Source: Rhabdaerophilum sp. SD176
Lineage (GTDB): Bacteria; Pseudomonadota; Alphaproteobacteria; Rhizobiales; Beijerinckiaceae
DNA: 64,000 nucleotides
Assembly (NCBI RefSeq): GCF_030143245.1
Contig: NZ_JARJNS010000006.1
Location: 124,001 to 188,000 of the forward strand
Direction: 5' to 3'
Part shown: positions 1 through 64,000 of the stretch, piece by piece
How positions within the stretch are numbered: the first letter of the stretch is position 1
How the letters are laid out: each line of letters starts with the position of its first letter
The notes under the pieces: model-generated
The model's database searches: none
Told to the model about the DNA's origin: nothing
Seen by the model: only the letters and a program-made list of their open reading frames with translations
Made by a program: the position numbers and the translations under genes

Positions 1-1
1 C

Positions 2-244
2 GCTGTCGGGGCTGATGCCGATCTCGTTCTGTGGGATCCGAACCGAAAGGAAACCATCCGGCAGGAGGCCCTGCATCACGGCTCGGATTATACGCCTTGG
101 GAAGGGTTCGCCGTGACCGGCTGGCCTGTCATGACCATTGCCGGCGGGCGGATCGTCGTGGAGGAGGGAAAGGTGCTGGGCCAGCCAGGCGATGGCAGCT
201 TCCTGCGCCGCGATATCTCTCCCTATGCAAGAGCCGGGGGCTGA
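2..244 (+). CDS. Dihydropyrimidinase/D-hydantoinase, C-terminal fragment
   Basis: The gene enters from outside the window; only the last 80 codons are visible, so this is a window truncation and not a broken gene. The pattern GADADLVLWDP, then LHHGSDYTPWEG, a GWPV segment and a GRIVVEEGKVLGQPG strand matches the closing beta-sandwich of cyclic amidohydrolases that open hydantoins and dihydropyrimidines. The zinc-binding core lies outside the window. It converges with the AtzH-like gene 9 bases away. Family membership is fairly safe; whether the substrate is a hydantoin, a dihydropyrimidine or another cyclic imide cannot be judged from this end. Confidence 0.8.
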   Translation, partial: AVGADADLVLWDPNRKETIRQEALHHGSDYTPWEGFAVTGWPVMTIAGGRIVVEEGKVLGQPGDGSFLRRDISPYARAGG

Positions 245-253
245 ACTCGGCCG

Positions 254-640
254 TCAGCCTGCCTCGGCGATAACGCTGACATGCGCCGCCGCCACCTTCC
301 AGCCTTCCGGCGTGCGGACCCAGACCTGGCTTTGCCGCCCGACCTTGCCGGGCTGGTTGTCGCGGTAGAAGAGCGTCCAGGCCGTCGCGCAATCCCGGCC
401 ATAGGTGGTGATCACCGTCCGGTCCAGCCGACGCGCCAACCCGACGGAAGGGCGTGCCGCGCGGAAGGCCGCGATCTCGGCATAACCATAGAGGTTCTCC
501 GTGGCGCCGAAGCGGATCGTCGTGTCCCTGTCGAGGAACAGCGCATCGAGCGTTTCGACATCGTTCGTCACGAGCGCGGTTTCATAGCGCGCGAAGACGG
601 CCTCAACCTCGGCGAGCACGTCGGGGATGTTGATTTCCAT
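254..640 (-). CDS. AtzH/HpxZ-like (DUF3225) SnoaL-fold protein
   Basis: This 128-residue protein has the NTF2/SnoaL fold pattern of the AtzH-like family: an acidic N-terminal helix (EVEAVFARYETALVTNDVETLD), then FGATENLYGYAEIAAFR, and a C-terminal strand with SQVWVRTPEGWKVAAAHVS. HpxZ is linked to oxalurate breakdown, and AtzH of Pseudomonas sp. ADP decarboxylates or hydrolyses dicarboxyurea in cyanuric acid breakdown. The ATG is preceded by an AAGGGA site. It lies downstream of the response regulator on the same strand (68-base gap) and faces the hydantoinase. A role with ureido compounds is inferred from family and neighbours; it could equally act with the AtzEG genes at 61617-63220. Confidence 0.7.
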   Translation of the reverse strand: MEINIPDVLAEVEAVFARYETALVTNDVETLDALFLDRDTTIRFGATENLYGYAEIAAFRAARPSVGLARRLDRTVITTYGRDCATAWTLFYRDNQPGKVGRQSQVWVRTPEGWKVAAAHVSVIAEAG

Positions 641-708
641 GGTCCCTTTCCAGTCCTGCTGTCAGGCCTGGACAGGCAATGGCCGTGCCACCCTGCCCTG
701 CGCCCCGG

Positions 709-1320
709 TCAGGAAAAGGCGTAACCCTGAACGATGCGCACCACATCGGCCAGGTTGCGCGCCTTGAGCTTCTGCATGCCCCATGCGCGATGGCCCTCGA
801 CAGTACGCGGGCTGATGTTGATTTTCAGTGCGATTTCCTTCGTGCTGTATCCCTCGGCAGCCAGTACGAGCACCTGACGCTGGCGGGGCGGAAGCGCCTC
901 GAACTGTTCGCGCATGGCCAACCGGGCCAGTTCGGCCGCCCTGCGGTCCCGCGTGGCGGCGATTGCGTCGTGGATCAAGGCGAGAAGGCCCGCCTCGTTG
1001 AACGGCTTCTCGAGAAAATCATGGGCGCCCTGCTTCAGGGCCGAAACCGCCATCGCCACATCGCCATGGCCGGTAATAACAATGACCGGCGGCGCGGCCG
1101 GGTGGGCGGTGACATGGCGGACGACATCAAGGCCGGACTGGCCTGGCATCCGCACATCCGTCACGATGCAATCGAGTTGGAGCCCCTTGTCGAAGCGATA
1201 GAGGAATGTCTCCGCATCGACGAAGCACAATGTCTCCATGCCGCCCTGCGCGAAGAACATCGACAGCGAATCCAGAACGGCGGGATCATCATCCAGCAAG
1301 GCGAGGCGTGCCCTTTCCAT
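709..1320 (-). CDS. FixJ-family response regulator with LuxR-type HTH
   Basis: This 203-residue two-domain regulator has a receiver domain (residues 5-120) with the acidic pocket DDD at 10-12, phosphoacceptor Asp55 in TDVRMPG and Lys105 in LEKPF. A LuxR/FixJ DNA-binding domain follows (about 143-190: LPPRQRQVLVLAAEGYSTKEIA, then ISPRTVEGHR). It lies 17 bases after the sensor kinase gene and is clearly its partner. The pair sits downstream of the ugp operon on the same strand, so it may be expressed with it. The target genes cannot be read from the sequence; ugp, the TRAP transporter or the downstream AtzH-like gene are candidates. Confidence 0.93.
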   Translation of the reverse strand: MERARLALLDDDPAVLDSLSMFFAQGGMETLCFVDAETFLYRFDKGLQLDCIVTDVRMPGQSGLDVVRHVTAHPAAPPVIVITGHGDVAMAVSALKQGAHDFLEKPFNEAGLLALIHDAIAATRDRRAAELARLAMREQFEALPPRQRQVLVLAAEGYSTKEIALKINISPRTVEGHRAWGMQKLKARNLADVVRIVQGYAFS

Positions 1321-1337
1321 CCTCTCTCTCCTTCTTT

Positions 1338-2927
1338 TCAGCCGGCCGGCAGGGACACGACAATCCGCGCGCCTACCGTGCCGTTGCCGAGTCGCAGCAA
1401 ACCGTCATGAGCCTCGACAATTGTGCGGCTCAATGCAAGCCCGACGCCGATTCCCGTCTCTTTCGTCGAGAAGAACGGAATCGGCACGCCGTTGATCAGC
1501 TCCACTGGAAGGCCGGGCCCGCTATCCGACACAATGGCATCGACAAGGCCGTCACGCGGGGGCAGCACCTCGATGCCGATCTGCCCCCCGGATTCCATGG
1601 CCTGCGCGGCATTCTGGATCAGATTCACGAAGACCTGTTCGATCTGGAGCTGGTCGGCCATGACCAGCGGAACCGGGTTTGGCAGGCGGAGCTTGCAGGA
1701 GATGCCCTTTGCCGTGAGGTCTCCGAGGCACAGCGAACGGGCATTTGCGATGATCTCGCCAAGGTCATGCGGCCGTTGCAGGGTTGTGTCGAGCTTGAAC
1801 AGAGCACGAAGCCGCCGCACCACATCGCCGGCCCGCGTGATCTGCCCGCTCGATTTCTCCGCCGCCCGCCGGGCATCCTCGATATTCAGCGCGCTTTCCG
1901 CCAGCGCGCTTGTTACCAGCCGGGAATAGGTGCCGGCAGCCATCAGGGGCTGGTTGATCTCATGCGCGATCGACGAAGCGAGCTGCCCCATGCTGGCGAT
2001 GCGGGCCATGCGCTCGACGGCCTCCTGATGCTGCCGGAGCTGGCGCTCGAAACGCAACCGCTCGACAACCAGCGCGCCGATAACCAGCCCGGTCACCGTG
2101 AGCACCAGCAGGCGGGCCTGCAATTCGGGAATGTCGACCCTGGCATTGGGGAGTGTCTGCGAGGCGACGATCAGCCCGACCTGGGTGACGGCCAGCCCGA
2201 CACTCGCCGCCTCGATCCCGCCGCGCGCGGCCATCCAGATAATCGGCAGCGAGAGGACGTAGAAGGACTGGAAGGGCTGGGACTTGTCGAGAAAGGCCAG
2301 CGTGAGGAAAACGGCAAGAATGGCCGCGAGATGAAGCAACCAGTCCCGCAGGCGCAGGATATGCCAGCGGTTCCGGATCGCGACGATACCCAGCGGCGCG
2401 ACCATCACGACGCCGAGAAAATGCGCGACCCAGAGATCGAGGATATCGCGCACGCTGACCGGGTCGCTCCGCTCCGCGCCGAAGGCCTGCGCGAGGCTGA
2501 CCAGACCGGTAGCGGCGGCGGCCTCCAGAGCGGCGATGGCGAGGAGCGTCGCCAGATCCCTGAGCGATGCGAGCGCCGGGTCAAACCGCATGCGCCGGCT
2601 GGTCAGGACCAGCAGGGCAAGCGCTGTCGTGGCGCCCAACGACAGATCACGGAGCAGTTCGACCATCCCGGGCAGGCGCGACTGGTCGAGAACAAGCTCT
2701 GCCAGCACCGGCGCCAGAATGACGGCAGGCAGGTAGATGTTGCCGAATTTGAGAACGAGAATGTAGGACAGCCCGGAATTCAGCGAGACAATCGCGGTGT
2801 CGTCGGGAATCCCGGCGCGGCGATAGGCGAGATTGTCGAGCAGGACGAACAGGACGAAATAGGCAAGGCTCGGCCCGATACGTCCGGCCCAGACCCGCCA
2901 GTCGGTTCGATCCCCTGCGGCCCTCAC
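1338..2927 (-). CDS. Membrane sensor histidine kinase with MASE1-like input domain
   Basis: In this 529-residue protein residues 1-290 hold about eight hydrophobic segments resembling a MASE1 sensor domain, followed by a short coiled linker. The kinase core has the H-box SSIAHEINQPL with phospho-accepting His322, an N-box VFVNLIQNAAQAM (about 432-444), G1 DSGPG (468-472) and G2 GIGVGLALS (492-500). This is the NtrB/FixL-type class. No periplasmic sensor domain is obvious, so the signal is probably sensed in or near the membrane. Translation appears to start at GTG (2927) after an AGGGGAG site. It follows ugpC by 36 bases and precedes its response regulator by 17. Confidence 0.9.
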   Translation of the reverse strand: MRAAGDRTDWRVWAGRIGPSLAYFVLFVLLDNLAYRRAGIPDDTAIVSLNSGLSYILVLKFGNIYLPAVILAPVLAELVLDQSRLPGMVELLRDLSLGATTALALLVLTSRRMRFDPALASLRDLATLLAIAALEAAAATGLVSLAQAFGAERSDPVSVRDILDLWVAHFLGVVMVAPLGIVAIRNRWHILRLRDWLLHLAAILAVFLTLAFLDKSQPFQSFYVLSLPIIWMAARGGIEAASVGLAVTQVGLIVASQTLPNARVDIPELQARLLVLTVTGLVIGALVVERLRFERQLRQHQEAVERMARIASMGQLASSIAHEINQPLMAAGTYSRLVTSALAESALNIEDARRAAEKSSGQITRAGDVVRRLRALFKLDTTLQRPHDLGEIIANARSLCLGDLTAKGISCKLRLPNPVPLVMADQLQIEQVFVNLIQNAAQAMESGGQIGIEVLPPRDGLVDAIVSDSGPGLPVELINGVPIPFFSTKETGIGVGLALSRTIVEAHDGLLRLGNGTVGARIVVSLPAG

Positions 2928-2963
2928 CCGCCCATGCTCCCCTCTTCCGATTGTCCAGCCGGC

Positions 2964-4003
<1,040 letters not shown>

Positions 4004-4007
<4 letters not shown>

Positions 4008-4852
4008 TTCTCGGTCTCCACGAGGCCCTTCACGAAGAGCCGCTGCATCACCACCACCACGAAGACCGGCGGCAGCATGGCGAGGATTGCCGTGGCCATG
4101 GCGAGCTGCCATTCGGTCAGGGCATCCTGCGTGACGATCATCTTCTTGATGGCGATGACGATGGTCTGCATGTTGTCTTTCGTCGTGATCAGCAGGGGCC
4201 AGAGATACTGGTTCCAGCCATAGATGAACTGGATCACGAACATCGCCGCGACCGACGTGATCGAGAGCGGCAGCAGCGTGTCGACGAAGAATTTCATTGG
4301 CCCTGCGCCGTCGATCTTCGAGGCCTCGACCAGCTCGTCCGGCACCGTCATGAAAAACTGCCGGAAGAGCAAGGTCGCGGTGGCCGAGGCGATCAGCGGG
4401 ATGGTCAGGCCGGCGAATGTGTCGAGCAGGTTGAGATCGGCGACGATCTTGTAGGTCGGGAAGATGCGCACCTCGACCGGCAGCATCAGCGTGACAAAGA
4501 TGATCCAGAAGGCCGTCATCCGGAACGGGAAGCGGAAATAGACGACCGCGAAGGCCGAGATCAGCGAGATCGCGATTTTCCCGATGGCGATGGTCAGCGC
4601 CATGATCAGCGAGTTGAGCATCATCGTGCCGACCGGTTCGCGCGTCGTGGACGAGGTCCCGACAAAGATCGTCCGGTAGTAGTTCTCGGCGAAATGCGGG
4701 CCGGGCCGCAGCGGCATCGTGCCGTTGGAGATGGTGGCGGCATCCCAGGTCGAGGCGATGAAGGCCACGTAGACCGGGAAGGCGACGATCGCGACGCCGA
4801 TCATCAGGATCAGATGCGGCAGGAAATCGAACAGGCGGCGGCGCTGGACCAT
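4004..4852 (-). CDS. ugpE: Glycerol-3-phosphate ABC importer permease UgpE
   Basis: This 282-residue inner-membrane protein has six predicted helices. It carries the permease EAA loop in [18 protein letters not shown], where the ATPase docks, and the UgpE-typical segments [12 protein letters not shown]-like and [12 protein letters not shown]. It pairs with UgpA as the second half of the channel. A weak AAGGA site lies upstream, 22 bases after the stop of the unknown secreted protein that interrupts the operon. It is translationally coupled to ugpC by a 4-base overlap. Confidence 0.92.
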
Positions 4853-4874
4853 TGGTGGAAATCCTTGAACGGGC

Positions 4875-5402
4875 TCAGAGCGGCTTCATGCTGGTTGTCA
4901 GGACCAGCATGATTCCGGAAAGCAGCTCCTTGCCCTTGTCGGCCACGGCGCTCGACGATACGACGTCCGCTCGGCGGGAATAGGTCACCACCTGCGGCTG
5001 GCTAGGAGCGGAGGGCGCGCGATTGGTGGCATCCGCCCGCGCTGCGATTTCCCATTGACCCTTGTTCTGGGCATGGGGATCGATGCTCAGCAGGAACCAG
5101 ATCGCCTTGGCGGAATCGAAGCCGGCCGCCTGCGCGAGCGCGGGATATTTATCGCGGGTGTCGCCGATCTTCAGGAGCACGATGGGCTTCTTCGCCTTTG
5201 CAGCGAGATCGGCCAGATGCTTGCCCGCTTCCGTGCAGGCCTGCAGCGACCAGGCCTGACCCGCTGCCGGCTTGCAGAAGAAGAAGATCCCGTCGTGATA
5301 GTCGATTTCCGGCTTCGGCGACGGCGCGGTCTGGGCCAGCGCGCCAGCGGAAAAGCCAGCAACCATCAATGTCAGCAGGGCATTCCAGCGTCGATGGGTC
5401 AT
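4875..5402 (-). CDS. Unknown secreted protein encoded inside the ugp operon
   Basis: I do not recognise the family of this 175-residue protein. It begins with a clear Sec signal peptide (MTHRR, then a hydrophobic stretch, with cleavage likely after ALA at 21-23). The mature part holds IDYHDGIFFFCKPAAGQ, two cysteines (43 and 56) that could form a disulfide, and a hydrophobic C-terminal segment (LLSGIMLVLTTS). Its ATG overlaps the ugpA stop as TGATG, so it is translated as part of the operon. An open frame extends upstream, but only as a shadow of ugpA. It may be a periplasmic accessory of glycerophosphate uptake; that is inference from position only. Confidence 0.8.
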   Translation of the reverse strand: MTHRRWNALLTLMVAGFSAGALAQTAPSPKPEIDYHDGIFFFCKPAAGQAWSLQACTEAGKHLADLAAKAKKPIVLLKIGDTRDKYPALAQAAGFDSAKAIWFLLSIDPHAQNKGQWEIAARADATNRAPSAPSQPQVVTYSRRADVVSSSAVADKGKELLSGIMLVLTTSMKPL

Positions 5403-6283
5403 CAATATTGCACCTTCCGCTCGACATACCGGAACTGGACGGCCGTGAGCAGGATGACGATCACCATCAGCACCACGCTCTGCGCTGCGGAGCCACCGAG
5501 ATCGCCGCCGGAACGGCCGTCGGAATAGACCTTGTAGACCATGGTCTCCGTGCCCTTGGCCGGCCCGCCCTGCGTGGCGGCATCGATGATGCCGAACGTA
5601 TCGAAGAAGACGTAGACGATGTTCACGACCAGCAGGAAGAAGGTTGTCGGCGAGAGCAGCGGGAAGATGATGGTCCAGAAACGGCGGGCCGGCCGCGCGC
5701 CGTCGATGGCGGCCGCCTCGATCACCGATTTCGGGATGGCCTGCAAACCGGCGAGGAAGAACAGGAAATTGTAGGAGATCTGCTTCCAGGTCGCGGCCAT
5801 GACCACCAGCGTCATCGCATGGTCCTGCCGGAGCAGCGGGTTCCATTCAAGGCCGGCGACGCGCATCGACTGGCTGAGAATACCCAGCGAAGGCTGGAAC
5901 ATGAAGAGCCACAGCACCCCGGCCACGGCCGGCGCGACGGCATAGGGCCAGATCAGCAGCGTCTTGTAGCCCGCCGCGAACTTGATGTGCCGGTCCGCCT
6001 GAACCGCAAGGAGAAGCGCGATGGAGAGCGAGAAGAACGCGACCAGCGACGAGAAGACCGCCGTGGTCAGCATGGACTTGTAATATTCCGGCTTCGAAAA
6101 CAGCACCTCGTAATTCTCGAACCAGACGAACTGGGTCGAGAGCCCGAAGGCATCCTGCACGAGGAAGCTTTGCAGCACGGCCTGCCCGGCCGGCCAGTAG
6201 AAGAAAACGAGCGTGATCAGGAGCTGCGGCGCCAGCAGCAGATACGGCAGCAGCCTGCCGTTGAAAACGACGCGCTTCTCCAT
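5402..6283 (-). CDS. ugpA: Glycerol-3-phosphate ABC importer permease UgpA
   Basis: This 293-residue permease has about six transmembrane helices. The N-terminus [35 protein letters not shown]-like region is typical of UgpA, and the EAA loop reads [19 protein letters not shown]. The ATG at 6283 is chosen over one eight codons upstream because a GAAGGGG site sits four bases before it. It forms the channel with UgpE. The gene lies after a strong hairpin that separates it from ugpB, a usual way to keep the binding protein in excess over membrane subunits. Confidence 0.93.
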
Positions 6284-6324
6284 GATCCCCTTCCCCCGGT
6301 TCCGCACAAGGCGGAACGAAACGA

Positions 6325-6356
6325 GTCGGCCTGACCCTTGTTCAGGTCAGGCCGAC
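6325..6356 (-). terminator. Intraoperonic hairpin between ugpB and ugpA
   Basis: A perfect 12-base inverted repeat (GTCGGCCTGACC at 6325-6336, GGTCAGGCCGAC at 6345-6356) with an 8-base loop lies 22 bases after the ugpB stop. On the minus strand it is followed only by a broken T-rich stretch (TCGTTTCG). It is therefore more likely a partial terminator or an mRNA-stabilising stem that raises ugpB over ugpAEC than a full stop. Confidence 0.65.
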
Positions 6357-6378
6357 CGACACATGCCATGCGCCGGCT

Positions 6379-7701
6379 TCAGCGCGAGACGGTCCGCTCG
6401 AACTGGCGGAGCATGTCATTGCCCTTGCTGACGGCAGAGTCCATCGCGTCTTTTGCCGACTTCTTGCCCGTCAATGCGGCTTCGTATTCCTCGGCCCAGA
6501 TATCGCGGATCTGGACGAGGCTGCCGAAGCGGAGACCGCGCGAATTTTGCGTCGGCTCCTTGTTGTTGAGCTGCAGCAGCGGCGTTTCGAGATGCGGGTT
6601 CTGCTTGTAGAAGCCCGAAGCCTTGACCTTCTCGTAAGCGGCCTTGGTGATCGGCAGATAGCCCGATTCCGTGTGCAGCTTCACCTGGCGGTCGACATTC
6701 GAGAGGAACGAGAAGAACTTGGCGACGCCCTTGTATTCGTCGGCCTTCTTGCCACCCATCACCCAGAGCGAGGCCCCGCCGATGATCGAGTTCTGCGGCG
6801 CTCCAGCAATGTCGGGATAATACGGCATCACGGTATTGCCCCATTCGAATTTCGCATTGGCGCGAACATTGCCGAAGAAGGCGGAAGACGTCAGGAAGAT
6901 CGGGCACTCGCCGCTCGTGAAGCGGCCTTCGCCGGTGTTGGTGCGGCCGGAATAGTCGAACGTCTTGTCCTTCTGGAGGTCCATCAGGTTCTGCAGATGG
7001 CGGACGAAGAGCGGCGCGTTGATCTGGAACTGCGTGTCGAAACCGTCCATGCCGTTGGCCTTGGTGCCAAGCGGGGTATTGTGCCAGGCGCCGAGCTGCT
7101 CAATGTTCACCCAGGTGATCCAGGCCGACGAAAAGCCGCAGGTCGGGCTGACGGCCTTCAGCTTCTTCGCGGCCTCGAACACTTCCGGCCAGGTCTTGGG
7201 CGGCTGATCCGGGTTCAGGCCGGCCTGGCGGAACTTGTCCTTGTTGAACCACATCACCGCCGAGGACGAGTTGAACGGGAAGGAGAGCATTTCGCCCTTG
7301 GTGGTCGAGTAATAGCCGGTGATCGCCGGGAGATAGGCCTTCGGATCGAACGCTTCGCCCGCTTCCTTCATCATGTCCTGTACCGGCTTGATGGCGCCGC
7401 GGGCGCCCATCATCGTCGCGGTGCCGACCTCGAAGACCTGCAGGATATGCGGCGCATTGCCGGCGCGGAAAGCTGCGATCCCGGCATTCAGCGTATCGGC
7501 ATAAGAGCCCTTGTAGGCCGGAACGACCTTGAAGTCCTTCTGGCTGGCATTGAACTCCTCGGCCAGCCGAACGATGACATCGTTGTTGGCGCCGGTCATG
7601 GCATGCCACCACTGGATCTCGGTCTGCGCCTGCGCGGGCGCAGTGCCGAGCGATGCGGCCAGCACCGCGGCGCCGAGCAGTGAACGACGATCGAATTTCA
7701 T
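6379..7701 (-). CDS. ugpB: Periplasmic sn-glycerol-3-phosphate-binding protein
   Basis: This 440-residue extracellular solute-binding protein has a signal peptide (MKFDRRSLLGAAVLAASLG..AQAQ; the paired arginines may permit Tat export). The mature protein matches UgpB closely in its landmarks: IQWWHAMTGANNDVIVRLAEEFN, VVPAYKGSYADTLNAGIAAFRAGNAP, QVFEVGTATMM and PFNSSSAVMWFNKDKF. It should deliver glycerol-3-phosphate or glycerophosphodiesters to UgpAEC. It is the first gene of the operon, with a Pho box about 97 bases upstream of the ATG, so induction by phosphate starvation is expected. Confidence 0.95.
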   Translation of the reverse strand: MKFDRRSLLGAAVLAASLGTAPAQAQTEIQWWHAMTGANNDVIVRLAEEFNASQKDFKVVPAYKGSYADTLNAGIAAFRAGNAPHILQVFEVGTATMMGARGAIKPVQDMMKEAGEAFDPKAYLPAITGYYSTTKGEMLSFPFNSSSAVMWFNKDKFRQAGLNPDQPPKTWPEVFEAAKKLKAVSPTCGFSSAWITWVNIEQLGAWHNTPLGTKANGMDGFDTQFQINAPLFVRHLQNLMDLQKDKTFDYSGRTNTGEGRFTSGECPIFLTSSAFFGNVRANAKFEWGNTVMPYYPDIAGAPQNSIIGGASLWVMGGKKADEYKGVAKFFSFLSNVDRQVKLHTESGYLPITKAAYEKVKASGFYKQNPHLETPLLQLNNKEPTQNSRGLRFGSLVQIRDIWAEEYEAALTGKKSAKDAMDSAVSKGNDMLRQFERTVSR

Positions 7702-7752
7702 GAGAAATCTCCCTGGCGAACTTCTTGTTGGGAAGCAGGATGAGGATGGCTT

Positions 7753-7772
7753 CCATTCGATTTTCCGAATGG
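7753..7772. promoter_or_regulatory. Inverted repeat in the ugpB leader
   Basis: CCATTCG and CGAATGG form a 7-base inverted repeat around a six-base spacer, 52 bases before the ugpB start and downstream of the Pho box. It could be a repressor operator or an mRNA leader hairpin; nothing else identifies the binding partner. Confidence 0.3.
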
Positions 7773-7797
7773 CTCATGAAAGGCTAATCAGCGTCGG

Positions 7798-7815
7798 ATG
7801 ACAAGTGTGTGACAA
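7798..7815 (-). promoter_or_regulatory. Pho box upstream of ugpB
   Basis: On the minus strand the sequence reads TTGTCAC-ACAC-TTGTCAT, two 7-base direct repeats separated by 4 bases, the architecture of the PhoB site (consensus CTGTCAT-N4-CTGTCAT). It ends about 97 bases before the ugpB ATG, leaving room for a weak -10 around 7783-7788. Control of ugp by PhoB is well established in enterobacteria and rhizobia. Confidence 0.72.
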
Positions 7816-7950
7816 TGCCGCGACAGAGCAGACATCCGCAATCCTCGCCCGTTCATGGTCGTTCCGCCTTGGAATTTGGCCATTTCAGGTATGAAACCGA
7901 TGGATGGCCGGGACACACCCCGATCTCGACCCGCTGGTGCAGACATGGTG

Positions 7951-7974
7951 CCGTCATCCTGCGGAGGATGACGG
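7951..7974 (-). terminator. Strong hairpin after the TRAP permease gene
   Basis: CCGTCATCCT and AGGATGACGG pair perfectly over ten bases around a GCGG tetraloop, 17 bases beyond the TRAP permease stop. There is no T-run on the minus strand, so it may act with Rho or as a 3' stabiliser. It may also separate the TRAP operon from the ugpB promoter region. Confidence 0.45.
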
Positions 7975-7991
7975 GCCCGACTGCGGATATG

Positions 7992-10175
7992 TTAGGCCGG
8001 GGCGAGCGTCCGTGACGCGGTGACCTGCCGGAGGAGGACCGGCACGGCCAGCGCGATGCCGATCACCGTGGCGGTGAGGTTCGGCGAAATCACCAGCACG
8101 GAGCCGATGAAGAGCAGCAGCTGCTCCCAGCGGCGCATCGGCGCGAGGCCATAGCCGGTCACGGCGGCAGCGAGCATCACGACCCCGATGATGCAGCCCC
8201 CTGTGGTGAAGAAGAAATCTCCCCAGGTGAAGCCCTTGGTCATGATCAGCATGGCTGGCGAGAAGACGAAGACGAACGGCACCATGACCTTGGCCAGCCC
8301 GAGCCGGAAGGCGGTGTTCCCGGTCTTGAACGGGTCAGCCCCGGCCATGCTGGCGCCGGCATAGGCGGCCAGCGCGACCGGCGGCGTGAGATCGGCCAGC
8401 AACCCATAATAAAAGACGAAGAAATGCGAGACGATGGGCTCCACCCCCAGCTTGCCGAGGGCCGGCTGCGCGATGGTGACCATGATGATGTAGCTCGCGG
8501 TCGTCGGGATGCCACAACCGAGCAGGATGCAGACAATGCCGGTCATTACCAATGTGAAGAAAAGCGTCAGCGTGCTCGGGGTGAACCAGGCCGCCGGCAG
8601 GACGGCTGTCACGAGGGTTGTCAGGTCGCGGGCGAAGCCGATCACGATGTCCGACAGCTTGAAGCCGACGCCCGTCAGCGTGACGATGCCGATGATGATG
8701 CCCACGGTTGCAGCGGCCGCACCAACACCGATCGCATATTTCGCGCCGGTGACGAAGGCATCGGAGAGATCGATCACGCGGGCCATGCCGCCTTTCGCCC
8801 AGTCTTTCGCCACGAAGGCGAGCGAGGCGATGGCAGAGAAGCCGAACGCGATGGCGAGACCCCAGACGGTGATGATGGCGCCGGTGGCAATGAGCGCGAC
8901 CATGATCAGCAGCAAGGCCACCGAGATGACCTTGTTCCGCCCTGTCAGCCCGACAACCATGCAGGCGGTGATGCCCCAGAAGGCGGCGAGATAGGGCGTA
9001 TAGCCCGAGAGCAGCACAGCCAGCAGCACGACGAGCGGGGTGATGGAGGGCCAGCCTTCGGCCAGCACATCCATCGCGCGGGGCAGATCCGCCTTCGGCA
9101 CGCCTTTCAAGCCGAGCTTCTTGGCCTCGAAATGCACCTGGCAGAAGACGCCGAAGAAATGCATCGCCGCCGGCACGATCGCCGCGATGATGATCGTCTG
9201 GTACGGCAGGTTCAGGAACTCGACCATCAGGAACGCGGCGGCGCCCATGATCGGCGGCGTGATCTGACCTCCCGTCGCGGCGGCAGCTTCCACAGCGCCG
9301 GCGAAATGGCGGGGATAGCCGGTGCGGATCATCATCGGGATGGTCAGCGAGCCGACCGTGACCGTATTGGCGATGGACGAGCCGGAAATCATGCCGAACA
9401 GGCCGGAAGCGAAGATCGACACCTTGGCCGGCCCGCCGGAGAAGCGGCCCGCCAGCGCCATGGCAAGATCGATGAAGAGCTTGCCGAGGCCGACCCGTGT
9501 CGCCAGCACGCCGAACAGGACATAGTGGAAGACATAGGTCGCCACGACACCAAGTGCGATGCCGTAGACGCCCTGCGATGTCAGGTAGAGGTGGTTGACG
9601 ATGGCCTTCCAGCTGTTGCCGGGATGGGCGAAGATGCCGGGCAGCGACGGCCCCGCCATGGCATAGAGCATCAGCAGAACCGCGATGATCGGCAACGGCC
9701 AGCCGATGGCGCGCCGCGTCGCCTCGATCAGCACGAGGATAGCCAGCGAGCCCATGAATACGTCCATCGGCATTGGGTTGCCGACGCGGAAGACGAGGTC
9801 ATGGAAGATCCATGGCACATAGAGGCTTGAAACCACGGCAGCCAGGAAGAGCGCCCAGTCGATGATGCTGATTCCGAGCGGGCGGAACAGCGAGGCGACC
9901 GGCGGGCGATTGTTGCGCGCCTTGCTGGCCGAGAAGACCAGGAAGATCAGGCCGAGCACGAAAGCGAGATGTATGCCGCGATGGGTGACTTCCGGAAGCA
10001 GGCCGAAACCTGCGGTGTAGTAATGGAAGAGCGACAGCGCCAGAAGCATACCGGCGACGATCCAGCCGGTCAGCGGCAGGAGGGGCCGGAAGCGGATCTC
10101 GTGATCAAGGCTTTCCTCGAGTTCCTGCGCCTTCTTGAGATCGAGATCCCCGATCGGTGAATTGGCTGTCGACAT
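7992..10175 (-). CDS. TRAP transporter fused 4TM/12TM permease (TAXI type)
   Basis: This 727-residue protein is almost entirely membrane-embedded. The N-terminal third corresponds to the small DctQ-like subunit and the rest to the large DctM-like subunit, a fusion typical of TAXI-TRAP systems. DctM-type signatures include GRFSGGPAKVSIFASGLFG, NTVTVGSLTIPMM, EAAAATGGQITPPIMGAAAF and CGIPTTASYIIMV. It would drive sodium-coupled uptake of the ligand held by the upstream binding protein, probably a carboxylate or amino acid. The ATG at 10175 is preferred to a TTG four codons upstream. An intrinsic terminator lies between it and the binding-protein gene. Confidence 0.92.
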   Translation of the reverse strand: MSTANSPIGDLDLKKAQELEESLDHEIRFRPLLPLTGWIVAGMLLALSLFHYYTAGFGLLPEVTHRGIHLAFVLGLIFLVFSASKARNNRPPVASLFRPLGISIIDWALFLAAVVSSLYVPWIFHDLVFRVGNPMPMDVFMGSLAILVLIEATRRAIGWPLPIIAVLLMLYAMAGPSLPGIFAHPGNSWKAIVNHLYLTSQGVYGIALGVVATYVFHYVLFGVLATRVGLGKLFIDLAMALAGRFSGGPAKVSIFASGLFGMISGSSIANTVTVGSLTIPMMIRTGYPRHFAGAVEAAAATGGQITPPIMGAAAFLMVEFLNLPYQTIIIAAIVPAAMHFFGVFCQVHFEAKKLGLKGVPKADLPRAMDVLAEGWPSITPLVVLLAVLLSGYTPYLAAFWGITACMVVGLTGRNKVISVALLLIMVALIATGAIITVWGLAIAFGFSAIASLAFVAKDWAKGGMARVIDLSDAFVTGAKYAIGVGAAAATVGIIIGIVTLTGVGFKLSDIVIGFARDLTTLVTAVLPAAWFTPSTLTLFFTLVMTGIVCILLGCGIPTTASYIIMVTIAQPALGKLGVEPIVSHFFVFYYGLLADLTPPVALAAYAGASMAGADPFKTGNTAFRLGLAKVMVPFVFVFSPAMLIMTKGFTWGDFFFTTGGCIIGVVMLAAAVTGYGLAPMRRWEQLLLFIGSVLVISPNLTATVIGIALAVPVLLRQVTASRTLAPA

Positions 10176-10235
10176 CCGCGCCCCCAATAGCCCGAACGGA
10201 CCTGCCTTACGCCGGCCCCTTCCCGTCTTCCCATT

Positions 10236-10269
10236 GAAAAACCCGCACGGCAGCGCCTGCCGCGCGGGT
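10236..10269 (-). terminator. Intrinsic terminator between TAXI binding protein and TRAP permease
   Basis: ACCCGCACGGCAG (10241-10253) pairs with CTGCCGCGCGGGT (10257-10269) with one mismatch and a three-base loop. On the minus strand it is followed directly by TTTTTC. This is a textbook intrinsic terminator, 25 bases after the binding-protein stop and about 60 bases before the permease start. Read-through would set a low permease level relative to the binding protein. Confidence 0.75.
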
Positions 10270-10294
10270 AATCAGCCCTCTTCGAGGAGCGGGC

Positions 10295-11263
10295 TCAGCC
10301 CTTCAGGAGGCCGGCTTCCTTGTAGAAGCGCTCGGCACCGGGATGCAGCGGAATGCCGAGGCCCGCCAGGGCATTGGCCTTCACGATGGCCTTGCCCTTG
10401 GCATGGCCGGAATCAAGGGCGGCGCGGGCCTTGTCTGACCAGAGGCCCTTGGTGACCTCATAGACCGTGTCGGCATCGATCTTCGCGGTGGTGACCCATT
10501 GCGCGCCGACAGCCAGCGATTTCACACCCTTGGTGCCCTTGTAGGCATTGTCCGGGATGATGTCGTCGGCGAAGAAGGTGAACTTCTTCTTCAGTTCCGC
10601 GGCCTGCGGGCCATCCACTGCCACAAGCTCGAAACCCTGCGTGGCGCCGAGTTCGGTCAGCGCGCCGAACGGATAGCCGCCGGTGAAGAAGAACCCGTCA
10701 AGCGAGCCGTCCTTCATCTTCTCGATGGCCGGGCCCGGCTTGATGAATTCCGGCTTGTAATCGCGGTCGGTCACGCCATAGGCGGCGAGGATGGCGCGGG
10801 CATTGACGAGCGAGCCCGAGCCCGGCTCGTCCACCGAGAAGCGCTTGCCCTTGATATCCGCCGGCGATTTCACGCCGAGTCCCTTCTTGACGACGATATG
10901 CACCGTTTCGGGATAGAGATTGGCGATGGCGCGGAGTTCGGCGACCTTCGGCTTGCCTTCGTAGATGCCGGTGCCGGTATAGGCCCAGGCGGCGACATCG
11001 GCCTGGCTGAAGCCGGATTCCGAGGCGCCGCCGACAATCGCGTTGACATTGGCGACCGACCCGTTCGAGGCGACGGCCGAGGCGTTCAACTTGTCGCCGG
11101 AGATCGCGTTCGCGATGATGCCGCCGATCGGATAATAGGTGCCACCGGTGCCGCCGGTGCCGATGCGGAAGAACTTGGCCTGCGCCAGGGCCGAACCGCC
11201 GGTGGCGGAAAGGGCCGCGAGGGCAGCAGCGCCCTTGAGGGCGTCACGACGGGAAAGGAACAT
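10295..11263 (-). CDS. TAXI-family TRAP transporter substrate-binding protein
   Basis: This 322-residue periplasmic binding protein has a Tat-like signal (FLSRRDALKGAAALAALSATGGSALAQ). The mature start KFFRIGTGGTGGTYYPIGGIIANAI is the family hallmark, and KKGLGVKSPADIKGKRFSVDEPGSGS is also typical of TAXI proteins. The ATG at 11263 is chosen because a GGAG site lies nine bases upstream and because the signal peptide starts there; the open frame extends 29 codons further without sense. It is the first gene of the TRAP operon. The ligand is unknown; characterised TAXI proteins bind glutamate or other acids. Confidence 0.93.
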   Translation of the reverse strand: MFLSRRDALKGAAALAALSATGGSALAQAKFFRIGTGGTGGTYYPIGGIIANAISGDKLNASAVASNGSVANVNAIVGGASESGFSQADVAAWAYTGTGIYEGKPKVAELRAIANLYPETVHIVVKKGLGVKSPADIKGKRFSVDEPGSGSLVNARAILAAYGVTDRDYKPEFIKPGPAIEKMKDGSLDGFFFTGGYPFGALTELGATQGFELVAVDGPQAAELKKKFTFFADDIIPDNAYKGTKGVKSLAVGAQWVTTAKIDADTVYEVTKGLWSDKARAALDSGHAKGKAIVKANALAGLGIPLHPGAERFYKEAGLLKG

Positions 11264-11502
11264 GGTACACTCCGCTTCACGAGGAAAGGCTGTGGGCATC
11301 GTTGCCCCCGCCACCGGGGCAATGTTTGCAATCTCCGGCGCAAGGCGCAAGGCTGTTCTTGCAGCGCCCGGTCAGGACCTTGCGGGATGGAGGCTGGAAA
11401 ACCGGGCTCCAAGGCTTGGAAGCCGCGCCGGGACAATGCAGGATAGCGTCTGTTCCGGCCTGTGGATTGCCTTGCACCCCCCTGCCCTTCCGGGAGATGA
11501 CG

Positions 11503-11874
11503 ATGCTGTTCCTCTGCCTCTGCCGATACAATGCGGACGACTTTGCCGGGCTGGATTCGGCGCAGTTCGACCGGATCGGCGAGATGTGTGCGCCGATTGA
11601 CCAGGCCTTCAAGGCAAGCGGCCATGTTCGGATCACAGGGTCCCTCGGCCTGCCGGAAGAGGCGCGCTGGCTCAAGGCGACGGCTTCCGGCGTGACAGCG
11701 GGCGAAGGCCTCTACGAGCCGACGACGGAACCGCCCGGCGCGTTTTTCATGATCGAGGCCAGCAGCATGGAACAGGCGGTCGAGATTGCGCGGATGCATC
11801 CCGGTGCGCATCTCGGCGGCATGTTCGAAGGGGCGATCGAGATCTGGCCCATTGCGCAATGGGAACAGCCCTAG
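11503..11874 (+). CDS. YCII/DGPF-domain small protein
   Basis: This 123-residue protein begins MLFLCLCRYNADDFAGL and contains GSLGLPEEARWLKATASGVTAGEG, then a PGAFFMIEASSMEQAVEIARMHPGAHLGG stretch. That order is characteristic of the YCII/DGPF family of ferredoxin-like-fold dimers, whose members are mostly uncharacterised. Two in-frame ATGs are close together; the one at 11503 has better spacing (six bases) to a GGGAG site than the one at 11497. The 239-base region upstream separates it from the divergent TAXI gene. Function unknown; it may form a small unit with the ankyrin gene downstream. Confidence 0.75.
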   Translation: MLFLCLCRYNADDFAGLDSAQFDRIGEMCAPIDQAFKASGHVRITGSLGLPEEARWLKATASGVTAGEGLYEPTTEPPGAFFMIEASSMEQAVEIARMHPGAHLGGMFEGAIEIWPIAQWEQP

Positions 11875-11957
11875 CAGCCCTTGCCGGGCGCCACGTTCTG
11901 CGTTCCGATGCCCTGCTTGAAAGCGGGGGCAACCCGCCCTGACCGGGAGATGATGCC

Positions 11958-12641
11958 ATGGATATCCGTTCTGCATTCAGGGCCGGCCTCGTGCTGGCTG
12001 CGTTCGGTCTTGCGGGCCCCTTGCCGGCGCAGGTGCCGGCCGGCCCCGAGGAGATCGCCGCCTATCAGGGGCTGCACCGTGCCGCCCATGCCGGCGATGT
12101 AGCCGAGATCCGCCGCCTCATCGCCTCCGGCGCCGCACCGGATGCACGCGATGGCCGCCAGCGCACGCCGCTTCTTGTCGCCTGCCATGCCCGCCAGCGG
12201 GAAGCGATGCGGGCGCTGGTCGCCGGCAAGGCGGATCCGAAGGCGGTCGATGCCCAGAACTATGATTGCATCACCATTGCCGCCGTGGCCGATGATGTGC
12301 CGACGCTGGAAACCGCCATCGCCATCGGCGGCGATCCGCGCCAGATCACCAGCCCCTATCAGGGCACGGCGCTGATCGCGGCCGCGCATCTCGGCCATGA
12401 CGGGGTGGTGAAAACGCTGATCGGGGCCCGCGCGCCGCTGGACCATGTGAACAACCTCCACTGGACGGCGCTGATCGAGGCCGTGATCCTCGGCAATGGC
12501 GGGGCACGCCATGTCGAGACCGTCCGGCTGCTCGTCGAGGCGGGGGCCCGACGCGATCTCGCTGATCGCGAAGGCCGGACGCCGCTCGACCATGCCCGCA
12601 GCCGGGGTTATGCCGCGATGGTGACATTGCTGGCCCGATAG
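11958..12641 (+). CDS. Exported ankyrin-repeat protein
   Basis: This 227-residue protein has a signal peptide (cleavage likely near PLPAQ, about residue 25) followed by about five ankyrin repeats. Repeat landmarks are LHRAAHAGDVAEIRRLIASGAAPDARD, TPLLVACHARQREAMRALVAGKADP, TALIAAAHLGHDGVVKTLIGARAPLD, TALIEAVILGNGGARHVETVRLLVEAGA and TPLDHARSRGYAAMVTLLAR. Such periplasmic ankyrin proteins are often protein-interaction partners; some protect catalases or pair with toxins. No partner is evident here. Confidence 0.88.
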   Translation: MDIRSAFRAGLVLAAFGLAGPLPAQVPAGPEEIAAYQGLHRAAHAGDVAEIRRLIASGAAPDARDGRQRTPLLVACHARQREAMRALVAGKADPKAVDAQNYDCITIAAVADDVPTLETAIAIGGDPRQITSPYQGTALIAAAHLGHDGVVKTLIGARAPLDHVNNLHWTALIEAVILGNGGARHVETVRLLVEAGARRDLADREGRTPLDHARSRGYAAMVTLLAR

Positions 12642-12663
12642 ATGCCGCGCGAGGGACCATCCT

Positions 12664-12708
12664 GCCCGGAAAAAAGGCATCCCCTTCCGGTTTTTCCCGC
12701 CCGGGCAG
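12664..12708. other. Possible hairpin in the gap before the transglutaminase operon
   Basis: TGCCCGG followed by a run of A (12664-12676) faces a run of T and CCGGGCA (12692-12708). Together they could fold into an imperfect stem after the ankyrin gene. The 158-base gap between 12642 and 12799 otherwise shows no clear promoter. Confidence 0.3.
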
Positions 12709-12799
12709 CCGCATGGGCCCGGGACAAGTCCGGCAATAAGCTTGCTTCCCTCGTTCACATGCGCCCACACTGGACGCCTGTTCTCAAGTCTGGAAGCCC

Positions 12800-15700
12800 A
12801 TGACCATCCTTGCCGGCCTGCACCACCTCACCCATTACCGCTATGACCGACCGGTCACGCTCGGGCCCCAGATTGTCCGGCTCCGCCCGGCGCCGCACAG
12901 CCGCACGCGGGTGCTCTCGCATTCGATCAAGGTGTCGCCCGGCGGGCATTTCGTGAACCACCAGCAGGATGTCTACGGGAACTGGCAGGCGCGCTACGTG
13001 TTTCCGGAGCCGGTCACGGAATTCCGGATCGAGGTTGACCTCGTGGCCGACATGACGGTCTACAACCCGTTCGACTTTTTCGTCGAGGAAGAGGCGGTGC
13101 GGTATCCGTTCCATTACCCCGCCGATATCCGCGACGATCTCGCTGTCTACCGGGCGGTCGAGCCGGCCGGGCCGCTGCTCGCCCGGTTCCTGCAGGATGT
13201 CCCGCGCGAGGCCCCCTCGACGGTGGATTTCGTTGTCGCGCTCAATGCCCGGATTGCGAAGGAGGTCAATTACACGATCCGCATGGAGCCTGGTGTCCAG
13301 ACGCCCGAGGAGACGCTGAAGGGCGCGCTCGGCTCCTGCCGCGATTCCAGCTGGCTGCTGGTCAATGCCTTGCGCCATCTCGGCTTTGCCGCGCGGTTCG
13401 TCTCTGGCTACCTGATCCAGCTCAAGCCGGATCTCAAGGCGCTGGACGGGCCGGCAGGAACCGAGGTCGATTTCACCGATCTCCATGCCTGGGCCGAGGT
13501 CTACCTGCCCGGCGCCGGCTGGGTGGGGCTCGACCCGACCTCCGGCCTGCTGGCCGGCGAAAGCCATATCCCGCTGGCCGCGACACCGCATTACCGCAAT
13601 GCCGCGCCGATTGCCGGCATGGCCAGCTTCGCCAATGTCGATTTCGAGTTCGACATGAAGGTCTCGCGCTTCGCCGAGCGGCCGCGCATCACCAAGCCGT
13701 TCTCGGACGCGGCCTGGGCTGCGCTCGACGCGCTGGGCGAGAAGGTTGATGCTGTCCTCGCCGCCGAGGATGTCCGGCTGACCATGGGTGGCGAGCCGAC
13801 CTTCATCTCCATCGACGACTTCCAGTCCGCCGAATGGAATACCGATGCTGTCGGCCCGACCAAGCGCGATCTCGCCGATACGCTGATCCGCCGCCTGCGC
13901 GACCGGTTCGCCCCGTCCGGCTTCCTGCATTATGGCCAGGGCAAATGGTATCCCGGAGAAAGCCTGCCGCGCTGGACGTTCTCGCTCTACTGGCGGCGCG
14001 ATGGCCAGCCGGTCTGGAAGGATGCGGCGCGGATCGCCGGCGAGGCCCCGCGCGCGGATGCGACAGTGGAGAATGCCGGCGTCCTGCTTGCGGATATCGC
14101 CGAGGGGCTCGGGATCGAGAATGATTTCGTCCAGCCGGTCTACGAGGATCCTGCCATCTGGGTGATGCAGGAGGCCAACCTGCCCACCAACGTTACGCCG
14201 GGGGATTCGAAGCTTGACGATCCGGAGGAGCGCTCCCGCATCGCCCGGGTGTTCGAACGGGGGCTCGTCAACCCTGTCGCCTACGTGCTGCCGGTCCAGC
14301 GGGCGCAGGCGCAGCACCGGCCCTGGCGGAGCGAGAAATGGCGGACGCGGCGCGGCAAGCTCACCCTCATTCCCGGGGACAGCCCGGCCGGCTTCCGCCT
14401 GCCGCTGAAGGCGCTGCCCTATGTTCCACCCGAAAAATACCCCTTCACCCATCCGGCAGATCCAACCGCGATCAGCGCCCATTTCCCCGGTTTCGCTCCG
14501 CCACCTGCACCCCCGCAGCCCGATCGCGGCGAGCAGGCTTTCGTTTCGGTGGAGAGCAGCGAGCCCGGGCAGGAACGCAACGAGCAATCGCTGGTCAGCG
14601 ACGGATCGACCGCCGTGCGCACGGCGATGTCGATCGAAGTGCGCGACGGGCGGATCTGCATCTTCATGCCGCCGGTGGAGCGCGCCGAGGATTATCTCGA
14701 TCTGCTGGCGGTCATCGAGGAGAAGGTCGCCGGGCGCGGCCTTGCCGTCCATATCGAGGGCTATTCTCCGCCGAATGACCCGCGGCTCAACGTTATCCGC
14801 GTCGCGCCCGACCCCGGTGTGATCGAGGTGAACATCCACCCCGCTTCAAGCTGGCAGGATTGCGTGGCCACGACCGAGGCGATCTATGAGGAAGCGCGGC
14901 TCTGCCGGCTTGGCGCCGACAAGTTCATGATCGATGGCCGCCATTGCGGCACGGGCGGTGGCAACCATGTCGTTGTCGGCGGGGCAACGCCGCTGGACAG
15001 CCCGTTCCTGCGCCGGCCGGACCTGTTGCGCAGCCTGATCCTGCACTGGAACCGCCATCCCAGCCTGTCCTACCTGTTCTCCGGCCTCTTCATCGGCCCG
15101 ACCAGCCAGGCCCCGCGGATCGACGAGGCCCGGCATGACGCCCTCTACGAGCTGGAAATCGCCATGCGGCAGATCCCCCGCCCCGGCGAGGGGCAGGCGC
15201 CGCCGCCCTGGCTGGTGGACCGGCTGCTGCGCAACATGCTGGTCGATGTGACAGGCAACACCCATCGCGCCGAGATCTGTATCGACAAGCTGTTCTCGCC
15301 GGATAGCCCGACCGGGCGGCTCGGCCTTGTCGAGTTCCGTGGCTTCGAGATGCCGCCCAATGCCCGGATGAGCCTGGCGCAGCAGGTGCTGATCCGCGCG
15401 CTCATCGCACGGCTCTGGCAGAAGCCGCTAGATGGCACGCTGACACGCTGGGGCACGCAGCTGCATGACCGGTTCATGCTGCCGCACATGATCTGGGCCG
15501 ATTTCCTTGAGGTGCTGGACGATCTCGGCCGACATGGCTTCCCGCTTCTGCCGGAATGGTACGAGGCGCAATTCGAGTTCCGCTTCCCGACCTGCGGCGA
15601 GGTGGAGTTCGAGGGCGTGAAGCTCGAAATTCGTCAGGCGCTCGAACCCTGGCATGTGCTGGGCGAAAGCGGAACACCGGGCGGAACCGTCCGGTTCGTG

Positions 15701-16138
15701 GATTCCTCGATCGAACGGTTGCAGGTCAAGCTGCAGACGGGCGATCCGGCGCGGTATCATGTTGCCTGCAACCGCCGGCTGGTGCCGCTGACGCGGATCG
15801 GCTCGAGCGGCATCGGCATCGGCGGCGTGCGCTTCAAGGCGTGGAAACCGCCGAACGGGCTGCATCCGGTGCTCCCGCTCGACGTGCCGCTGACCTTCGA
15901 TGTCTTCGACACCCATTCCGGCCGCGCGCTCGGGGGCTGCGTCTACCACGTTGCCCATCCCGGCGGGCGCAGCTACGAAACCTTTCCCGTCAATTCGAAC
16001 GAAGCGCAGGCCCGCCGTCTTGCCCGGTTCGAACCTTACGGCCATTCTGCCGGTTCCTATGTCCCGGCACGCACCCAACCGCATCCCGAATTCCCGATGA
16101 CACTCGACCTCCGGATGCCTCCGGGCCCCGTCTCATGA
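12800..16138 (+). CDS. Transglutaminase-like / DUF2126 putative amidoligase fusion
   Basis: This is a 1112-residue cytoplasmic protein. Residues 1-270 form a transglutaminase-like domain (beta-rich N-terminus beginning [21 protein letters not shown]) with a complete Cys180-His229-Asp245 triad, seen in [24 protein letters not shown] and VGLDPTSG. Residues from about 290 to the end belong to DUF2126, which Pfam describes as a putative amidoligase. Its landmarks are [24 protein letters not shown] and [19 protein letters not shown]. The enzyme is expected to make or break amide bonds, perhaps on a peptide tag. The downstream ATP-grasp gene overlaps it by ATGA. Substrate unknown. Confidence 0.9.
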
Positions 16139-18519
16139 GCGCCGTCTCGCGTGAGATGTCGGAAGGCCTGCCGCCAATCGTGGCCGGCTATCGGCCGCTG
16201 GAGGGCATCCCCGACGAGATGATCGGCCTGGATGGAAGCATCCGCGCGCCGTGGCTGCCCCTTCTCGCGCATCTCTCCGCGCTATCGCCGGCGGAGATCG
16301 CCGCCCGGTTCGGCCGTGGCGACCAGTATCTGCGCGATGCCGGCGTCTATTACCGCCATTATGGCAAGGGAGATGTCGCCAGCCGCGACTGGCCGCTCAG
16401 CCATGTTCCCGTCATCCTCGCGGAGAGCGAATGGCAGGCGCTGGCCGACGGGCTGGTGCAGCGCGCCGAACTGCTCGAAGCCGTGATGGCCGACATCTAC
16501 GGCGAAAACACCCTGCTGACGAGCGGCGACCTGCCGGGCACCCTGCTCGCGGCCAACCCGCATTGGCTGCGCCCGCTGGTCGGGGTGAAGCCGGCCTCGG
16601 GCCATTTCCTCCATTTCATCGCGATGGATCTCGGCCGTGGCGAGGATGGCCGCTGGTGGGTGCTGGGCGACCGGACGGAAGCGCCGTCCGGCGCCGGCTT
16701 CGCGCTGGAGACCCGGGTGGCGACATCGCGCGTTTTCGCCGAAATCTACCGGCAGTCCAACGTGCATCGGCTGGCGGGTTTCTTCGGCGCCTTCCGCGAC
16801 ATGCTCGACTGGATGCGCACGCCCGGGACCGGAAGCGTCGGCCTGCTGACCTCGGGCCTCTTCAACGAGACCTATTACGAGCAGGCCTATATCGCCCGAT
16901 ATCTCGGTCTTTCGCTGCTGGAAGGCGAGGATCTCGTCGTCGAGGGGCAGGACCTCAAGGTCCGCACCATTGACGGGCTGAAGCCGATCAGCGTCCTCTG
17001 GCGGCGGCTGGAAAGTGCATGGTGCGACCCGCTCGAACTGGACGAGCGCTCGCGGCTCGGAACCCCGGGCCTGCTGGACGCGATCCGCGCCGGCCGCGTG
17101 ACGATGGCGAATGCGCTCGGGGCCGGCGCACTGGAAACGCAGGCCTTTCTCGCGTTCCTGCCGCGCCTCTGCGAAAGGCTGCGCGGCGAGAGCCTCGCCA
17201 TTCCCAATGTCGCGACATGGTGGTGCGGGCAGGAAGCCGAATATCAGTATGTGCGCGAGAACCGCCACAGGCTGGTCATCTCGCGCGCCAATGCGAACCG
17301 ACTGCCGATCGAGCTGGACCCGCAGGGCAGCACCCTGCCCGAGGCGATGACACCGGAACGCTGGCTCGACGAGGAGCGCCACGCGCTGGTCGGGCAGGAA
17401 GCCGTGCGCCTCTCGACAACGCCGGCCTGGAAGGATGGGGTGCTTGCGCCGCGGCCGATGACCCTGCGCGTGTTCCTCGCCCGGACACCGGAGGGATGGC
17501 AGGCCATGCCTGGCGGCTTTGCCCGCGTCGGCCAGACGCTCGAACCGGGCAGCATTGCCATGCGGTATGGCTCGAATGTCGCGGATGTCTGGATTGTCGC
17601 CGACAAACCGGTGCCGGAACCCAGCCTCCTGCGCCAGAATGGCACTGCCTTCATGCGCAAGCAGCCTGGCACCCTGCCGGCGCGGGCGGCGGACAACCTG
17701 TTCTGGCTGGGCCGCTATGTCGAGCGCACCGAAGGCATGCTGCGCCTGCTTCGGGCCTATCACGGCCGCCTGGCCGAGAGCGCGGATACCGAGGCGCCCC
17801 TGCTGCAGCGGGTGGCGGAGCTGCTCGAAACCTACGGGATGGATCTTGCCCAGCCGCTGCCTTCGGAAGTCATCTCGTGCATCCAGTCCGCCGTGACCAG
17901 CGCCGGCAAGATCCGGGACCGGTTCTCGCTTGATGGTTGGTCGGCCCTTGTCGATCTCGCGAGTTCCGCCGAGCAGATCGGGCGGCAGGTTCAGCCGGGC
18001 GATGATGCCGCCCGGGCCATCAGCGTGCTGATCCGCAAGCTCACCGGCTTTTCCGGGCTGGTGCACGAGAACATGTATCGCGCGATGGGCTGGCGCTTCC
18101 TGACGATCGGGCAGTCGATCGAGCGCGCGATCGGCATGGCGGGCTGGCTGTCCGCAATGATCCCGGCGGATGCGCCGGATGGCGCGCTCGACCTGATGAT
18201 CGAGGTGGGCGACAGCGTGATGACGCATCGCCGCCGCTATGCGATGGCGATGCCGGAGAGCGTCTGCGACCTGATGGTTCTCGATTCGCTGAACCCCCGC
18301 TCCATCCTGTTCGAACTGGAGCGGATGCAATCCCATATCGAACTGCTGCCCGGTTCGCGCCGCGAGAACCGCCTCTCGCCGCTCGGGCAGGCCTTGCTGA
18401 AGCTCCGTACCGATGTGGCGACCATGCCGGCAGAGGCGATCACGCCGGAATGGCTGCTCGATCTGAAGTGGCGCATCGCCGGATTGTCGGACGCCGTCAC
18501 CGACACCTACTTCGCCTGA
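16135..18519 (+). CDS. Circularly permuted ATP-grasp fused to alpha-E domain
   Basis: This is a 794-residue protein. Residues 1-480 match the circularly permuted type 2 ATP-grasp family ([94 protein letters not shown]). Residues from about 515 form an alpha-E domain ([22 protein letters not shown]...). These are often separate genes; here they are fused. The start is fixed by the ATGA overlap with the preceding gene, although the reading frame is open far upstream. Comparative genomics places ATP-grasp, alpha-E and transglutaminase genes in one predicted peptide-ligation system; no product is known to me. Confidence 0.92.
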
Positions 18520-18527
18520 GCGCACCG

Positions 18528-19406
18528 ATGCAATACGAGATCACCCTCCGGCTCGGCTATGCCTATGCCCACCCTGTCGCACAGGCGCGGCACCTTCTGA
18601 GGGTACAGCCGCGCACCGTGCCCGGCATGCAAAGGCTGGTGGCGGCGCAGCTCGACATCGAGCCCGGCCAGCCGGAGCGCGCGGTCCGGACGGATTTTTT
18701 CGGCAACATCGTCCATTCGCTGCATTTCCATGAGGATCATGCGGAGATTGATCTCCGGCTCCTCGCCTATGTGGAACGGCAGAGCGCGTTGCCGGTGCTG
18801 GATGTCGCACCGACGCTCGACCGGATGCGGGACGAACTCACCCGGCGGAGTGAACTCGGCCCGGATTCGCCGCTTCATTTCCTCGGCCCCTCGCCACGCA
18901 TCCCCGATTTCGTGCCCTTCCGCGATTTCGCGATGGCAGCCCTCAACCCGGGCATGAGCCCTGTCGAGGCGATGCGGTCGATCGGCGCCGCGCTCTCGGC
19001 ACATATGGAATTCGACGATGCCGCCACCGATGTCGACACCCCTCCGCTTGCGGCCTTCGAGGCGGGGCGCGGGGTCTGCCAGGATTACAGCCAGATCATG
19101 ATCGCCAGCCTCCGCGCGATCGGCATTCCCGCCGGCTATGTCAGCGGGTTCCTGCGCACCCTGCCGCCGCCCGGCGAGGAGCGCCTCCCCGGCGCCGATG
19201 CCATGCACGCGTGGGTGCGCATCTGGTGCGGAAACAGTGTCGGCTGGCTGGAATATGACCCGACCAACGCCATGGCCGTTGCCGATGACCATATCCTCGT
19301 CGGCTACGGGCGGGACTATGCCGATGTCGCGCCGATCCGGGGCGTCAGTCGCACGGCCGGCGGCCAGACCGGCCACCACACGGTGGATGTCATCCCCGTC
19401 GGATAG
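18528..19406 (+). CDS. Transglutaminase-like cysteine protease/ligase
   Basis: This 292-residue protein has the N-terminal beta domain (MQYEITLRLGYAYAHPVAQARHLLRVQPRT) and a C-terminal transglutaminase core with an intact triad Cys184-His228-Asp244, seen in GRGVCQDYSQIM, AMHAWVRIW and WLEYDPTNA. It is the third gene of the operon, eight bases after the ATP-grasp/alpha-E stop. In such clusters the small transglutaminase is thought to act as a peptidase or amidase opposing or completing the ligase step; that is inference. The gene converges with the marR-like gene 12 bases away. Confidence 0.92.
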   Translation: MQYEITLRLGYAYAHPVAQARHLLRVQPRTVPGMQRLVAAQLDIEPGQPERAVRTDFFGNIVHSLHFHEDHAEIDLRLLAYVERQSALPVLDVAPTLDRMRDELTRRSELGPDSPLHFLGPSPRIPDFVPFRDFAMAALNPGMSPVEAMRSIGAALSAHMEFDDAATDVDTPPLAAFEAGRGVCQDYSQIMIASLRAIGIPAGYVSGFLRTLPPPGEERLPGADAMHAWVRIWCGNSVGWLEYDPTNAMAVADDHILVGYGRDYADVAPIRGVSRTAGGQTGHHTVDVIPVG

Positions 19407-19418
19407 GGCTGCCGCTGC

Positions 19419-19877
19419 TCACGGCGCGGGCTTCATCAGCGCGTGGCCCTGCTCATGCGCAGCGATCGCCTTCCGGAACAGCCGGATCAACTCCGTCACT
19501 TCTGCCGGCTCGAGCCCCGCGACCATATGGCGCTGGGCCGTCTCTACAGCCGGCTGTATGCCTGCCAACGTGGCCAGCCCGGCCTCCGTCAGGTGCAGCA
19601 TATGGGCCCGCCGGTCTCTCGGGCTGGCTGCCCGGGCCAGCAGGCCTTTCTGGACGAGACGGTCGATGACGCCGCCGATCGTCGTGCGGTCATAGGCGAT
19701 GAGGCCAGCGAGCGTCGCCTGGTCGATGCCAGGATGGTGCCTCAACACTGCCAGGGCGACATATTGCACCGGCGTCAGGTCAAAGCCAGCCGCTGTTGCC
19801 TCGGCATGGAAGACCGCCACCGCGATCTGCTGGAAGCGGCGCGCGAGATGGCCGGGCATATCAGAATGATCGTGCAT
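19419..19877 (-). CDS. MarR-family regulator, probable MobR-like repressor
   Basis: This 152-residue winged-helix protein carries FDLTPVQYVALAVLRHHPGIDQATLAGLIAYDRTTIGGVIDRLVQKGLL, the wing ARAASPRDRRAHMLHLTEAG and terminal dimerisation helices. The ATG at 19877 has an AGAGGA site; the longer frame is not needed. It is transcribed away from the flavin hydroxylase gene, with a shared AT-rich promoter region carrying a duplicated 12-base motif. In Comamonas testosteroni, MobR (MarR family) represses mobA until 3-hydroxybenzoate binds. By analogy this protein should sense a hydroxylated aromatic acid. Confidence 0.88.
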   Translation of the reverse strand: MHDHSDMPGHLARRFQQIAVAVFHAEATAAGFDLTPVQYVALAVLRHHPGIDQATLAGLIAYDRTTIGGVIDRLVQKGLLARAASPRDRRAHMLHLTEAGLATLAGIQPAVETAQRHMVAGLEPAEVTELIRLFRKAIAAHEQGHALMKPAP

Positions 19878-19929
19878 GGCTTTTTCCTCTCGATCCCTCG
19901 CGATGCCGCCAGCTGCTCCCACTAATTGA

Positions 19930-19956
19930 CAGCATACTTATAATCAGCATACTTAT
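19930..19956. promoter_or_regulatory. Tandem operator repeat in the marR/mobA-like promoter region
   Basis: CAGCATACTTAT occurs twice (19930-19941 and 19945-19956), centres 15 bases apart. The repeats overlap the -10 region of the minus-strand promoter and the TTGACA (19926-19931) and TATAAT (19939-19944) elements readable on the plus strand. A repressor bound here would block both genes, as expected for an autoregulated MarR protein. Confidence 0.6.
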
Positions 19957-19966
19957 CATTTATCAA
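19938..19966 (-). promoter_or_regulatory. Sigma-70-type promoter of the marR-like gene
   Basis: On the minus strand TTGATA (19966-19961), a 17-base spacer and TTATAA (19943-19938) form a near-consensus promoter about 60 bases before the marR ATG. The region is strikingly AT-rich compared with its surroundings. Confidence 0.6.
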
Positions 19967-20042
19967 TCCGGGCGTCCAGCCGGGCCGGACTTCTCGGCGC
20001 GGGACAGGGCAGACCTGCTTCATCTGACGGAGCGACGAGATC

Positions 20043-21986
20043 ATGCAGTTCCACCAGAATGGCTTCGAGCCGGGTGATCCGGAGAACCATGACCCTGCCG
20101 AACGCTATCGCCAAGGCGGCGCCGTCGGGCCGGTTCCGGACGAGGTGGATGTGCTGATCGTCGGCACCGGGCCGGCTGGGCTGACGCTCGCCGCCCAGCT
20201 TGCCGCCTTCCCCGAGATCCGCACCTGCATTGTCGAGCAGCGCCCGACCCGCCTCTTTCGCGGACAGGCGGATGGCATTGCCTGCCGCACCATGGAAATG
20301 TTCGAGGCCTTCGGATTCGCCGAGCGCGTGGCCCGCGAGGCCTGCTGGATTCTCGAGACAACCTTCTGGAAGCCGGAAGAGGCCCAGCCTGACCATATCG
20401 CTCGGTCCGGCCGGGTTCAGGACACGGAGGACGGTCTGTCGGAATTCCCGCATGTCATCCTCAACCAGGCTCGCGTGCAGGATTTCTACCTCGATGTGAT
20501 GCGCAAGGCCCCTGCCCGGCTGGCGCCGCATTACAGCCGGCGGCTGGTTTCGCTCTCGGTTGATGATCAGGCCGCTGCCGGCCCGGTCGGTGCGGCCTAT
20601 CCCGTCACGGCCACGCTGGAACGGCTCGACCCCTCGCATGAAGGCCGGACGGAGACGATCCGCGCCCGGTTCGTCGTCGGCTGCGATGGCGCCCGCAGCA
20701 GCGTCCGGAAGGCGATGGGCCTTGCGCTCGAGGGCGATTCCGCCAATCAGGCCTGGGGTGTGATGGATCTCCTCGCCGTGACCGATTTCCCGGACATCCG
20801 GATGAAGGCGCTGATCCAATCCGCCCGGGATGGCTCGATGGTGCTGATCCCGCGCGAGGGCGGCCATATGGTCCGGCTCTATGTCGAGCTGGACAAGCTG
20901 GCCGAGGGCGAGCGCGTCAGCCAGAAGGCGATCACGGCGGAGGATCTCGTCGCCACCGCCCGGCGCATTCTCCACCCCTACACGCTGGAGGTGAAGGACA
21001 TTCCGTGGTGGTCGGTCTACGAGATCGGCCAACGCCTTTGCCCGCGCTTCGATGACCGGCAACCAGACGCGCCAGCCAGCCGCCTGCCGCGGCTCTTCAT
21101 CGCCGGCGATGCCTGCCATACGCACAGCCCCAAGGCCGGCCAGGGCATGAATGTGTCCATGCAGGACAGTTTCAACCTCGGCTGGAAACTGGCGCAGGTG
21201 CTGCGCGGCGCCGCCCGGCCGGAACTTCTCGCCACCTATTCCGAGGAACGGCAGGCGATTGCGCGCGAACTGATCGAATTCGACAGGGAATGGGCGGGCA
21301 TTCTCGGCAAGGCCAAGGAGGCCGCCGCCGCAGGCCTGCCCTATGATCCCTCCGAGACCCAGCGCTATTTCGTCCAGCACGGCCGCTATACCGCAGGCAC
21401 GGCCACGCAATACCGTCCTTCATTGCTGACAGCGGATGCCCGACATCAGGCGCTGGCACCGGGATTTGCCATCGGCACGCGGTTCCATTCCGCCCCGGTC
21501 ATCCGGCTGGCCGATGCCAAGCCGATGCATCTCGGCCATGTCGCCAAGGCGGACGGGCGCTGGCGGCTGTTCGCTTTCGCCGATGCGGAGGATGATGGCC
21601 GCCCGGAAGGCGGGATCGGACGGCTCTGCGGCTTTCTTGACTCGGCGGCATCGCCCGTCCGCCGGTTCACGCCGGCCCGCGCGGATATCGATGCGGTGAT
21701 TGATGTCCGGGCGATCTTCCGGAAGCCGCATCGGTCGCTGGCGATCGAGCGGATGCCGACCTTCCTCCTGCCGCTGACCGGCCGCCTCCGGCTTCGGGAT
21801 TATGAGAAAATTTTTTGCAACGATCCGGCCGATCGTCAAAATATTTTTGTCAATCGCGGGGTCGATTCCAGGCGCGGTTGCGTGGTCATTTTGCGCCCGG
21901 ATCAGTTCGTTTCGGCGCTTTTTCCGCTCGATGCGCATGCGGAAATCAGCGCCTTCTTCGAGCGGATCCTGCTGCCGGGCGCCTGA
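20043..21986 (+). CDS. MobA-like FAD-dependent aromatic hydroxylase
   Basis: This 647-residue protein is in the size range of 3-hydroxybenzoate 4-hydroxylase and phenol 2-monooxygenase. It has a Rossmann FAD site VDVLIVGTGPAGLTLAAQL (about 35-53), the second motif GCDGARSSVRKAMG and the FAD-ribityl motif GDACHTHSPKAGQGMNVSMQD. A C-terminal thioredoxin-like domain is typical of this subfamily. It should hydroxylate a phenolic acid using NADPH and oxygen. The ATG follows GGAGCGACGAG. The divergent MarR gene supports assignment to the MobA group; the exact substrate is not provable here. No ring-cleavage genes follow. Confidence 0.85.
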   Translation: MQFHQNGFEPGDPENHDPAERYRQGGAVGPVPDEVDVLIVGTGPAGLTLAAQLAAFPEIRTCIVEQRPTRLFRGQADGIACRTMEMFEAFGFAERVAREACWILETTFWKPEEAQPDHIARSGRVQDTEDGLSEFPHVILNQARVQDFYLDVMRKAPARLAPHYSRRLVSLSVDDQAAAGPVGAAYPVTATLERLDPSHEGRTETIRARFVVGCDGARSSVRKAMGLALEGDSANQAWGVMDLLAVTDFPDIRMKALIQSARDGSMVLIPREGGHMVRLYVELDKLAEGERVSQKAITAEDLVATARRILHPYTLEVKDIPWWSVYEIGQRLCPRFDDRQPDAPASRLPRLFIAGDACHTHSPKAGQGMNVSMQDSFNLGWKLAQVLRGAARPELLATYSEERQAIARELIEFDREWAGILGKAKEAAAAGLPYDPSETQRYFVQHGRYTAGTATQYRPSLLTADARHQALAPGFAIGTRFHSAPVIRLADAKPMHLGHVAKADGRWRLFAFADAEDDGRPEGGIGRLCGFLDSAASPVRRFTPARADIDAVIDVRAIFRKPHRSLAIERMPTFLLPLTGRLRLRDYEKIFCNDPADRQNIFVNRGVDSRRGCVVILRPDQFVSALFPLDAHAEISAFFERILLPGA

Positions 21987-22012
21987 ACGGCATTCCTGCC
22001 GAAATCTGGCAG

Positions 22013-22044
22013 GAGCCCCCTCCGACCGGAGGGGGCGAGGCTCG
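22013..22044 (+). terminator. Hairpin after the flavin hydroxylase gene
   Basis: GCCCCCTCC and GGAGGGGGC form a perfect 9-base stem with a GACC loop (22015-22036), extended by GAG..CTC-like flanks. It lies about 28 bases after the hydroxylase stop and has no T-run. It probably terminates or insulates before dinB. Confidence 0.5.
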
Positions 22045-22106
22045 TTCATGAACAGCATCCGTGCTAGGATTCGCTGTCGTTGCAGGAAGACGGCATTGCC
22101 CAGGGC

Positions 22107-23234
22107 ATGAGCGAAGAGCCCCTTTCCCCGGCTGTGGTTGGGACGGAATCCCTCAAGGATATCCGCAAGATCATCCATGTCGACATGGATGCCTTCTACG
22201 CCTCGGTCGAGCAGCGGGACAATCCTGAACTCCGCGGCAAGCCGGTCGCCGTGGGCTTCGGCGCCAAGCGCGGCGTGGTTGCTGCCGCGAGCTACGAGGC
22301 CCGCCGCTTCGGCGTTCATTCGGCCATGCCCTCGGTGACGGCCTTGCGAAAATGCCCGGATCTCATTTTCGTGCGCCCGCGCTTCGAGACCTACCGCGCC
22401 GTCTCGAACCAGATTCACGAGATATTCTCGGCCTTTACGCCGTTGATCGAACCCCTCTCGCTCGATGAGGCCTATCTCGATGTCACCGAGAATCTCGCGG
22501 GAATAGCCCTCGCCACCGAGGTGGCAAGCCGGATCCGCGCCCGCATCCGCGAGGAGACGGCGCTGACCGCTTCAGCGGGCATCAGCTATAACAAGTTCCT
22601 CGCGAAATTGGCTTCAGGCCAGCGCAAGCCGGACGGCCAGTTCGTCATCCCGCCGCAGGCCGGGCCAGCCTTCGTGGAAAACCTGCCGATCGGCAAGTTC
22701 CACGGCATCGGCCCGGCGACCGAGGCGAAGATGAACAGGCTTGGCATTCATAAAGGCGCGGATCTGAAGGGCCGGAATCTGGCCTTCCTGCAGGAGAATT
22801 TTGGCAAATCCGGCCCCTATTATTACTGGTTGTCCCGAGGCATAGACCACCGCCCTGTCCGGCCGGAACGGGTGCGCAAGTCGGTCGGCGCCGAGGATAC
22901 CTTCTCCAACGATATCCGTGATTTCGAGGGCGCGCATGAGGGGCTCCGGCCGCTGATGGCAAAGGTCTGGACGCATTGCGAGCGACACGGGCTGAAGGCC
23001 CGGACGGTCACACTGAAGGTGAAGTTCACCGATTTCCAGTTGATCACCCGCAGCCGGACCTTCGCCCGGCCGGTTCCGTCGCTTGTGGCGATCGAGCAAG
23101 CCGTCATTCATCTCCTCGGCCTGCTCTTCCCGCTGGCCAAGGATATCCGCCTGCTGGGGGTGACCCTCTCCTCCTTTGACGCTGCCGAAGAACCGGACCT
23201 CCCGCAACTCGACCTGTTCGGCGGCGAGACCTGA
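22107..23234 (+). CDS. dinB: DNA polymerase IV
   Basis: This 375-residue Y-family translesion polymerase has the palm motif IIHVDMDAFYASVEQRDNPEL and the catalytic SLDEAYLDVTEN with its acidic pair. It also has the HhH thumb region (FHGIGPATEAKMNRLGIHKGADL) and a little-finger domain (SVGAEDTFSNDIRDFEGA). It ends LPQLDLFGGET; the QLDLF segment is a beta-clamp-binding motif. A TTG-initiated frame extends nine codons further, but the ATG at 22107 is more plausible. It copies past damaged DNA at the cost of mutations. It is preceded by a hairpin and converges with frmA five bases away. Confidence 0.96.
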   Translation: MSEEPLSPAVVGTESLKDIRKIIHVDMDAFYASVEQRDNPELRGKPVAVGFGAKRGVVAAASYEARRFGVHSAMPSVTALRKCPDLIFVRPRFETYRAVSNQIHEIFSAFTPLIEPLSLDEAYLDVTENLAGIALATEVASRIRARIREETALTASAGISYNKFLAKLASGQRKPDGQFVIPPQAGPAFVENLPIGKFHGIGPATEAKMNRLGIHKGADLKGRNLAFLQENFGKSGPYYYWLSRGIDHRPVRPERVRKSVGAEDTFSNDIRDFEGAHEGLRPLMAKVWTHCERHGLKARTVTLKVKFTDFQLITRSRTFARPVPSLVAIEQAVIHLLGLLFPLAKDIRLLGVTLSSFDAAEEPDLPQLDLFGGET

Positions 23235-23239
23235 ACGGT

Positions 23240-24367
23240 TCAGAACACCACGACCGACCGGATGCTCTTGCCCTCGTGCATCAGGTCGAAGGCCGTGTTG
23301 ATCTCCTCCAGCGGCATGGTGTGGGTGATCAGGTCATCGATGTTGATCTTGCCCTCCATGTACCAGTCGACGATTTTCGGCACGTCGGTCCGGCCGCGCG
23401 CTCCGCCGAAAGCCGAGCCTTTCCAGACCCTTCCGGTGACAAGCTGGAAGGGCCGCGTGGCAATCTCGGCCCCCGAGGGCGCCACGCCAATGATGATGCT
23501 CTCGCCCCAGCCGCGATGGCAGCATTCCAGCGCCTGCCGCATCGTCGTCGTGTTGCCGATGCATTCGAACGAGAAATCCGCGCCGCCCGCCGTCAGGTCG
23601 ACAATCGCCTGAACGACCTTGTCGCGGCCGACATCGTCGGGATTCACGAAGTCGGTCATGCCGAACTTGCGTGCCATCGCCGCCTTGGCGGGGTTGAGAT
23701 CGACGCCGATGATCTTGTCGGCCCCGACCATCCGTGCAGCCTGAATGACGTTCAACCCGATACCGCCGAGCCCGAAGACAACGACATTCGCACCGGGCCA
23801 GACCTTTGCCGTATAGATCACCGCGCCGATGCCGGTGGTCACGCCGCAGCCGATATAGCAGATCTTGTCGAACGGAGCGTCCTCGCGGACCTTGGCGAGG
23901 GCGATCTCCGGCAGGATGGTGAAGTTCGAGAAGGTCGAGCAGCCCATGTAATGGAAGATCTCGCCAGGGCGCGGCCCGACCGGCGTGCAGGAAAAGCGGC
24001 TGGTCCCGTCCGGCATCACGCCCTGGCCCTGCGTCGCACGGATGGACGTACAGAGATTCGAGCGCTGCGAGAGGCAGGTCTTGCAGCTGCGGCATTCCGG
24101 CGTGTAAAGCGGGATTACATGATCGCCCGGGCGGAGGCTGGTCACGCCAGCGCCGATCTCGCGGACGATCCCGGCCCCTTCATGGCCGAGGATTGCCGGG
24201 AATTTCCCTTCTGAATCAAGACCGGACAGGGTGTAGGCATCGGTGTGGCAAATGCCTGTCGCCATGATCTCCACCAGAACCTCGCCCGGCTTCGGGCCGG
24301 CAATGTCGATGGTCTCGATGGTGAGAGGCGCCTTGGCCTCCCAGGCAACAGCGGCGCGGCTCTTCAT
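23240..24367 (-). CDS. frmA: S-(hydroxymethyl)glutathione dehydrogenase (class III ADH)
   Basis: This 375-residue zinc-dependent medium-chain dehydrogenase oxidises S-hydroxymethylglutathione, formed from formaldehyde, to S-formylglutathione, and can also reduce S-nitrosoglutathione. It shows the catalytic zinc site ATGICHTDAYTLSG and GHEGAGIVREIG, structural-zinc cysteines in PECRSCKTCLSQRSNLC, CGVTTGIGAVIYTAKV and the NAD site VFGLGGIGLNVIQ. The ATG at 24367 is preceded by AAGGAG, so the 18-codon upstream extension is rejected. No frmB or frmR lies beside it. Confidence 0.96.
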   Translation of the reverse strand: MKSRAAVAWEAKAPLTIETIDIAGPKPGEVLVEIMATGICHTDAYTLSGLDSEGKFPAILGHEGAGIVREIGAGVTSLRPGDHVIPLYTPECRSCKTCLSQRSNLCTSIRATQGQGVMPDGTSRFSCTPVGPRPGEIFHYMGCSTFSNFTILPEIALAKVREDAPFDKICYIGCGVTTGIGAVIYTAKVWPGANVVVFGLGGIGLNVIQAARMVGADKIIGVDLNPAKAAMARKFGMTDFVNPDDVGRDKVVQAIVDLTAGGADFSFECIGNTTTMRQALECCHRGWGESIIIGVAPSGAEIATRPFQLVTGRVWKGSAFGGARGRTDVPKIVDWYMEGKINIDDLITHTMPLEEINTAFDLMHEGKSIRSVVVF

Positions 24368-24530
24368 GGGGATTCTCCTTGAACTGGCGGCGAGCGTTTC
24401 CGGTGCTGCCAGCCAAGTCAAGTCCCGTAAGGTCGGCGGACGTCTCCGTCACCGGCTGCGTTTTTGGCGTGCGATGTTCCGGGCCGGACCGGTTCTGGTC
24501 CATGCATGAGTGCCGCCCGCCCTATTCCGA

Positions 24531-25504
24531 TTACGGCGTGGCGCTTGTGCCCGGCGGCTGAGCCAGGAGATGGCAGGCCACGCGGCCGGCCTGATCGAGG
24601 ATGACCGGCGGGACGATTGAATTGCAGGATGCGATGCGCTTCGGGCAGCGCGGATGGAACGGGCAGCCCGGCGGTGGATCAAGCGGATCGGGAAAGGCGA
24701 GGCCGAGCCCCGTATCCGGGATGCCGAGTCCGGGCTCCGGCGTCAGCGCTGAAGCGAGCAGGGCCTGCGTGTAGGGATGGCGCGGGCGTTCGAACAGGGC
24801 AGCTGTCTGCGCCTGTTCCACAACCTGCCCGAGATACATCACCGCGACCCGGCTGGCGATATGCTCGACCACTGCGAGATTGTGGCTGATGAACACGAAG
24901 GTCGTGCCAAAATCACGCCGGAGATCCATCAGCAGGTTGAGGATCTGTGACTGGACCGACACATCGAGCGCCGAGGTCGGTTCGTCGCAGATCACCAGTT
25001 CCGGCCGCATCACGAGCGCCCGGGCGATCGCGACGCGCTGGCGCTGGCCGCCGGAAAGCTGGGCGGGATAGGCCTGCGCGAAGCGTTCAGGCAGGCCGAC
25101 GCGTTCCAGCATCTCCATTGCCGCACGGCGGCAAGTGGCGGCATCGGCCTTGCCCTGCACTTCCATCGGCAGGGCCACGATCTCGGCGATGCGACGGCGC
25201 GGATTGAGCGAGGAATACGGGTCCTGGAAGACAGGTTGCACGCGGCGGGCAATGTCGAGCCGGCCCATGCTCCGCATATCCTGCCCGCCGAGCCGGATCT
25301 CGCCGGAACTGGCCGGCAGGAGGCCCAGCAGCATGCGCGCGAGGGTGGACTTGCCGCAGCCACTCTCGCCCACGATGGCAAGGATTTCGCCTTCCTCGAC
25401 AGAAAGAGACACGCCATTGACCGCGTTGAGCCGGCGTTTCGGCGAAAAAAGGCCGCGGCTGACCGTGAAGCGGCGTGTCACATCCCGGGCTTCGAGCAGG
25501 ATCG

Positions 25505-25508
<4 letters not shown>
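24531..25508 (-). CDS. dppF: Oligopeptide/dipeptide ABC importer ATPase (DppF type)
   Basis: This 325-residue ATPase has Walker A GESGCGKST, the Q-loop QDPYSSLNPRR, signature [15 protein letters not shown], Walker B LVICDEPTSALDVS and switch HNLAVVEHIA. The C-terminal oligo/dipeptide domain carries PPGCPFHPRCPKRIASC, whose cysteines may hold an iron-sulfur centre in this family. It is the last gene of the transporter operon and overlaps dppD by ATGA, which defines the start at 25508. Confidence 0.92.
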
Positions 25509-26466
<958 letters not shown>

Positions 26467-26470
<4 letters not shown>

Positions 26471-27369
26471 GCGCGGCCATCCGGGGCGAGAACGTCTCGC
26501 AGGCCATCGCCGACGAGGTTGATCGCCAGGACCAGCAGGGCAAGCGCCGAGCCGGGAATGGCGATCAGCCAGAACGAGAAGAACATGTAGGCCTTGGCCT
26601 CGGAGATCATCAGCCCCCAGCTTGGCAAGGGAGGCTGCACACCAAGACCGAGGAAGGACAAGGCCGCCTCCAGCAGGATGGCGCTGGCCGCCTCCACCGT
26701 GGCCACGACGATAAGCTGCGGCGCCACGTTGGGCAGCACCTCGCGCAGGATGATCCGAGGCGTGGAGGCGCCGGCGGCTTCGGCAGCAGCGACATAGTCG
26801 AGTCCCCTCACCTGCTGGGTGGCCGATCGCATGACCACTGCAAACCGGTCCCATTTCAGCAGGCCGAGGATCAGGATCACCACCAGGAGCGAGCCGGAGA
26901 TCATCGCCACGACCGCCAGCGCGACCAGCACGACCGGCAGGGCAAGGCGCGTGGTGATGATGAAGGTGATGGCGAGGTCGATGCGGCCTCCGAAATAGCC
27001 CGCGGCGAGGCCAAGTCCAGCGCCGATGAAGCCGGAAATCACCATGACCGACAGCCCGATCAGCAGCGAGATCTGTCCGCCCCAGAGTACGCGGGAGAGG
27101 TAATCGCGGCCGAGATTGTCGGTCCCAAGCGGATGAGCCCATTGACCGCTTGCCTCCCAGATCGGCGGGATCATGCGTTTCGTCAGATCCTGCGCGTAGG
27201 GGTCATGCGGGGCGATCCAGGGCGCCAGCAGCGAGGCAAGGATGATCAGTACCAGCAGAGTGGCACCGGCGAGGAAGCCCTTGTGGCCGCGCATGCGGCG
27301 CCAGAGCAAGGCCCGCTGCGACAGTTCGGGCAGTGCGGTGACAGCACCTGCTTCGGCAAGTCCTGCCAT
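26467..27369 (-). CDS. dppC: Dipeptide ABC importer permease (DppC type)
   Basis: This 300-residue permease with about six helices starts with a cytoplasmic stretch (ALLWRRMRGHKGFLAGATLL). It then has the conserved HPLGTDNLGRDYLSRVLWGGQISL segment and the EAA loop YVAAAEAAGASTPRIILREVLPN. The ATG at 27369 overlaps the dppB stop as TGATG, so it is preferred to a start ten codons earlier. It forms the channel with DppB. Confidence 0.92.
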
Positions 27370-28286
27370 CACGCGACCCTCAGGCGCGGATCGATCCACG
27401 CATTGACGAGATCGGCGCAGAGCGTCAGCAGCACATAGGCCACCGAGAGAATGAGCAGAACGGCCTGCGTGACCGGGAAATCCTTGTGGGTGATCGACTG
27501 GTAGGCGAGATAGCCGAGGCCATCGAGGGCGAAGATGGTTTCGATCACGATCGAGCCGCCCAGCAGGAAGCCGAGCTGCACGGCGGCGAGCGCCACGACC
27601 GGCACCAGGGCATTGCGGAGGGCGTGTTTCATGACCACGCTGGCTGGTGACAGCCCCTTGGCCCGGGCGGTGCGGATGTAATCCGCCGCCAGCACCTCGA
27701 TCATCCCGGCGCGGATCAGCCGCATGAAGGGCGGCGTGATGTAGAGACCGAGCGAGAGCGTGGGCAGGACGAAATGCGCCCAGGTCTCGCTTCCGGAAAC
27801 CGGCAACCAGCGCAGCTTGATCGAGAAGATCATGACCAGCACCAGCGCGAAGAAGAAGTTCGGCAGGGCCTGCCCCGCCACGGCCAGAGCGAGGCTGAGG
27901 CGGTCAATCCAGGTATTGGGAAAGAGCGCCGCCAGCACGCCGAGCGGGACGGCCATGACGAGGGCCAAAGCCAGCGAGGCAAAGGCGAGGACCAGCGTCA
28001 CGCCGATCTTCTCGCGGATGAGCCCGGTCACGCCGGTCTTGAAATAAAGCGACTGGCCGAAATCGCCTGACAACGTGCGGAACAGCCATTCGCCGTATTG
28101 GACGATCAATGGCCGGTCGAGCCCGTAGGTCTTCCGGACAAGGTCGATATCCTCTGTGCGGGCGCCCTCGCCGGCAATGGCCAGCGCGACATCACCGGAC
28201 AGGCGCAGCAGGACGAAGCTCGCGGCCGAAACCGCGAGCGCGACCAGCAAGGCCAGCCCGAGCCGCTTGAGCGCGTAGCCGATCAC
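27369..28286 (-). CDS. dppB: Dipeptide ABC importer permease (DppB type)
   Basis: This 305-residue permease opens MIGYALKRLGLALLVALAVSAASFVLL, with DPxx-type periplasmic loop YGLDRPLIVQYGEWLFRTLSGDFGQSL, an EAA loop DYIRTARAKGLSPASVVMKHALRNALVP and the terminal DLVNAWIDPRLRV common to DppB/OppB. Translation starts at GTG (28286), with a GGAAG site inside the end of the binding-protein gene, so the two genes are closely coupled. Confidence 0.92.
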   Translation of the reverse strand: MIGYALKRLGLALLVALAVSAASFVLLRLSGDVALAIAGEGARTEDIDLVRKTYGLDRPLIVQYGEWLFRTLSGDFGQSLYFKTGVTGLIREKIGVTLVLAFASLALALVMAVPLGVLAALFPNTWIDRLSLALAVAGQALPNFFFALVLVMIFSIKLRWLPVSGSETWAHFVLPTLSLGLYITPPFMRLIRAGMIEVLAADYIRTARAKGLSPASVVMKHALRNALVPVVALAAVQLGFLLGGSIVIETIFALDGLGYLAYQSITHKDFPVTQAVLLILSVAYVLLTLCADLVNAWIDPRLRVA

Positions 28287-28289
28287 CCG

Positions 28290-29804
28290 TTACTTCCAGC
28301 TCATTTCCCAGAAGCGGGGGATCTCGTCGGCATAGGTCTTGAAGTCCAGGCCCTTGCCGCTGACATAGTAAGTCACGAGCGCATAGAGCGGCACGCCCAT
28401 GGCCCGTTCGGCAATGAGCCCGAGGGCCTCGGCATAGGCGGCCTTGCGGACAGCAGGATCGACCGAATTGTCGCCCTTCTTGAGCAAAGCGATCACTTCC
28501 GGATCCTTGTTGACGTCATCCGGACCGCCGCCGAAATAGACCGGCGTGGAGGCGGAGGTATCGTTGACCGAAAACGAGCCCCAGGTCTGGTGAGCCATTG
28601 CCGCCTTGTTGCCACGCACCTGCTCGCGCATGGCGGCATATTGCATGAAGCGCAGGTTGACCTTGATGCCGACCGCACGGAGATAGTTGATCATCGCTTC
28701 CGATTGCGGCCGCTCGCGATAGGCAAAGAGATCCAGCTCGAGACCATTGCCAAAGCCGGCTTCGGCCAGCAATTGCTTGGCGCGGGCCGGGTTGTACTCG
28801 AATTTCTTCGCCTTCTCGTCCGAGCAGCCGAATTGCGAGGGATAGCAGATCACGTTGAGGACGCGGGCGCCCTCGCCGACCAGCTGCTTCACCATGGTCG
28901 GCCGGTCGATCGCATGCTGGATGGCCTGCCGGACGCGGATGTCACGCAGGGCGGGCGTCGGGCCATCCGGCAGGGTGTTGAGGTTGAGAAAGACGATGCG
29001 CATCGTCTCGCCGCTGGTCACGGCGAGATGCGGCACGGCCTTGAGCTGGCTCGCCTGGTCGGGCGGGACATTCATGATGAAATCGAGGCCGCCCGCCAGC
29101 ATTTCGGCCATCTGGGTCTGGCGATCCGGGATGAAGCGCACCTCGATCCGCTCCAGCTTCGGCTGCGGCTTCGGGCTGTCCTTGAAATAATCCGGGTTCC
29201 GCTGGAGCTTGACCGACTTGCCGACGACATGCTCGACCACCTTGTAGGGGCCGGAGCCGATGGCGGCGGTGTTCATGCCCGAGGGGCCGACCTTGGCGTA
29301 ATATTCGTTCGGATGGATCACCACCGGACCGGCGAGATATTCGATTGCCGCCGGGAAGGTGCGCTTCAGCTTGAGCCGGACGGTGTATTTGTCGACCTTC
29401 TCGGCCGACTCGATCCAGTTCACATTGGTCTGGGTGACGACCTTGTTCTCCGGCTTCGACACGAAATTCAGCGTGTAGACGACGTCATCCGCGTCGAATT
29501 CCTCGCCATTGTGGAATTTCACGCCTTCGCGGAGGCTGAATTCGAGCGTCTTGTCATCGACCCATTTCCACGCCTTGGCGAGCTGGCCCTTGTATTCGTT
29601 GGTGTTGGGATCGCGATAAATCAGCGTGTCCCAGACATGCTGGCCGAGAATGACACCGATCCGGACATTGTTGAAAAAGGGATCGATGTTTTCCGGCACC
29701 TGATCATAGCCGAAACGCACGGTATTCTGGGCCTTCTGCGCAAGGGCCGGCGTGACACTGACACTGGCGGCCAATGCGAGGGTGGCGAGGTTCAGCAGGC
29801 GCAT
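28290..29804 (-). CDS. Peptide-type ABC transporter substrate-binding protein (family 5)
   Basis: This 504-residue periplasmic binding protein has a signal peptide (MRLLNLATLALAASVSVTPALA, cleavage after ALA). Family 5 (DppA/OppA) landmarks include NIDPFFNNVRIGVILGQHVWDTL, LAKAWKWVDDKTLEFSLREGVKFHNGEEFDADDVVYTL and DIRVRQAIQHAIDRPTMVKQL. The ATG follows GGGAGA. Ligands of this family range from dipeptides to opines and other amides; the neighbouring acylase and M20 peptidase suggest an N-acyl or peptide ligand, but this is inference. It is the first gene of the operon and divergent from the acylase. Confidence 0.92.
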   Translation of the reverse strand: MRLLNLATLALAASVSVTPALAQKAQNTVRFGYDQVPENIDPFFNNVRIGVILGQHVWDTLIYRDPNTNEYKGQLAKAWKWVDDKTLEFSLREGVKFHNGEEFDADDVVYTLNFVSKPENKVVTQTNVNWIESAEKVDKYTVRLKLKRTFPAAIEYLAGPVVIHPNEYYAKVGPSGMNTAAIGSGPYKVVEHVVGKSVKLQRNPDYFKDSPKPQPKLERIEVRFIPDRQTQMAEMLAGGLDFIMNVPPDQASQLKAVPHLAVTSGETMRIVFLNLNTLPDGPTPALRDIRVRQAIQHAIDRPTMVKQLVGEGARVLNVICYPSQFGCSDEKAKKFEYNPARAKQLLAEAGFGNGLELDLFAYRERPQSEAMINYLRAVGIKVNLRFMQYAAMREQVRGNKAAMAHQTWGSFSVNDTSASTPVYFGGGPDDVNKDPEVIALLKKGDNSVDPAVRKAAYAEALGLIAERAMGVPLYALVTYYVSGKGLDFKTYADEIPRFWEMSWK

Positions 29805-29996
29805 GTGACGATCTCCCGTTGGCGGGACCGGTGCCTGAAAGCGGCCCGGTCCCTGACTTTGATCACAGTGTCGGCGGGCGAAGCCTGACGAGTCAACAAC
29901 CAAGACGGGGCTTAGCCAGCAAGTGCCGTGCCGGGGGGTGGCGCAATCAGGGGTGCGATGCTTTGATGGCAACTCCCCAGCCGGATTCTCCCGTCC

Positions 29997-32381
29997 ATGA
30001 CCTCGCCGAATGCCCATGCCACCCCGCCCTCGCCGCTCGAGCATAACCTGACATTCAGCCTGCCCGGCCTCGCCGCGCCGGGGCGCATCCGGGTGGATCG
30101 GTGGGGCATACCGCATCTCGAGGCTGCGCGCCTCGACGATCTCTGGTTCGTGCAAGGGTTCAATGCGGCGCGGGACCGGCTGTTCCAGATCGATCTCTGG
30201 CGCAAGCGCGGGCTCGGCCTGCTCGCGGCGGATTTCGGCCCCGGCTTCCTCGAACAGGACCGGGCCGCGCGGCTGTTCCTTTATCGCGGCGACTTGACAG
30301 CGGAATGGGCCGCCTATGCGCCCGATGCCGAGGCGATCTGCTCGCGGTTCGCTCACGGGATCAACGCCTATATCGCGCTAGCCGAACGCGACCCCACGCT
30401 GATGCCGCCGGAATTTTCCATGCTCGGAACCCAGCCCGCGCGCTGGCAGGCCGCGGATGTCGTCCGGATCCGGAGCCATGGGCTGACGCGGAATGCCCTC
30501 TGGGAAGTACAGCGCCTGCAGGTTCTGGCCGGCGCCGATGCCGAGACCGACCTCCTGCGGAAATATCTCTATCCCGCGGTCGATACTCCCCTCCCCGAGG
30601 GAGTCCGGGCGGAGGATTGCCCGATCGAGGCCCTTCTGCCCTTCAGGCTGGCGCAAGCCAATGTCACCTTCTCGCCGGAGCGGCTGGCCGCCGGGCTGAC
30701 TGATGCGCCCCACTGGCGGCAGGTCAATGATCTCAATGAGGTTTTGTTCGATGCCGAGGCCTCGGGCTCGAACAACTGGGTGATTGCCGGTGCGCGCAGC
30801 CCGACCGGACTGCCGATCCTCGCTTCGGACCCGCATCGTGCCCATTCCCTGCCCAGCCTGCGCTATATCCAGCATCTGAGAGCGCCGGGCTTCGATGCGA
30901 TCGGCGGCGGCGAGCCCTGCGTCCCGGGTCTCTCGATCGGGCATAACGGCGATGCGGCGTTCGGGCTGACGATTTTCGGGGCCGACCAGGAGGATGTCTA
31001 TCTGCTCGAGACGGACCCTGCCCGGCCGGAGCATTACCGTTTCGAGGGTGGCTGGCGGGCCATGACCGTTCTTGAGGAGGCGATCCCTGTCAAAGGACAT
31101 CCGGACCAGCCTTGCCGCCTCGTTTTCTCGCATCACGGCCCGATCCTGTGGCGCAATGCCGGGGGAACGCGCGCCGTAGCACTCCGCTCGGTCTGGTTCG
31201 AGCCGGGCTCGGCGCCCTATCTCCAGAGCCTGACCATGCTGCGGACGCGCACGCCCGAAGCCTTCCGGGCCAGTGCGGAACGCTGGGGTTCGCCCTCGGT
31301 CAACCTCGTCTATGCCGACCGGCAGGGCGAGATCGCCTGGTCACCCGGCGGCTTCATGCCGGCCCGGCGGAACTGGAAGGGCCTGACACCCGTTCCCGGG
31401 ACGGGCAGCCACGAATGGGACGGGTTCCTCGATGCCGGACAATTGCCTTTCCTGCGCAACCCGGAGGCCGGGTTCGTGGCGACGGCGAACGAGATGAACC
31501 TGCCGGCCGATTGGCCGCACGAGGCCATGCCGGTGGGGTTCGAATGGACCGAAGCCAGCCGGGCCACGCGAATCCACGAGGTGCTGGCCGGCGATCATCC
31601 CGTTGGGGTGGCGGAGAGCCAGGCGCTCCAGACGGATGCGTTCTCCGTGCCGGCGCGCCGGCTCTGCGGGCTGCTCGGTGCGTTGGACCCGGTGCCGGCG
31701 GGCATTGCGCCCGCGCTCGCCTTGCTTGCGGGATGGGACCATGTCCTCTCCGCCGGGAGCGGGCCGGCCGCCTTGTTCGAGCTCTGGTATACAAGCCATC
31801 TCCGCCATGCTGTCATGGCGAAACTTGCCCCGGAGGCCGTGCGCAAGCTGCTGCTGCCGGGCGATGTCGAGGGGATCTGCCGGGCCCTCGAAGCACCGGA
31901 TTCGCGCTGGGGTACCTCGCCCGAGGCCGCCCGGGACGCCATGCTCTGCGAAACCCTCGCCGCCGCCTGGGCTGATGCCAACGAACGGCTCGGCCCCGAC
32001 CCGGCGCGCTGGGCCTGGGGGAAGCTTCATCACGGCCAGTTCGACCACCCTCTTTCGTCGCTGCTGCAGCGGAACCCGGAGCGGAGCCTCGATATCGGCC
32101 CGCTGCCAAAAGGCGGGTCCGCGTCCTCGCCGATGCATGCCGGCTACCGGCCCTCCGATTTCCGCGTAACGCACGGGGCGAGCTTCCGGATGGTGGTGGA
32201 TCTTGCCGATCTGGATCGCTCTGTCACGATCAATGCACCAGGGCAGTCGGGTGATCCGCGTTCGGCGCATTACGCCGACCTCGCACCGCTCTGGGCCGAG
32301 GGTGCGTATGTGCCGATGCTCTATTCCGATGCGGCCATCGCGGAGGCCACGCATTTCACCTGGACATTGCTGCCGGTCTGA
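29997..32381 (+). CDS. Penicillin-acylase-family Ntn hydrolase
   Basis: This 794-residue precursor has the acylase order: an alpha-subunit region starting IRVDRWGIPHLEAARLDDLWFVQGFNAARDRLFQIDLWRKRGLGLLA, then the autocatalytic cleavage site GSNNWVIAG. Ser258 becomes the N-terminal nucleophile of the beta subunit, which continues SDPHRAHSLPS and GLSIGHNGDAAFGLT. There is no signal peptide, unlike classical periplasmic penicillin and AHL acylases, so a cytoplasmic enzyme is expected. It would cleave an imported N-acyl compound or amide. It is divergent from the peptide ABC operon. No strong Shine-Dalgarno is seen before the ATG. Confidence 0.88.
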   Translation: MTSPNAHATPPSPLEHNLTFSLPGLAAPGRIRVDRWGIPHLEAARLDDLWFVQGFNAARDRLFQIDLWRKRGLGLLAADFGPGFLEQDRAARLFLYRGDLTAEWAAYAPDAEAICSRFAHGINAYIALAERDPTLMPPEFSMLGTQPARWQAADVVRIRSHGLTRNALWEVQRLQVLAGADAETDLLRKYLYPAVDTPLPEGVRAEDCPIEALLPFRLAQANVTFSPERLAAGLTDAPHWRQVNDLNEVLFDAEASGSNNWVIAGARSPTGLPILASDPHRAHSLPSLRYIQHLRAPGFDAIGGGEPCVPGLSIGHNGDAAFGLTIFGADQEDVYLLETDPARPEHYRFEGGWRAMTVLEEAIPVKGHPDQPCRLVFSHHGPILWRNAGGTRAVALRSVWFEPGSAPYLQSLTMLRTRTPEAFRASAERWGSPSVNLVYADRQGEIAWSPGGFMPARRNWKGLTPVPGTGSHEWDGFLDAGQLPFLRNPEAGFVATANEMNLPADWPHEAMPVGFEWTEASRATRIHEVLAGDHPVGVAESQALQTDAFSVPARRLCGLLGALDPVPAGIAPALALLAGWDHVLSAGSGPAALFELWYTSHLRHAVMAKLAPEAVRKLLLPGDVEGICRALEAPDSRWGTSPEAARDAMLCETLAAAWADANERLGPDPARWAWGKLHHGQFDHPLSSLLQRNPERSLDIGPLPKGGSASSPMHAGYRPSDFRVTHGASFRMVVDLADLDRSVTINAPGQSGDPRSAHYADLAPLWAEGAYVPMLYSDAAIAEATHFTWTLLPV

Positions 32382-32387
32382 CAAACC

Positions 32388-33782
32388 TCACCCGCGCGGA
32401 ATGCCCTCGCCGATATCCCAGTAGAGGCCGGCCATCAGCTGAAGGCCCTGCCGGATGATCTCGACCGGCACATGCTCGTTCGGCGCGTGCTGCGAGCAGG
32501 CCGGATAGGAATGCGGCACCCAGATCGTCGTCAGGCCGAGCACATCGGTGAAGATGTCATTGGGCAGCGAGCCGCCGAGATTGGGCAGGATGGCCGGCGC
32601 CGTCCCATGGGTCGCGGTGAGGCTGCGGATGGCGAATTGCACCTGCGGGTGATCGGGGTCCATCCGCGTCGCGATGAACATCGAGTCGCGCGACGGGCCG
32701 ATCTTCACATGGGCAAAACCCTGCCGGTCGAGAAAGCGGCGCAGGTTGGACATCAGGTTGTCGGTATCGATGCCCACGACGAAGCGCAGCTGCATCCGCG
32801 CCCAGGCGCGGGGCGGGATGGCATTGACCGGGGCTCTCGGATTGCCGCATTCGAAGGCCAGCACCTCGAGGTTGCACCAGCCGAACACCTTCTCGGCGAG
32901 GGTCAGGCCGGGCTCGCCCCAATGCGGTTCCAGCGCGGGGCCGCCCTCGTTCGAGGTGACCTCGATATCCGCCAGCACCCGGCGGACAGAAGCCGGAATC
33001 TCCTTAGGGACGAATTCAGGCACGCGGATCTGGCCTGTCGGGCCGACCAGAGAGGCGATGGCATGGGCCAGCTCGATACCCGGATTGGAGATCAGCCCGC
33101 CCCAATTTCCCGAATGGTGCCCGCCATCCCGCGCATCAATCCACAAATCGAAGGTGAAGCCACCGCGCGCGCCGAGGAAGATGGTCGGCCGGGCGGCCGA
33201 GAGGCGCGGACCATCGGAAGCGACCAGCAGGTCGGCGGCGAGGCGTTCGCGGTTCTGTTCGCAGATCTCTCGCAAACCGGGCGAGCCCATCTCCTCGCCC
33301 ATCTCGATGATGTATTTCGCGTTGAAGCCAAGCTTGCCGCGCGTTTCCAGCACGGCGCGCAGCGCATCCATGTTGATCTGGTGCTGGCCCTTGTTGTCGA
33401 CGACGCCGCGGCCATACCAGCGATCTCCACGCTCGACGAGCTGCCAGGGCGATAGTCCCTCGGCCCATTCGGCATCCATGCCGCGGATGACATCGCCATG
33501 GCCGTAGCCGAGCACAGTCGGCAAGGCTGGATCCTCGATCCGGGAGGCCAGCAGGAAAGGCCCGCCGCCTTTCGGGTTCGGGAGGATCTCCGTCGAAAAG
33601 CCCATGGCGGCGAAATCCGGCACCATCTCGTCCGTGAGATAGGCCGCCAGAGCTTCCGCCCGGTCAGGGTTCTGGCTCTCGGTTGGCAGGGCGATCCGGC
33701 GGGCCAGCTTGTTCCAGAAGGCTCCGGACGTGAAGGTCTCGGCCGCACGGGAAAGGGCGGCCTGGCGATCGGGTTGGGGCAT
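32388..33782 (-). CDS. M20-family metallopeptidase/amidohydrolase
   Basis: This 464-residue dinuclear zinc hydrolase has the first metal motif LGYGHGDVIRGM, the bridging aspartate region YGRGVVDNKGQHQIN, the catalytic Glu pair in IIEMGEEMGSPGL and a dimerisation insertion (TFDLWIDARDGGHHSGNWGG). A late metal ligand region is VPHSYPACSQHAPNEHVP. The ATG at 33782 is preferred; the frame stays open 75 codons upstream without coding sense. Such enzymes remove C-terminal residues or acyl groups from dipeptides and N-acyl amino acids. It converges with the acylase gene six bases away and likely acts in the same peptide/N-acyl catabolism. Confidence 0.9.
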   Translation of the reverse strand: MPQPDRQAALSRAAETFTSGAFWNKLARRIALPTESQNPDRAEALAAYLTDEMVPDFAAMGFSTEILPNPKGGGPFLLASRIEDPALPTVLGYGHGDVIRGMDAEWAEGLSPWQLVERGDRWYGRGVVDNKGQHQINMDALRAVLETRGKLGFNAKYIIEMGEEMGSPGLREICEQNRERLAADLLVASDGPRLSAARPTIFLGARGGFTFDLWIDARDGGHHSGNWGGLISNPGIELAHAIASLVGPTGQIRVPEFVPKEIPASVRRVLADIEVTSNEGGPALEPHWGEPGLTLAEKVFGWCNLEVLAFECGNPRAPVNAIPPRAWARMQLRFVVGIDTDNLMSNLRRFLDRQGFAHVKIGPSRDSMFIATRMDPDHPQVQFAIRSLTATHGTAPAILPNLGGSLPNDIFTDVLGLTTIWVPHSYPACSQHAPNEHVPVEIIRQGLQLMAGLYWDIGEGIPRG

Positions 33783-33954
33783 GGTCGGGTTTCCGGCAAT
33801 GATCAGGTTGGCCCGAATGTTCTCCAGCCACGCTGCATGTGCAAGGGGAGATCCCCGCCAATCGCCAATCCCGTGCCCCGATGCGCGACGCGGAGGCTGG
33901 ACACCCGGCCCGGGTTTGGGCTTATCGTCGGGCAGACATGCATCCGGGGCCCGA

Positions 33955-34692
33955 ATGCCGCCACGATCGAGCGAAGCCCCCCGGACGGGGCCCAGTGAAG
34001 GAAGCAATACCCGACAGCCGAGGCTGCGCCTCGGCAGCCTGACGCTGACCGCTCTCGGCAGTCTCTTCGTCGTCGCAATCGGCCTTGCGGCCTATCGCTT
34101 CATCCCCGCGCTGCGCCCCCAGCCGCCGGACATCCTCGTCGGCGTCCCGCAGGCGCCGCGCCCGGTGTCACCGGCCGGCCTGCAGGAGGATGCAGGCGAT
34201 GACCGGCTCTCGCCCTTCGCCCCCCGGGATTTCGGGCATCGCTCGCGCTTCGCCCGGCCCGTGCGGATAGCCGGCCCTTTCGAACCGCTCCGGGGCGATA
34301 TCCTGACCAACGAAGAGGTCGCCATTGCGCTGGACGGGCTCGACAGCCCGCCCGCCTCGGCCATCTGCCTCGGGGGTGACAAGCGGCTCTGGGCCTGCGG
34401 CCTGCAGGCGCGCGCCGCCCTGATCGGCCATGTCCGCGGCAAGGACCTGCTTTGCACGCTGCAATCCGGCCAGCCGATCCGCTCCCCGCGCGATCCGGGA
34501 ACCGCCCGTTGGCGCTGCGCCGTCGAGGGGCGTGACCTCGCCCTGCTGCTCGTCGAAGGTGGGTGGGTAAAACCGGCGGGGCCGCTGCCGGACCGCGCCA
34601 TGCTGGCAGCGCGCGATGCCGCCTTGGCCGCCCGGCGCGGCCTGTGGGACGGGGACTGGAATATCGTGCGCGTGCCCGAAACCGGGCAATGA
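33955..34692 (+). CDS. Membrane-anchored degenerate SNase-like protein
   Basis: This protein is about 245 residues long with an uncertain start; the ATG at 33955 follows a weak GGGG. A single hydrophobic helix (LTLTALGSLFVVAIGLAAYRFI) anchors a proline-rich linker and a C-terminal domain. That domain has the staphylococcal-nuclease outline: IALDGLDSPP, then CGLQARAALIGHVRGKDLLC, RWRCAVEGRDLALLLVEGGWV and AARDAALAARRGLWDGDW. The usual RL-GID-PE active-site string is replaced by ALDGLDSPP, so catalytic Arg and Glu appear lost. It is probably a non-enzymatic binding module. It converges with soxA four bases away. Confidence 0.7.
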   Translation: MPPRSSEAPRTGPSEGSNTRQPRLRLGSLTLTALGSLFVVAIGLAAYRFIPALRPQPPDILVGVPQAPRPVSPAGLQEDAGDDRLSPFAPRDFGHRSRFARPVRIAGPFEPLRGDILTNEEVAIALDGLDSPPASAICLGGDKRLWACGLQARAALIGHVRGKDLLCTLQSGQPIRSPRDPGTARWRCAVEGRDLALLLVEGGWVKPAGPLPDRAMLAARDAALAARRGLWDGDWNIVRVPETGQ

Positions 34693-34696
34693 GCGA

Positions 34697-35476
34697 TCAG
34701 GGCCGCACGCCTGGTGCATCCATCGCCATGTCGGCCGCGCGTTCCTTCAGGTATATCTCGAGATCGACCCATTCCGGCGCGCCGGCCGGAAACGGTTCGG
34801 CGCGGATGCCGGTCATGCAGTTACGGAACCGGCGCTGCAACGAGCCGATCGCCTGCCATTCCATCCGGAACAGGGGATAGCCCGTCGGATGCGCCTGCGG
34901 AATACGCGTGCCGCCCAGGGATCGGCCCCAGTTCTGGCTGTGGCATTGCGCGCAGGACAGGTCGAGTTGGCCGAAGCGCTGGCGATAGAGCTTCTCCCCG
35001 CGCAGAACTGCATCCTCCAGCCCGCGTGCCCGGGGCGAGGCCAACGGCATGCCCCGCGATTGCAGGGAGAGATAAGCCTCGAGGGCCAGCAGGGCGGCGC
35101 TTTCCCGCGCCGAAGGGGCCACGGCCTGCCGCCCGGTCTGGCAGGCCTGGATCTGCCCCGGCAGGTCAAACGCCCGTCCTGTCGATGCGTCGCGGGCGGG
35201 ATACCGGGCTGCCACGCCCTTCATGCTCTCGGCCGCATCGCCATGGCAGGACTGGCAGGAAGGGCGCCCTTCCCCCGGCGCGGCTTTCCACAGGGCTTCC
35301 CCTTCTTTGACGGCAAGCATGGCCGGGTTCGCGAAGTCATCCCGCTGCATGGCCTGAGCCTCGGCGCCCATCATGTCATGGCCGGACAAGCGCTGGTTGG
35401 CGGGGATGTCGTCCGCCAGGGCATGGCCAAGCAGGAGGATAGCCAGCGCAAATGCGCGCCCCGCCCGGCCTGTCAC
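34697..35476 (-). CDS. soxA: SoxA, diheme c-type cytochrome of the Sox system
   Basis: This 259-residue protein starts at GTG (35476), overlapping the soxZ stop as GTGA. The signal peptide ends at ALA (19-21). Two haem-binding motifs are seen: CQSCH (74-78) and CAQCH (175-179). Cys112 (QACQTGR) and Cys220 (RNCMTGIRAEPFP) occupy the positions of the distal haem ligands, the latter being the active-site cysteine. SoxXA attaches sulfur compounds to SoxYZ in the periplasm. It is the last gene of the operon; no soxB follows. An apparent 390-residue frame upstream is a shadow of soxZ and soxY. Confidence 0.93.
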   Translation of the reverse strand: MTGRAGRAFALAILLLGHALADDIPANQRLSGHDMMGAEAQAMQRDDFANPAMLAVKEGEALWKAAPGEGRPSCQSCHGDAAESMKGVAARYPARDASTGRAFDLPGQIQACQTGRQAVAPSARESAALLALEAYLSLQSRGMPLASPRARGLEDAVLRGEKLYRQRFGQLDLSCAQCHSQNWGRSLGGTRIPQAHPTGYPLFRMEWQAIGSLQRRFRNCMTGIRAEPFPAGAPEWVDLEIYLKERAADMAMDAPGVRP

Positions 35477-35802
35477 GAAGCCGCGACCTGCAGCATGGCC
35501 TGCTCGCGATGAAGGAATCCATTGTCGCCGCGCCAGACGAATTCCAGCGGTCCGCTCCGGGCTGCGAGGACCGGGAAGGACAGGAAGGGATTGGCCGCAA
35601 TGGCGGGGTGGAAATTGCAGGAGAAGACGATCTCGCCCGCATAGCGGCAGGAGAACTGCCGGATGATGTTCCGGGGGATCTCGCCGCCAGTGTCGGTGCG
35701 ACGGAAGCCGGTTTCCATCGGGTGCGAGATCATCGCCTTGATCATGACCACATCCCCGGCCCGGATCGTAGTACGCGGCAGCAGGATCATTGCCGTGGCC
35801 AT
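35473..35802 (-). CDS. soxZ: SoxZ, sulfur-carrier partner protein
   Basis: This 109-residue protein has the family pattern PRTTIRAGDVVMIKAMISHPMETGFRRTDTGGEIPRNIIRQFSCRYAGEIVFSCNFHPAIAANPFLSFPVLA and a final GPLEFVWRGDNG. SoxZ has no signal peptide and is co-exported with SoxY as a heterodimer. Its Shine-Dalgarno (GGAGGA) lies within the last codons of soxY, and its stop overlaps the soxA start. It would scaffold the SoxY arm that carries the sulfur substrate. Confidence 0.95.
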   Translation of the reverse strand: MATAMILLPRTTIRAGDVVMIKAMISHPMETGFRRTDTGGEIPRNIIRQFSCRYAGEIVFSCNFHPAIAANPFLSFPVLAARSGPLEFVWRGDNGFLHREQAMLQVAAS

Positions 35803-35804
35803 GG

Positions 35805-36281
35805 CTATTCCTCCGTGCAGGCGGCGATAGTGACGATGACCTCCCGCCGGTCAGCCCAGAAGGAGCCATCGGTCAGACGTGCAACAGCGGTTACGTGCTG
35901 CGTCGTGGCCAGCCGCATCCGGCAAACGACATGGGCCTTGCCCATATGCGGCGTCAGGCGGAAGACTGCGACATCGGGCAACGGGTTCTTGTCGGTGAAG
36001 AGCGCAATCTCGCGCACATGATCGTCCGGTCTCATCGGATGGTCGACCAGCACCTCGAAGGAAACCGCGTTGCCGTTCTCGACCAGCGGCGCGATGTCGA
36101 GCGTGACCTTGCCGGCGCGAGGCTCGATGCCTCCGGTGAATTCACGGATGGCGCGGACCATATCATCCGGCTCCGCCCGGGCAGGCCGCAGCGTCACAAG
36201 ACCGATGGCCGCCATGCCGCCGGCCAGCACAGCCCGCCGGCTGGTCTCACTCGCGAAGGGTGGCAAGAAACGCCGTGACAT
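35805..36281 (-). CDS. soxY: SoxY-like sulfur carrier with non-canonical C-terminal arm
   Basis: This 158-residue protein has a Tat signal (SETSRRAVLAGGMAA, mature part after ARA near 36). It has the SoxY core IREFTGGIEPRAGKVTLDIAPLVENGNAVSFEVLVDHPM and VRMFTDKNP-like IALFTDKNPLPDVAVFRLTPHMGKA. The family normally ends in a mobile GGCGG arm whose cysteine holds the substrate; here the end reads TIAACTEE, keeping Cys155 but losing the flanking glycines and adding an acidic tail. Its start overlaps the end of soxX by 35 bases. The tail codons ACG GAG GAA form the soxZ ribosome site. Confidence 0.88.
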   Translation of the reverse strand: MSRRFLPPFASETSRRAVLAGGMAAIGLVTLRPARAEPDDMVRAIREFTGGIEPRAGKVTLDIAPLVENGNAVSFEVLVDHPMRPDDHVREIALFTDKNPLPDVAVFRLTPHMGKAHVVCRMRLATTQHVTAVARLTDGSFWADRREVIVTIAACTEE

Positions 36282-36705
36282 CCTCGATCTCCTCGGCTGT
36301 GAGGATGGTGCGGCCCTTGAAGGCGACGGCCATCCTGGACTGTCCCTCCGCCCGGAAATAGGGCGGCATGATCGTTTCGCCATTGAAGAGCCGGCTGTCG
36401 ATCAACCGGGCCCGCAATTGTGCCGGCGTCCAGCGGCTGCCGGCACCGGCCAGCGAGGGCGCGAGATCGCCCTGGAAACGCACCTCCGGAAAAGGGCCGG
36501 AATGACAGAGCAGGCACAGACCCTTGCGTCGATCCGTGACGATCCGGCGGCCATTCTCGGCGTCCGGCGGACGCGAGACAGCCAGCGGCCCCGCCTCAGG
36601 CACGTCTTGCTGTGCCCTTGCCGGCATGGCGAGGGCCACGAGGAAGGCAGCAATGGCGAGCCAAAGCTCCCTCCCGGTTCCGGCATGTGCGGCCCGCCCG
36701 CTCAC
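36247..36705 (-). CDS. soxX: SoxX, monohaem cytochrome c
   Basis: This 152-residue protein starts at GTG (36705) overlapping the stop of the molybdenum hydroxylase gene as GTGA. A signal peptide precedes QQDVPEAG. There is one haem site CLLCH (64-68); Met113 in GETIMPPYF is the axial ligand, as in SoxX. LTAEEIEDVTAFLATLRE closes the protein. SoxX accepts electrons within the SoxXA complex. Here it could also take electrons from the upstream periplasmic oxidoreductase; that is inference from coupling of the genes. Confidence 0.93.
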   Translation of the reverse strand: MSGRAAHAGTGRELWLAIAAFLVALAMPARAQQDVPEAGPLAVSRPPDAENGRRIVTDRRKGLCLLCHSGPFPEVRFQGDLAPSLAGAGSRWTPAQLRARLIDSRLFNGETIMPPYFRAEGQSRMAVAFKGRTILTAEEIEDVTAFLATLRE

Positions 36706-38873
36706 GCGCGGCGGAGATCCGCGTTCTTGAGCGGCAGCGAGCGGACCCGCTTGCCGGTGGCGGCGAAGATCGCGTTCAGCACGGCCGGTGCCGCAACCGC
36801 GATGGTCGGCTCGCCGACGCCACCCCAGAAATCACCGGAGGGAACGAGGATGCTCTCGACTTTCGGCATCTCGTTGATCCGCATGGCGGGATAGGTATCG
36901 AAGTTCTCCTCGACGATCCGGCCGTTCTTCACCGTGCATTCCTGATGGAAGGCCGCCGAGAGGCCATAGACGAAGGACCCCTCGACCTGCGCCGCCACCT
37001 GGTCCGGATTGACCACATGGCCCGGATTGGTGGCCGCGACGATGCGGTGGACCTTGATCTCGCCGGCATTCGACACCGAAACCTCGGCCGCCGCCGCGAC
37101 ATAGGAGCCAAAGCCCATGATCTGGGCGAGGCCTTTCGCCGTGCCCGGCGCCGAGGGCGAACCCCAGCCGATGCCTTTGGCGACGGCCTCCAGCACGGCG
37201 AGATGCCTCGGCGTGTTCTTCATCATCCGCCGGCGGAATTCGAGCGGGTCGACGCCCGCAGCATGCGCCAGCTCATCCATGAAGCATTCGACATAGATGG
37301 CGTTCTGGTTGAGGTTGACGCCGCGCCAGAAGCCCGGCGGGACATGCGGGTTGCGCATGGCATGGTCGATCAGCAGGTTCGGGATGCCATAGCCGAACGG
37401 GCCTTCCTGCCCGCCCGGATTCAGGCCCTGGAAAACAAACGGATCGCGGCCGTTCTGCAAGCCCTGCGGGTTGACCCCCGACAGGATCGACTGGCCGGAA
37501 ATCCGCATGTGGAGGCCGGTCAGGTTCCCGTCCTTGTCGAGACCGCCGACCAACCGTGCCATGGTGATAGGATGGTAGGTGCCCTGCAGCATGTCCTCCT
37601 CGCGGCTCCAGAGCAGCTTGACCGGCGCGCCGGGCATCTGCTTCGCGATCAAGACGGCCTGCGTGACGTAATCCGAGCGGCCGCGCCGGCCGAAACCGCC
37701 GCCGAGATGGACCTTGTAGACATCGCATTTCGCCGCCGGGTGGCCGGAAGCCTCGATGGCGGCGGCAAGCGCCGATTCCCCGTTCTGGGTGGGGCACCAG
37801 ACCTCGCATTTCTCCGGGGTCCAGAGCGCCGTGGCATTCATCGGCTCCATGCAGGCATGGTTCTGGAACGGGTAGGAATAGGTCGCTTCGACACGCTTGG
37901 CCGCCGAGGCGATCGCGCCCTTCGCATCGCCCGCCTTGTTGCCCTCGAACGCCTGCTCGGCATCGAGCCCCTCGCGCAGGGTGGCGGCGATGGTCTCGGA
38001 CGAGACCGAGGCATGCGGGCCGTTATCCCAGGTAATGGGCAGCGCATCGAGCGCGGTCTTGGCCTGCCACCAATGATCGGCAATGACGGCGACCGTGCGC
38101 CTGTCGACCTGCACGACCTTCTTCACGCCCGGCATGCCAGTGACCTTGGCCGCATCGAAACTGGCCAGGGTGCCGCCGAAAACCGGGCAGGCCTTGATCG
38201 CGGCATTGAGCATGCCCGGCAGCCGGATATCGGCGCCATAGACCTGCTTGCCGTTGAGCTTGTCGACCGTATCGAGGCGTTTCACCGACTTGCCGGCAAT
38301 GGTCCATTCGCTGGCTGGCTTGAGCTTGACCTCTTTCGGCACGTCAAGCTTGGCCGCCGCGGCTGCAACCTTGCCGTAAGTGACGGTACGACCGGTGGGC
38401 GTATGGGTGATGACGCTCTTCGCCGCGCGGCATTCGCCTTCGGGCACGCCCCATTCCTTCGCCGCCGCCTGGACCAGCATGATCCGCGCCGCTGCACCGC
38501 CTTCGCGCACATATTGGTGGCTATCGCGGATCCCGCGTGAGCCACCGGTCGCGAAATTGCGCCAGACGCGGTTGCGGCGCAGGTTCTCGCCCGGGGTCGG
38601 GTATTCCCAGCTCACCTTCGACCAATCGGCCTCGAGTTCCTCGGCCACAAGCTGGGCAAGGCCCGTCAGCGTGCCCTGCCCCATCTCCGAGCGGGCAATG
38701 CGCACAACAATCCGGTCATCCGGGTGGATCACAACCCAGGCATTGACTTCCGGCGTTGCGCCCTGGGCCTGCGCCTCGGTGAAGGGGATGGAGAAGCCCA
38801 GCGTGAAGGCACCAACCGCCGCAGCGGAGCCCTTCAGGAGCGAGCGGCGGGAAAGAACAGCATTGTCAGCCAT
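36702..38873 (-). CDS. Molybdopterin-dependent oxidoreductase large subunit (IorB/aldehyde oxidase type)
   Basis: This 723-residue Tat-exported enzyme (SRRSLLKGSAAAVGAFTLGFSIPF) belongs to the xanthine dehydrogenase family, isoquinoline 1-oxidoreductase/aldehyde dehydrogenase group. It has IARSEMGQGTLTGLAQLVAEELE, VHLGGGFGRRGRSDYVTQAVLIA, PGFWRGVNLNQNAIYVECFMDELAHAAGVDPLEFRRRMM and the catalytic-glutamate region GVGEPTIAVAAPAVLNAI. It hydroxylates an N-heterocycle or oxidises an aldehyde at a molybdenum cytosine dinucleotide centre, passing electrons to the [2Fe-2S] subunit and usually to a c-type cytochrome. In this operon the only cytochromes are SoxX and SoxA. Substrate unknown. Confidence 0.93.
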   Translation of the reverse strand: MADNAVLSRRSLLKGSAAAVGAFTLGFSIPFTEAQAQGATPEVNAWVVIHPDDRIVVRIARSEMGQGTLTGLAQLVAEELEADWSKVSWEYPTPGENLRRNRVWRNFATGGSRGIRDSHQYVREGGAAARIMLVQAAAKEWGVPEGECRAAKSVITHTPTGRTVTYGKVAAAAAKLDVPKEVKLKPASEWTIAGKSVKRLDTVDKLNGKQVYGADIRLPGMLNAAIKACPVFGGTLASFDAAKVTGMPGVKKVVQVDRRTVAVIADHWWQAKTALDALPITWDNGPHASVSSETIAATLREGLDAEQAFEGNKAGDAKGAIASAAKRVEATYSYPFQNHACMEPMNATALWTPEKCEVWCPTQNGESALAAAIEASGHPAAKCDVYKVHLGGGFGRRGRSDYVTQAVLIAKQMPGAPVKLLWSREEDMLQGTYHPITMARLVGGLDKDGNLTGLHMRISGQSILSGVNPQGLQNGRDPFVFQGLNPGGQEGPFGYGIPNLLIDHAMRNPHVPPGFWRGVNLNQNAIYVECFMDELAHAAGVDPLEFRRRMMKNTPRHLAVLEAVAKGIGWGSPSAPGTAKGLAQIMGFGSYVAAAAEVSVSNAGEIKVHRIVAATNPGHVVNPDQVAAQVEGSFVYGLSAAFHQECTVKNGRIVEENFDTYPAMRINEMPKVESILVPSGDFWGGVGEPTIAVAAPAVLNAIFAATGKRVRSLPLKNADLRRA

Positions 38874-38886
38874 GATCGCCTCTCCC

Positions 38887-39336
38887 TCAGATGCCGGCGG
38901 CGAGCTTGATGCCCGCCCGCACGCGATTATAGGTGCCGCAGCGGCAGATATTCGTCATCGCCTCGTCGATATCGGCATCGGTGGGCTTCGGCTTCTTCGC
39001 GAGAAGCGCGGCCGCCGCCATGATCATGCCGGACTGGCAATAGCCGCATTGCGGCACGTCGAGCTGTAGCCAGGCTTTCTGGATCGGGTGGCTGACATCG
39101 GGCGAAAGGCCCTCGATCGTGACAACCTTCTGATTGGCATTGAGCGAACCCAGCGTGACCGAGCAGGCGCGGACGGGCTCACCATCGATATGCACGGTGC
39201 AGGCGCCGCATTGGGCGATGCCGCACCCATACTTCGTTCCGGTCAGCCCGGCCTGTTCGCGCAGGGCCCAAAGCAGCGGCGTATCCGGATGCGCATCGAT
39301 CTCGACGACGCGTCCGTTGACATTCAAGCTGGCCAT
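38887..39336 (-). CDS. (2Fe-2S) small subunit of the molybdenum hydroxylase (IorA type)
   Basis: This 149-residue protein has two [2Fe-2S] clusters: plant-type ferredoxin cysteines 38, 43, 46 and 58 ([18 protein letters not shown]...ACS) and the C-terminal four-helix cluster cysteines 97, 100, 131 and 133 ([22 protein letters not shown]). It transfers electrons from the molybdenum site of its partner encoded 13 bases downstream. The ATG follows GGGGAGG. No signal peptide; it is exported bound to the large subunit. First gene of the six-gene ior-sox operon. Confidence 0.95.
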
Positions 39337-39376
39337 CGAGACCTCCCCGGGAGCTTTTTCTGGAATGGTTCGAGAC

Positions 39377-39389
39377 TATCCCAGGGATA
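39377..39389. promoter_or_regulatory. Palindrome in the ior-sox promoter region
   Basis: TATCCC-A-GGGATA is a perfect 13-base palindrome 40 bases before the iorA-like start, flanked by two direct copies of AATGGTT (39364-39370 and 39389-39395). It is the most likely operator controlling the operon. No adjacent regulator gene is present. Confidence 0.4.
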
Positions 39390-39457
39390 ATGGTTGTCAC
39401 GCGGTTGTGAGGCCGCAGCCGCCCACATTTTCGTGATCGAAATCGGCCCTTCCCGGT

Positions 39458-40243
39458 TCAACCGTTTCCGAGATCGCGGCGCAAGGTCGGCAGGCCGATC
39501 CCGGCCGCATCGAAACCGCCATCCACGGCGAGCACCTGGCCCGTGATGTAGCTCGAACCCGGCGAGCAGAGATAGAAGATCGCATCCGCCAGCTCCTCGG
39601 GCAGCCCGTAGCGGTTCAACGGCATGGCATCGTGGTAATCCTTCCGGATTTCCGGCGAATGGACCTTCTTCGCCATGGCTGTGTCGACAGGGCCGGGCGC
39701 TACGGCATTGACGCGGATACCATAGCTTGCCAGTTCGACCGCCAGCTGCCGCGTGAGATGGGCAAGGCCGGCTTTCGACGTGCCATAGGCCACGCGCAGG
39801 GTGGAGGCCCGCAGCCCCGAGATCGAGGTGATGTTGACGATCGCGCCGCCGGTCTCGCGCATCAGCGGGAACAGGGCCTGCGTCATGATGAAGGGCCCGG
39901 TCAGATTGACCGCCATGATCTCGTTCCAGACCTCGAGCGGGGTGTCGATCGCCATGCCGAAATGCGCGATGCCGGCATTGTTGACCAGCGCATCAATGCG
40001 GCCGAACCGGGCCCGCATCGCTTCGGCGGCTTCCGCCGCATCGGCTGGTTTCGAGACATCAAGCGGCAGTTCCATGACGCGGTCAGGCCGATCAAGGGCC
40101 TTTACGGTGGCCGCCAGCGTCTCATGGTTGCTGTCGAGCATGGCCACGGCCCAGCCTTCGGCAAGAAAGCGTTCGGCGGCGGCAAGACCGATGCCACGAG
40201 CTGCTCCGGTGACGAGCACGGTTTTCAAGGGGGTCGGTTTCAT
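39458..40243 (-). CDS. Short-chain dehydrogenase/reductase
   Basis: This SDR of about 261 residues has the NAD(P)-binding TGAARGIGLAAAERF, NNAG (LVNNAGIAHFG), catalytic Ser in ITSISGLRAS, YGTSKAGLAHLTR with Tyr and Lys, and a terminal ITGQVLAVDGGF. It oxidises or reduces a hydroxyl/keto group. Two ATGs compete (40249 and 40243); GAGG sits seven bases before the second. It lies directly after the DUF296 gene and an acyl-CoA synthetase, suggesting a beta-oxidation-like pathway for an unusual acid. Confidence 0.92.
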   Translation of the reverse strand: MKPTPLKTVLVTGAARGIGLAAAERFLAEGWAVAMLDSNHETLAATVKALDRPDRVMELPLDVSKPADAAEAAEAMRARFGRIDALVNNAGIAHFGMAIDTPLEVWNEIMAVNLTGPFIMTQALFPLMRETGGAIVNITSISGLRASTLRVAYGTSKAGLAHLTRQLAVELASYGIRVNAVAPGPVDTAMAKKVHSPEIRKDYHDAMPLNRYGLPEELADAIFYLCSPGSSYITGQVLAVDGGFDAAGIGLPTLRRDLGNG

Positions 40244-40252
40244 GGTCATTCC

Positions 40253-41116
40253 TCAGGCTTCTGCCACGATCAGTTCGAAGGTCATGAGTATCGGGTTGGC
40301 ACCCCGCTTCAGGCGCCCTTCGGCGAGGCCGCCGGTATAGTCCACAAGGCCAATATCGATCTCGGCGCGCAGTCCCGGGCCATCCGGGCGGACAAGCGCC
40401 CGGGTGATGAAGACCTCGGTAGCAAAAGGCTCTGTCTCCAGCCCGTGCTCGAAGGAAGAGCCGATCAGCGAGCCGACGCCGCCATGGATCGACGCGGCAG
40501 CGAGGCCCTGCTCCCGCACCAGCGTTTCGAGCGCGGCATGGAAACACTGGTTCGGCCGCAGCCGCACCGCGAAAGCGCGGCGGTCGGTCCGGGTGCCGGC
40601 CGGCGCGGCGGGAACCGGGCCGAACAGCTTGAAATTCGTCTCGGGGTCCGGGTTGCCTTCGAAGCGCGCGCCGTCGATTCCGAAAGCCTCGACCTCCGCA
40701 TCCTCGGCGAGGACGGCCTCCTCCGGCAGGATATGCCCGCCCGTGCGGTGCCCGTCCGCCTCGCGCCAAAGGGCGTGGCAATGGAAGAAGGGCTGGCCAT
40801 CGCGCCAGCCGAAGGTCAGCGCCCCGGCCTCGAGCCGGGAGATGCCGGCAGGCCGGAAGGTCCCGGAATAGAAGGCGGCGTTCTTCCCGTCGACGCTCAG
40901 GGCCGGCATGACATAGGCGATAGGTCCCAAAGCCAGCGCACCGAGAGTGAGCGTGCCGCTGGCAAAGCCTTCCGCCGCGAAACCCTGCCGTGTGGCCTCG
41001 AGCAGCGGCGTCCCGGCCTTCAGCACCATGCGGAAGGCGCGGCCCCTGCCCTCGACCGCAAGAATGCGCGGCGATTGCGGCGGACCCGGCTGCGCGATGA
41101 AGGCGGGGCGGGCCAT
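40253..41116 (-). CDS. DUF296/PPC-domain protein, apparently tandem
   Basis: This 287-residue protein seems to hold two related halves. Each has the PPC-like order of a small strand-rich core with Gly-rich turns (LGALALGPIAYVMPALSVDG..FHCHALWREADGHRTGGHILPEEAVLAEDAEVEAFG in the first; SIHGGVGSLIGSSFEHG..RAEIDIGLVDYTGGLAEGRLKRGANP in the second). Plant PPC proteins bind AT-rich DNA, but bacterial ones are trimeric proteins of unknown, possibly metabolic, function. It sits one base after the acyl-CoA synthetase stop and just before an SDR, so a role in the same pathway is likely. Confidence 0.7.
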   Translation of the reverse strand: MARPAFIAQPGPPQSPRILAVEGRGRAFRMVLKAGTPLLEATRQGFAAEGFASGTLTLGALALGPIAYVMPALSVDGKNAAFYSGTFRPAGISRLEAGALTFGWRDGQPFFHCHALWREADGHRTGGHILPEEAVLAEDAEVEAFGIDGARFEGNPDPETNFKLFGPVPAAPAGTRTDRRAFAVRLRPNQCFHAALETLVREQGLAAASIHGGVGSLIGSSFEHGLETEPFATEVFITRALVRPDGPGLRAEIDIGLVDYTGGLAEGRLKRGANPILMTFELIVAEA

Positions 41117-41117
41117 G

Positions 41118-42746
41118 TCAGGCCAACCCGTCTTCGGTGATGAGGCCGCGGGCGATCAATTCGTCCTTCACAAGGCGCTTGGGCACCTTGCCATAGCCGG
41201 ATTTCGGCAGCGCCTCCCAGAAGAAGAAGCGCTTGGGCATCTTGTAGCGCGGGATCTTCGGGCTCAGAAAGGCTGCAAGGGTGGCCTCGTCCACCGGCTC
41301 CCGCGCCACGCAGACCGCGACACCGACCTCGCCCCAGAGCTTGTCGGGCACGCCCAGAACCGCCACTTCGACAATGGCCGGATGGGTGAGGATCTTCTCC
41401 TCGACCTCGCGCGGATAGATGTTCGAGCCGCCGGAAATATACATGTCCGAGGCCCGGCCGGTAATGTAGACGAAGCCCTGCTCGTCCATATGGCCGAGAT
41501 CGCCTGTCCGGAACCAGCCATTGCGGAAGGCTTTCGCATTGGCCTCCGGGTTGTTGTAGTAGCCCGCGAAGACGGCCGGCCCGATGACGCAGATCTCGCC
41601 CGTCTCGAAAGGCCTCAGCTCCTCGCCGGCATCGTTCTGGATCGAGACCTGCATCCCCGTCCGCTCGAAGCCGCAGGTTCCGAACTTTGTATTGGCCTGA
41701 TCCTCCGGGTCGTGATGGGCGGGCGGAAGCACGGTGATGTTGCCGGTCACCTCGCCGAGGCCGAAATATTGCGTGATAACCTTGCCGAGCTTCTTCAGCG
41801 CGAATTTCTGGTCCTCGCGATACATCGGCGCGCCGGCATAGATGACCGAGCGCAGCGAGGAATGATCAAACCGGTCGACGGACGGATGCTCGACCAGCAG
41901 CTTCAGGATGGTCGGCACCGTGAACATGTTCGTCACGCGGTAGTGCTCGACGAGGCGCCAGGCTTCCTCGACATCGAATTTCTCGGTCGGGAGGAGGATG
42001 GTCGGCGCTCCGCGTGCGACGATGTTAAGTTGGTGGACGCCCGCGCCATGGCTGAGCGGCGCGACGACCAGCGAGGCATCCGCTTCGGTCGTGCCTGGCA
42101 GCAGATCACAAAGGTGGTTGGTGATAACGAAGGCCATCTGGCCATGCGTCAGTACCGCCGCCTTGGAGCGGCCCGTCGTGCCGGAGGTGAAGAAATACCA
42201 GCAGGGATCATCATGCTCGACCGGCACGTCCGGCACGGTCTGGCCGCGGAAGGCATCCATCCGCGCGGAGACATCCGCCTCGCCGAAACTGCCAGGCCTC
42301 GCCTGCTCGTCCATCCGCCAGGTGAATTCGATTCCGGGGACGTTTTTTGCCACGGCCTCGGCATGATCCGGGAAGTCGCCATGGCAGAGAAAGCCCTTCG
42401 CGCCCGAAAAATCGGCGAGATAGATCACCTCTTCCGGCATCAGGCGGAAATTGGTCGGCACCCAGACCGCACCGAGCTTGAAGGCCGCAAAAAGCGAGAA
42501 GAACATCTGTGCGGTGTTCTTCGAATGCACAATCAGCCGGTCACCCTTGCCGAGGCCGCGCGCCTGCAGGGCGCCGGCCAGCGCATTGACCTCTCGCTCG
42601 ATCTCGGCCCAGTTCCAGCTCTGCTCGCCCCAGACGAAGCCCGGCCTCTCGGGAAAGCGACGGGCATTCTGGCGCAGAATATGCGCGAGATTCATCACCC
42701 GGTTCGAGCAGCGGGGCAGACCGCCTTTCGGTCCTTCAGGCATCAT
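41118..42746 (-). CDS. Acyl-CoA synthetase (AMP-forming)
   Basis: This ANL-superfamily ligase of about 540 residues activates a carboxylic acid to its CoA thioester. P-loop YFFTSGTTGRSKAAVLTH, A5-like QYFGLGEVTGN, GYYNNPEANAKAFRNGWFRTGDLG, hinge-region YITGRASDMYISGGSNIYPREVEE and the C-terminal lysine region PKSGYGKVPKRLV are all present. The start is uncertain: ATG 42746 follows GGAG at nine bases, while MNLAHIL at 42695 resembles family N-termini. It heads a three-gene operon and lies 79 bases after the IclR gene. Substrate chain type is not evident. Confidence 0.92.
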   Translation of the reverse strand: MMPEGPKGGLPRCSNRVMNLAHILRQNARRFPERPGFVWGEQSWNWAEIEREVNALAGALQARGLGKGDRLIVHSKNTAQMFFSLFAAFKLGAVWVPTNFRLMPEEVIYLADFSGAKGFLCHGDFPDHAEAVAKNVPGIEFTWRMDEQARPGSFGEADVSARMDAFRGQTVPDVPVEHDDPCWYFFTSGTTGRSKAAVLTHGQMAFVITNHLCDLLPGTTEADASLVVAPLSHGAGVHQLNIVARGAPTILLPTEKFDVEEAWRLVEHYRVTNMFTVPTILKLLVEHPSVDRFDHSSLRSVIYAGAPMYREDQKFALKKLGKVITQYFGLGEVTGNITVLPPAHHDPEDQANTKFGTCGFERTGMQVSIQNDAGEELRPFETGEICVIGPAVFAGYYNNPEANAKAFRNGWFRTGDLGHMDEQGFVYITGRASDMYISGGSNIYPREVEEKILTHPAIVEVAVLGVPDKLWGEVGVAVCVAREPVDEATLAAFLSPKIPRYKMPKRFFFWEALPKSGYGKVPKRLVKDELIARGLITEDGLA

Positions 42747-42825
42747 TTCAGGCACTCCACAATCGTGACTGGATCAGCAAGGGCAGCACGCATGCGAGGT
42801 TTCCGGCTGACGGCACGGTTCTCCC

Positions 42826-43683
42826 TCATGCCATGGTTCTCCTGCGGGGCGGGCTCGTCAGCGGGGTGGGCGGGCCTGGCGCCCGCGCGAGCCGTTGCTC
42901 CACAAGCTGCACCTCCGCAGCGAGAAGCGCGGCCAGTTCGGGCTCGCGGTCCGGCTGCATTCGACTTTCCACAGCAGCAAGGGAGAGGCAGGCCTCGATC
43001 CGGCCCGAGGGGCCGCGAATGGCCATCGCCATCCCCCAGGAGCCGGGAAAGAGAATACCACGGTTGAGGCTATATCTCCGTTCGCGCGTTTCGCGGAGAA
43101 GGTCAGGCAGGAGCGGAACGAGCGGCGGATAGCGCTCTGCCAGCGGCCGCGCATGGCCGGCGAGATAGGCTTCGGCCTCGGCCTCCGGCAGGGCGGCAAG
43201 GATCGCCAGCGGCCCGGCGCCGGCGCCGAGCAGGTGCCTGTCCCCCGCTTTCAGCACATGAGACCGGAGCGGGAACGTTCCATCCTCCCGCGCGAGGCAG
43301 ACCACCTCTTCCCCGTGGCGCACCTGCAGGAACGCCGCGTCACCGGTTCGCTGGGCGAGCCGGGCGACGCTGTCGAGCGCAACGCGATGGATGCCGTAGC
43401 GATCGGCTGCGACCATGCCGAGCAGGTAGATCTCGCGACCGAGGAAATAGAGGCGGGTCGCGGTGTCCTGTACGGCCATCCCCTCTTCCATCAGGGCGAT
43501 AAGCAGGCGACGACAGGTCGGCTTCGAGAGGCCCGACTGGCGGACCAGAGCCGCGAGGGAAGCTCCCTCCGTGCCGGCATCGCCAAGGAGCCGGAGCAGG
43601 CGCAATGTCCGGATCGCGCTCTGGGCCCCGAAGGCTTCGACAGGATCCAAAGCCGTCACGATTCCAGCACCCTGGGTCCACAT
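42826..43683 (-). CDS. IclR-family transcriptional regulator
   Basis: This 285-residue protein has an N-terminal winged helix (AIRTLRLLRLLGDAGTEGASLAALVRQSGLSKPTCRRLLIALMEEGMAV) and a C-terminal effector-binding GAF-like domain (SVARLAQRTGDAAFLQVRHGEEVVCLARE, PLRSHVLKAGDRHLLGAGAGPLAIL). The extended GLSKPTCRRLL recognition helix is typical. It is transcribed towards the acyl-CoA synthetase and away from the SDR at 43881, and probably regulates both using the pathway substrate as inducer. Confidence 0.92.
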   Translation of the reverse strand: MWTQGAGIVTALDPVEAFGAQSAIRTLRLLRLLGDAGTEGASLAALVRQSGLSKPTCRRLLIALMEEGMAVQDTATRLYFLGREIYLLGMVAADRYGIHRVALDSVARLAQRTGDAAFLQVRHGEEVVCLAREDGTFPLRSHVLKAGDRHLLGAGAGPLAILAALPEAEAEAYLAGHARPLAERYPPLVPLLPDLLRETRERRYSLNRGILFPGSWGMAMAIRGPSGRIEACLSLAAVESRMQPDREPELAALLAAEVQLVEQRLARAPGPPTPLTSPPRRRTMA

Positions 43684-43769
43684 AATGGAATAATGATCCG
43701 GTCAATTTTCATTGACTTGAGACGCTATTGCAGCGAGTGGAATTAGACAATCGGAAACTGGGCCTCATT

Positions 43770-43786
43770 GGTTCATATCATGGACC
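43770..43786. promoter_or_regulatory. Inverted repeat between iclR-like gene and SDR
   Basis: GGTTCAT and ATGGACC form a near-perfect inverted repeat (one mismatch) around ATC in the 197-base divergent intergenic region. IclR proteins bind short palindromes of this size. A TTGACT at 43713-43718 on the plus strand may be a -35 element. Confidence 0.35.
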
Positions 43787-43880
43787 TATGGTTTGCCCTT
43801 CCGGTTTCCCGGAGGGTTCCGGCAGCCCCGATGCCGGCCCGACGGGAGATCCGGCCGGCCGGAATGACGGGAGCCACGCC

Positions 43881-44717
43881 ATGACGCATATTCCGCCGAA
43901 CCCGATGCCGCCCTTCCGCGCCGGCACCCGCATGGCCGGAAAAACGGTGATCGTCTTCGGCGCCGGCTCCTCCGGGCCCGGCTGGGGTAATGGCAAGGCG
44001 GCAGCGGTTCTCTATGCCCGCGAAGGCGCCCGGGTTGCCTGCGTCGATATCCAGCTCTCAGCGGCAGAGGAAACGGCCGGACTGATCGCGGCGGAAGGCG
44101 GCGAGGCAATCGCTCTCGCGGCGGATGTGACCCGGCTGGACTCGATCGAAGACGCCGTGATGGCGACACTCACGCGGTTCGGGCGTATCGACGTCGTCCA
44201 CAACAATGTCGGGATGGTGGTTCCCGGCGACGCGCATGAGCTGACCGAGGATGATTTCCAACGCGGGATCGACCTCAATCTCGGCCCGGTCTGGCGCAGC
44301 GCGAAGGTGATGCTGCCGCGCTTCCTTGCGCAAGGCCACGGTGTTTTCGTGAACATCGCCTCGATTGCCGGGATCCGCTGGACCGGCTACCCCTATTTTA
44401 TCTATTCCGCCGCCAAGGCCGCCGTGATCCAGGCCACCAAGGCGATTGCGCTGCATCATGCCGCGCAGAATATCCGCGCCAATGCGATCTTGCCGGGTCT
44501 GATCAACACGCCGCTGGTCTACAAGCAGATCGCCGGATCCTTCGGCTCGGTCGAAGAGGTCATCGCCAAGCGCAACCAGGCGGTGCCGATGGGCAGGATG
44601 GGCACGGCCTATGATATTGCCGCGGCCGCCTTGTTCCTCGCCTCCGACGAATCCCGCTTCATCACCGGCGTTGCTCTCCCGGTCGATGGCGGGCAAACCG
44701 AATCCATGCGCGGCTGA
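43881..44717 (+). CDS. Short-chain dehydrogenase/reductase
   Basis: This 278-residue SDR has a slightly unusual nucleotide-binding loop, [25 protein letters not shown], an NNVG motif ([10 protein letters not shown]), catalytic [31 protein letters not shown] with Ser, Tyr and Lys, and the closing [12 protein letters not shown]. The ATG follows GGGAG. Its promoter is shared with the divergent IclR gene, so it likely belongs to the same catabolic unit as the acyl-CoA synthetase, DUF296 and first SDR genes. Confidence 0.92.
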
Positions 44718-44803
44718 CAACCCTCGCGACGGCCAAGAAAGGCTCTGCAATCTCCTCGCAGGCAACAGGAGAGCAAGCGCCACTATTCTTTCCCTCCTTG
44801 CAT

Positions 44804-44824
44804 AATTCCTTGGAATTCTTGACA
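44804..44824. promoter_or_regulatory. Palindrome and -35 element upstream of malate synthase
   Basis: AATTCCTTGGAATT (44804-44817) is a perfect 14-base palindrome immediately upstream of TTGACA (44819-44824), about 80 bases before the glcB start. A good -10 is not obvious. The arrangement suggests an activator or repressor site for glcB. Confidence 0.4.
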
Positions 44825-44899
44825 TGTCGGCGAATTGCCGTTTCCGGCGTAAATGGCCATGCGGCTGAAGCCGCGAAGCGCGCGAAGGAGGGACCCGAC

Positions 44900-46999
44900 A
44901 TGACGAACCGGATCGACAAGGCTGGCCTGAAGGTGGCGGCGGAACTCGCCGATTTCGTCGAGGCGCGCGTCCTGCCGGGTACCGGCCTCGAGGCCGGCGC
45001 CTTCTGGAGCGGCATGGCCGCGATTTTCGAGCGGTTCACGCCGCGCAACCGCGACCTGCTCGCCGCGCGTGACCAGCTTCAGGCGAAGATCGATGCCTGG
45101 CACACTGACCGGGCCGGCAAACCCTTCGATGCAGCCACCTACGAAGCTTTCCTCCGCGAGATCGGCTATCTCGTGCCCGAACCGGCGCCGTTCAAGGTCA
45201 GCACGACCAATGTCGATGCGGAAATCGCCTCTTCCGCCGGCCCGCAACTGGTGGTGCCGGTGCTCAATGCGCGCTTCGTGCTCAACGCCGCCAATGCGCG
45301 CTGGGGCAGCCTGTATGACGCGCTCTATGGCACGGATGCGCTCGCCCCGCCGCAGGCCGGCGGCTATGACCCTGCCCGCGGCGCCAAGGTGATCGCCTGG
45401 GCCAAGGCCTTCCTGGACAAGGCCGCGCCGCTGGCTTCCGGCAGCTGGACCGAGTGGGCGGGTGGCCAGCCGGCTCTCGCCAACCCCGCGCAGTTCGTCG
45501 GCACGAATGGCGCCAATTTCCTGCTGAAGAACAATGGCCTGCATATCGAGCTGGTGATCGATCCGACCCACCGGATCGGCAAGGATGATCCGGCCGGCCT
45601 CGCCGATATCGTGCTGGAATCTGCGCTGACGACCATTGTTGATCTCGAGGATTCGATTGCCGCCGTCGATGCCGAGGACAAGGTCGCGGCCTATTCAAAC
45701 TGGCTTGGCCTGATGAACGGCACGCTCGAGGATACGTTCGAGAAGGGCGGCAAGCCGATGACGCGCCGCCTCAACAGCGACCGCAACTACTCCGCCCCCG
45801 ATGGCACGCGCCTGACGCTGCCGGGCCGCAGCCTCCTCTTCGTGCGGAATGTCGGCCATCTGATGACCAACCCGGCCATCCTGCTGCCGGATGGCAGCGA
45901 GGCGCCGGAAGGCATTCTCGATGGCATCATGACGAGCACGATCGCCCTGCATGACATCAAGGGCCTCGGCAAGTTCCGCAACAGCCGGAACGGCAATGTC
46001 TATATCGTGAAGCCGAAGATGCATGGCCCGGCCGAGGCCGCCTTCACGAATGACCTGTTCGATGCCGTCGAGGACCTGCTTGGCCTCACCCGCTACACCC
46101 TCAAAGTGGGCGTGATGGATGAGGAGCGCCGGACCTCGGCCAATCTCGCGGCCTGCATTGCGGCGGTGCAGAACCGGATCGTCTTCATCAATACCGGGTT
46201 CCTCGACCGGACCGGCGACGAGATGCATACCTCGATGCAGGCCGGCGCGATGATCCGCAAGGGCGACATGAAGGCCTCGTCCTGGATCTCCGCCTACGAG
46301 GACCGAAACGTGCAGATCGGCCTCGCCTGTGGGCTTTCGGGCAAGGCGCAGATCGGCAAGGGCATGTGGGCCGCGCCGGACCGGATGGCCGACATGCTGG
46401 CGCAGAAGATCGGGCATCCGAAATCGGGCGCGACCACGGCCTGGGTGCCCTCCCCGACCGCCGCGACGCTTCATGCCACGCATTACCACCAGGTCGATGT
46501 CTATGCGCGCCAAAAGGAGCGCCTGGCCGAGCCGGTCGCGCCGCTTTCGGCATTGCTGACGATCCCCACCGCGCAGGGCCGCAACTGGTCGCCGGAGGAG
46601 ATCACCGCCGAACTGGACAACAATGCCCAGGGCATTCTCGGCTATGTCGTGCGCTGGGTCGACCAGGGCATCGGCTGCTCCAAGGTGCCGGATATCCATG
46701 ATGTCGGGCTGATGGAAGATCGCGCCACCCTGCGCATTTCCTCGCAGCACATGGCCAACTGGCTGCTCCATGGCGTCTGCACGGCAGAGCAGATCGACGC
46801 GGCCTTCTCCCGCATGGCGAAGAAAGTCGATGGCCAGAATGCCGGCGATCCGCTTTACCGCCCGATGGCAGGGAACGAGGCCACCAGCCTCGCCTTCCAG
46901 GCCGCGCGGGCGCTGGTTTTCGACGGCATCACCCAGCCAAACGGCTATACCGAGCCGCTGCTCCATGCCTTCCGCCAGCGCGTGAAGGCGCAGGGGTAA
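44900..46999 (+). CDS. glcB: Malate synthase G
   Basis: This 699-residue enzyme is within the usual 720-residue size of isoform G. It condenses glyoxylate with acetyl-CoA to malate. Conserved segments include [128 protein letters not shown] and NWLLHGVCT. The ATG follows AAGGAGGGA. It has its own upstream region with a palindrome; isocitrate lyase is not in the window. Confidence 0.97.
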
Positions 47000-47029
47000 A
47001 GGCGCTTCGCCTGCCGAGTGGAATCGTGG

Positions 47030-47052
47030 ATGGCCGGGACAAGCCCGGCCAT
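47030..47052. repeat. GGCCGGG extragenic palindrome
   Basis: ATGGCCGGG-ACAAG-CCCGGCCAT is a perfect 9-base inverted repeat about 30 bases after the malate synthase stop, embedded in a segment (GTGGATGGCCGGGACAAGC...) of a kind often repeated between genes in Hyphomicrobiales genomes. A decayed relative (GATGGATGGCCGGGACA) is present near 7910-7925. It may terminate glcB transcription. Confidence 0.6.
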
Positions 47053-47149
47053 GACACTCCAAGCCCGCACCGCTCTCCACGCTGGCAATTCCCCCCCGCG
47101 CTTCGCTGTGGCATCCTTCGGGACGCTGATTTTGTTCCGGAGCCGCGCG

Positions 47150-47629
47150 ATGCTGAAGACCCTGCGAAAATTCGTCCTTGTCGGCTCCCATCTCGCCATG
47201 CTGGGCATCGGCTTCGCCCTCGGCATCTACATGCTGCCGATCCTGATCGCGCCGAAGGGGCCGGACCGGGCCGCGCTGGTCGCAGCGGCAGAGGGCGCCA
47301 TGTTCAGCGCCGAGTTCCGGCGGGACCTCAGGGGCAGCGACTTCTTCCACTGGGGCGAAGGCAAGGTGAGCCTCACGCCGCAGCGCATCGCCCATGAGGG
47401 CAAGCTGGCACCGGGGCCGGACTACAAGCTCTATCTCGTGAAGACCTTCGTCGAGGACGAGGCGGAATTCCTCGCGGTCAAGAGCGAATCCCGGCTGATC
47501 GGCGACGTGAAGACGTTCAACGGCTTCATCCTCGACCTGCCGGCCGGGCTGGACCTTGCCGAGTACACGACCGTGCTGGTCTGGTGCGAGTCCTTCAGCG
47601 AATTCATCAGCGCAGCGAAGTATCGGTAA
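47150..47629 (+). CDS. DM13-domain membrane-anchored protein
   Basis: This 159-residue protein has an N-terminal membrane helix (VLVGSHLAMLGIGFALGIYMLPILI) followed by a DM13 domain. The domain shows GSDFFHWGEGKVSLTPQRIAHEGKLAPGPDYKLYLVKTFVEDEAEFLAVKS, FNGFILDLPAGLDLAEYTTVLVWCESFSEFISAAKY, including the conserved Cys in VLVWCESF. DM13 domains are proposed to act in electron transfer or redox at a cysteine. The ATG at 47150 has GGAG at seven bases. It converges with the ABC-F gene; the function here is unknown. Confidence 0.85.
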   Translation: MLKTLRKFVLVGSHLAMLGIGFALGIYMLPILIAPKGPDRAALVAAAEGAMFSAEFRRDLRGSDFFHWGEGKVSLTPQRIAHEGKLAPGPDYKLYLVKTFVEDEAEFLAVKSESRLIGDVKTFNGFILDLPAGLDLAEYTTVLVWCESFSEFISAAKYR

Positions 47630-47637
47630 GGCGCCCC

Positions 47638-49260
47638 TCAACTCCTGAGGCCGGGCGCTTCCTGCCCGGTGCTGGCGACATATTCCGTATAGCCGCCGCC
47701 ATAGGCATGCACGCCATCGGGCGTCAGTTCGAGCACGCGGTTCGACAGGGCGGCAAGGAAATGGCGGTCATGCGAGACAAACAGCATGGTGCCCTCGAAC
47801 TGCGCCAGCGCGTTGACCAGCATTTCCTTCGTCGCGAGATCCAGATGGTTGGTCGGTTCGTCGAGAACCAGCAGGTTCGGCGGGTCGAACAGCATCATCG
47901 CCATGACCAGCCGCGCCTTCTCCCCACCGGAGAGCACGCGGCAGCGCTTCTCGATATCATCGCCGGAAAACCCGAAGCAACCGGCAAGCGTGCGAAGGGA
48001 GCCCTGCCCGGCCTGCGGGAATTTCTGCTCCAGCATCTGGAAGATCGTGAGATCGCCCTCGAGAATGTCCATCGCGTGCTGGGAGAAATAGCCCATCTTC
48101 ACGCCGACACCGATCTGCACCGTGCCGGAATCGGGCGTGGTATCGCCTGCCACCAGCTTGAGCAGGGTGGATTTGCCTGCCCCGTTGATGCCCATCACGC
48201 ACCAGCGCTCCTTGCGGCGGACATGGAAATCGAGCCCGGCATAGATCACGCGGCTGCCATAGCGCTTGTGGAGGCCCTTGACGCTGATCACATCATCGCC
48301 CGAACGGGGCGCGGGCTGGAACTCGAAGGCGATGGTCTGGCGCCGGCGGGGCGGCTCGACCTTCTCGATCTTGTCGAGCTTCTTCACCCGGCTTTGCACC
48401 TGAGCGGCATGGCTGGCGCGGGCCTTGAACCGCTCGATGAAGGCGATCTCCTTGGCGAGCATCGCCTTCTGGCGTTCGAACTGCGCCTGCTGCTGCTTCT
48501 CGGCCAAGGCGCGCTGCTCGACATAGAATTCGTAATTGCCCGAATAGGTGGTCAGCGATCCGCCATCGATCTCGACGATCTTGGTGACGATGCGGTTCAT
48601 GAACTCGCGGTCATGCGAGGTCATCATCAGGGCGCCCTCATAGCCCTTGAGGAATTGCTCGAGCCAGATCAGGCTTTCGAGGTCGAGATGGTTCGAGGGC
48701 TCGTCCAGCAGCATCACATCCGGGCGCATCAGCAGGATACGGGCCAGCGCCACGCGCATCTTCCAGCCGCCGGAAAGCTTGCCGACATCACCATCCATCA
48801 TGTCCTGGCTGAAGCCCAAACCGTCGAGCACCTCGCGGGCGCGGCCATCGAGCGCATAGCCATCCAGTTCCTCGAACCGGGCCTGCACCTCGCCGTAGCG
48901 CGCGATGATCTCCTCGAGCTGGTTGCCCTTGCCGGGATCAACCATATCGGCCTCAAGCGCCGCCATCTCGGCCGCCACGGCGCTGACAGGGCCGGCGCCC
49001 TCCATCACCTCGGCCACAGCGGAACGACCCGCCATCTCGCCGACATCCTGACTGAAATAACCGATGATCGTGCCGCGATCGACGGAGATCTGGCCTTCAT
49101 CCGGGCCATCCTGCCCGGTAATCATGCGGAACAGAGTGGATTTGCCGGCGCCATTCGGGCCGACAAGGCCGATCTTCTCGCCGCGCAACAGCGTGGCGGA
49201 GGCCTCGACAAACAACAACTGGCTGCTGTTTCGCTTGGAAACGCTTTCGACGCGGATCAT
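47638..49260 (-). CDS. ABC-F family ribosome-associated ATPase
   Basis: This 540-residue soluble protein has two ATPase domains and no membrane segments. Domain 1: Walker A GPNGAGKST, signature LSGGWKMRVALARILL, Walker B VMLLDEPSNHLD. Domain 2: GINGAGKST, LSGGEKARLVMAMML, LLVLDEPTNHLD. A charged P-site tRNA-interacting linker lies between (EKQQQAQFERQKAMLAKEIAFIERFKARASHAAQVQSRVKKLDKIE). It is closest in outline to the YbiT group, which modulates translation on stalled ribosomes. It is a single gene convergent with the DM13 gene. Confidence 0.94.
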   Translation of the reverse strand: MIRVESVSKRNSSQLLFVEASATLLRGEKIGLVGPNGAGKSTLFRMITGQDGPDEGQISVDRGTIIGYFSQDVGEMAGRSAVAEVMEGAGPVSAVAAEMAALEADMVDPGKGNQLEEIIARYGEVQARFEELDGYALDGRAREVLDGLGFSQDMMDGDVGKLSGGWKMRVALARILLMRPDVMLLDEPSNHLDLESLIWLEQFLKGYEGALMMTSHDREFMNRIVTKIVEIDGGSLTTYSGNYEFYVEQRALAEKQQQAQFERQKAMLAKEIAFIERFKARASHAAQVQSRVKKLDKIEKVEPPRRRQTIAFEFQPAPRSGDDVISVKGLHKRYGSRVIYAGLDFHVRRKERWCVMGINGAGKSTLLKLVAGDTTPDSGTVQIGVGVKMGYFSQHAMDILEGDLTIFQMLEQKFPQAGQGSLRTLAGCFGFSGDDIEKRCRVLSGGEKARLVMAMMLFDPPNLLVLDEPTNHLDLATKEMLVNALAQFEGTMLFVSHDRHFLAALSNRVLELTPDGVHAYGGGYTEYVASTGQEAPGLRS

Positions 49261-49397
49261 GGGGAATGGCCTGTTACGATGGTTGCGGCTGACATAGCGG
49301 CTGGCCGTTCGTGAAGCGACAGAAAAACACTCCGCATCAACCCGAATATGCTGTATGGGAGCGGCAACGATGCCAATTTCACAATCCGGGGACCAGA

Positions 49398-51515
49398 ATG
49401 GCCTCTCTCGTCGCTGAGCTTCCCAGCGCCAAACCGCTTTTCTCCTACCGCAAATACTGGGCGGAACGGTTCGGCCCCGCCCCGTTCCTGCCCATGTCGC
49501 GCGAGGAAATGGACGAACTCGGCTGGGATTCCTGCGACATCATCCTCGTCACCGGGGATGCCTATGTCGATCATCCCAGCTTCGGCATGGCCATCATCGG
49601 CCGCTTGCTTGAGGCGCAGGGATTCCGCGTCGGCATCATTTCCCAGCCGGACTGGCAGAGCGCCGCGCCGTTCAAGGCGCTCGGCAAGCCGAACCTGTTC
49701 TTCGGCGTGACCAGCGGCAACATGGATTCCATGGTGAACCGCTACACCTCGGACCGGCGGCTCCGCCACAACGACAATTACACGCCCGGCGGGGCCGGCG
49801 GAAAGCGGCCCGACCGGGCGGTGAACGTCTATTCGCATCGCTGCCGCGAGGCCTATTCGGGCGTGCCGATCGTCATCGGCGGCATCGAGGCCTCGCTGCG
49901 ACGGATCGCCCATTACGATTACTGGTCGGACAAGGTGCGCCGCTCGGTGCTCTTCGACGCGAAGGCCGACCTGCTGCTCTACGGCAATGCCGAGCGGGCC
50001 CTGGTCGAGGTGGCGCACCGGATCGCCAAGGGCGGGATCGCGCAGGATTTCTCGGATATCCGCGGCATCGCATTTGCCCGTTCCGGCACGCCGGAAGGCT
50101 GGTTCGAGGCCCATGCCGATGATCTCGAGGATGGCGACGAGGGCAAGCTCCGCAATGACGAGAAGTCCCGCCATCTGCAAGGCGTCATCCGCCTCCCCGC
50201 CTATGATGTGGTGGTCAATGACAAGGAGGCCTATGCCCGCGCCTCCCGCGTGCTGCACAAGGAAAGCAATCCCGGCAATGCCTGGCCGCTGACGCAGCGC
50301 CATGGCGACCGCGATGTCTGGCTCACGGCACCGCCTGTTCCGCTCACCACGACCGAGATGGATGCCGTCTACGAACTGCCCTTTGCGCGGGCGCCGCATC
50401 CTTCCTATGGCGATGCGAAAATCCCCGCCTGGGAGATGATCCGCCATTCGGTGACGATCATGCGGGGCTGTTTCGGCGGTTGTTCCTTCTGCTCGATCAC
50501 CGAGCATGAGGGGCGCATTATCCAGTCGCGCTCGGAAGGCTCGATCCTCAAGGAAATCGAGACAATCCGCGACAAGGACGACAAGTTCACCGGCGTGATC
50601 TCGGATATTGGCGGGCCGACCGCGAACATGTATCGCATCGGCTGCAAGGACAAGGCGATCGAGGCGGTCTGCCGGCGCCCCTCCTGCGTCTTCCCGGATA
50701 TCTGCAAGAACCTCAACACCAGCCATGAATCGCTGATCCAGCTCTACCGCAAGGCGCGGGCGATCCCGGGCGTGAAGAAGGTCAATGTCGCCTCCGGTGT
50801 CCGCTATGACCTCGCGGTGGAGAGCCCGGAATATGTGAAGGAGCTGGTCGAGCACCATGTCGGCGGCTATCTCAAGATCGCGCCCGAGCACACCGAGGAT
50901 GGCCCGCTCAACAAGATGATGAAGCCGGGCATCGGCACCTATGATGCGTTCAAGAAGCTGTTCGACGAGGCCGCGAAGAAGGCGGGCAAGAAATATTTCC
51001 TGATCCCGTATTTCATCGCGGCGCATCCCGGCACCACGGACGAAGATATGGTGAACCTCGCGCTTTGGTTGAAGAAAAACGGCTATCGCGCGGATCAGGT
51101 TCAGACTTTCCTTCCCTCGCCGATGGCGCTTTCGACCGCGATGTATCATACCGGCGTGAACCCGCTGCGCCCGGTCCGGCGCAATGCCTCCGACCCGGTG
51201 GAAACCGTGCGCGGGCTGCGCCAGCGCCGCCTGCACAAGGCCTTCCTGCGCTATCACGATCCGGAAAACTGGCCGCTCCTGCGTGAGGCGCTCAAGGAGA
51301 TGGGCCGTGCGGACCTGATCGGGCCGGGCAAGGCCCATCTCGTGCCGAACTGGCAGCCCGCCGGAACGGGCCGTGGCGGCGAAGGCCGGCGTATCGATCC
51401 GAAGAGCCAGATGGCCCCTCGCAAGACAGAGGGAGCCAGCGGGCAGGATCGTTATCCCGGCAAGCCGCGAAAGCCGGGCAAGGGCCGCGGCTTCCTCACA
51501 AAGGGCCTGTATTGA
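49398..51515 (+). CDS. YgiQ-family radical SAM protein
   Basis: This 705-residue protein has the N-terminal YgiQ extension ([56 protein letters not shown]), the radical SAM cluster motif [12 protein letters not shown] (CxxxCxxC), [18 protein letters not shown] with further cysteines, and a basic C-terminal tail ending [13 protein letters not shown]. The ATG at 49398 follows CCGGGGA; an upstream GTG frame is less likely. The biochemical function of the family is not established. It converges with the nitroreductase gene 15 bases away. Confidence 0.94.
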
Positions 51516-51530
51516 GGCAGGCTCCCGACC

Positions 51531-52391
51531 TCAGCGCAGCCGGAAGCCACGCTCGGCCAGGACCTCGGCCAACACGTCGCGGCCGCTGAGGGCCCGGGCA
51601 TCGGCAACACGGGCCAGCGCCTGGTCCGACCAGGGCTGGCGCCGCATCGCCTGCTCGCCCTGGAATTCCTGCATGGCCGTATCATACCGGGCGATGGCCT
51701 CGGGATCGGCCGATTGCCCATAGGTCTCCCGATGGAGCACGACCTCGGGGGCGAGGCGCGGCTTGACGCCAGTGACAACCTCTTCAGCAGCATGGCCGAC
51801 GCAGAGCCCGAAGACGGCAAACGCCATTTTCGGCAGGCCGAGCAAGGCTGCGACACGGCCGGGATCATTGCGCAACGCGCCGATATAGACCGTGCCGAGG
51901 CCAAGGCTCTCGGCGGCGATCACGGCATTCTGAGCCGCCAGCGCAGCATCGACGATCGCGACGGTGGCCATCTCCAGATAGTCGAGGCCTTCAGCCGCCT
52001 GCTTGCGCCTGTCGGCCATGGCCTTGAGGCGCGAGAGATCGGCCAGCCAGACCAGCATGAGCGGGGCCTGAACGATATGCTTCTGGCCGCCGGCAATCTC
52101 GGCCAGCACGGCCTTGCGGGCTGGATCGGTGACCGCCACCACGCTCCAGGTCTGCAGGTTGGACGAGGTTGCGGCAGACTGGGCTGCCAGCACCAGGGTT
52201 TCCAGCGTGCCTTCGGGCAGCGAATCCGGCTTGTAGCTCCGCACCGAACGGTGGGCGGCCAGCACAGCCAGCGTGGCGTTCCAGGGGAGATGCGCCGGGT
52301 GCTGCCCATCCCGATAACGGGCGCGGACAAGGCGTTCGAGCCCATCCGTCGCGGTGACGGCAGAAAGGGTTTGCGCAGTCGGGTTCGTCAT
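51531..52391 (-). CDS. Nitroreductase-family flavin oxidoreductase (NfsA/FRP type)
   Basis: This 286-residue FMN enzyme has the family landmarks LAAHRSVRSYKPDSLPEGTLETLVLAAQSAATSSNLQTWSVVAVTDP, AALAAQNAVIAAESLGLGTVYIGALRNDP and FGLCVGHAAE, with the C-terminal helix expected of NADPH-dependent flavin reductases. It reduces nitroaromatics, quinones or flavins. It stands alone, divergent from the arsR-like gene across a 170-base region, which may be shared. Confidence 0.9.
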   Translation of the reverse strand: MTNPTAQTLSAVTATDGLERLVRARYRDGQHPAHLPWNATLAVLAAHRSVRSYKPDSLPEGTLETLVLAAQSAATSSNLQTWSVVAVTDPARKAVLAEIAGGQKHIVQAPLMLVWLADLSRLKAMADRRKQAAEGLDYLEMATVAIVDAALAAQNAVIAAESLGLGTVYIGALRNDPGRVAALLGLPKMAFAVFGLCVGHAAEEVVTGVKPRLAPEVVLHRETYGQSADPEAIARYDTAMQEFQGEQAMRRQPWSDQALARVADARALSGRDVLAEVLAERGFRLR

Positions 52392-52509
52392 GGCTTTTCC
52401 GGATCAAAGGGGACTCCGCTGCGGAGATAAGCTCCCTGCCCGAAAGGTAAAGCCGGAATCCGCCATACCCGGACGTGGCAGGCCTGCAACCGGGATGATC
52501 ATAATTCGA

Positions 52510-52523
52510 TATTTCCGGAAATA
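52510..52523. promoter_or_regulatory. Palindromic operator upstream of the ArsR-family gene
   Basis: TATTTCCGGAAATA is a perfect 14-base palindrome 38 bases before the arsR-like ATG, close behind a CATAAT (52500-52505) that could be the -10 element. Bound repressor would sit at the transcription start, fitting autoregulation by the ArsR protein. Confidence 0.5.
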
Positions 52524-52561
52524 CCGCTTGACGGCGTGATTGCTGCGGGCAATCGAGGGGC

Positions 52562-52870
52562 ATGGAACTGGATGACGTCGCCCTCCGCCTTGAAGCGCTC
52601 GGAAACCCGACCCGCCTGCGCATCATCCGTGTGCTGGTCCGCGCGGGGGAAGGCGGTCTGCCAGTCGGCCGGCTGCAGGAGCGGATCGGGATTGCGGCCT
52701 CCACCCTCACCCATCATTGCGGGAAGCTCATCCAGGTCGGGCTTGTCACGCAGGAGCGGCGCTCGACCATGCTGATCTGCCGGGCCAACTACCCGATGAT
52801 CCGCGATGTCGCCGACTCGCTGATGGATCAGTGCTGCGCCGAGGCCGACGAAGCCGGCCCGCAGCCATGA
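52562..52870 (+). CDS. ArsR/SmtB-family transcriptional regulator
   Basis: This 102-residue winged-helix repressor carries LEALGNPTRLRIIRVLVRAGEGGLPVGRLQERIGIAASTLTHHCGKLIQVGLVTQERRSTMLICRANYPMI. Cysteines occur in HHCGKL, LICRAN and the C-terminal DQCCAEADE; the classic ELCVCDL metal site is absent. It could sense an oxidant or metal through the cysteines, which is a guess. An ATGA overlap joins it to a 17-codon frame that ends on the start of the MFS gene, so the regulator and transporter are one operon. Confidence 0.9.
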   Translation: MELDDVALRLEALGNPTRLRIIRVLVRAGEGGLPVGRLQERIGIAASTLTHHCGKLIQVGLVTQERRSTMLICRANYPMIRDVADSLMDQCCAEADEAGPQP

Positions 52871-52919
52871 CCGGCCTTTTGCCCTTTCTGCCGATTTCCC
52901 GCATGTGGTTGCCCCGCTG

Positions 52920-54086
52920 ATGCGTCTGGCGCCGGAAAACCGCAAGAGCATCATTGCCGCGCTCGGCATCGGCCAGACGGTCGGCTATGCCTCCAGCTAT
53001 TACCTGCCCGCCGTGCTGGCCACGCCCATGGCGGCCTCGTTCGCGGTGTCACCGGTCTGGATCTTCGCGGCCTTCTCCGCCGCGATGATCGTCTCCGCCC
53101 TGCTCGGCCCTTGGGCTGGCGCCCGCATCGACAGGCTCGGCGGCCGGGGCATCCTGATTGCCAGCAACCTGATCTTTGCTGCCGGCCTCGGCCTCATGGC
53201 GGCCAGCACCGCCCTACCCTGGCTGATCGCGGGGTGGATCCTCATGGGGATCGGGATGGGGATCGGGCTATATGACTCGGCTTTTGCGGCGCTCGCCAAG
53301 ATCTACGGACGCGATGCCCGGTCTGCGATCACCGGAATCACGCTTATCGCCGGTTTTGCCAGTACCGTGGGCTGGCCACTCTCGGCCTGGCTCGAAGCCC
53401 AATTCGGCTGGCGGGTGGCCTGCTTCGGGTGGATGGCGATCCATCTCGGCCTCGCCCTGCCGCTCCACCTGATCCTGCCCGCCGGCGGGGAAAGCCAGTC
53501 CGTTACCGCAGTGCCGGGCGAGGCCATCGCGGTCCCGACCGAGGCGAGAACGCGAGACATGGCGATCCTCGCCTTTGTCTTTGCCGTCACCTGGTTCACC
53601 AGCACGGCCATGGCCGCCCATCTGCCGCGGATGCTCGAGGCAGCCGGAGCTACGCCAGTCGCTGCCGTGGCGGCCGGCGCGCTGATCGGGCCCGCCCAGG
53701 TAGCCGCCCGGGTGCTGGAATTCGTGTTCCTGAACCGCGTCCACCCGCTGCTCTCGGCCCGCCTTGCCACGCTGGCCCATCCCGTCGCGGCCGGCCTGCT
53801 GATGATCGCCGGCGGACCTGCCGCGGCGGCATTCGCCCTGCTTCACGGGGCTGGCAACGGCGTGCTGACCATCGCCAAGGGAACCCTGCCTCTCGCGTTG
53901 TTCGGCCCGGGCGGCTACGGTCTGCGGCAGGGCCTGCTCTCGGCCCCGGCCCGGGTGTTGCAGGCGATTGCGCCGCTGCTGTTCGGGATCCTTCTGGAGC
54001 ATTCCGGCGCGCAGGCGATCTGGCTGACAACGGGCCTCGGCCTGATGGCCTTCCTGCTGCTGTTGCTGCTTCGCGCGCGTCCGTAA
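52920..54086 (+). CDS. MFS transporter
   Basis: This 388-residue protein has twelve predicted helices and a major-facilitator loop 2-3 motif (GPWAGARIDRLGGRGILIASNL). It begins MRLAPENRKSIIAALGIGQTVGYASSYYLPAVLATPMAASFAVSPVWIF. The ATG at 52920 overlaps the stop of a 17-codon frame (TGATG); a GTG five codons upstream is possible. Paired with an ArsR regulator, it is probably an efflux pump induced by the regulator's ligand. The substrate is not recognisable. Confidence 0.9.
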   Translation: MRLAPENRKSIIAALGIGQTVGYASSYYLPAVLATPMAASFAVSPVWIFAAFSAAMIVSALLGPWAGARIDRLGGRGILIASNLIFAAGLGLMAASTALPWLIAGWILMGIGMGIGLYDSAFAALAKIYGRDARSAITGITLIAGFASTVGWPLSAWLEAQFGWRVACFGWMAIHLGLALPLHLILPAGGESQSVTAVPGEAIAVPTEARTRDMAILAFVFAVTWFTSTAMAAHLPRMLEAAGATPVAAVAAGALIGPAQVAARVLEFVFLNRVHPLLSARLATLAHPVAAGLLMIAGGPAAAAFALLHGAGNGVLTIAKGTLPLALFGPGGYGLRQGLLSAPARVLQAIAPLLFGILLEHSGAQAIWLTTGLGLMAFLLLLLLRARP

Positions 54087-54111
54087 GTGTCGGCCAAAGG
54101 CGTACAGGCGC

Positions 54112-54779
54112 TTACCCCAAAGCCGTTTCGAAATCCGCCAGCCGGGCGGTCCAGCCGACAATGCCACCCTGGGCGCGGATCATCTCCAGCGTGGCAGCCT
54201 TGAAGGCGGGGAAATAGCTCTCCGTTGCTTCCTCTATGAGCAGGCATTCATAACCACGGTCATTGGCTTCCCGCATCGAAGTCTGGACGCAGACCTCCGT
54301 CGTGACGCCGGCAAAGACGAGATGCGTGATACCGCGCGCCTCGAGGAGCGCCTGCAGATCAGTGCGGTAAAAGGCGCCCTTGCCGGGTTTGTCGATTTCG
54401 ATCTCACCCGGAAGGGGCGCGCAGGCCGGGAGGATGGCATTGCCGGCCTCACTCTGGACGAGGATGCGTCCCATCGGCCCATCCTCTCCGATGCGGAGGC
54501 CGGGCTTGCCACGCAGGCGCTTTGCCGGCGGGCAATCCGACAGGTCGGGCCGGTGGGATTCCCGCGTATGGATGACCAGCCAGCCGCGCTTGCGGAACAG
54601 CGCGAGCAGCCGCGCGACAGGCTCGATGGCAGGCACAAGGGTGGAAACATCATTGCCGAGCGCCGCGCCGAAGCCGCCGGGCTCAATGAAGTCGCGCTGC
54701 ATATCAATCACCACAAGCGCCGTGCGGCCCGGCGGCAATGGAAACGGATAGGGCTGGGCCGGAATGGCCAGGCTGTCGC

Positions 54780-54783
<4 letters not shown>
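54112..54783 (-). CDS. Isochorismatase-fold amidohydrolase (biuret hydrolase-like), copy 2
   Basis: This 223-residue cysteine hydrolase has a triad Asp28 (VVIDMQRDF), Lys132 (IDKPGKGAF) and Cys165 ([21 protein letters not shown]). The segments [21 protein letters not shown] and [15 protein letters not shown] mirror the paralogue at 57400. Translation most likely starts at TTG (54783), because GGAGGTG precedes it and the TTGA overlaps the stop of the ABC ATPase gene. It likely hydrolyses a ureido or biuret-type amide released by the cluster. Last gene of the seven-gene operon. Confidence 0.86.
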
Positions 54784-56299
<1,516 letters not shown>

Positions 56300-56303
<4 letters not shown>

Positions 56304-57403
56304 GAGGCAGCCCTCCTCGCGATCAGGGCGACGGGTCCGCCACCATCCGGCCCCTGATGTTCCGCCCCGCCGGACACAAAGATCTCGGCATGGCCGACAA
56401 GCCCCGCCAGCGCGCCGGCTACGAAAGCACGCGCGTGGCGGGTGGCAGAAATATCGGAATCGTCAAGCATGGTATGCCGAGCGCCGCGCAGGCGGCCGGA
56501 CTGGCCGGCCTCGGCCTTGGCCAGCAACGCGACAAGGCGGCTGCGCTCGGCGGCCGGCAACTGGCCCTCTACCGTGAATCCGAGCCTCTTCAGCCCGGCG
56601 CGGACGGGCTCGATATCGATCTGATCCGCCATGACGGCGTGATCGATTACGAGGTCTCCCGCCCATCCGGCGCTCATGCCGAGCACGAGAATCTCGTGGT
56701 TCATCAGCTCGATCCCGGCCGACGTGCTGGCCCGGCCCGACCAGAGCGCGGGATCCGTGCCGATCACGCCTTCCACAAGCCTTTCAGCCGGGACTTCCCC
56801 GAGCGCGAGGGCCACGCCCAGCGCAGAGGCCGCACGGGACAAGCCCATGGATTTCAGCGTGTCGCGGGTGGTCGTCCTGGCACCCCGCGCCGCCGCCTCG
56901 GCCACGCGATCCGCCGTGAGCAGCGGGCATTTGATCTGGACGAAATGGACATCCTCAGCCGTTTCGATGCCGGCATCGGCCATCGCGGCAGCAACGCCTT
57001 CCGCCACGGCGTGGATCTGGGCCGGCGTGCCGATCTCCTCCGGCAGCAGCGCCCGGCTATGGGCTGCGCCGATGGCGAGGGCCGGCCCGGCCGGAGCTGC
57101 GGCGGCCGCGTCAATCCGCTCGAAGACAAGCAGATGCGGCGAGAGCGCGCCTTCCGTTCCGCCGGACATGACCATGGTGATGCGATCAACCGCTTCCGCA
57201 GGGAGATACCGGCCGAGTGCGGCCTTCAGCGCGGCCACCGCGAAAGCGCGGGTGAAATCATTGACGCAGCCATTGCCCTCGGTCTTGCCAACAATGCCGA
57301 TAACCGCGGCCGGATCGATCTGCCCCCGGGCGACGGCATCGACCAGCGGCACCGTATCGTTCGGCCCTGCGACAAGCAGGCGATGGATCCGCGCCTGCCT
57401 CAT
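56300..57403 (-). CDS. Cyanuric acid amidohydrolase/barbiturase-family ring-opening enzyme
   Basis: This 367-residue enzyme is made of three similar beta-sheet units. Family signatures are [15 protein letters not shown] (Lys40), [14 protein letters not shown] (Ser80), VQIKCPLL (Lys158) and [32 protein letters not shown] contains Ser344. AtzD opens cyanuric acid to carboxybiuret and barbiturase opens barbituric acid to ureidomalonate; the sequence alone does not separate the two. The nearby biuret-hydrolase-like and AtzEG genes favour the cyanurate line, while the nucleoside-type transporter leaves the pyrimidine route open. Start and stop overlap both neighbours (ATGA). Confidence 0.9.
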
Positions 57404-58080
57404 GCCGGCAACCCAGCCAGCAGGGCGCCGGATGAACTCACGGCGCCGAAAACCCCGCCTTGCATCTTCACCATCTTGATCGCGGCCTCATGGTTTCCGC
57501 GATCGGTCGCGCCGCAGCAATCCTCGAGCAGCAGGCATTCGAAGCCACGATCATTGGCCTCGCGCATGGTCGTATGCACGCAGACATCGGTGGTGATGCC
57601 GGTCAGGACGAGATTGTCGATCCGGCGCTGGCGCAGGATCAGTTCGAGATCGGTGGCGCAGAACGAACCCTTGCCCGGCTTGTCGATGATGATCTCGCCT
57701 GGCAGCGGGGCAAGTTCATCGATGATCTCCCAGCCGGGCTCGCCGCGCACGAGGATGCGGCCGCAGGGGCCGGCATCGCCGATACCCGCGCCGATACGCT
57801 GCGAGCGCCAGCGCTTGTTGGCCGGCAGATCCGAGAGGTCGGGCCGGTGGCCCTCACGCGTATGGATGATCGTGTACCCTGCACCACGCATGGCTGCGAG
57901 AACGCGACGGATCGGTTCGATCGGCGCGCGCGTGAGCGAGAGATCATAGCCCATAGCGTCGACATAGCCGCCCTTGCCGCAGAAATCGGTCTGCATGTCG
58001 ATGATCACCAGAGCCGTATTCGCTGGCATAAGCCGGCCATCATAAGGCCAGGCATAGGGATCGGCGGCGATGGTGGGCAT
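57400..58080 (-). CDS. Biuret hydrolase-like cysteine amidohydrolase (isochorismatase fold), copy 1
   Basis: This 226-residue protein has the triad Asp28 (VIIDMQTDF), Lys134 ([10 protein letters not shown]) and Cys167 ([21 protein letters not shown]); this spacing equals the one I recall for BiuH of Rhizobium leguminosarum. The N-terminal YAWPYDGRL segment, [21 protein letters not shown] and [17 protein letters not shown] are shared with biuret and ureidoacrylate hydrolases. It would cut biuret to allophanate or a related ureide. The ATG follows a GGAG site, 18 bases after the permease stop, and it overlaps the AtzD-like gene. Confidence 0.88.
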
Positions 58081-58098
58081 GAATGCTCCTGCAATGCC

Positions 58099-59022
58099 CT
58101 AGCGGGTGAGCGACAATTCGCCCGGCGCATCCCGCAACGCCTTCTTCGAACCGGCAGAGCCGATCATCAGGAACAGCGTGAGGATGTAGGGCGCGGCGTT
58201 GAAGAAGTAATAGCCCTGCGTGATCCCGATCGATTGCAGGGCCGGGCCGAGGGCACCGGCCGCGCCGAACAGCAACGCGGCAAGCATGCAGCGGATCGGG
58301 TGCCAGCGGGCGAAGATCACGAGGGCCACCGCCATCAGACCCTGCCCGGAAGACAGGCCCTCGTTCCAGCTGCCGGGATAGTAGAGCGAGAGGAAGGCTC
58401 CGCCGATGCCGGCCAGAAACCCACCGAACCCGGTTGCGGCGAGGCGCACCAGCGCCACCGAATGGCCGAGCGCGCGGGCCGCGACCTCGCTGTCGCCCGT
58501 CACGCGGAGGATCAGGCCAGCGCGCGTGTTCTTCAGGGCCCAGGCGAGGAAGAAGGCGAGCGCGATGCCGATGATGAAGAGCGGGTTGATCTTGAGCGCC
58601 TCGACAACCTGCGGGTTATCCGACCAGCCCCCCAGCGGAATGGAAGGCAGGCGCGGGGCACTCGGCTGGATGTAGGGCTTGCCGAAGAAGAACGCGATGC
58701 CTGTGCCGAACAACATCAGCGCAATGCCAACGGCGATGTCATTGACCTTCGGCAGCCGGCAGATCGTGGCGTGGAGCATGCCCATGCAGCAGCCAGCCAA
58801 CCCGGCGACCAGCACGCCGAGCCAAGGCGAGCCGGTCTGGTAGGAGGTGGCATAGCCGCTCATCGCACCAAGGACGAGCGTGCCCTCGAGGCCGAGATTG
58901 ATCCGCCCTGCCCGCTCGGTGATCATCTCGCCGAGCGCGACGAACAGGAAGGGCGTCGAGACGCGGATCGCCCCGCCGATCATCGCCATCAGCACCATGA
59001 AGAAGGCGGAACCCGGTTCCAT
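58099..59022 (-). CDS. BMP-type ABC importer permease, second subunit
   Basis: This 307-residue integral membrane protein of the branched-chain amino acid/ribose permease superfamily starts MEPGSAFFMVLMAMIGGAIRVSTPFLFVALGEMITERAGRINLGLEG. The ERAGRINLGLEG segment is the hallmark of the purine/nucleoside-type permease pair. Its ATG overlaps the stop of the first permease (TGATG); the longer frame upstream is a shadow. It ends ELSLTR before the biuret-hydrolase-like gene. Confidence 0.92.
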   Translation of the reverse strand: MEPGSAFFMVLMAMIGGAIRVSTPFLFVALGEMITERAGRINLGLEGTLVLGAMSGYATSYQTGSPWLGVLVAGLAGCCMGMLHATICRLPKVNDIAVGIALMLFGTGIAFFFGKPYIQPSAPRLPSIPLGGWSDNPQVVEALKINPLFIIGIALAFFLAWALKNTRAGLILRVTGDSEVAARALGHSVALVRLAATGFGGFLAGIGGAFLSLYYPGSWNEGLSSGQGLMAVALVIFARWHPIRCMLAALLFGAAGALGPALQSIGITQGYYFFNAAPYILTLFLMIGSAGSKKALRDAPGELSLTR

Positions 59023-60146
59023 CAGGTGCGCTCCGTTCGCAAGGCGGGGTTGAAGAGACGCAGCCGGCCATAGAGGGTCTCGCTGGCCAGCAGCACAACA
59101 AAGCACAGCCCTTGCAGCAGCAGGACGGAGGCATCCGGGAGGCCCATCCGGCGCTGGATGATGCCGCCTGCTGCCGCGATCCCGCCAAAGAGGATCGCGA
59201 CCGGGATGATGGCCAGCGGATGGTGGCGTGCGAGGAAGGCAACGAGGATGCCGGTAAAGCCATAGCCGGCGGCCAGCGAGGCATTGGCCTTGCCATGCAC
59301 GGCGGCAACCTCGAAGAACCCGGCAAGGCCGGCACAGGCCCCGGCAATCATCGAGGCGATGACCACGAGCCGCCCGACCGGCAGGCCCTGCGCCAAAGCG
59401 GCGCGGGGATTGCCGCCGGCCACGGCGCAAGCAAAGCCGAAGGTGGTGCGGAGCATCAGCACATAGAGCAGGATGCAGGCGCCGATGGCGAAGGCGAGGC
59501 CCCAATGGACATCGATGCCGGGGATCTTGCCGATCATTGCCTCGGCACCGATGTTCCGGGTCGAGGGCTTGTTCGGATCCGCCGGATCGCGCAAGGCGCC
59601 CTCGACGAAGAAGTTCATGATCGCGATGGCGATATAGGAAAGCAACAATGTCGAGATCGTCTCGTTGACGCCGCGATACCGCCGCAGGCTGCCGGCCAGG
59701 CCAGTCCAGAGCCCGCCGACCATGACTGCCGCCAGCAGCATCGCCGCATTCATGAACCAGGGATTGACTGTGCCGATCATCGGCAAGGCAATCGCCGCCG
59801 CCGAGAAACCACCAAGGACGAGCGCCCCTTCCGCGCCGATCATCGTCATGCCGAGGCGGGCCGGAATGGCCACGGCCAGGGCGGTGAGCATCAAAGGGGC
59901 GGCGCGCAGCAGGGTGTTCGACCACGAAAAGGCCGTGCCGAACCCGCCGAGCCAGACGAGCTGGAAGAACTGGACCGGCGATTTCCCGAGCGCCAGCAGG
60001 AAAACCGAGAACAGCAAGGCCGAAACAAGCAGCGCCAGCAACGGAATGGCCAGAGCCTCGGCATAGCCAAGCCAGAGCAGGGTCCGGGCGCGGGAAGCCC
60101 CGGCCGTCGGAGCGGTGGGAAGGGAAACCGGGTCAGCCGCCATCAT
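59022..60146 (-). CDS. BMP-type ABC importer permease, first subunit
   Basis: This 374-residue membrane protein has the family segments LGKSPVQFFQLVWLGGFGTAFSWSNTLLRAAPLMLTALAVAIPARLGMTMIGAEGALVLGG, YRGVNETISTLLLSYIAIAIMNFFVEG and AAGYGFTGILVAFLARHHPLAI. The N-terminal 25 residues are probably cytoplasmic. It pairs with the permease encoded immediately downstream. It follows the binding-protein gene by 44 bases. Confidence 0.92.
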   Translation of the reverse strand: MMAADPVSLPTAPTAGASRARTLLWLGYAEALAIPLLALLVSALLFSVFLLALGKSPVQFFQLVWLGGFGTAFSWSNTLLRAAPLMLTALAVAIPARLGMTMIGAEGALVLGGFSAAAIALPMIGTVNPWFMNAAMLLAAVMVGGLWTGLAGSLRRYRGVNETISTLLLSYIAIAIMNFFVEGALRDPADPNKPSTRNIGAEAMIGKIPGIDVHWGLAFAIGACILLYVLMLRTTFGFACAVAGGNPRAALAQGLPVGRLVVIASMIAGACAGLAGFFEVAAVHGKANASLAAGYGFTGILVAFLARHHPLAIIPVAILFGGIAAAGGIIQRRMGLPDASVLLLQGLCFVVLLASETLYGRLRLFNPALRTERT

Positions 60147-60190
60147 GATGGACCCGGCCGCCGAAACGACCGGGCCTCCCCTGCTGGAAT

Positions 60191-61303
60191 TCAGGTGATG
60201 GAGCCGACGACACCCTCGGCGAGGAAATTCATCCCGTCGAGCACGCGGTCGAAATTGTCATAGCTGGCATTGGGCAGCACCACATTGCCCTTGTTATCCT
60301 TCACGGGACCTTTGAGGATCGGCTTGTTGGCCTTCAGATCGGCCATGGCCGCCATTGCCGCCTTGCGGGCGGGCTCCTCGGCCCCGGCGCCGAAGGCGGT
60401 ATTTCGGACCATGTCCTTGTCATAGCCGCCGAAGACCACATTCGGCACCGGCTGCCCCTTGGCGATAGCATCGGCGAAGATCTTGTAGATCGTCTCCCAC
60501 TTGTATTCAGCGCCAGTGATGAAGCCCTTCGGCGCCAGCGAGGCCTGGCTGGCATTATGGCCGAGGCTCTTGATGCCACGGCGTTCGGCCGTCTCGATCA
60601 CCACTTTCGGGCTGTCGACATGGCAGGTGAGGATGTCGCAACCGGCGCCGATCAGCGCATTGGCGGCTTCCGCCTCGCGAACCGGCAATGCCCAGTCACC
60701 GGTGAAGATCACCTGGAGGGTGGCATTCGGATTGACCGAACGGGCGCCCCAGAGCACCGAATTGATGTTGCGCAGGACGCTGGAAATCGGTTTGGCGGCA
60801 ACGAAGCCGATCTTGTTCGACTTGGTGGAAAGGCCGGCCGCAACGCCATTCACGTAATGCGCCTGATCGAGATAGCCGAAATAACTGCCGGCATTGTCCG
60901 GATGCTTGCCCTTTTCCCAGAGCGGCGCGGCATGGCGGAGCGTGACCTTGGGGTACTTCTTGGCAACATCGACCATGAAGGGGTTGAAATAGCCGAAGGA
61001 GGTGGCGAGGATCAGGTTCGCGCCTTCGAGATTGATCATGGATTCCATAGACTTGGCAACAGCTGCGGTCTCGGGGACATTCTCTTCCTCGATGATCTTG
61101 ACGCCCGGCGTGGCCTTCAGCGCGCCGATCGAAACCGCATGGGCCTGGTTCCAGCCGAAATCATCCTTCGGGCCGACATAGACAATGCCGATGGTCACGT
61201 TCGTTGCGGCACGCAGCATACCCGGGAAACCGAACGAGGCGGCGCCAATGCCGGCGGCGGTGCCCTTCAGCAGGGAGCGGCGGGAAAGAAGATCGAAGGT
61301 CAT
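60191..61303 (-). CDS. BMP family ABC transporter substrate-binding protein
   Basis: This 370-residue periplasmic protein has a Tat signal (SRRSLLKGTAAGIGAASFGF, mature near AATNVTIG). The BMP (PnrA-like) fold begins IGIVYVGPKDDFGWNQAHAVSIGAL and has LILATSFGYFNPFMVDVAKKYPKVTLRHA, NKIGFVAAKPISSVLRNINSVLWGARSVNP and CDILTCHVDSPKVVIETAERRGIKSLG. Family members bind nucleosides, purines or related heterocycles; the enzymes in the operon suggest a cyclic imide or ureide. The ATG follows CAGGAG. First gene of the operon and divergent from atzG. Confidence 0.93.
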   Translation of the reverse strand: MTFDLLSRRSLLKGTAAGIGAASFGFPGMLRAATNVTIGIVYVGPKDDFGWNQAHAVSIGALKATPGVKIIEEENVPETAAVAKSMESMINLEGANLILATSFGYFNPFMVDVAKKYPKVTLRHAAPLWEKGKHPDNAGSYFGYLDQAHYVNGVAAGLSTKSNKIGFVAAKPISSVLRNINSVLWGARSVNPNATLQVIFTGDWALPVREAEAANALIGAGCDILTCHVDSPKVVIETAERRGIKSLGHNASQASLAPKGFITGAEYKWETIYKIFADAIAKGQPVPNVVFGGYDKDMVRNTAFGAGAEEPARKAAMAAMADLKANKPILKGPVKDNKGNVVLPNASYDNFDRVLDGMNFLAEGVVGSIT

Positions 61304-61616
61304 GCTGGGCTCCTGAAGCTGGATGACGGACCTGACCGGACAGGTGCAGGAGCGGTTCAAGCAACGCCCGTGCCATGCGATACCACCGGCCGCGCCGAGG
61401 TTTCGCGGAACGTCACTGCATACAATACAGCAGGATCGCCCAAGAAATAGACAGACATGGCGTTGCTTGCGGCACCCGGCTCCGGTATCGGAAGGCCAGC
61501 CTCGAAAGGTTCCCTTGTCCGACGATGCCGAGGCTCTGTCGTGTCGCATGCGCGCCCATGGCATGCCGATTGCTGATCCATGCAAGTCTCTTCGCAGCCG
61601 CCTTCTGGAGTGCCGA
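61304..61616. other. Divergent control region between the BMP operon and atzG-atzE
   Basis: This 313-base gap has no convincing gene. It should hold both promoters. The clearest element is an imperfect inverted repeat CTGCATACAATACAG (61416-61430), whose minus-strand reading CTGTATTGTATGCAG resembles the GTATAC-centred sites of GntR-family regulators. No regulator gene is adjacent. The region nearer atzG contains repeated GCATG/CATGC words (61547-61565) but no clear -35/-10 pair. Confidence 0.5.
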
Positions 61617-61832
61617 ATGCCCGCGTCCGACCCGCCCGATTTCGAGGCCCTTGCCAGCGCGCTCGCCCGCGCGCTGGCCTTGCCGGTCACGGAGGAGACG
61701 CTGCCAGGCGTGGCCATGAACCTGGCGCTGGCCTATCGCCTCGCGCCTGCCTTCCTCGATTTCCCGCTGCCGGACACGCTCGAACCCGCAGCCATCTTCG
61801 ATCCGCGTGCCAACCCCGTGGCAGCCCCATGA
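61617..61832 (+). CDS. atzG: AtzG-like small subunit (DUF4089)
   Basis: This 71-residue protein reads ALASALARALALPVTEETLPGVAMNLALAYRLAPAFLDFPLPDTLEPAAIFDPRA. It has two helices followed by a proline-containing tail, the pattern of AtzG, which wraps onto AtzE and is needed for its stability in the carboxybiuret hydrolase complex. The ATG has GGAG at seven bases. It overlaps the amidase gene by ATGA, which supports a stoichiometric complex. Confidence 0.85.
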   Translation: MPASDPPDFEALASALARALALPVTEETLPGVAMNLALAYRLAPAFLDFPLPDTLEPAAIFDPRANPVAAP

Positions 61833-63220
61833 CGGACTGGACGCATGAAAGCGGGGCCCGCATCGCCGCGGCGGTCCAAGCCGGCGATGTCACCGCCCGT
61901 TCGGTCGTGGAGCGGCATCTTGATGTGATCGAGGCGCGCAATCCGCTGCTCAAGGCTTTCACCGATGTGACGGCTGGCCGGGCTCTTGCAAATGCCGAGC
62001 GGATCGATGCGCGCCGCCGGCGCGGCGAGGCCCTGCCGCCGCTGGCGGGGATGCCCTTCGCCGTGAAGAACCTGTTCGACATTGCCGGGCTGCCAACCCG
62101 AGCCGGATCGAAGATCAACCGCGACCGGCCATCGAGCGAAAGCGATGCCACCGCCATCTCCCGGCTGGAAGCGGCAGGCGCCATCCTCATCGGCGGTGTG
62201 AACATGGGCGAATATGCCTATGATTTCACTGGGCGAAATGCCCACGATGGTCACTCCAGGAACCCGCATGATCCCGAACGGATGACAGGCGGCTCGTCCG
62301 GTGGATCGGGCGGCTGTGTCGCGGCAGGTATGGTTCCCGTTGCGCTCGGCTCCGACACGAATGGCTCCATCCGGGTGCCTGCTTCGCTCTGCGGCCTGTT
62401 CGGCCTGAAGCCGACCTATGGCGCCCTTTCCCGCGGCGGGAGTTTCCCCTTCGTCACCAGCCTGGACCATGTCGGGCCGCTGGCGCGCAGTGTCGAGGAT
62501 CTCGCGCGGGTCCATGATGCGATGCGCGGCCGCGACCCGCGTGACCCTGCCTGCTGGGGCGGCCCGGTGGAGCCGCTTGCACCGCAGATCGAGACCGGCA
62601 TTGGCGGCCTCCGCATCGCCCGCGCGGGAGGCTATTTCACGCGGCTGGCTTCACCGCAGGCCCTTGAAGCCGTTGAGACGGTTGCCGGCGCGCTCGGGGC
62701 CTTCCAGGTGGCGGAAATTCCGGAGGCCGAGCGCGCGCGCGCCGCCGCATTCGTGATGACGATGACCGAAGGCGCTGCCCTGCACCAGGAGCGGTTGCGG
62801 CAGCGGATCGCCGATTTCGACCCGGAAGTCCGCGACCGGCTGCTCGCAGGGGCGATGCTGCCCGGTGCCTGGTATCACCGCGCGCAGGTGTTCCGAGCCT
62901 GGTACAAGGAGGCGGTAGCCGAGCTCTTCCGGCAGGTCGATGTGCTGATCGCGCCGGCCACGCCGGTTTCCGCGCCGCTTGTCGACCAGCGGGTCTTCAC
63001 CGTCGATGGGCAGGACCTGCCCGTCCGGGCCAATCTCGGCATCTTCACGCAGCCGATCTCCTTTATCGGGCTCCCGGTTGCGGCGGTTCCGGTCTGGCCA
63101 GCGGAAGGCATGCCAATCGGCGTGCAGGTGATTGCAGCAGCAGGGCGGGATGACGTGGTGCTCCGCGTCGCGCGCCATCTCGAGCGTGCGGGCGTTTGTA
63201 CGTCCCGCGTGGCGGGTTGA
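61829..63220 (+). CDS. atzE: AtzE-family amidase (carboxybiuret hydrolase-like)
   Basis: This 463-residue amidase-signature enzyme has the Ser-cisSer-Lys triad: Lys80 (PFAVKNLFD), Ser156 (MTGGSSGGSGG) and nucleophile Ser180 (SDTNGSIRVPAS). AGSKINRDRP and GNVNMGEYAYDFTGRNAHDG-like text (GGVNMGEYAYDFTGRNAHDG) are typical of the AtzE/HpxY branch. With AtzG it would deaminate 1-carboxybiuret or a similar ureide. It is transcribed divergently from the transporter/AtzD operon. An allophanate hydrolase (AtzF) is not in the window. Confidence 0.9.
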   Translation: MTDWTHESGARIAAAVQAGDVTARSVVERHLDVIEARNPLLKAFTDVTAGRALANAERIDARRRRGEALPPLAGMPFAVKNLFDIAGLPTRAGSKINRDRPSSESDATAISRLEAAGAILIGGVNMGEYAYDFTGRNAHDGHSRNPHDPERMTGGSSGGSGGCVAAGMVPVALGSDTNGSIRVPASLCGLFGLKPTYGALSRGGSFPFVTSLDHVGPLARSVEDLARVHDAMRGRDPRDPACWGGPVEPLAPQIETGIGGLRIARAGGYFTRLASPQALEAVETVAGALGAFQVAEIPEAERARAAAFVMTMTEGAALHQERLRQRIADFDPEVRDRLLAGAMLPGAWYHRAQVFRAWYKEAVAELFRQVDVLIAPATPVSAPLVDQRVFTVDGQDLPVRANLGIFTQPISFIGLPVAAVPVWPAEGMPIGVQVIAAAGRDDVVLRVARHLERAGVCTSRVAG

Positions 63221-63380
63221 TGCACCCAAGTTGTGGGCGCGGCGCGGCACTCTCTGGTGCCCTGCCCGGTTTCCGCAACGCAGCCATTGGAAAAGACCCC
63301 TGCCATGAAGGAACGAGACCTGCTAAGGGGACCATCCTGGCGCCGAGCCGGTTGCGCGATTCACGCGCCGCGAACCAAGA

Positions 63381-64000
63381 ATGCCCTCCCGAATGTCCGT
63401 TTCCTCCATCCTGCCCTCCGCGCTGCATCCGTTTCTGGCTGCGTCCCTCGCACGGAAGGGCTATGACAGCCTGACCCCCGTACAATCTGCCGTTGCCGAT
63501 CCGGCTTTGGCCCATCGTGATCTGCTCGTTTCGTCGCGGACCGGATCCGGCAAGACGGTCGCCTACGGGCTCGGCATCGCGCCGGCCCTGCTGAAGGACG
63601 CTCTCCCCCCGGCCGGCAAGCCGCTGGCGCTTGTCATTGCGCCGACGCGCGAACTTGCCCTGCAGGTGCAGCGCGAACTTCGCTGGCTCTACGAGGATGC
63701 GGGCGCGATCATCACGTCCTGTGTCGGCGGCATGGATTCCCGGGCGGAGCGCAAGCATCTCGAACGCGGCGTGCATATCGTCGTCGGCACGCCCGGGCGG
63801 CTGGTCGACCATCTGACCCGCGGCGCGCTTGATCTCGGTGTCCTTGCCGCCATCGTTCTCGACGAGGCCGACGAGATGCTCGATCTCGGCTTCCGCGAGG
63901 ATCTCGAAACAATCCTGGCCGCAACGCCGGAGAGGCGGCGGACATTGCTGTTCTCGGCGACCCTGCCGAAGGGCATCGTCGCGCTCGCCACACGCTTCCA
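63381..64000 (+). CDS. DEAD-box ATP-dependent RNA helicase, N-terminal part
   Basis: The gene is cut by the window end; about 206 residues are visible. A Q-motif region (ARKGYDSLTPVQSAV) precedes motif I SSRTGSGKT, Ia PTRELALQVQ, GG (CVGGMDS), Ib TPGRLVDHL, II VLDEADEMLDLGF and III FSATLPKG. Two in-frame ATGs (63381 and 63393) are possible starts. The enzyme unwinds RNA in ribosome assembly or decay; the subfamily depends on the missing C-terminus. It lies 160 bases after the amidase, a gap in which I see no clear promoter, and is unrelated to it. Confidence 0.93.
   Translation, partial: MPSRMSVSSILPSALHPFLAASLARKGYDSLTPVQSAVADPALAHRDLLVSSRTGSGKTVAYGLGIAPALLKDALPPAGKPLALVIAPTRELALQVQRELRWLYEDAGAIITSCVGGMDSRAERKHLERGVHIVVGTPGRLVDHLTRGALDLGVLAAIVLDEADEMLDLGFREDLETILAATPERRRTLLFSATLPKGIVALATRF

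Follow-up and report, generated by a model that had tools for sequence, protein, structure and literature searches.

A Sox-derived gene cassette adjoining a predicted exported molybdenum hydroxylase in Rhabdaerophilum and other bacteria: a possible SoxB-independent route for organic sulfur

Background

What could a set of soxXYZA genes do next to a molybdenum hydroxylase, with neither soxB nor soxCD in the same cluster? The presence of sox genes is often taken as the capacity for thiosulfate oxidation, and IorB-type molybdenum enzymes donate electrons to c-type cytochromes; a locus of Rhabdaerophilum sp. SD176 that joins the two kinds of genes thus raises the question of what its products act upon. 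We analyzed the sequences, the genomic context and the distribution of these genes, which are located in a window of 64,000 nucleotides (the whole stretch of DNA that was examined).

The cassette and its conservation

According to the open reading frames and to matches with Pfam and NCBIfam models, the cassette (34697-39336, minus strand) consists of the genes for a two-subunit molybdenum (Mo) hydroxylase followed by overlapping soxX, soxY, soxZ and soxA genes (Table 1). A sequence-only reading of the window had described this run of six genes, with two GTGA junctions and without SoxB or SoxCD. All six open reading frames indeed lie on the minus strand where that reading had placed them, both junctions are present (the Mo stop with the SoxX start at 36702-36705 and the SoxZ stop with the SoxA start at 35473-35476), and no SoxB, SoxC or SoxD is encoded inside the cassette. 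The start of SoxY is uncertain (candidate ATG at 36281 or 36383), and the longer SoxA open reading frame, from 35869, most likely starts too far upstream; we infer a GTG start at 35476. The eight cluster cysteines of the [2Fe-2S] subunit are present in 88 of 88 aligned homologs, both heme cysteines of SoxX in 102 of 102, and the six cysteines of SoxA in all 101 aligned rows. The upstream genes for an SDR, a PCC-domain protein, an AMP-ligase and an IclR regulator were rejected as parts of the operon because they lack syntenic counterparts in L057-L060, the four loci closest to this one.

Table 1. Genes of the cassette in the window, with the matches on which their assignment is based (bit scores are compared with model cut-offs)
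Product	Position	Strand	Matches
[2Fe-2S] subunit of the Mo hydroxylase, 149 aa	38887..39336	-	Pfam Fer2 and Fer2_2
Molybdopterin subunit, xanthine-oxidase family, 723 aa	36702..38873	-	Pfam MoCoBD_1/2; TAT signal match
SoxX, single-heme c-type cytochrome; GTG start overlaps the Mo stop codon	36247..36705	-	TIGR04485, 76.6 bits vs 61
SoxY variant, AACTEE arm	35805..36284	-	TIGR04487, 185.5 bits vs 172; TIGR04488, 88.3 vs 125
SoxZ	35473..35802	-	Pfam SoxZ, 1.5e-24; TIGR04490, 75.4 vs 76 (just under)
SoxA, diheme; start inferred	34697..35476	-	TIGR04484, 195.6 vs 110; PDB 1h31, 4e-39

Contig C18 of the same genome carries a full canonical sox locus, in which soxB and soxC are accompanied by their own soxXYZA, and the cassette in the window is therefore a second, paralogous sox set. 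The possibility that the cassette is a random split of a single locus, which the sequence-only reading had left to a search for soxB and soxCD elsewhere in the genome, fails on this result. The flavoprotein of flavocytochrome c sulfide dehydrogenase (FCSD) is absent from the cassette in the window and, in this genome, is found only at the canonical sox locus.

We collected 103 loci on the basis of similarity to SoxY; in 97 of them, the Mo gene lies upstream of soxX, and five of the remaining loci are cut by contig ends. Because the order of the cassette genes recurs in many genera, it is more than a chance arrangement, and the sequence-only reading, which had staked its case on the order being kept in other genomes, is upheld on this point. 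The same applies to its claim of a distinct set: the order is conserved, and no soxB was detected within 7 kb of the carrier genes in the 103 loci (in 15 of these, the sequence ends within 5 kb upstream of soxY). Among 38 genomes with a protein over the cut-off of TIGR04487 ('SoxY-related AACIE arm protein'), some of them incomplete, soxB over its own cut-off was not found in 32. The carriers of the cassette include Bradyrhizobium, Methylobacterium, Microvirga, Azospirillum and their relatives, many of them soil and plant bacteria. Genes outside the cassette core vary with lineage and point to no substrate; enamidase-like and reductase neighbors were rejected as parts of the cassette because they are confined to Bradyrhizobium and one Hyphomicrobiales bin. 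Many cassettes encode a separate small cytochrome c, and in several more distant arrangements the Mo gene is found near those for SoxYZ. The Mo gene stands apart from the Sox genes in G091 and G127, and a single-contig genome, G066, retains the Fe-S and Mo subunits, SoxX, and SoxA with its catalytic residues, and contains no match to SoxY or FCSD.

The FCSD flavoprotein is part of the cassette in 80 of the 103 loci; it matches a solved FCSD at 8e-129, and 35 of the 37 rows in the thinned set of cassette FCSD fall into one clade. All 38 genomes over the TIGR04487 cut-off encode FCSD, compared with 37/273 and 20/126 of the others in two samples (Fisher tests, uncorrected for kinship), and within the family FCSD tracks Sox rather than Mo alone (23/23 vs 1/12). 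This co-occurrence is partly expected because FCSD is common among sulfur oxidizers and the profile used to search for it derives from cassette members.

Substrate-facing sites of SoxY and SoxA

The SoxY protein of the window exceeds the cut-off of TIGR04487 and falls below that of TIGR04488, the model for true SoxY (Table 1). Across the 103 loci, the arm takes the form xACx(E/D) in 101 and GGCGG in none, and its cysteine is conserved among cassette members. A cysteine in SoxZ (99/103) was rejected as a diagnostic mark because the same residue is found in other SoxZ proteins, e.g. L032, L036 and L212.

In SoxA, the heme-ligand cysteine and the arginines at positions -4 and -16 from it are each present in 101 of 101 aligned cassette rows. 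Position -14 in this alignment, the one on which we rely for site counts, is Glu in 97 rows, Asp in 3 and Thr in 1, and is acidic in none of the 15 non-cassette rows (of 17) in which it could be placed. A script count over 106 cassette rows yielded Glu in 100, Asp in 4, Thr in 1 and Ala in 1 (the truncated row L136); the script demanded Arg at -4 to locate the catalytic cysteine, so that its own Arg -4 count follows from the design of the script. The equivalent residue of TsdA is a thiosulfate ligand, and SoxA has Lys or Ser in its place, as stated in PMC4423706, whereas the SoxA of the window has Glu; the mapping of the TsdA residue onto SoxA position -14 is our own. Two more distant Mo-linked SoxA proteins have Arg (L171) and Ser (L175) at this position, and an acid is therefore not needed for pairing with the Mo enzyme. 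As judged from the alignment, the acid marks a changed site and does not thereby indicate a binding partner. Given these changes at two sites that face the substrate, the arm of SoxY and the acidic position of SoxA, thiosulfate is an unlikely substrate of the cassette, and the altered sites suggest that a different sulfur compound is handled.

The cassette might still be an ordinary paralogous set for thiosulfate or sulfide oxidation, with the Mo enzyme as a neighbor through co-regulation only: SoxX and SoxA score over the normal family models and SoxZ less than 1 bit under its cut-off, the canonical locus has FCSD too, and unrelated genes can share operons. Against this explanation stand the score of SoxY under the true-SoxY cut-off, the acidic thiosulfate site of SoxA and the 32 of 38 genomes without soxB over its cut-off. 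Furthermore, in B. diazoefficiens, soxY1 but not the second soxY, which may or may not have the AACIE-type arm, is essential for thiosulfate oxidation according to PMC5748708. On balance, we consider an ordinary set quite unlikely.

The molybdenum enzyme with and without Sox genes

The Mo enzyme displays the marks of the IorAB type, namely MoCoBD domains, two [2Fe-2S] clusters and the Glu of a GVGEP motif. Its Mo subunit matches a TAT model (20.7 vs 16.7), has the membrane-bound aldehyde dehydrogenase of Gluconobacter as its nearest solved relative (8gy3_C, phmmer 3e-78), and yields an AlphaFold model (mean pLDDT 82.6) with a TM score of 0.84 to 8gy3_C; as to isoquinoline or an aldehyde as the possible substrate, no NCBIfam equivalog cut-off was reached. 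Sequence and structure model together identify a predicted exported hydroxylase of the IorB / acetic-acid-bacterial aldehyde dehydrogenase type. In-frame TGA codons in three Mo matches were considered as possible selenocysteine and rejected, the open frame spanning profile positions 2-754 of 757 in each.

Mo enzymes that belong to the clade of the cassette enzymes but have no adjoining Sox genes occupy four places of the tree, three of them forced by well-supported branches, which rules out that the Mo subunit is exclusive to Sox cassettes. At one such locus (L199), a separate, large multiheme protein adjoins the Mo enzyme. Ten of the same-clade enzymes without SoxYZ beside them show 96.6% identity at 189 columns that are conserved in cassette members. 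Because the Mo enzyme persists without Sox and keeps its conserved core, its substrate is probably free rather than tethered to SoxY, contrary to the proposal of the sequence-only reading that SoxYZ carries it. In a related scheme, the Mo enzyme would replace SoxCD, and its substrate would be bound to SoxYZ through a disulfide. This scheme draws on the fact that SoxCD, which acts on sulfur bound to SoxY, is itself a Mo enzyme, on the tight Mo-SoxXYZA linkage, and on the several more distant arrangements with Mo near SoxYZ; nevertheless, the conserved core of the Sox-less enzymes makes this scheme improbable. Given the Mo enzymes without Sox, the Mo reaction may also be unrelated to sulfur, with the pairing reflecting co-regulation only. 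A sulfur-containing aldehyde or heterocycle, put forward earlier from the sequence, is compatible with our results as a candidate substrate.

SoxXA could also function mainly to accept electrons from the Mo enzyme in the periplasm, with SoxYZ as a passenger or regulator, which would fit both the electron transfer from IorB-type enzymes to c-type cytochromes and the composition of G066. However, the SoxY cysteine and the catalytic Cys and Arg residues of SoxA are conserved, those of SoxA also in G066, and many cassettes encode the separate small cytochrome c. Moreover, a simple filter (CxxCH plus a signal-like segment) revealed no c-type cytochrome in the stretch examined at 9 of the 13 Mo loci that lack Sox genes, and SoxXA is therefore not required beside the Mo enzyme. 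The acceptor role thus appears rather unlikely as the main function.

A role in repair, in which sulfane sulfur supplied by SoxXA, SoxYZ and FCSD would renew the sulfido ligand on which the exported Mo enzyme depends, would be in keeping with the dispensability of the Sox genes in some lineages. However, insertion of the sulfido ligand is cytoplasmic, we know of no periplasmic precedent, and many genes would be employed for one atom. Although enzymes of this Mo family have an equatorial sulfur ligand, as described in PMC2997495, which names XdhC-type chaperones, we regard repair as very improbable.

A predicted periplasmic module

The reading that we favor, with a probability of roughly 0.4, is a periplasmic two-part module in which the Mo enzyme oxidizes a small organic compound, and SoxXA, SoxYZ and FCSD handle its thiol or sulfide. 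The module builds on what we observed (the genes present, the catalytic residues that are kept, the changed sites and the co-occurrence), to which we add a conjectural substrate class, order of steps and electron path. In the first part, the exported Mo hydroxylase would oxidize a free small organic compound; in the second, this compound or its product would bear a thiol or release hydrosulfide. SoxXA, with its anion site now acidic, would oxidatively attach this sulfur, which is not that of thiosulfate, to the cysteine in the xACx(E/D) motif of the SoxYZ arm. The sulfane or sulfide would be oxidized by FCSD, whose gene may belong to the cassette, lie at another place in the genome or, in Rhabdaerophilum sp. 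SD176, form part of the canonical sox locus. SoxB would remain outside the module, and electrons would exit via c-type cytochromes. Counting against the module are G066, with SoxXA but without SoxYZ or FCSD, the separation of Mo from Sox in G091 and G127, and the lack of FCSD in the cassette of the window. Somewhat more tentatively, the cassette could represent a SoxB-independent Sox-type route for organic, non-thiosulfate sulfur, with the Mo enzyme opening or oxidizing the carbon moiety and re-tuned SoxXA and SoxYZ, together with FCSD, oxidizing the thiol or sulfide.

What emerges is a conserved Sox-derived set that has a Mo partner and is altered at two sites facing the substrate; most of the carriers that we sampled above the family cut-off have it without soxB. 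If the proposed function is correct, some genomes are over-annotated as thiosulfate oxidizers, and many Alphaproteobacteria possess an unrecognized periplasmic route of organosulfur oxidation, which would add an organosulfur pathway to Bradyrhizobium, Methylobacterium, Microvirga, Azospirillum and their relatives. The xACx(E/D) arm combined with the SoxA Glu provides a simple sequence rule that separates the cassette from canonical Sox. Among the literature matches listed, with most subscription journals out of scope, we found no description of the cassette and no experiment on it.

Comparison with known systems

The cassette resembles canonical Sox systems, such as those of Paracoccus and contig C18, in having SoxXA with a Cys-ligated heme, SoxYZ with a C-terminal cysteine and FCSD nearby, but differs from them in the lack of SoxB and SoxCD, the xACx(E/D) arm in place of GGCGG, the acidic thiosulfate site of SoxA and the xanthine-oxidase-family Mo enzyme in its operon. 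The SoxY of the window belongs to the TIGR04487 family; this model, as its name and kind indicate, covers one protein, to which our analysis adds the link to the Mo enzyme and FCSD, the change in SoxA and the fact that SoxB is often absent. With IorAB and the acetic-acid-bacterial aldehyde dehydrogenase (8gy3), the cassette shares an exported Mo hydroxylase with a separate [2Fe-2S] subunit and, in the structure model, the same fold; in contrast to these enzymes, the conserved cassette genes include no multiheme subunit, and the partner is SoxXYZA. A loop of the Mo enzyme reads WRGVN in the cassette, compared with WRSVG in 3 of 4 outgroup rows.

The SoxYZ-like carriers SoxYZ-S2/S4, which probably correspond to TIGR04557, adjoin quinoprotein alcohol or methanol dehydrogenases (PMC11237559). 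Because that survey removed sequences without a GGC motif, the AACIE-arm SoxY family would fall outside it. In both cases, Sox carriers are recruited next to a carbon-oxidizing periplasmic enzyme; in the cassette, however, soxY and soxZ are separate genes, SoxXA is present, and a Mo enzyme takes the place of the quinoprotein.

A second sox gene set linked to a molybdenum hydroxylase

The cassette in the window combines two molybdenum (Mo) hydroxylase subunit genes with a variant soxXYZA set (see table), and both GTGA overlaps described in the sequence-only reading are present. Its SoxY scores above the cut-off of TIGR04487 (NCBIfam 'SoxY-related AACIE arm protein', 172 bits) and below that of the true SoxY family. 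When the search for soxB and soxC elsewhere in the genome proposed in that reading was run, both genes were found: another contig of the same genome (G000, 99.29% complete), C18, encodes SoxA, SoxY with the GGCGG arm, SoxZ, SoxB and SoxC, all identified with family models, as well as a flavocytochrome c sulfide dehydrogenase (FCSD) flavoprotein detected with a profile. Three more haem proteins on C18 are putatively SoxX, a SoxD-like protein and a small cytochrome, judging by position and haem motif. Because of this locus, the cassette is considered a second, paralogous sox set. The genes directly upstream of the cassette, of which the ligase and the regulator are labelled from reading the open reading frames, have no counterpart at that position in the closest relatives.

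Coordinates of the cassette, its upstream genes and related arrangements
Feature	Location	Coordinates	Strand	Basis
[2Fe-2S] subunit, Mo subunit, SoxX, SoxY, SoxZ, SoxA, in that order	window	39336-34697	-	ORFs, family models
SDR, PCC-domain protein, AMP-dependent ligase, IclR-type regulator	window	39458-43683		
Reduced cassette: Fe-S, Mo, SoxX, SoxA	L167 (G066, contig 1)	7759-11913		
More distant Mo with SoxYZ/SoxA	L169	6918-10921		
More distant Mo with SoxYZ/SoxA	L171	23-4341		
More distant Mo with SoxYZ/SoxA	L172	3354-15546		
SoxYZ with unusual arm near more distant Fe-S/Mo pair	L173	2873-8218		
SoxYZ with unusual arm near more distant Fe-S/Mo pair	L174	7772-12245		

Conservation of gene order

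We compared 103 loci, picked by SoxY rather than by the Mo gene. Besides the window, they comprise three plasmid records, 19 stretches from alphaproteobacterial genomes and 80 named genome contigs, these being the best 80 among 487 relatives of a SoxY alignment; the set is unthinned, includes close relatives, many of them Bradyrhizobium, and perhaps counts some genomes twice. The commonest pattern (51 of 103) is Fe-S, Mo, cytochrome c, FCSD flavoprotein, SoxX, SoxY, SoxZ, SoxA; 17 loci differ from it only by the lack of a detected cytochrome, 18, including the window, are without both cytochrome and FCSD, and the other 17 are cut or variant. The Mo gene lies upstream of soxX in 97 loci; in five of the remaining six the sequence starts within 5 kb upstream of soxY, and the sixth, L050, is a real separation, the Mo gene of its genome (G091) being on another contig. 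No SoxB or SoxC was detected within 7 kb in any of the 103 loci, 15 of which are truncated, with under 5 kb left upstream of soxY. Beyond the core, flanking genes differ between lineages.

Changed sites in SoxY and SoxA

No locus has a GGCGG arm in SoxY, and 101 of the 103 read xACx(E/D). SoxA retains its six haem and ligand cysteines in every one of 101 aligned rows. According to one report (PMC4423706), TsdA holds thiosulfate by Arg109, Arg119 and Ser127, next to Cys123, the ligand; in SoxA the Arg119 equivalent and a further Arg are invariant, and Lys or Ser takes the place of Arg109. By our own mapping, which counts back from the ligand Cys in sequence, Arg occupies -4 and -16 in all 101 cassette rows, and position -14 is Glu (97), Asp (3) or Thr (1, L050 by elimination). 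Other SoxA proteins (15 rows placed of 17) have Lys (6), Arg (4), Ser (3) or Ala (2) at -14 and never an acid; the canonical SoxA of G000 has Ser. Since two Mo-linked SoxA of a more distant type have Arg (L171) and Ser (L175), the acid marks cassette SoxA, not every Mo-linked Sox set. Acids at the SoxA site and in the SoxY arm would be expected to disfavour a dianion such as thiosulfate.

Distribution and association with SoxB and FCSD

The TIGR04487 cut-off is exceeded in 16 of 289 sampled Alphaproteobacteria, in 23 of 149 genomes sampled from the window's family and in one of 274 genomes in the class of a Rubrivivax bin, namely that bin itself. Six genomes were sampled from the window's genus, and four have the cassette SoxY. 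Among the 38 genomes of the first two samples combined (G000 is shared), SoxB exceeds its cut-off in six and in none of the other 32, some of which are incomplete, down to about 82%; one of the carriers without such a match, G203, is a single contig and 100% complete. When carriers are counted more widely, 63 in all and some of them below the SoxY cut-off, SoxB exceeds its cut-off in 28.

The cassette flavoprotein matches a solved FCSD at 8e-129, with the cysteines conserved. Calls at E up to 1e-100, with a profile built from cassette members, place FCSD in 53 of 289 class genomes, including all 16 above the SoxY cut-off, and in 43 of the 149 genomes from the family, including all 23 above it; among 12 family genomes with Mo but without Sox (11 with Fe-S and Mo alone, and G396, truncated by its contig), one, G391, has FCSD. 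In these co-occurrence tests, which ignore kinship, FCSD thus follows Sox, not Mo. All 17 examined genomes with an FCSD-less cassette encode FCSD elsewhere, unlinked in eight and close to soxB in nine, and G297 has a soxB-near copy plus a second one away from soxB. The eight unlinked genes all adjoin a cytochrome c, and in G327 another SoxYZ as well. In the thinned set, none of them belongs to the main clade of cassette FCSD; that clade takes in 35 of 37 thinned cassette rows, all but L007 and L052.

The Mo subunit with and without Sox

A profile built from 22 cassette Mo subunits gave matches of 1155-1417 bits in 22 of 289 class genomes, the next tier being at 893 bits if two cassette genes that contig ends truncate are set aside. 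The SoxY variant is nearby on the same contig in 17 of these 22. It is on a different contig in G071 and G093, whose cassettes are split by an assembly break, and in G091 and G127, which show no clear sign of such a break; on the G127 contig that carries Mo, no Sox gene comes after it. Only G066, assembled as one contig, has no SoxY match; it has no FCSD match either at the thresholds used. Its reduced cassette, in which the SoxA site residues are intact, might act as a free-thiol dehydrogenase or as an electron acceptor.

Within the window's family, 37 genomes have Mo matches of at least 1150 bits, 26 with the SoxY variant nearby and 11 with Fe-S and Mo genes alone in the fetched stretch. The family Mo subunits all belong to one well-supported clade. 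In this quick tree, with 28 forks open, ten thinned Sox-less rows occupy four places, three of them forced by well-supported branches, and the deepest branches carry Sox. We read this pattern as repeated loss of Sox from Mo loci, separate transfer of Mo genes being the alternative. Over the 189 alignment columns that at least 98% of 57 cassette Mo rows share, the Sox-less rows show 96.6% identity (92.1-99.5% by row) and four outgroup rows 72.8%; given this conservation, the substrate of the Sox-less enzymes is probably the same kind of free molecule. The AlphaFold model of the Mo subunit (mean pLDDT 82.6) aligns with Gluconobacter aldehyde dehydrogenase 8gy3 at TM 0.84.

The arrangements in L169, L171 and L172, one of which contains two tandem Fe-S/Mo pairs, suggest that this Mo enzyme family has been paired with SoxYZ repeatedly. 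In L173 and L174, SoxYZ has unusual arms (SGCI, GACS), and the fetched stretches have no SoxXA match. A further SoxXYZA type (L177, L178, L179), with SoxY ending in GACS and Arg at the thiosulfate-site position of SoxA, adjoins FCSD in two of three cases; no Mo enzyme or SoxB is present in the fetched stretches.

Predicted function and relation to known systems

We propose that the cassette comprises two submodules. The Mo hydroxylase would act on an organic compound in free form; the sulfur submodule, made up of SoxXA, SoxYZ and FCSD, would be tuned away from thiosulfate and would not need SoxB. Their location in one operon suggests that thiol or sulfide sulfur comes in with the compound or with its product; we infer the substrate and the order of steps. 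The literature searched yielded no description of the cassette. One study (PMC11237559) describes divergent SoxY beside carbon enzymes; it deleted sequences without GGC, so that the cassette SoxY family was outside its view. According to PMC5336275, a SoxY adduct needs sufficient length, with a sulfane atom, if it is to reach the metals of SoxB. In Bradyrhizobium diazoefficiens, which has soxY1 and soxY2, only soxY1 is essential for thiosulfate oxidation, according to PMC5748708.
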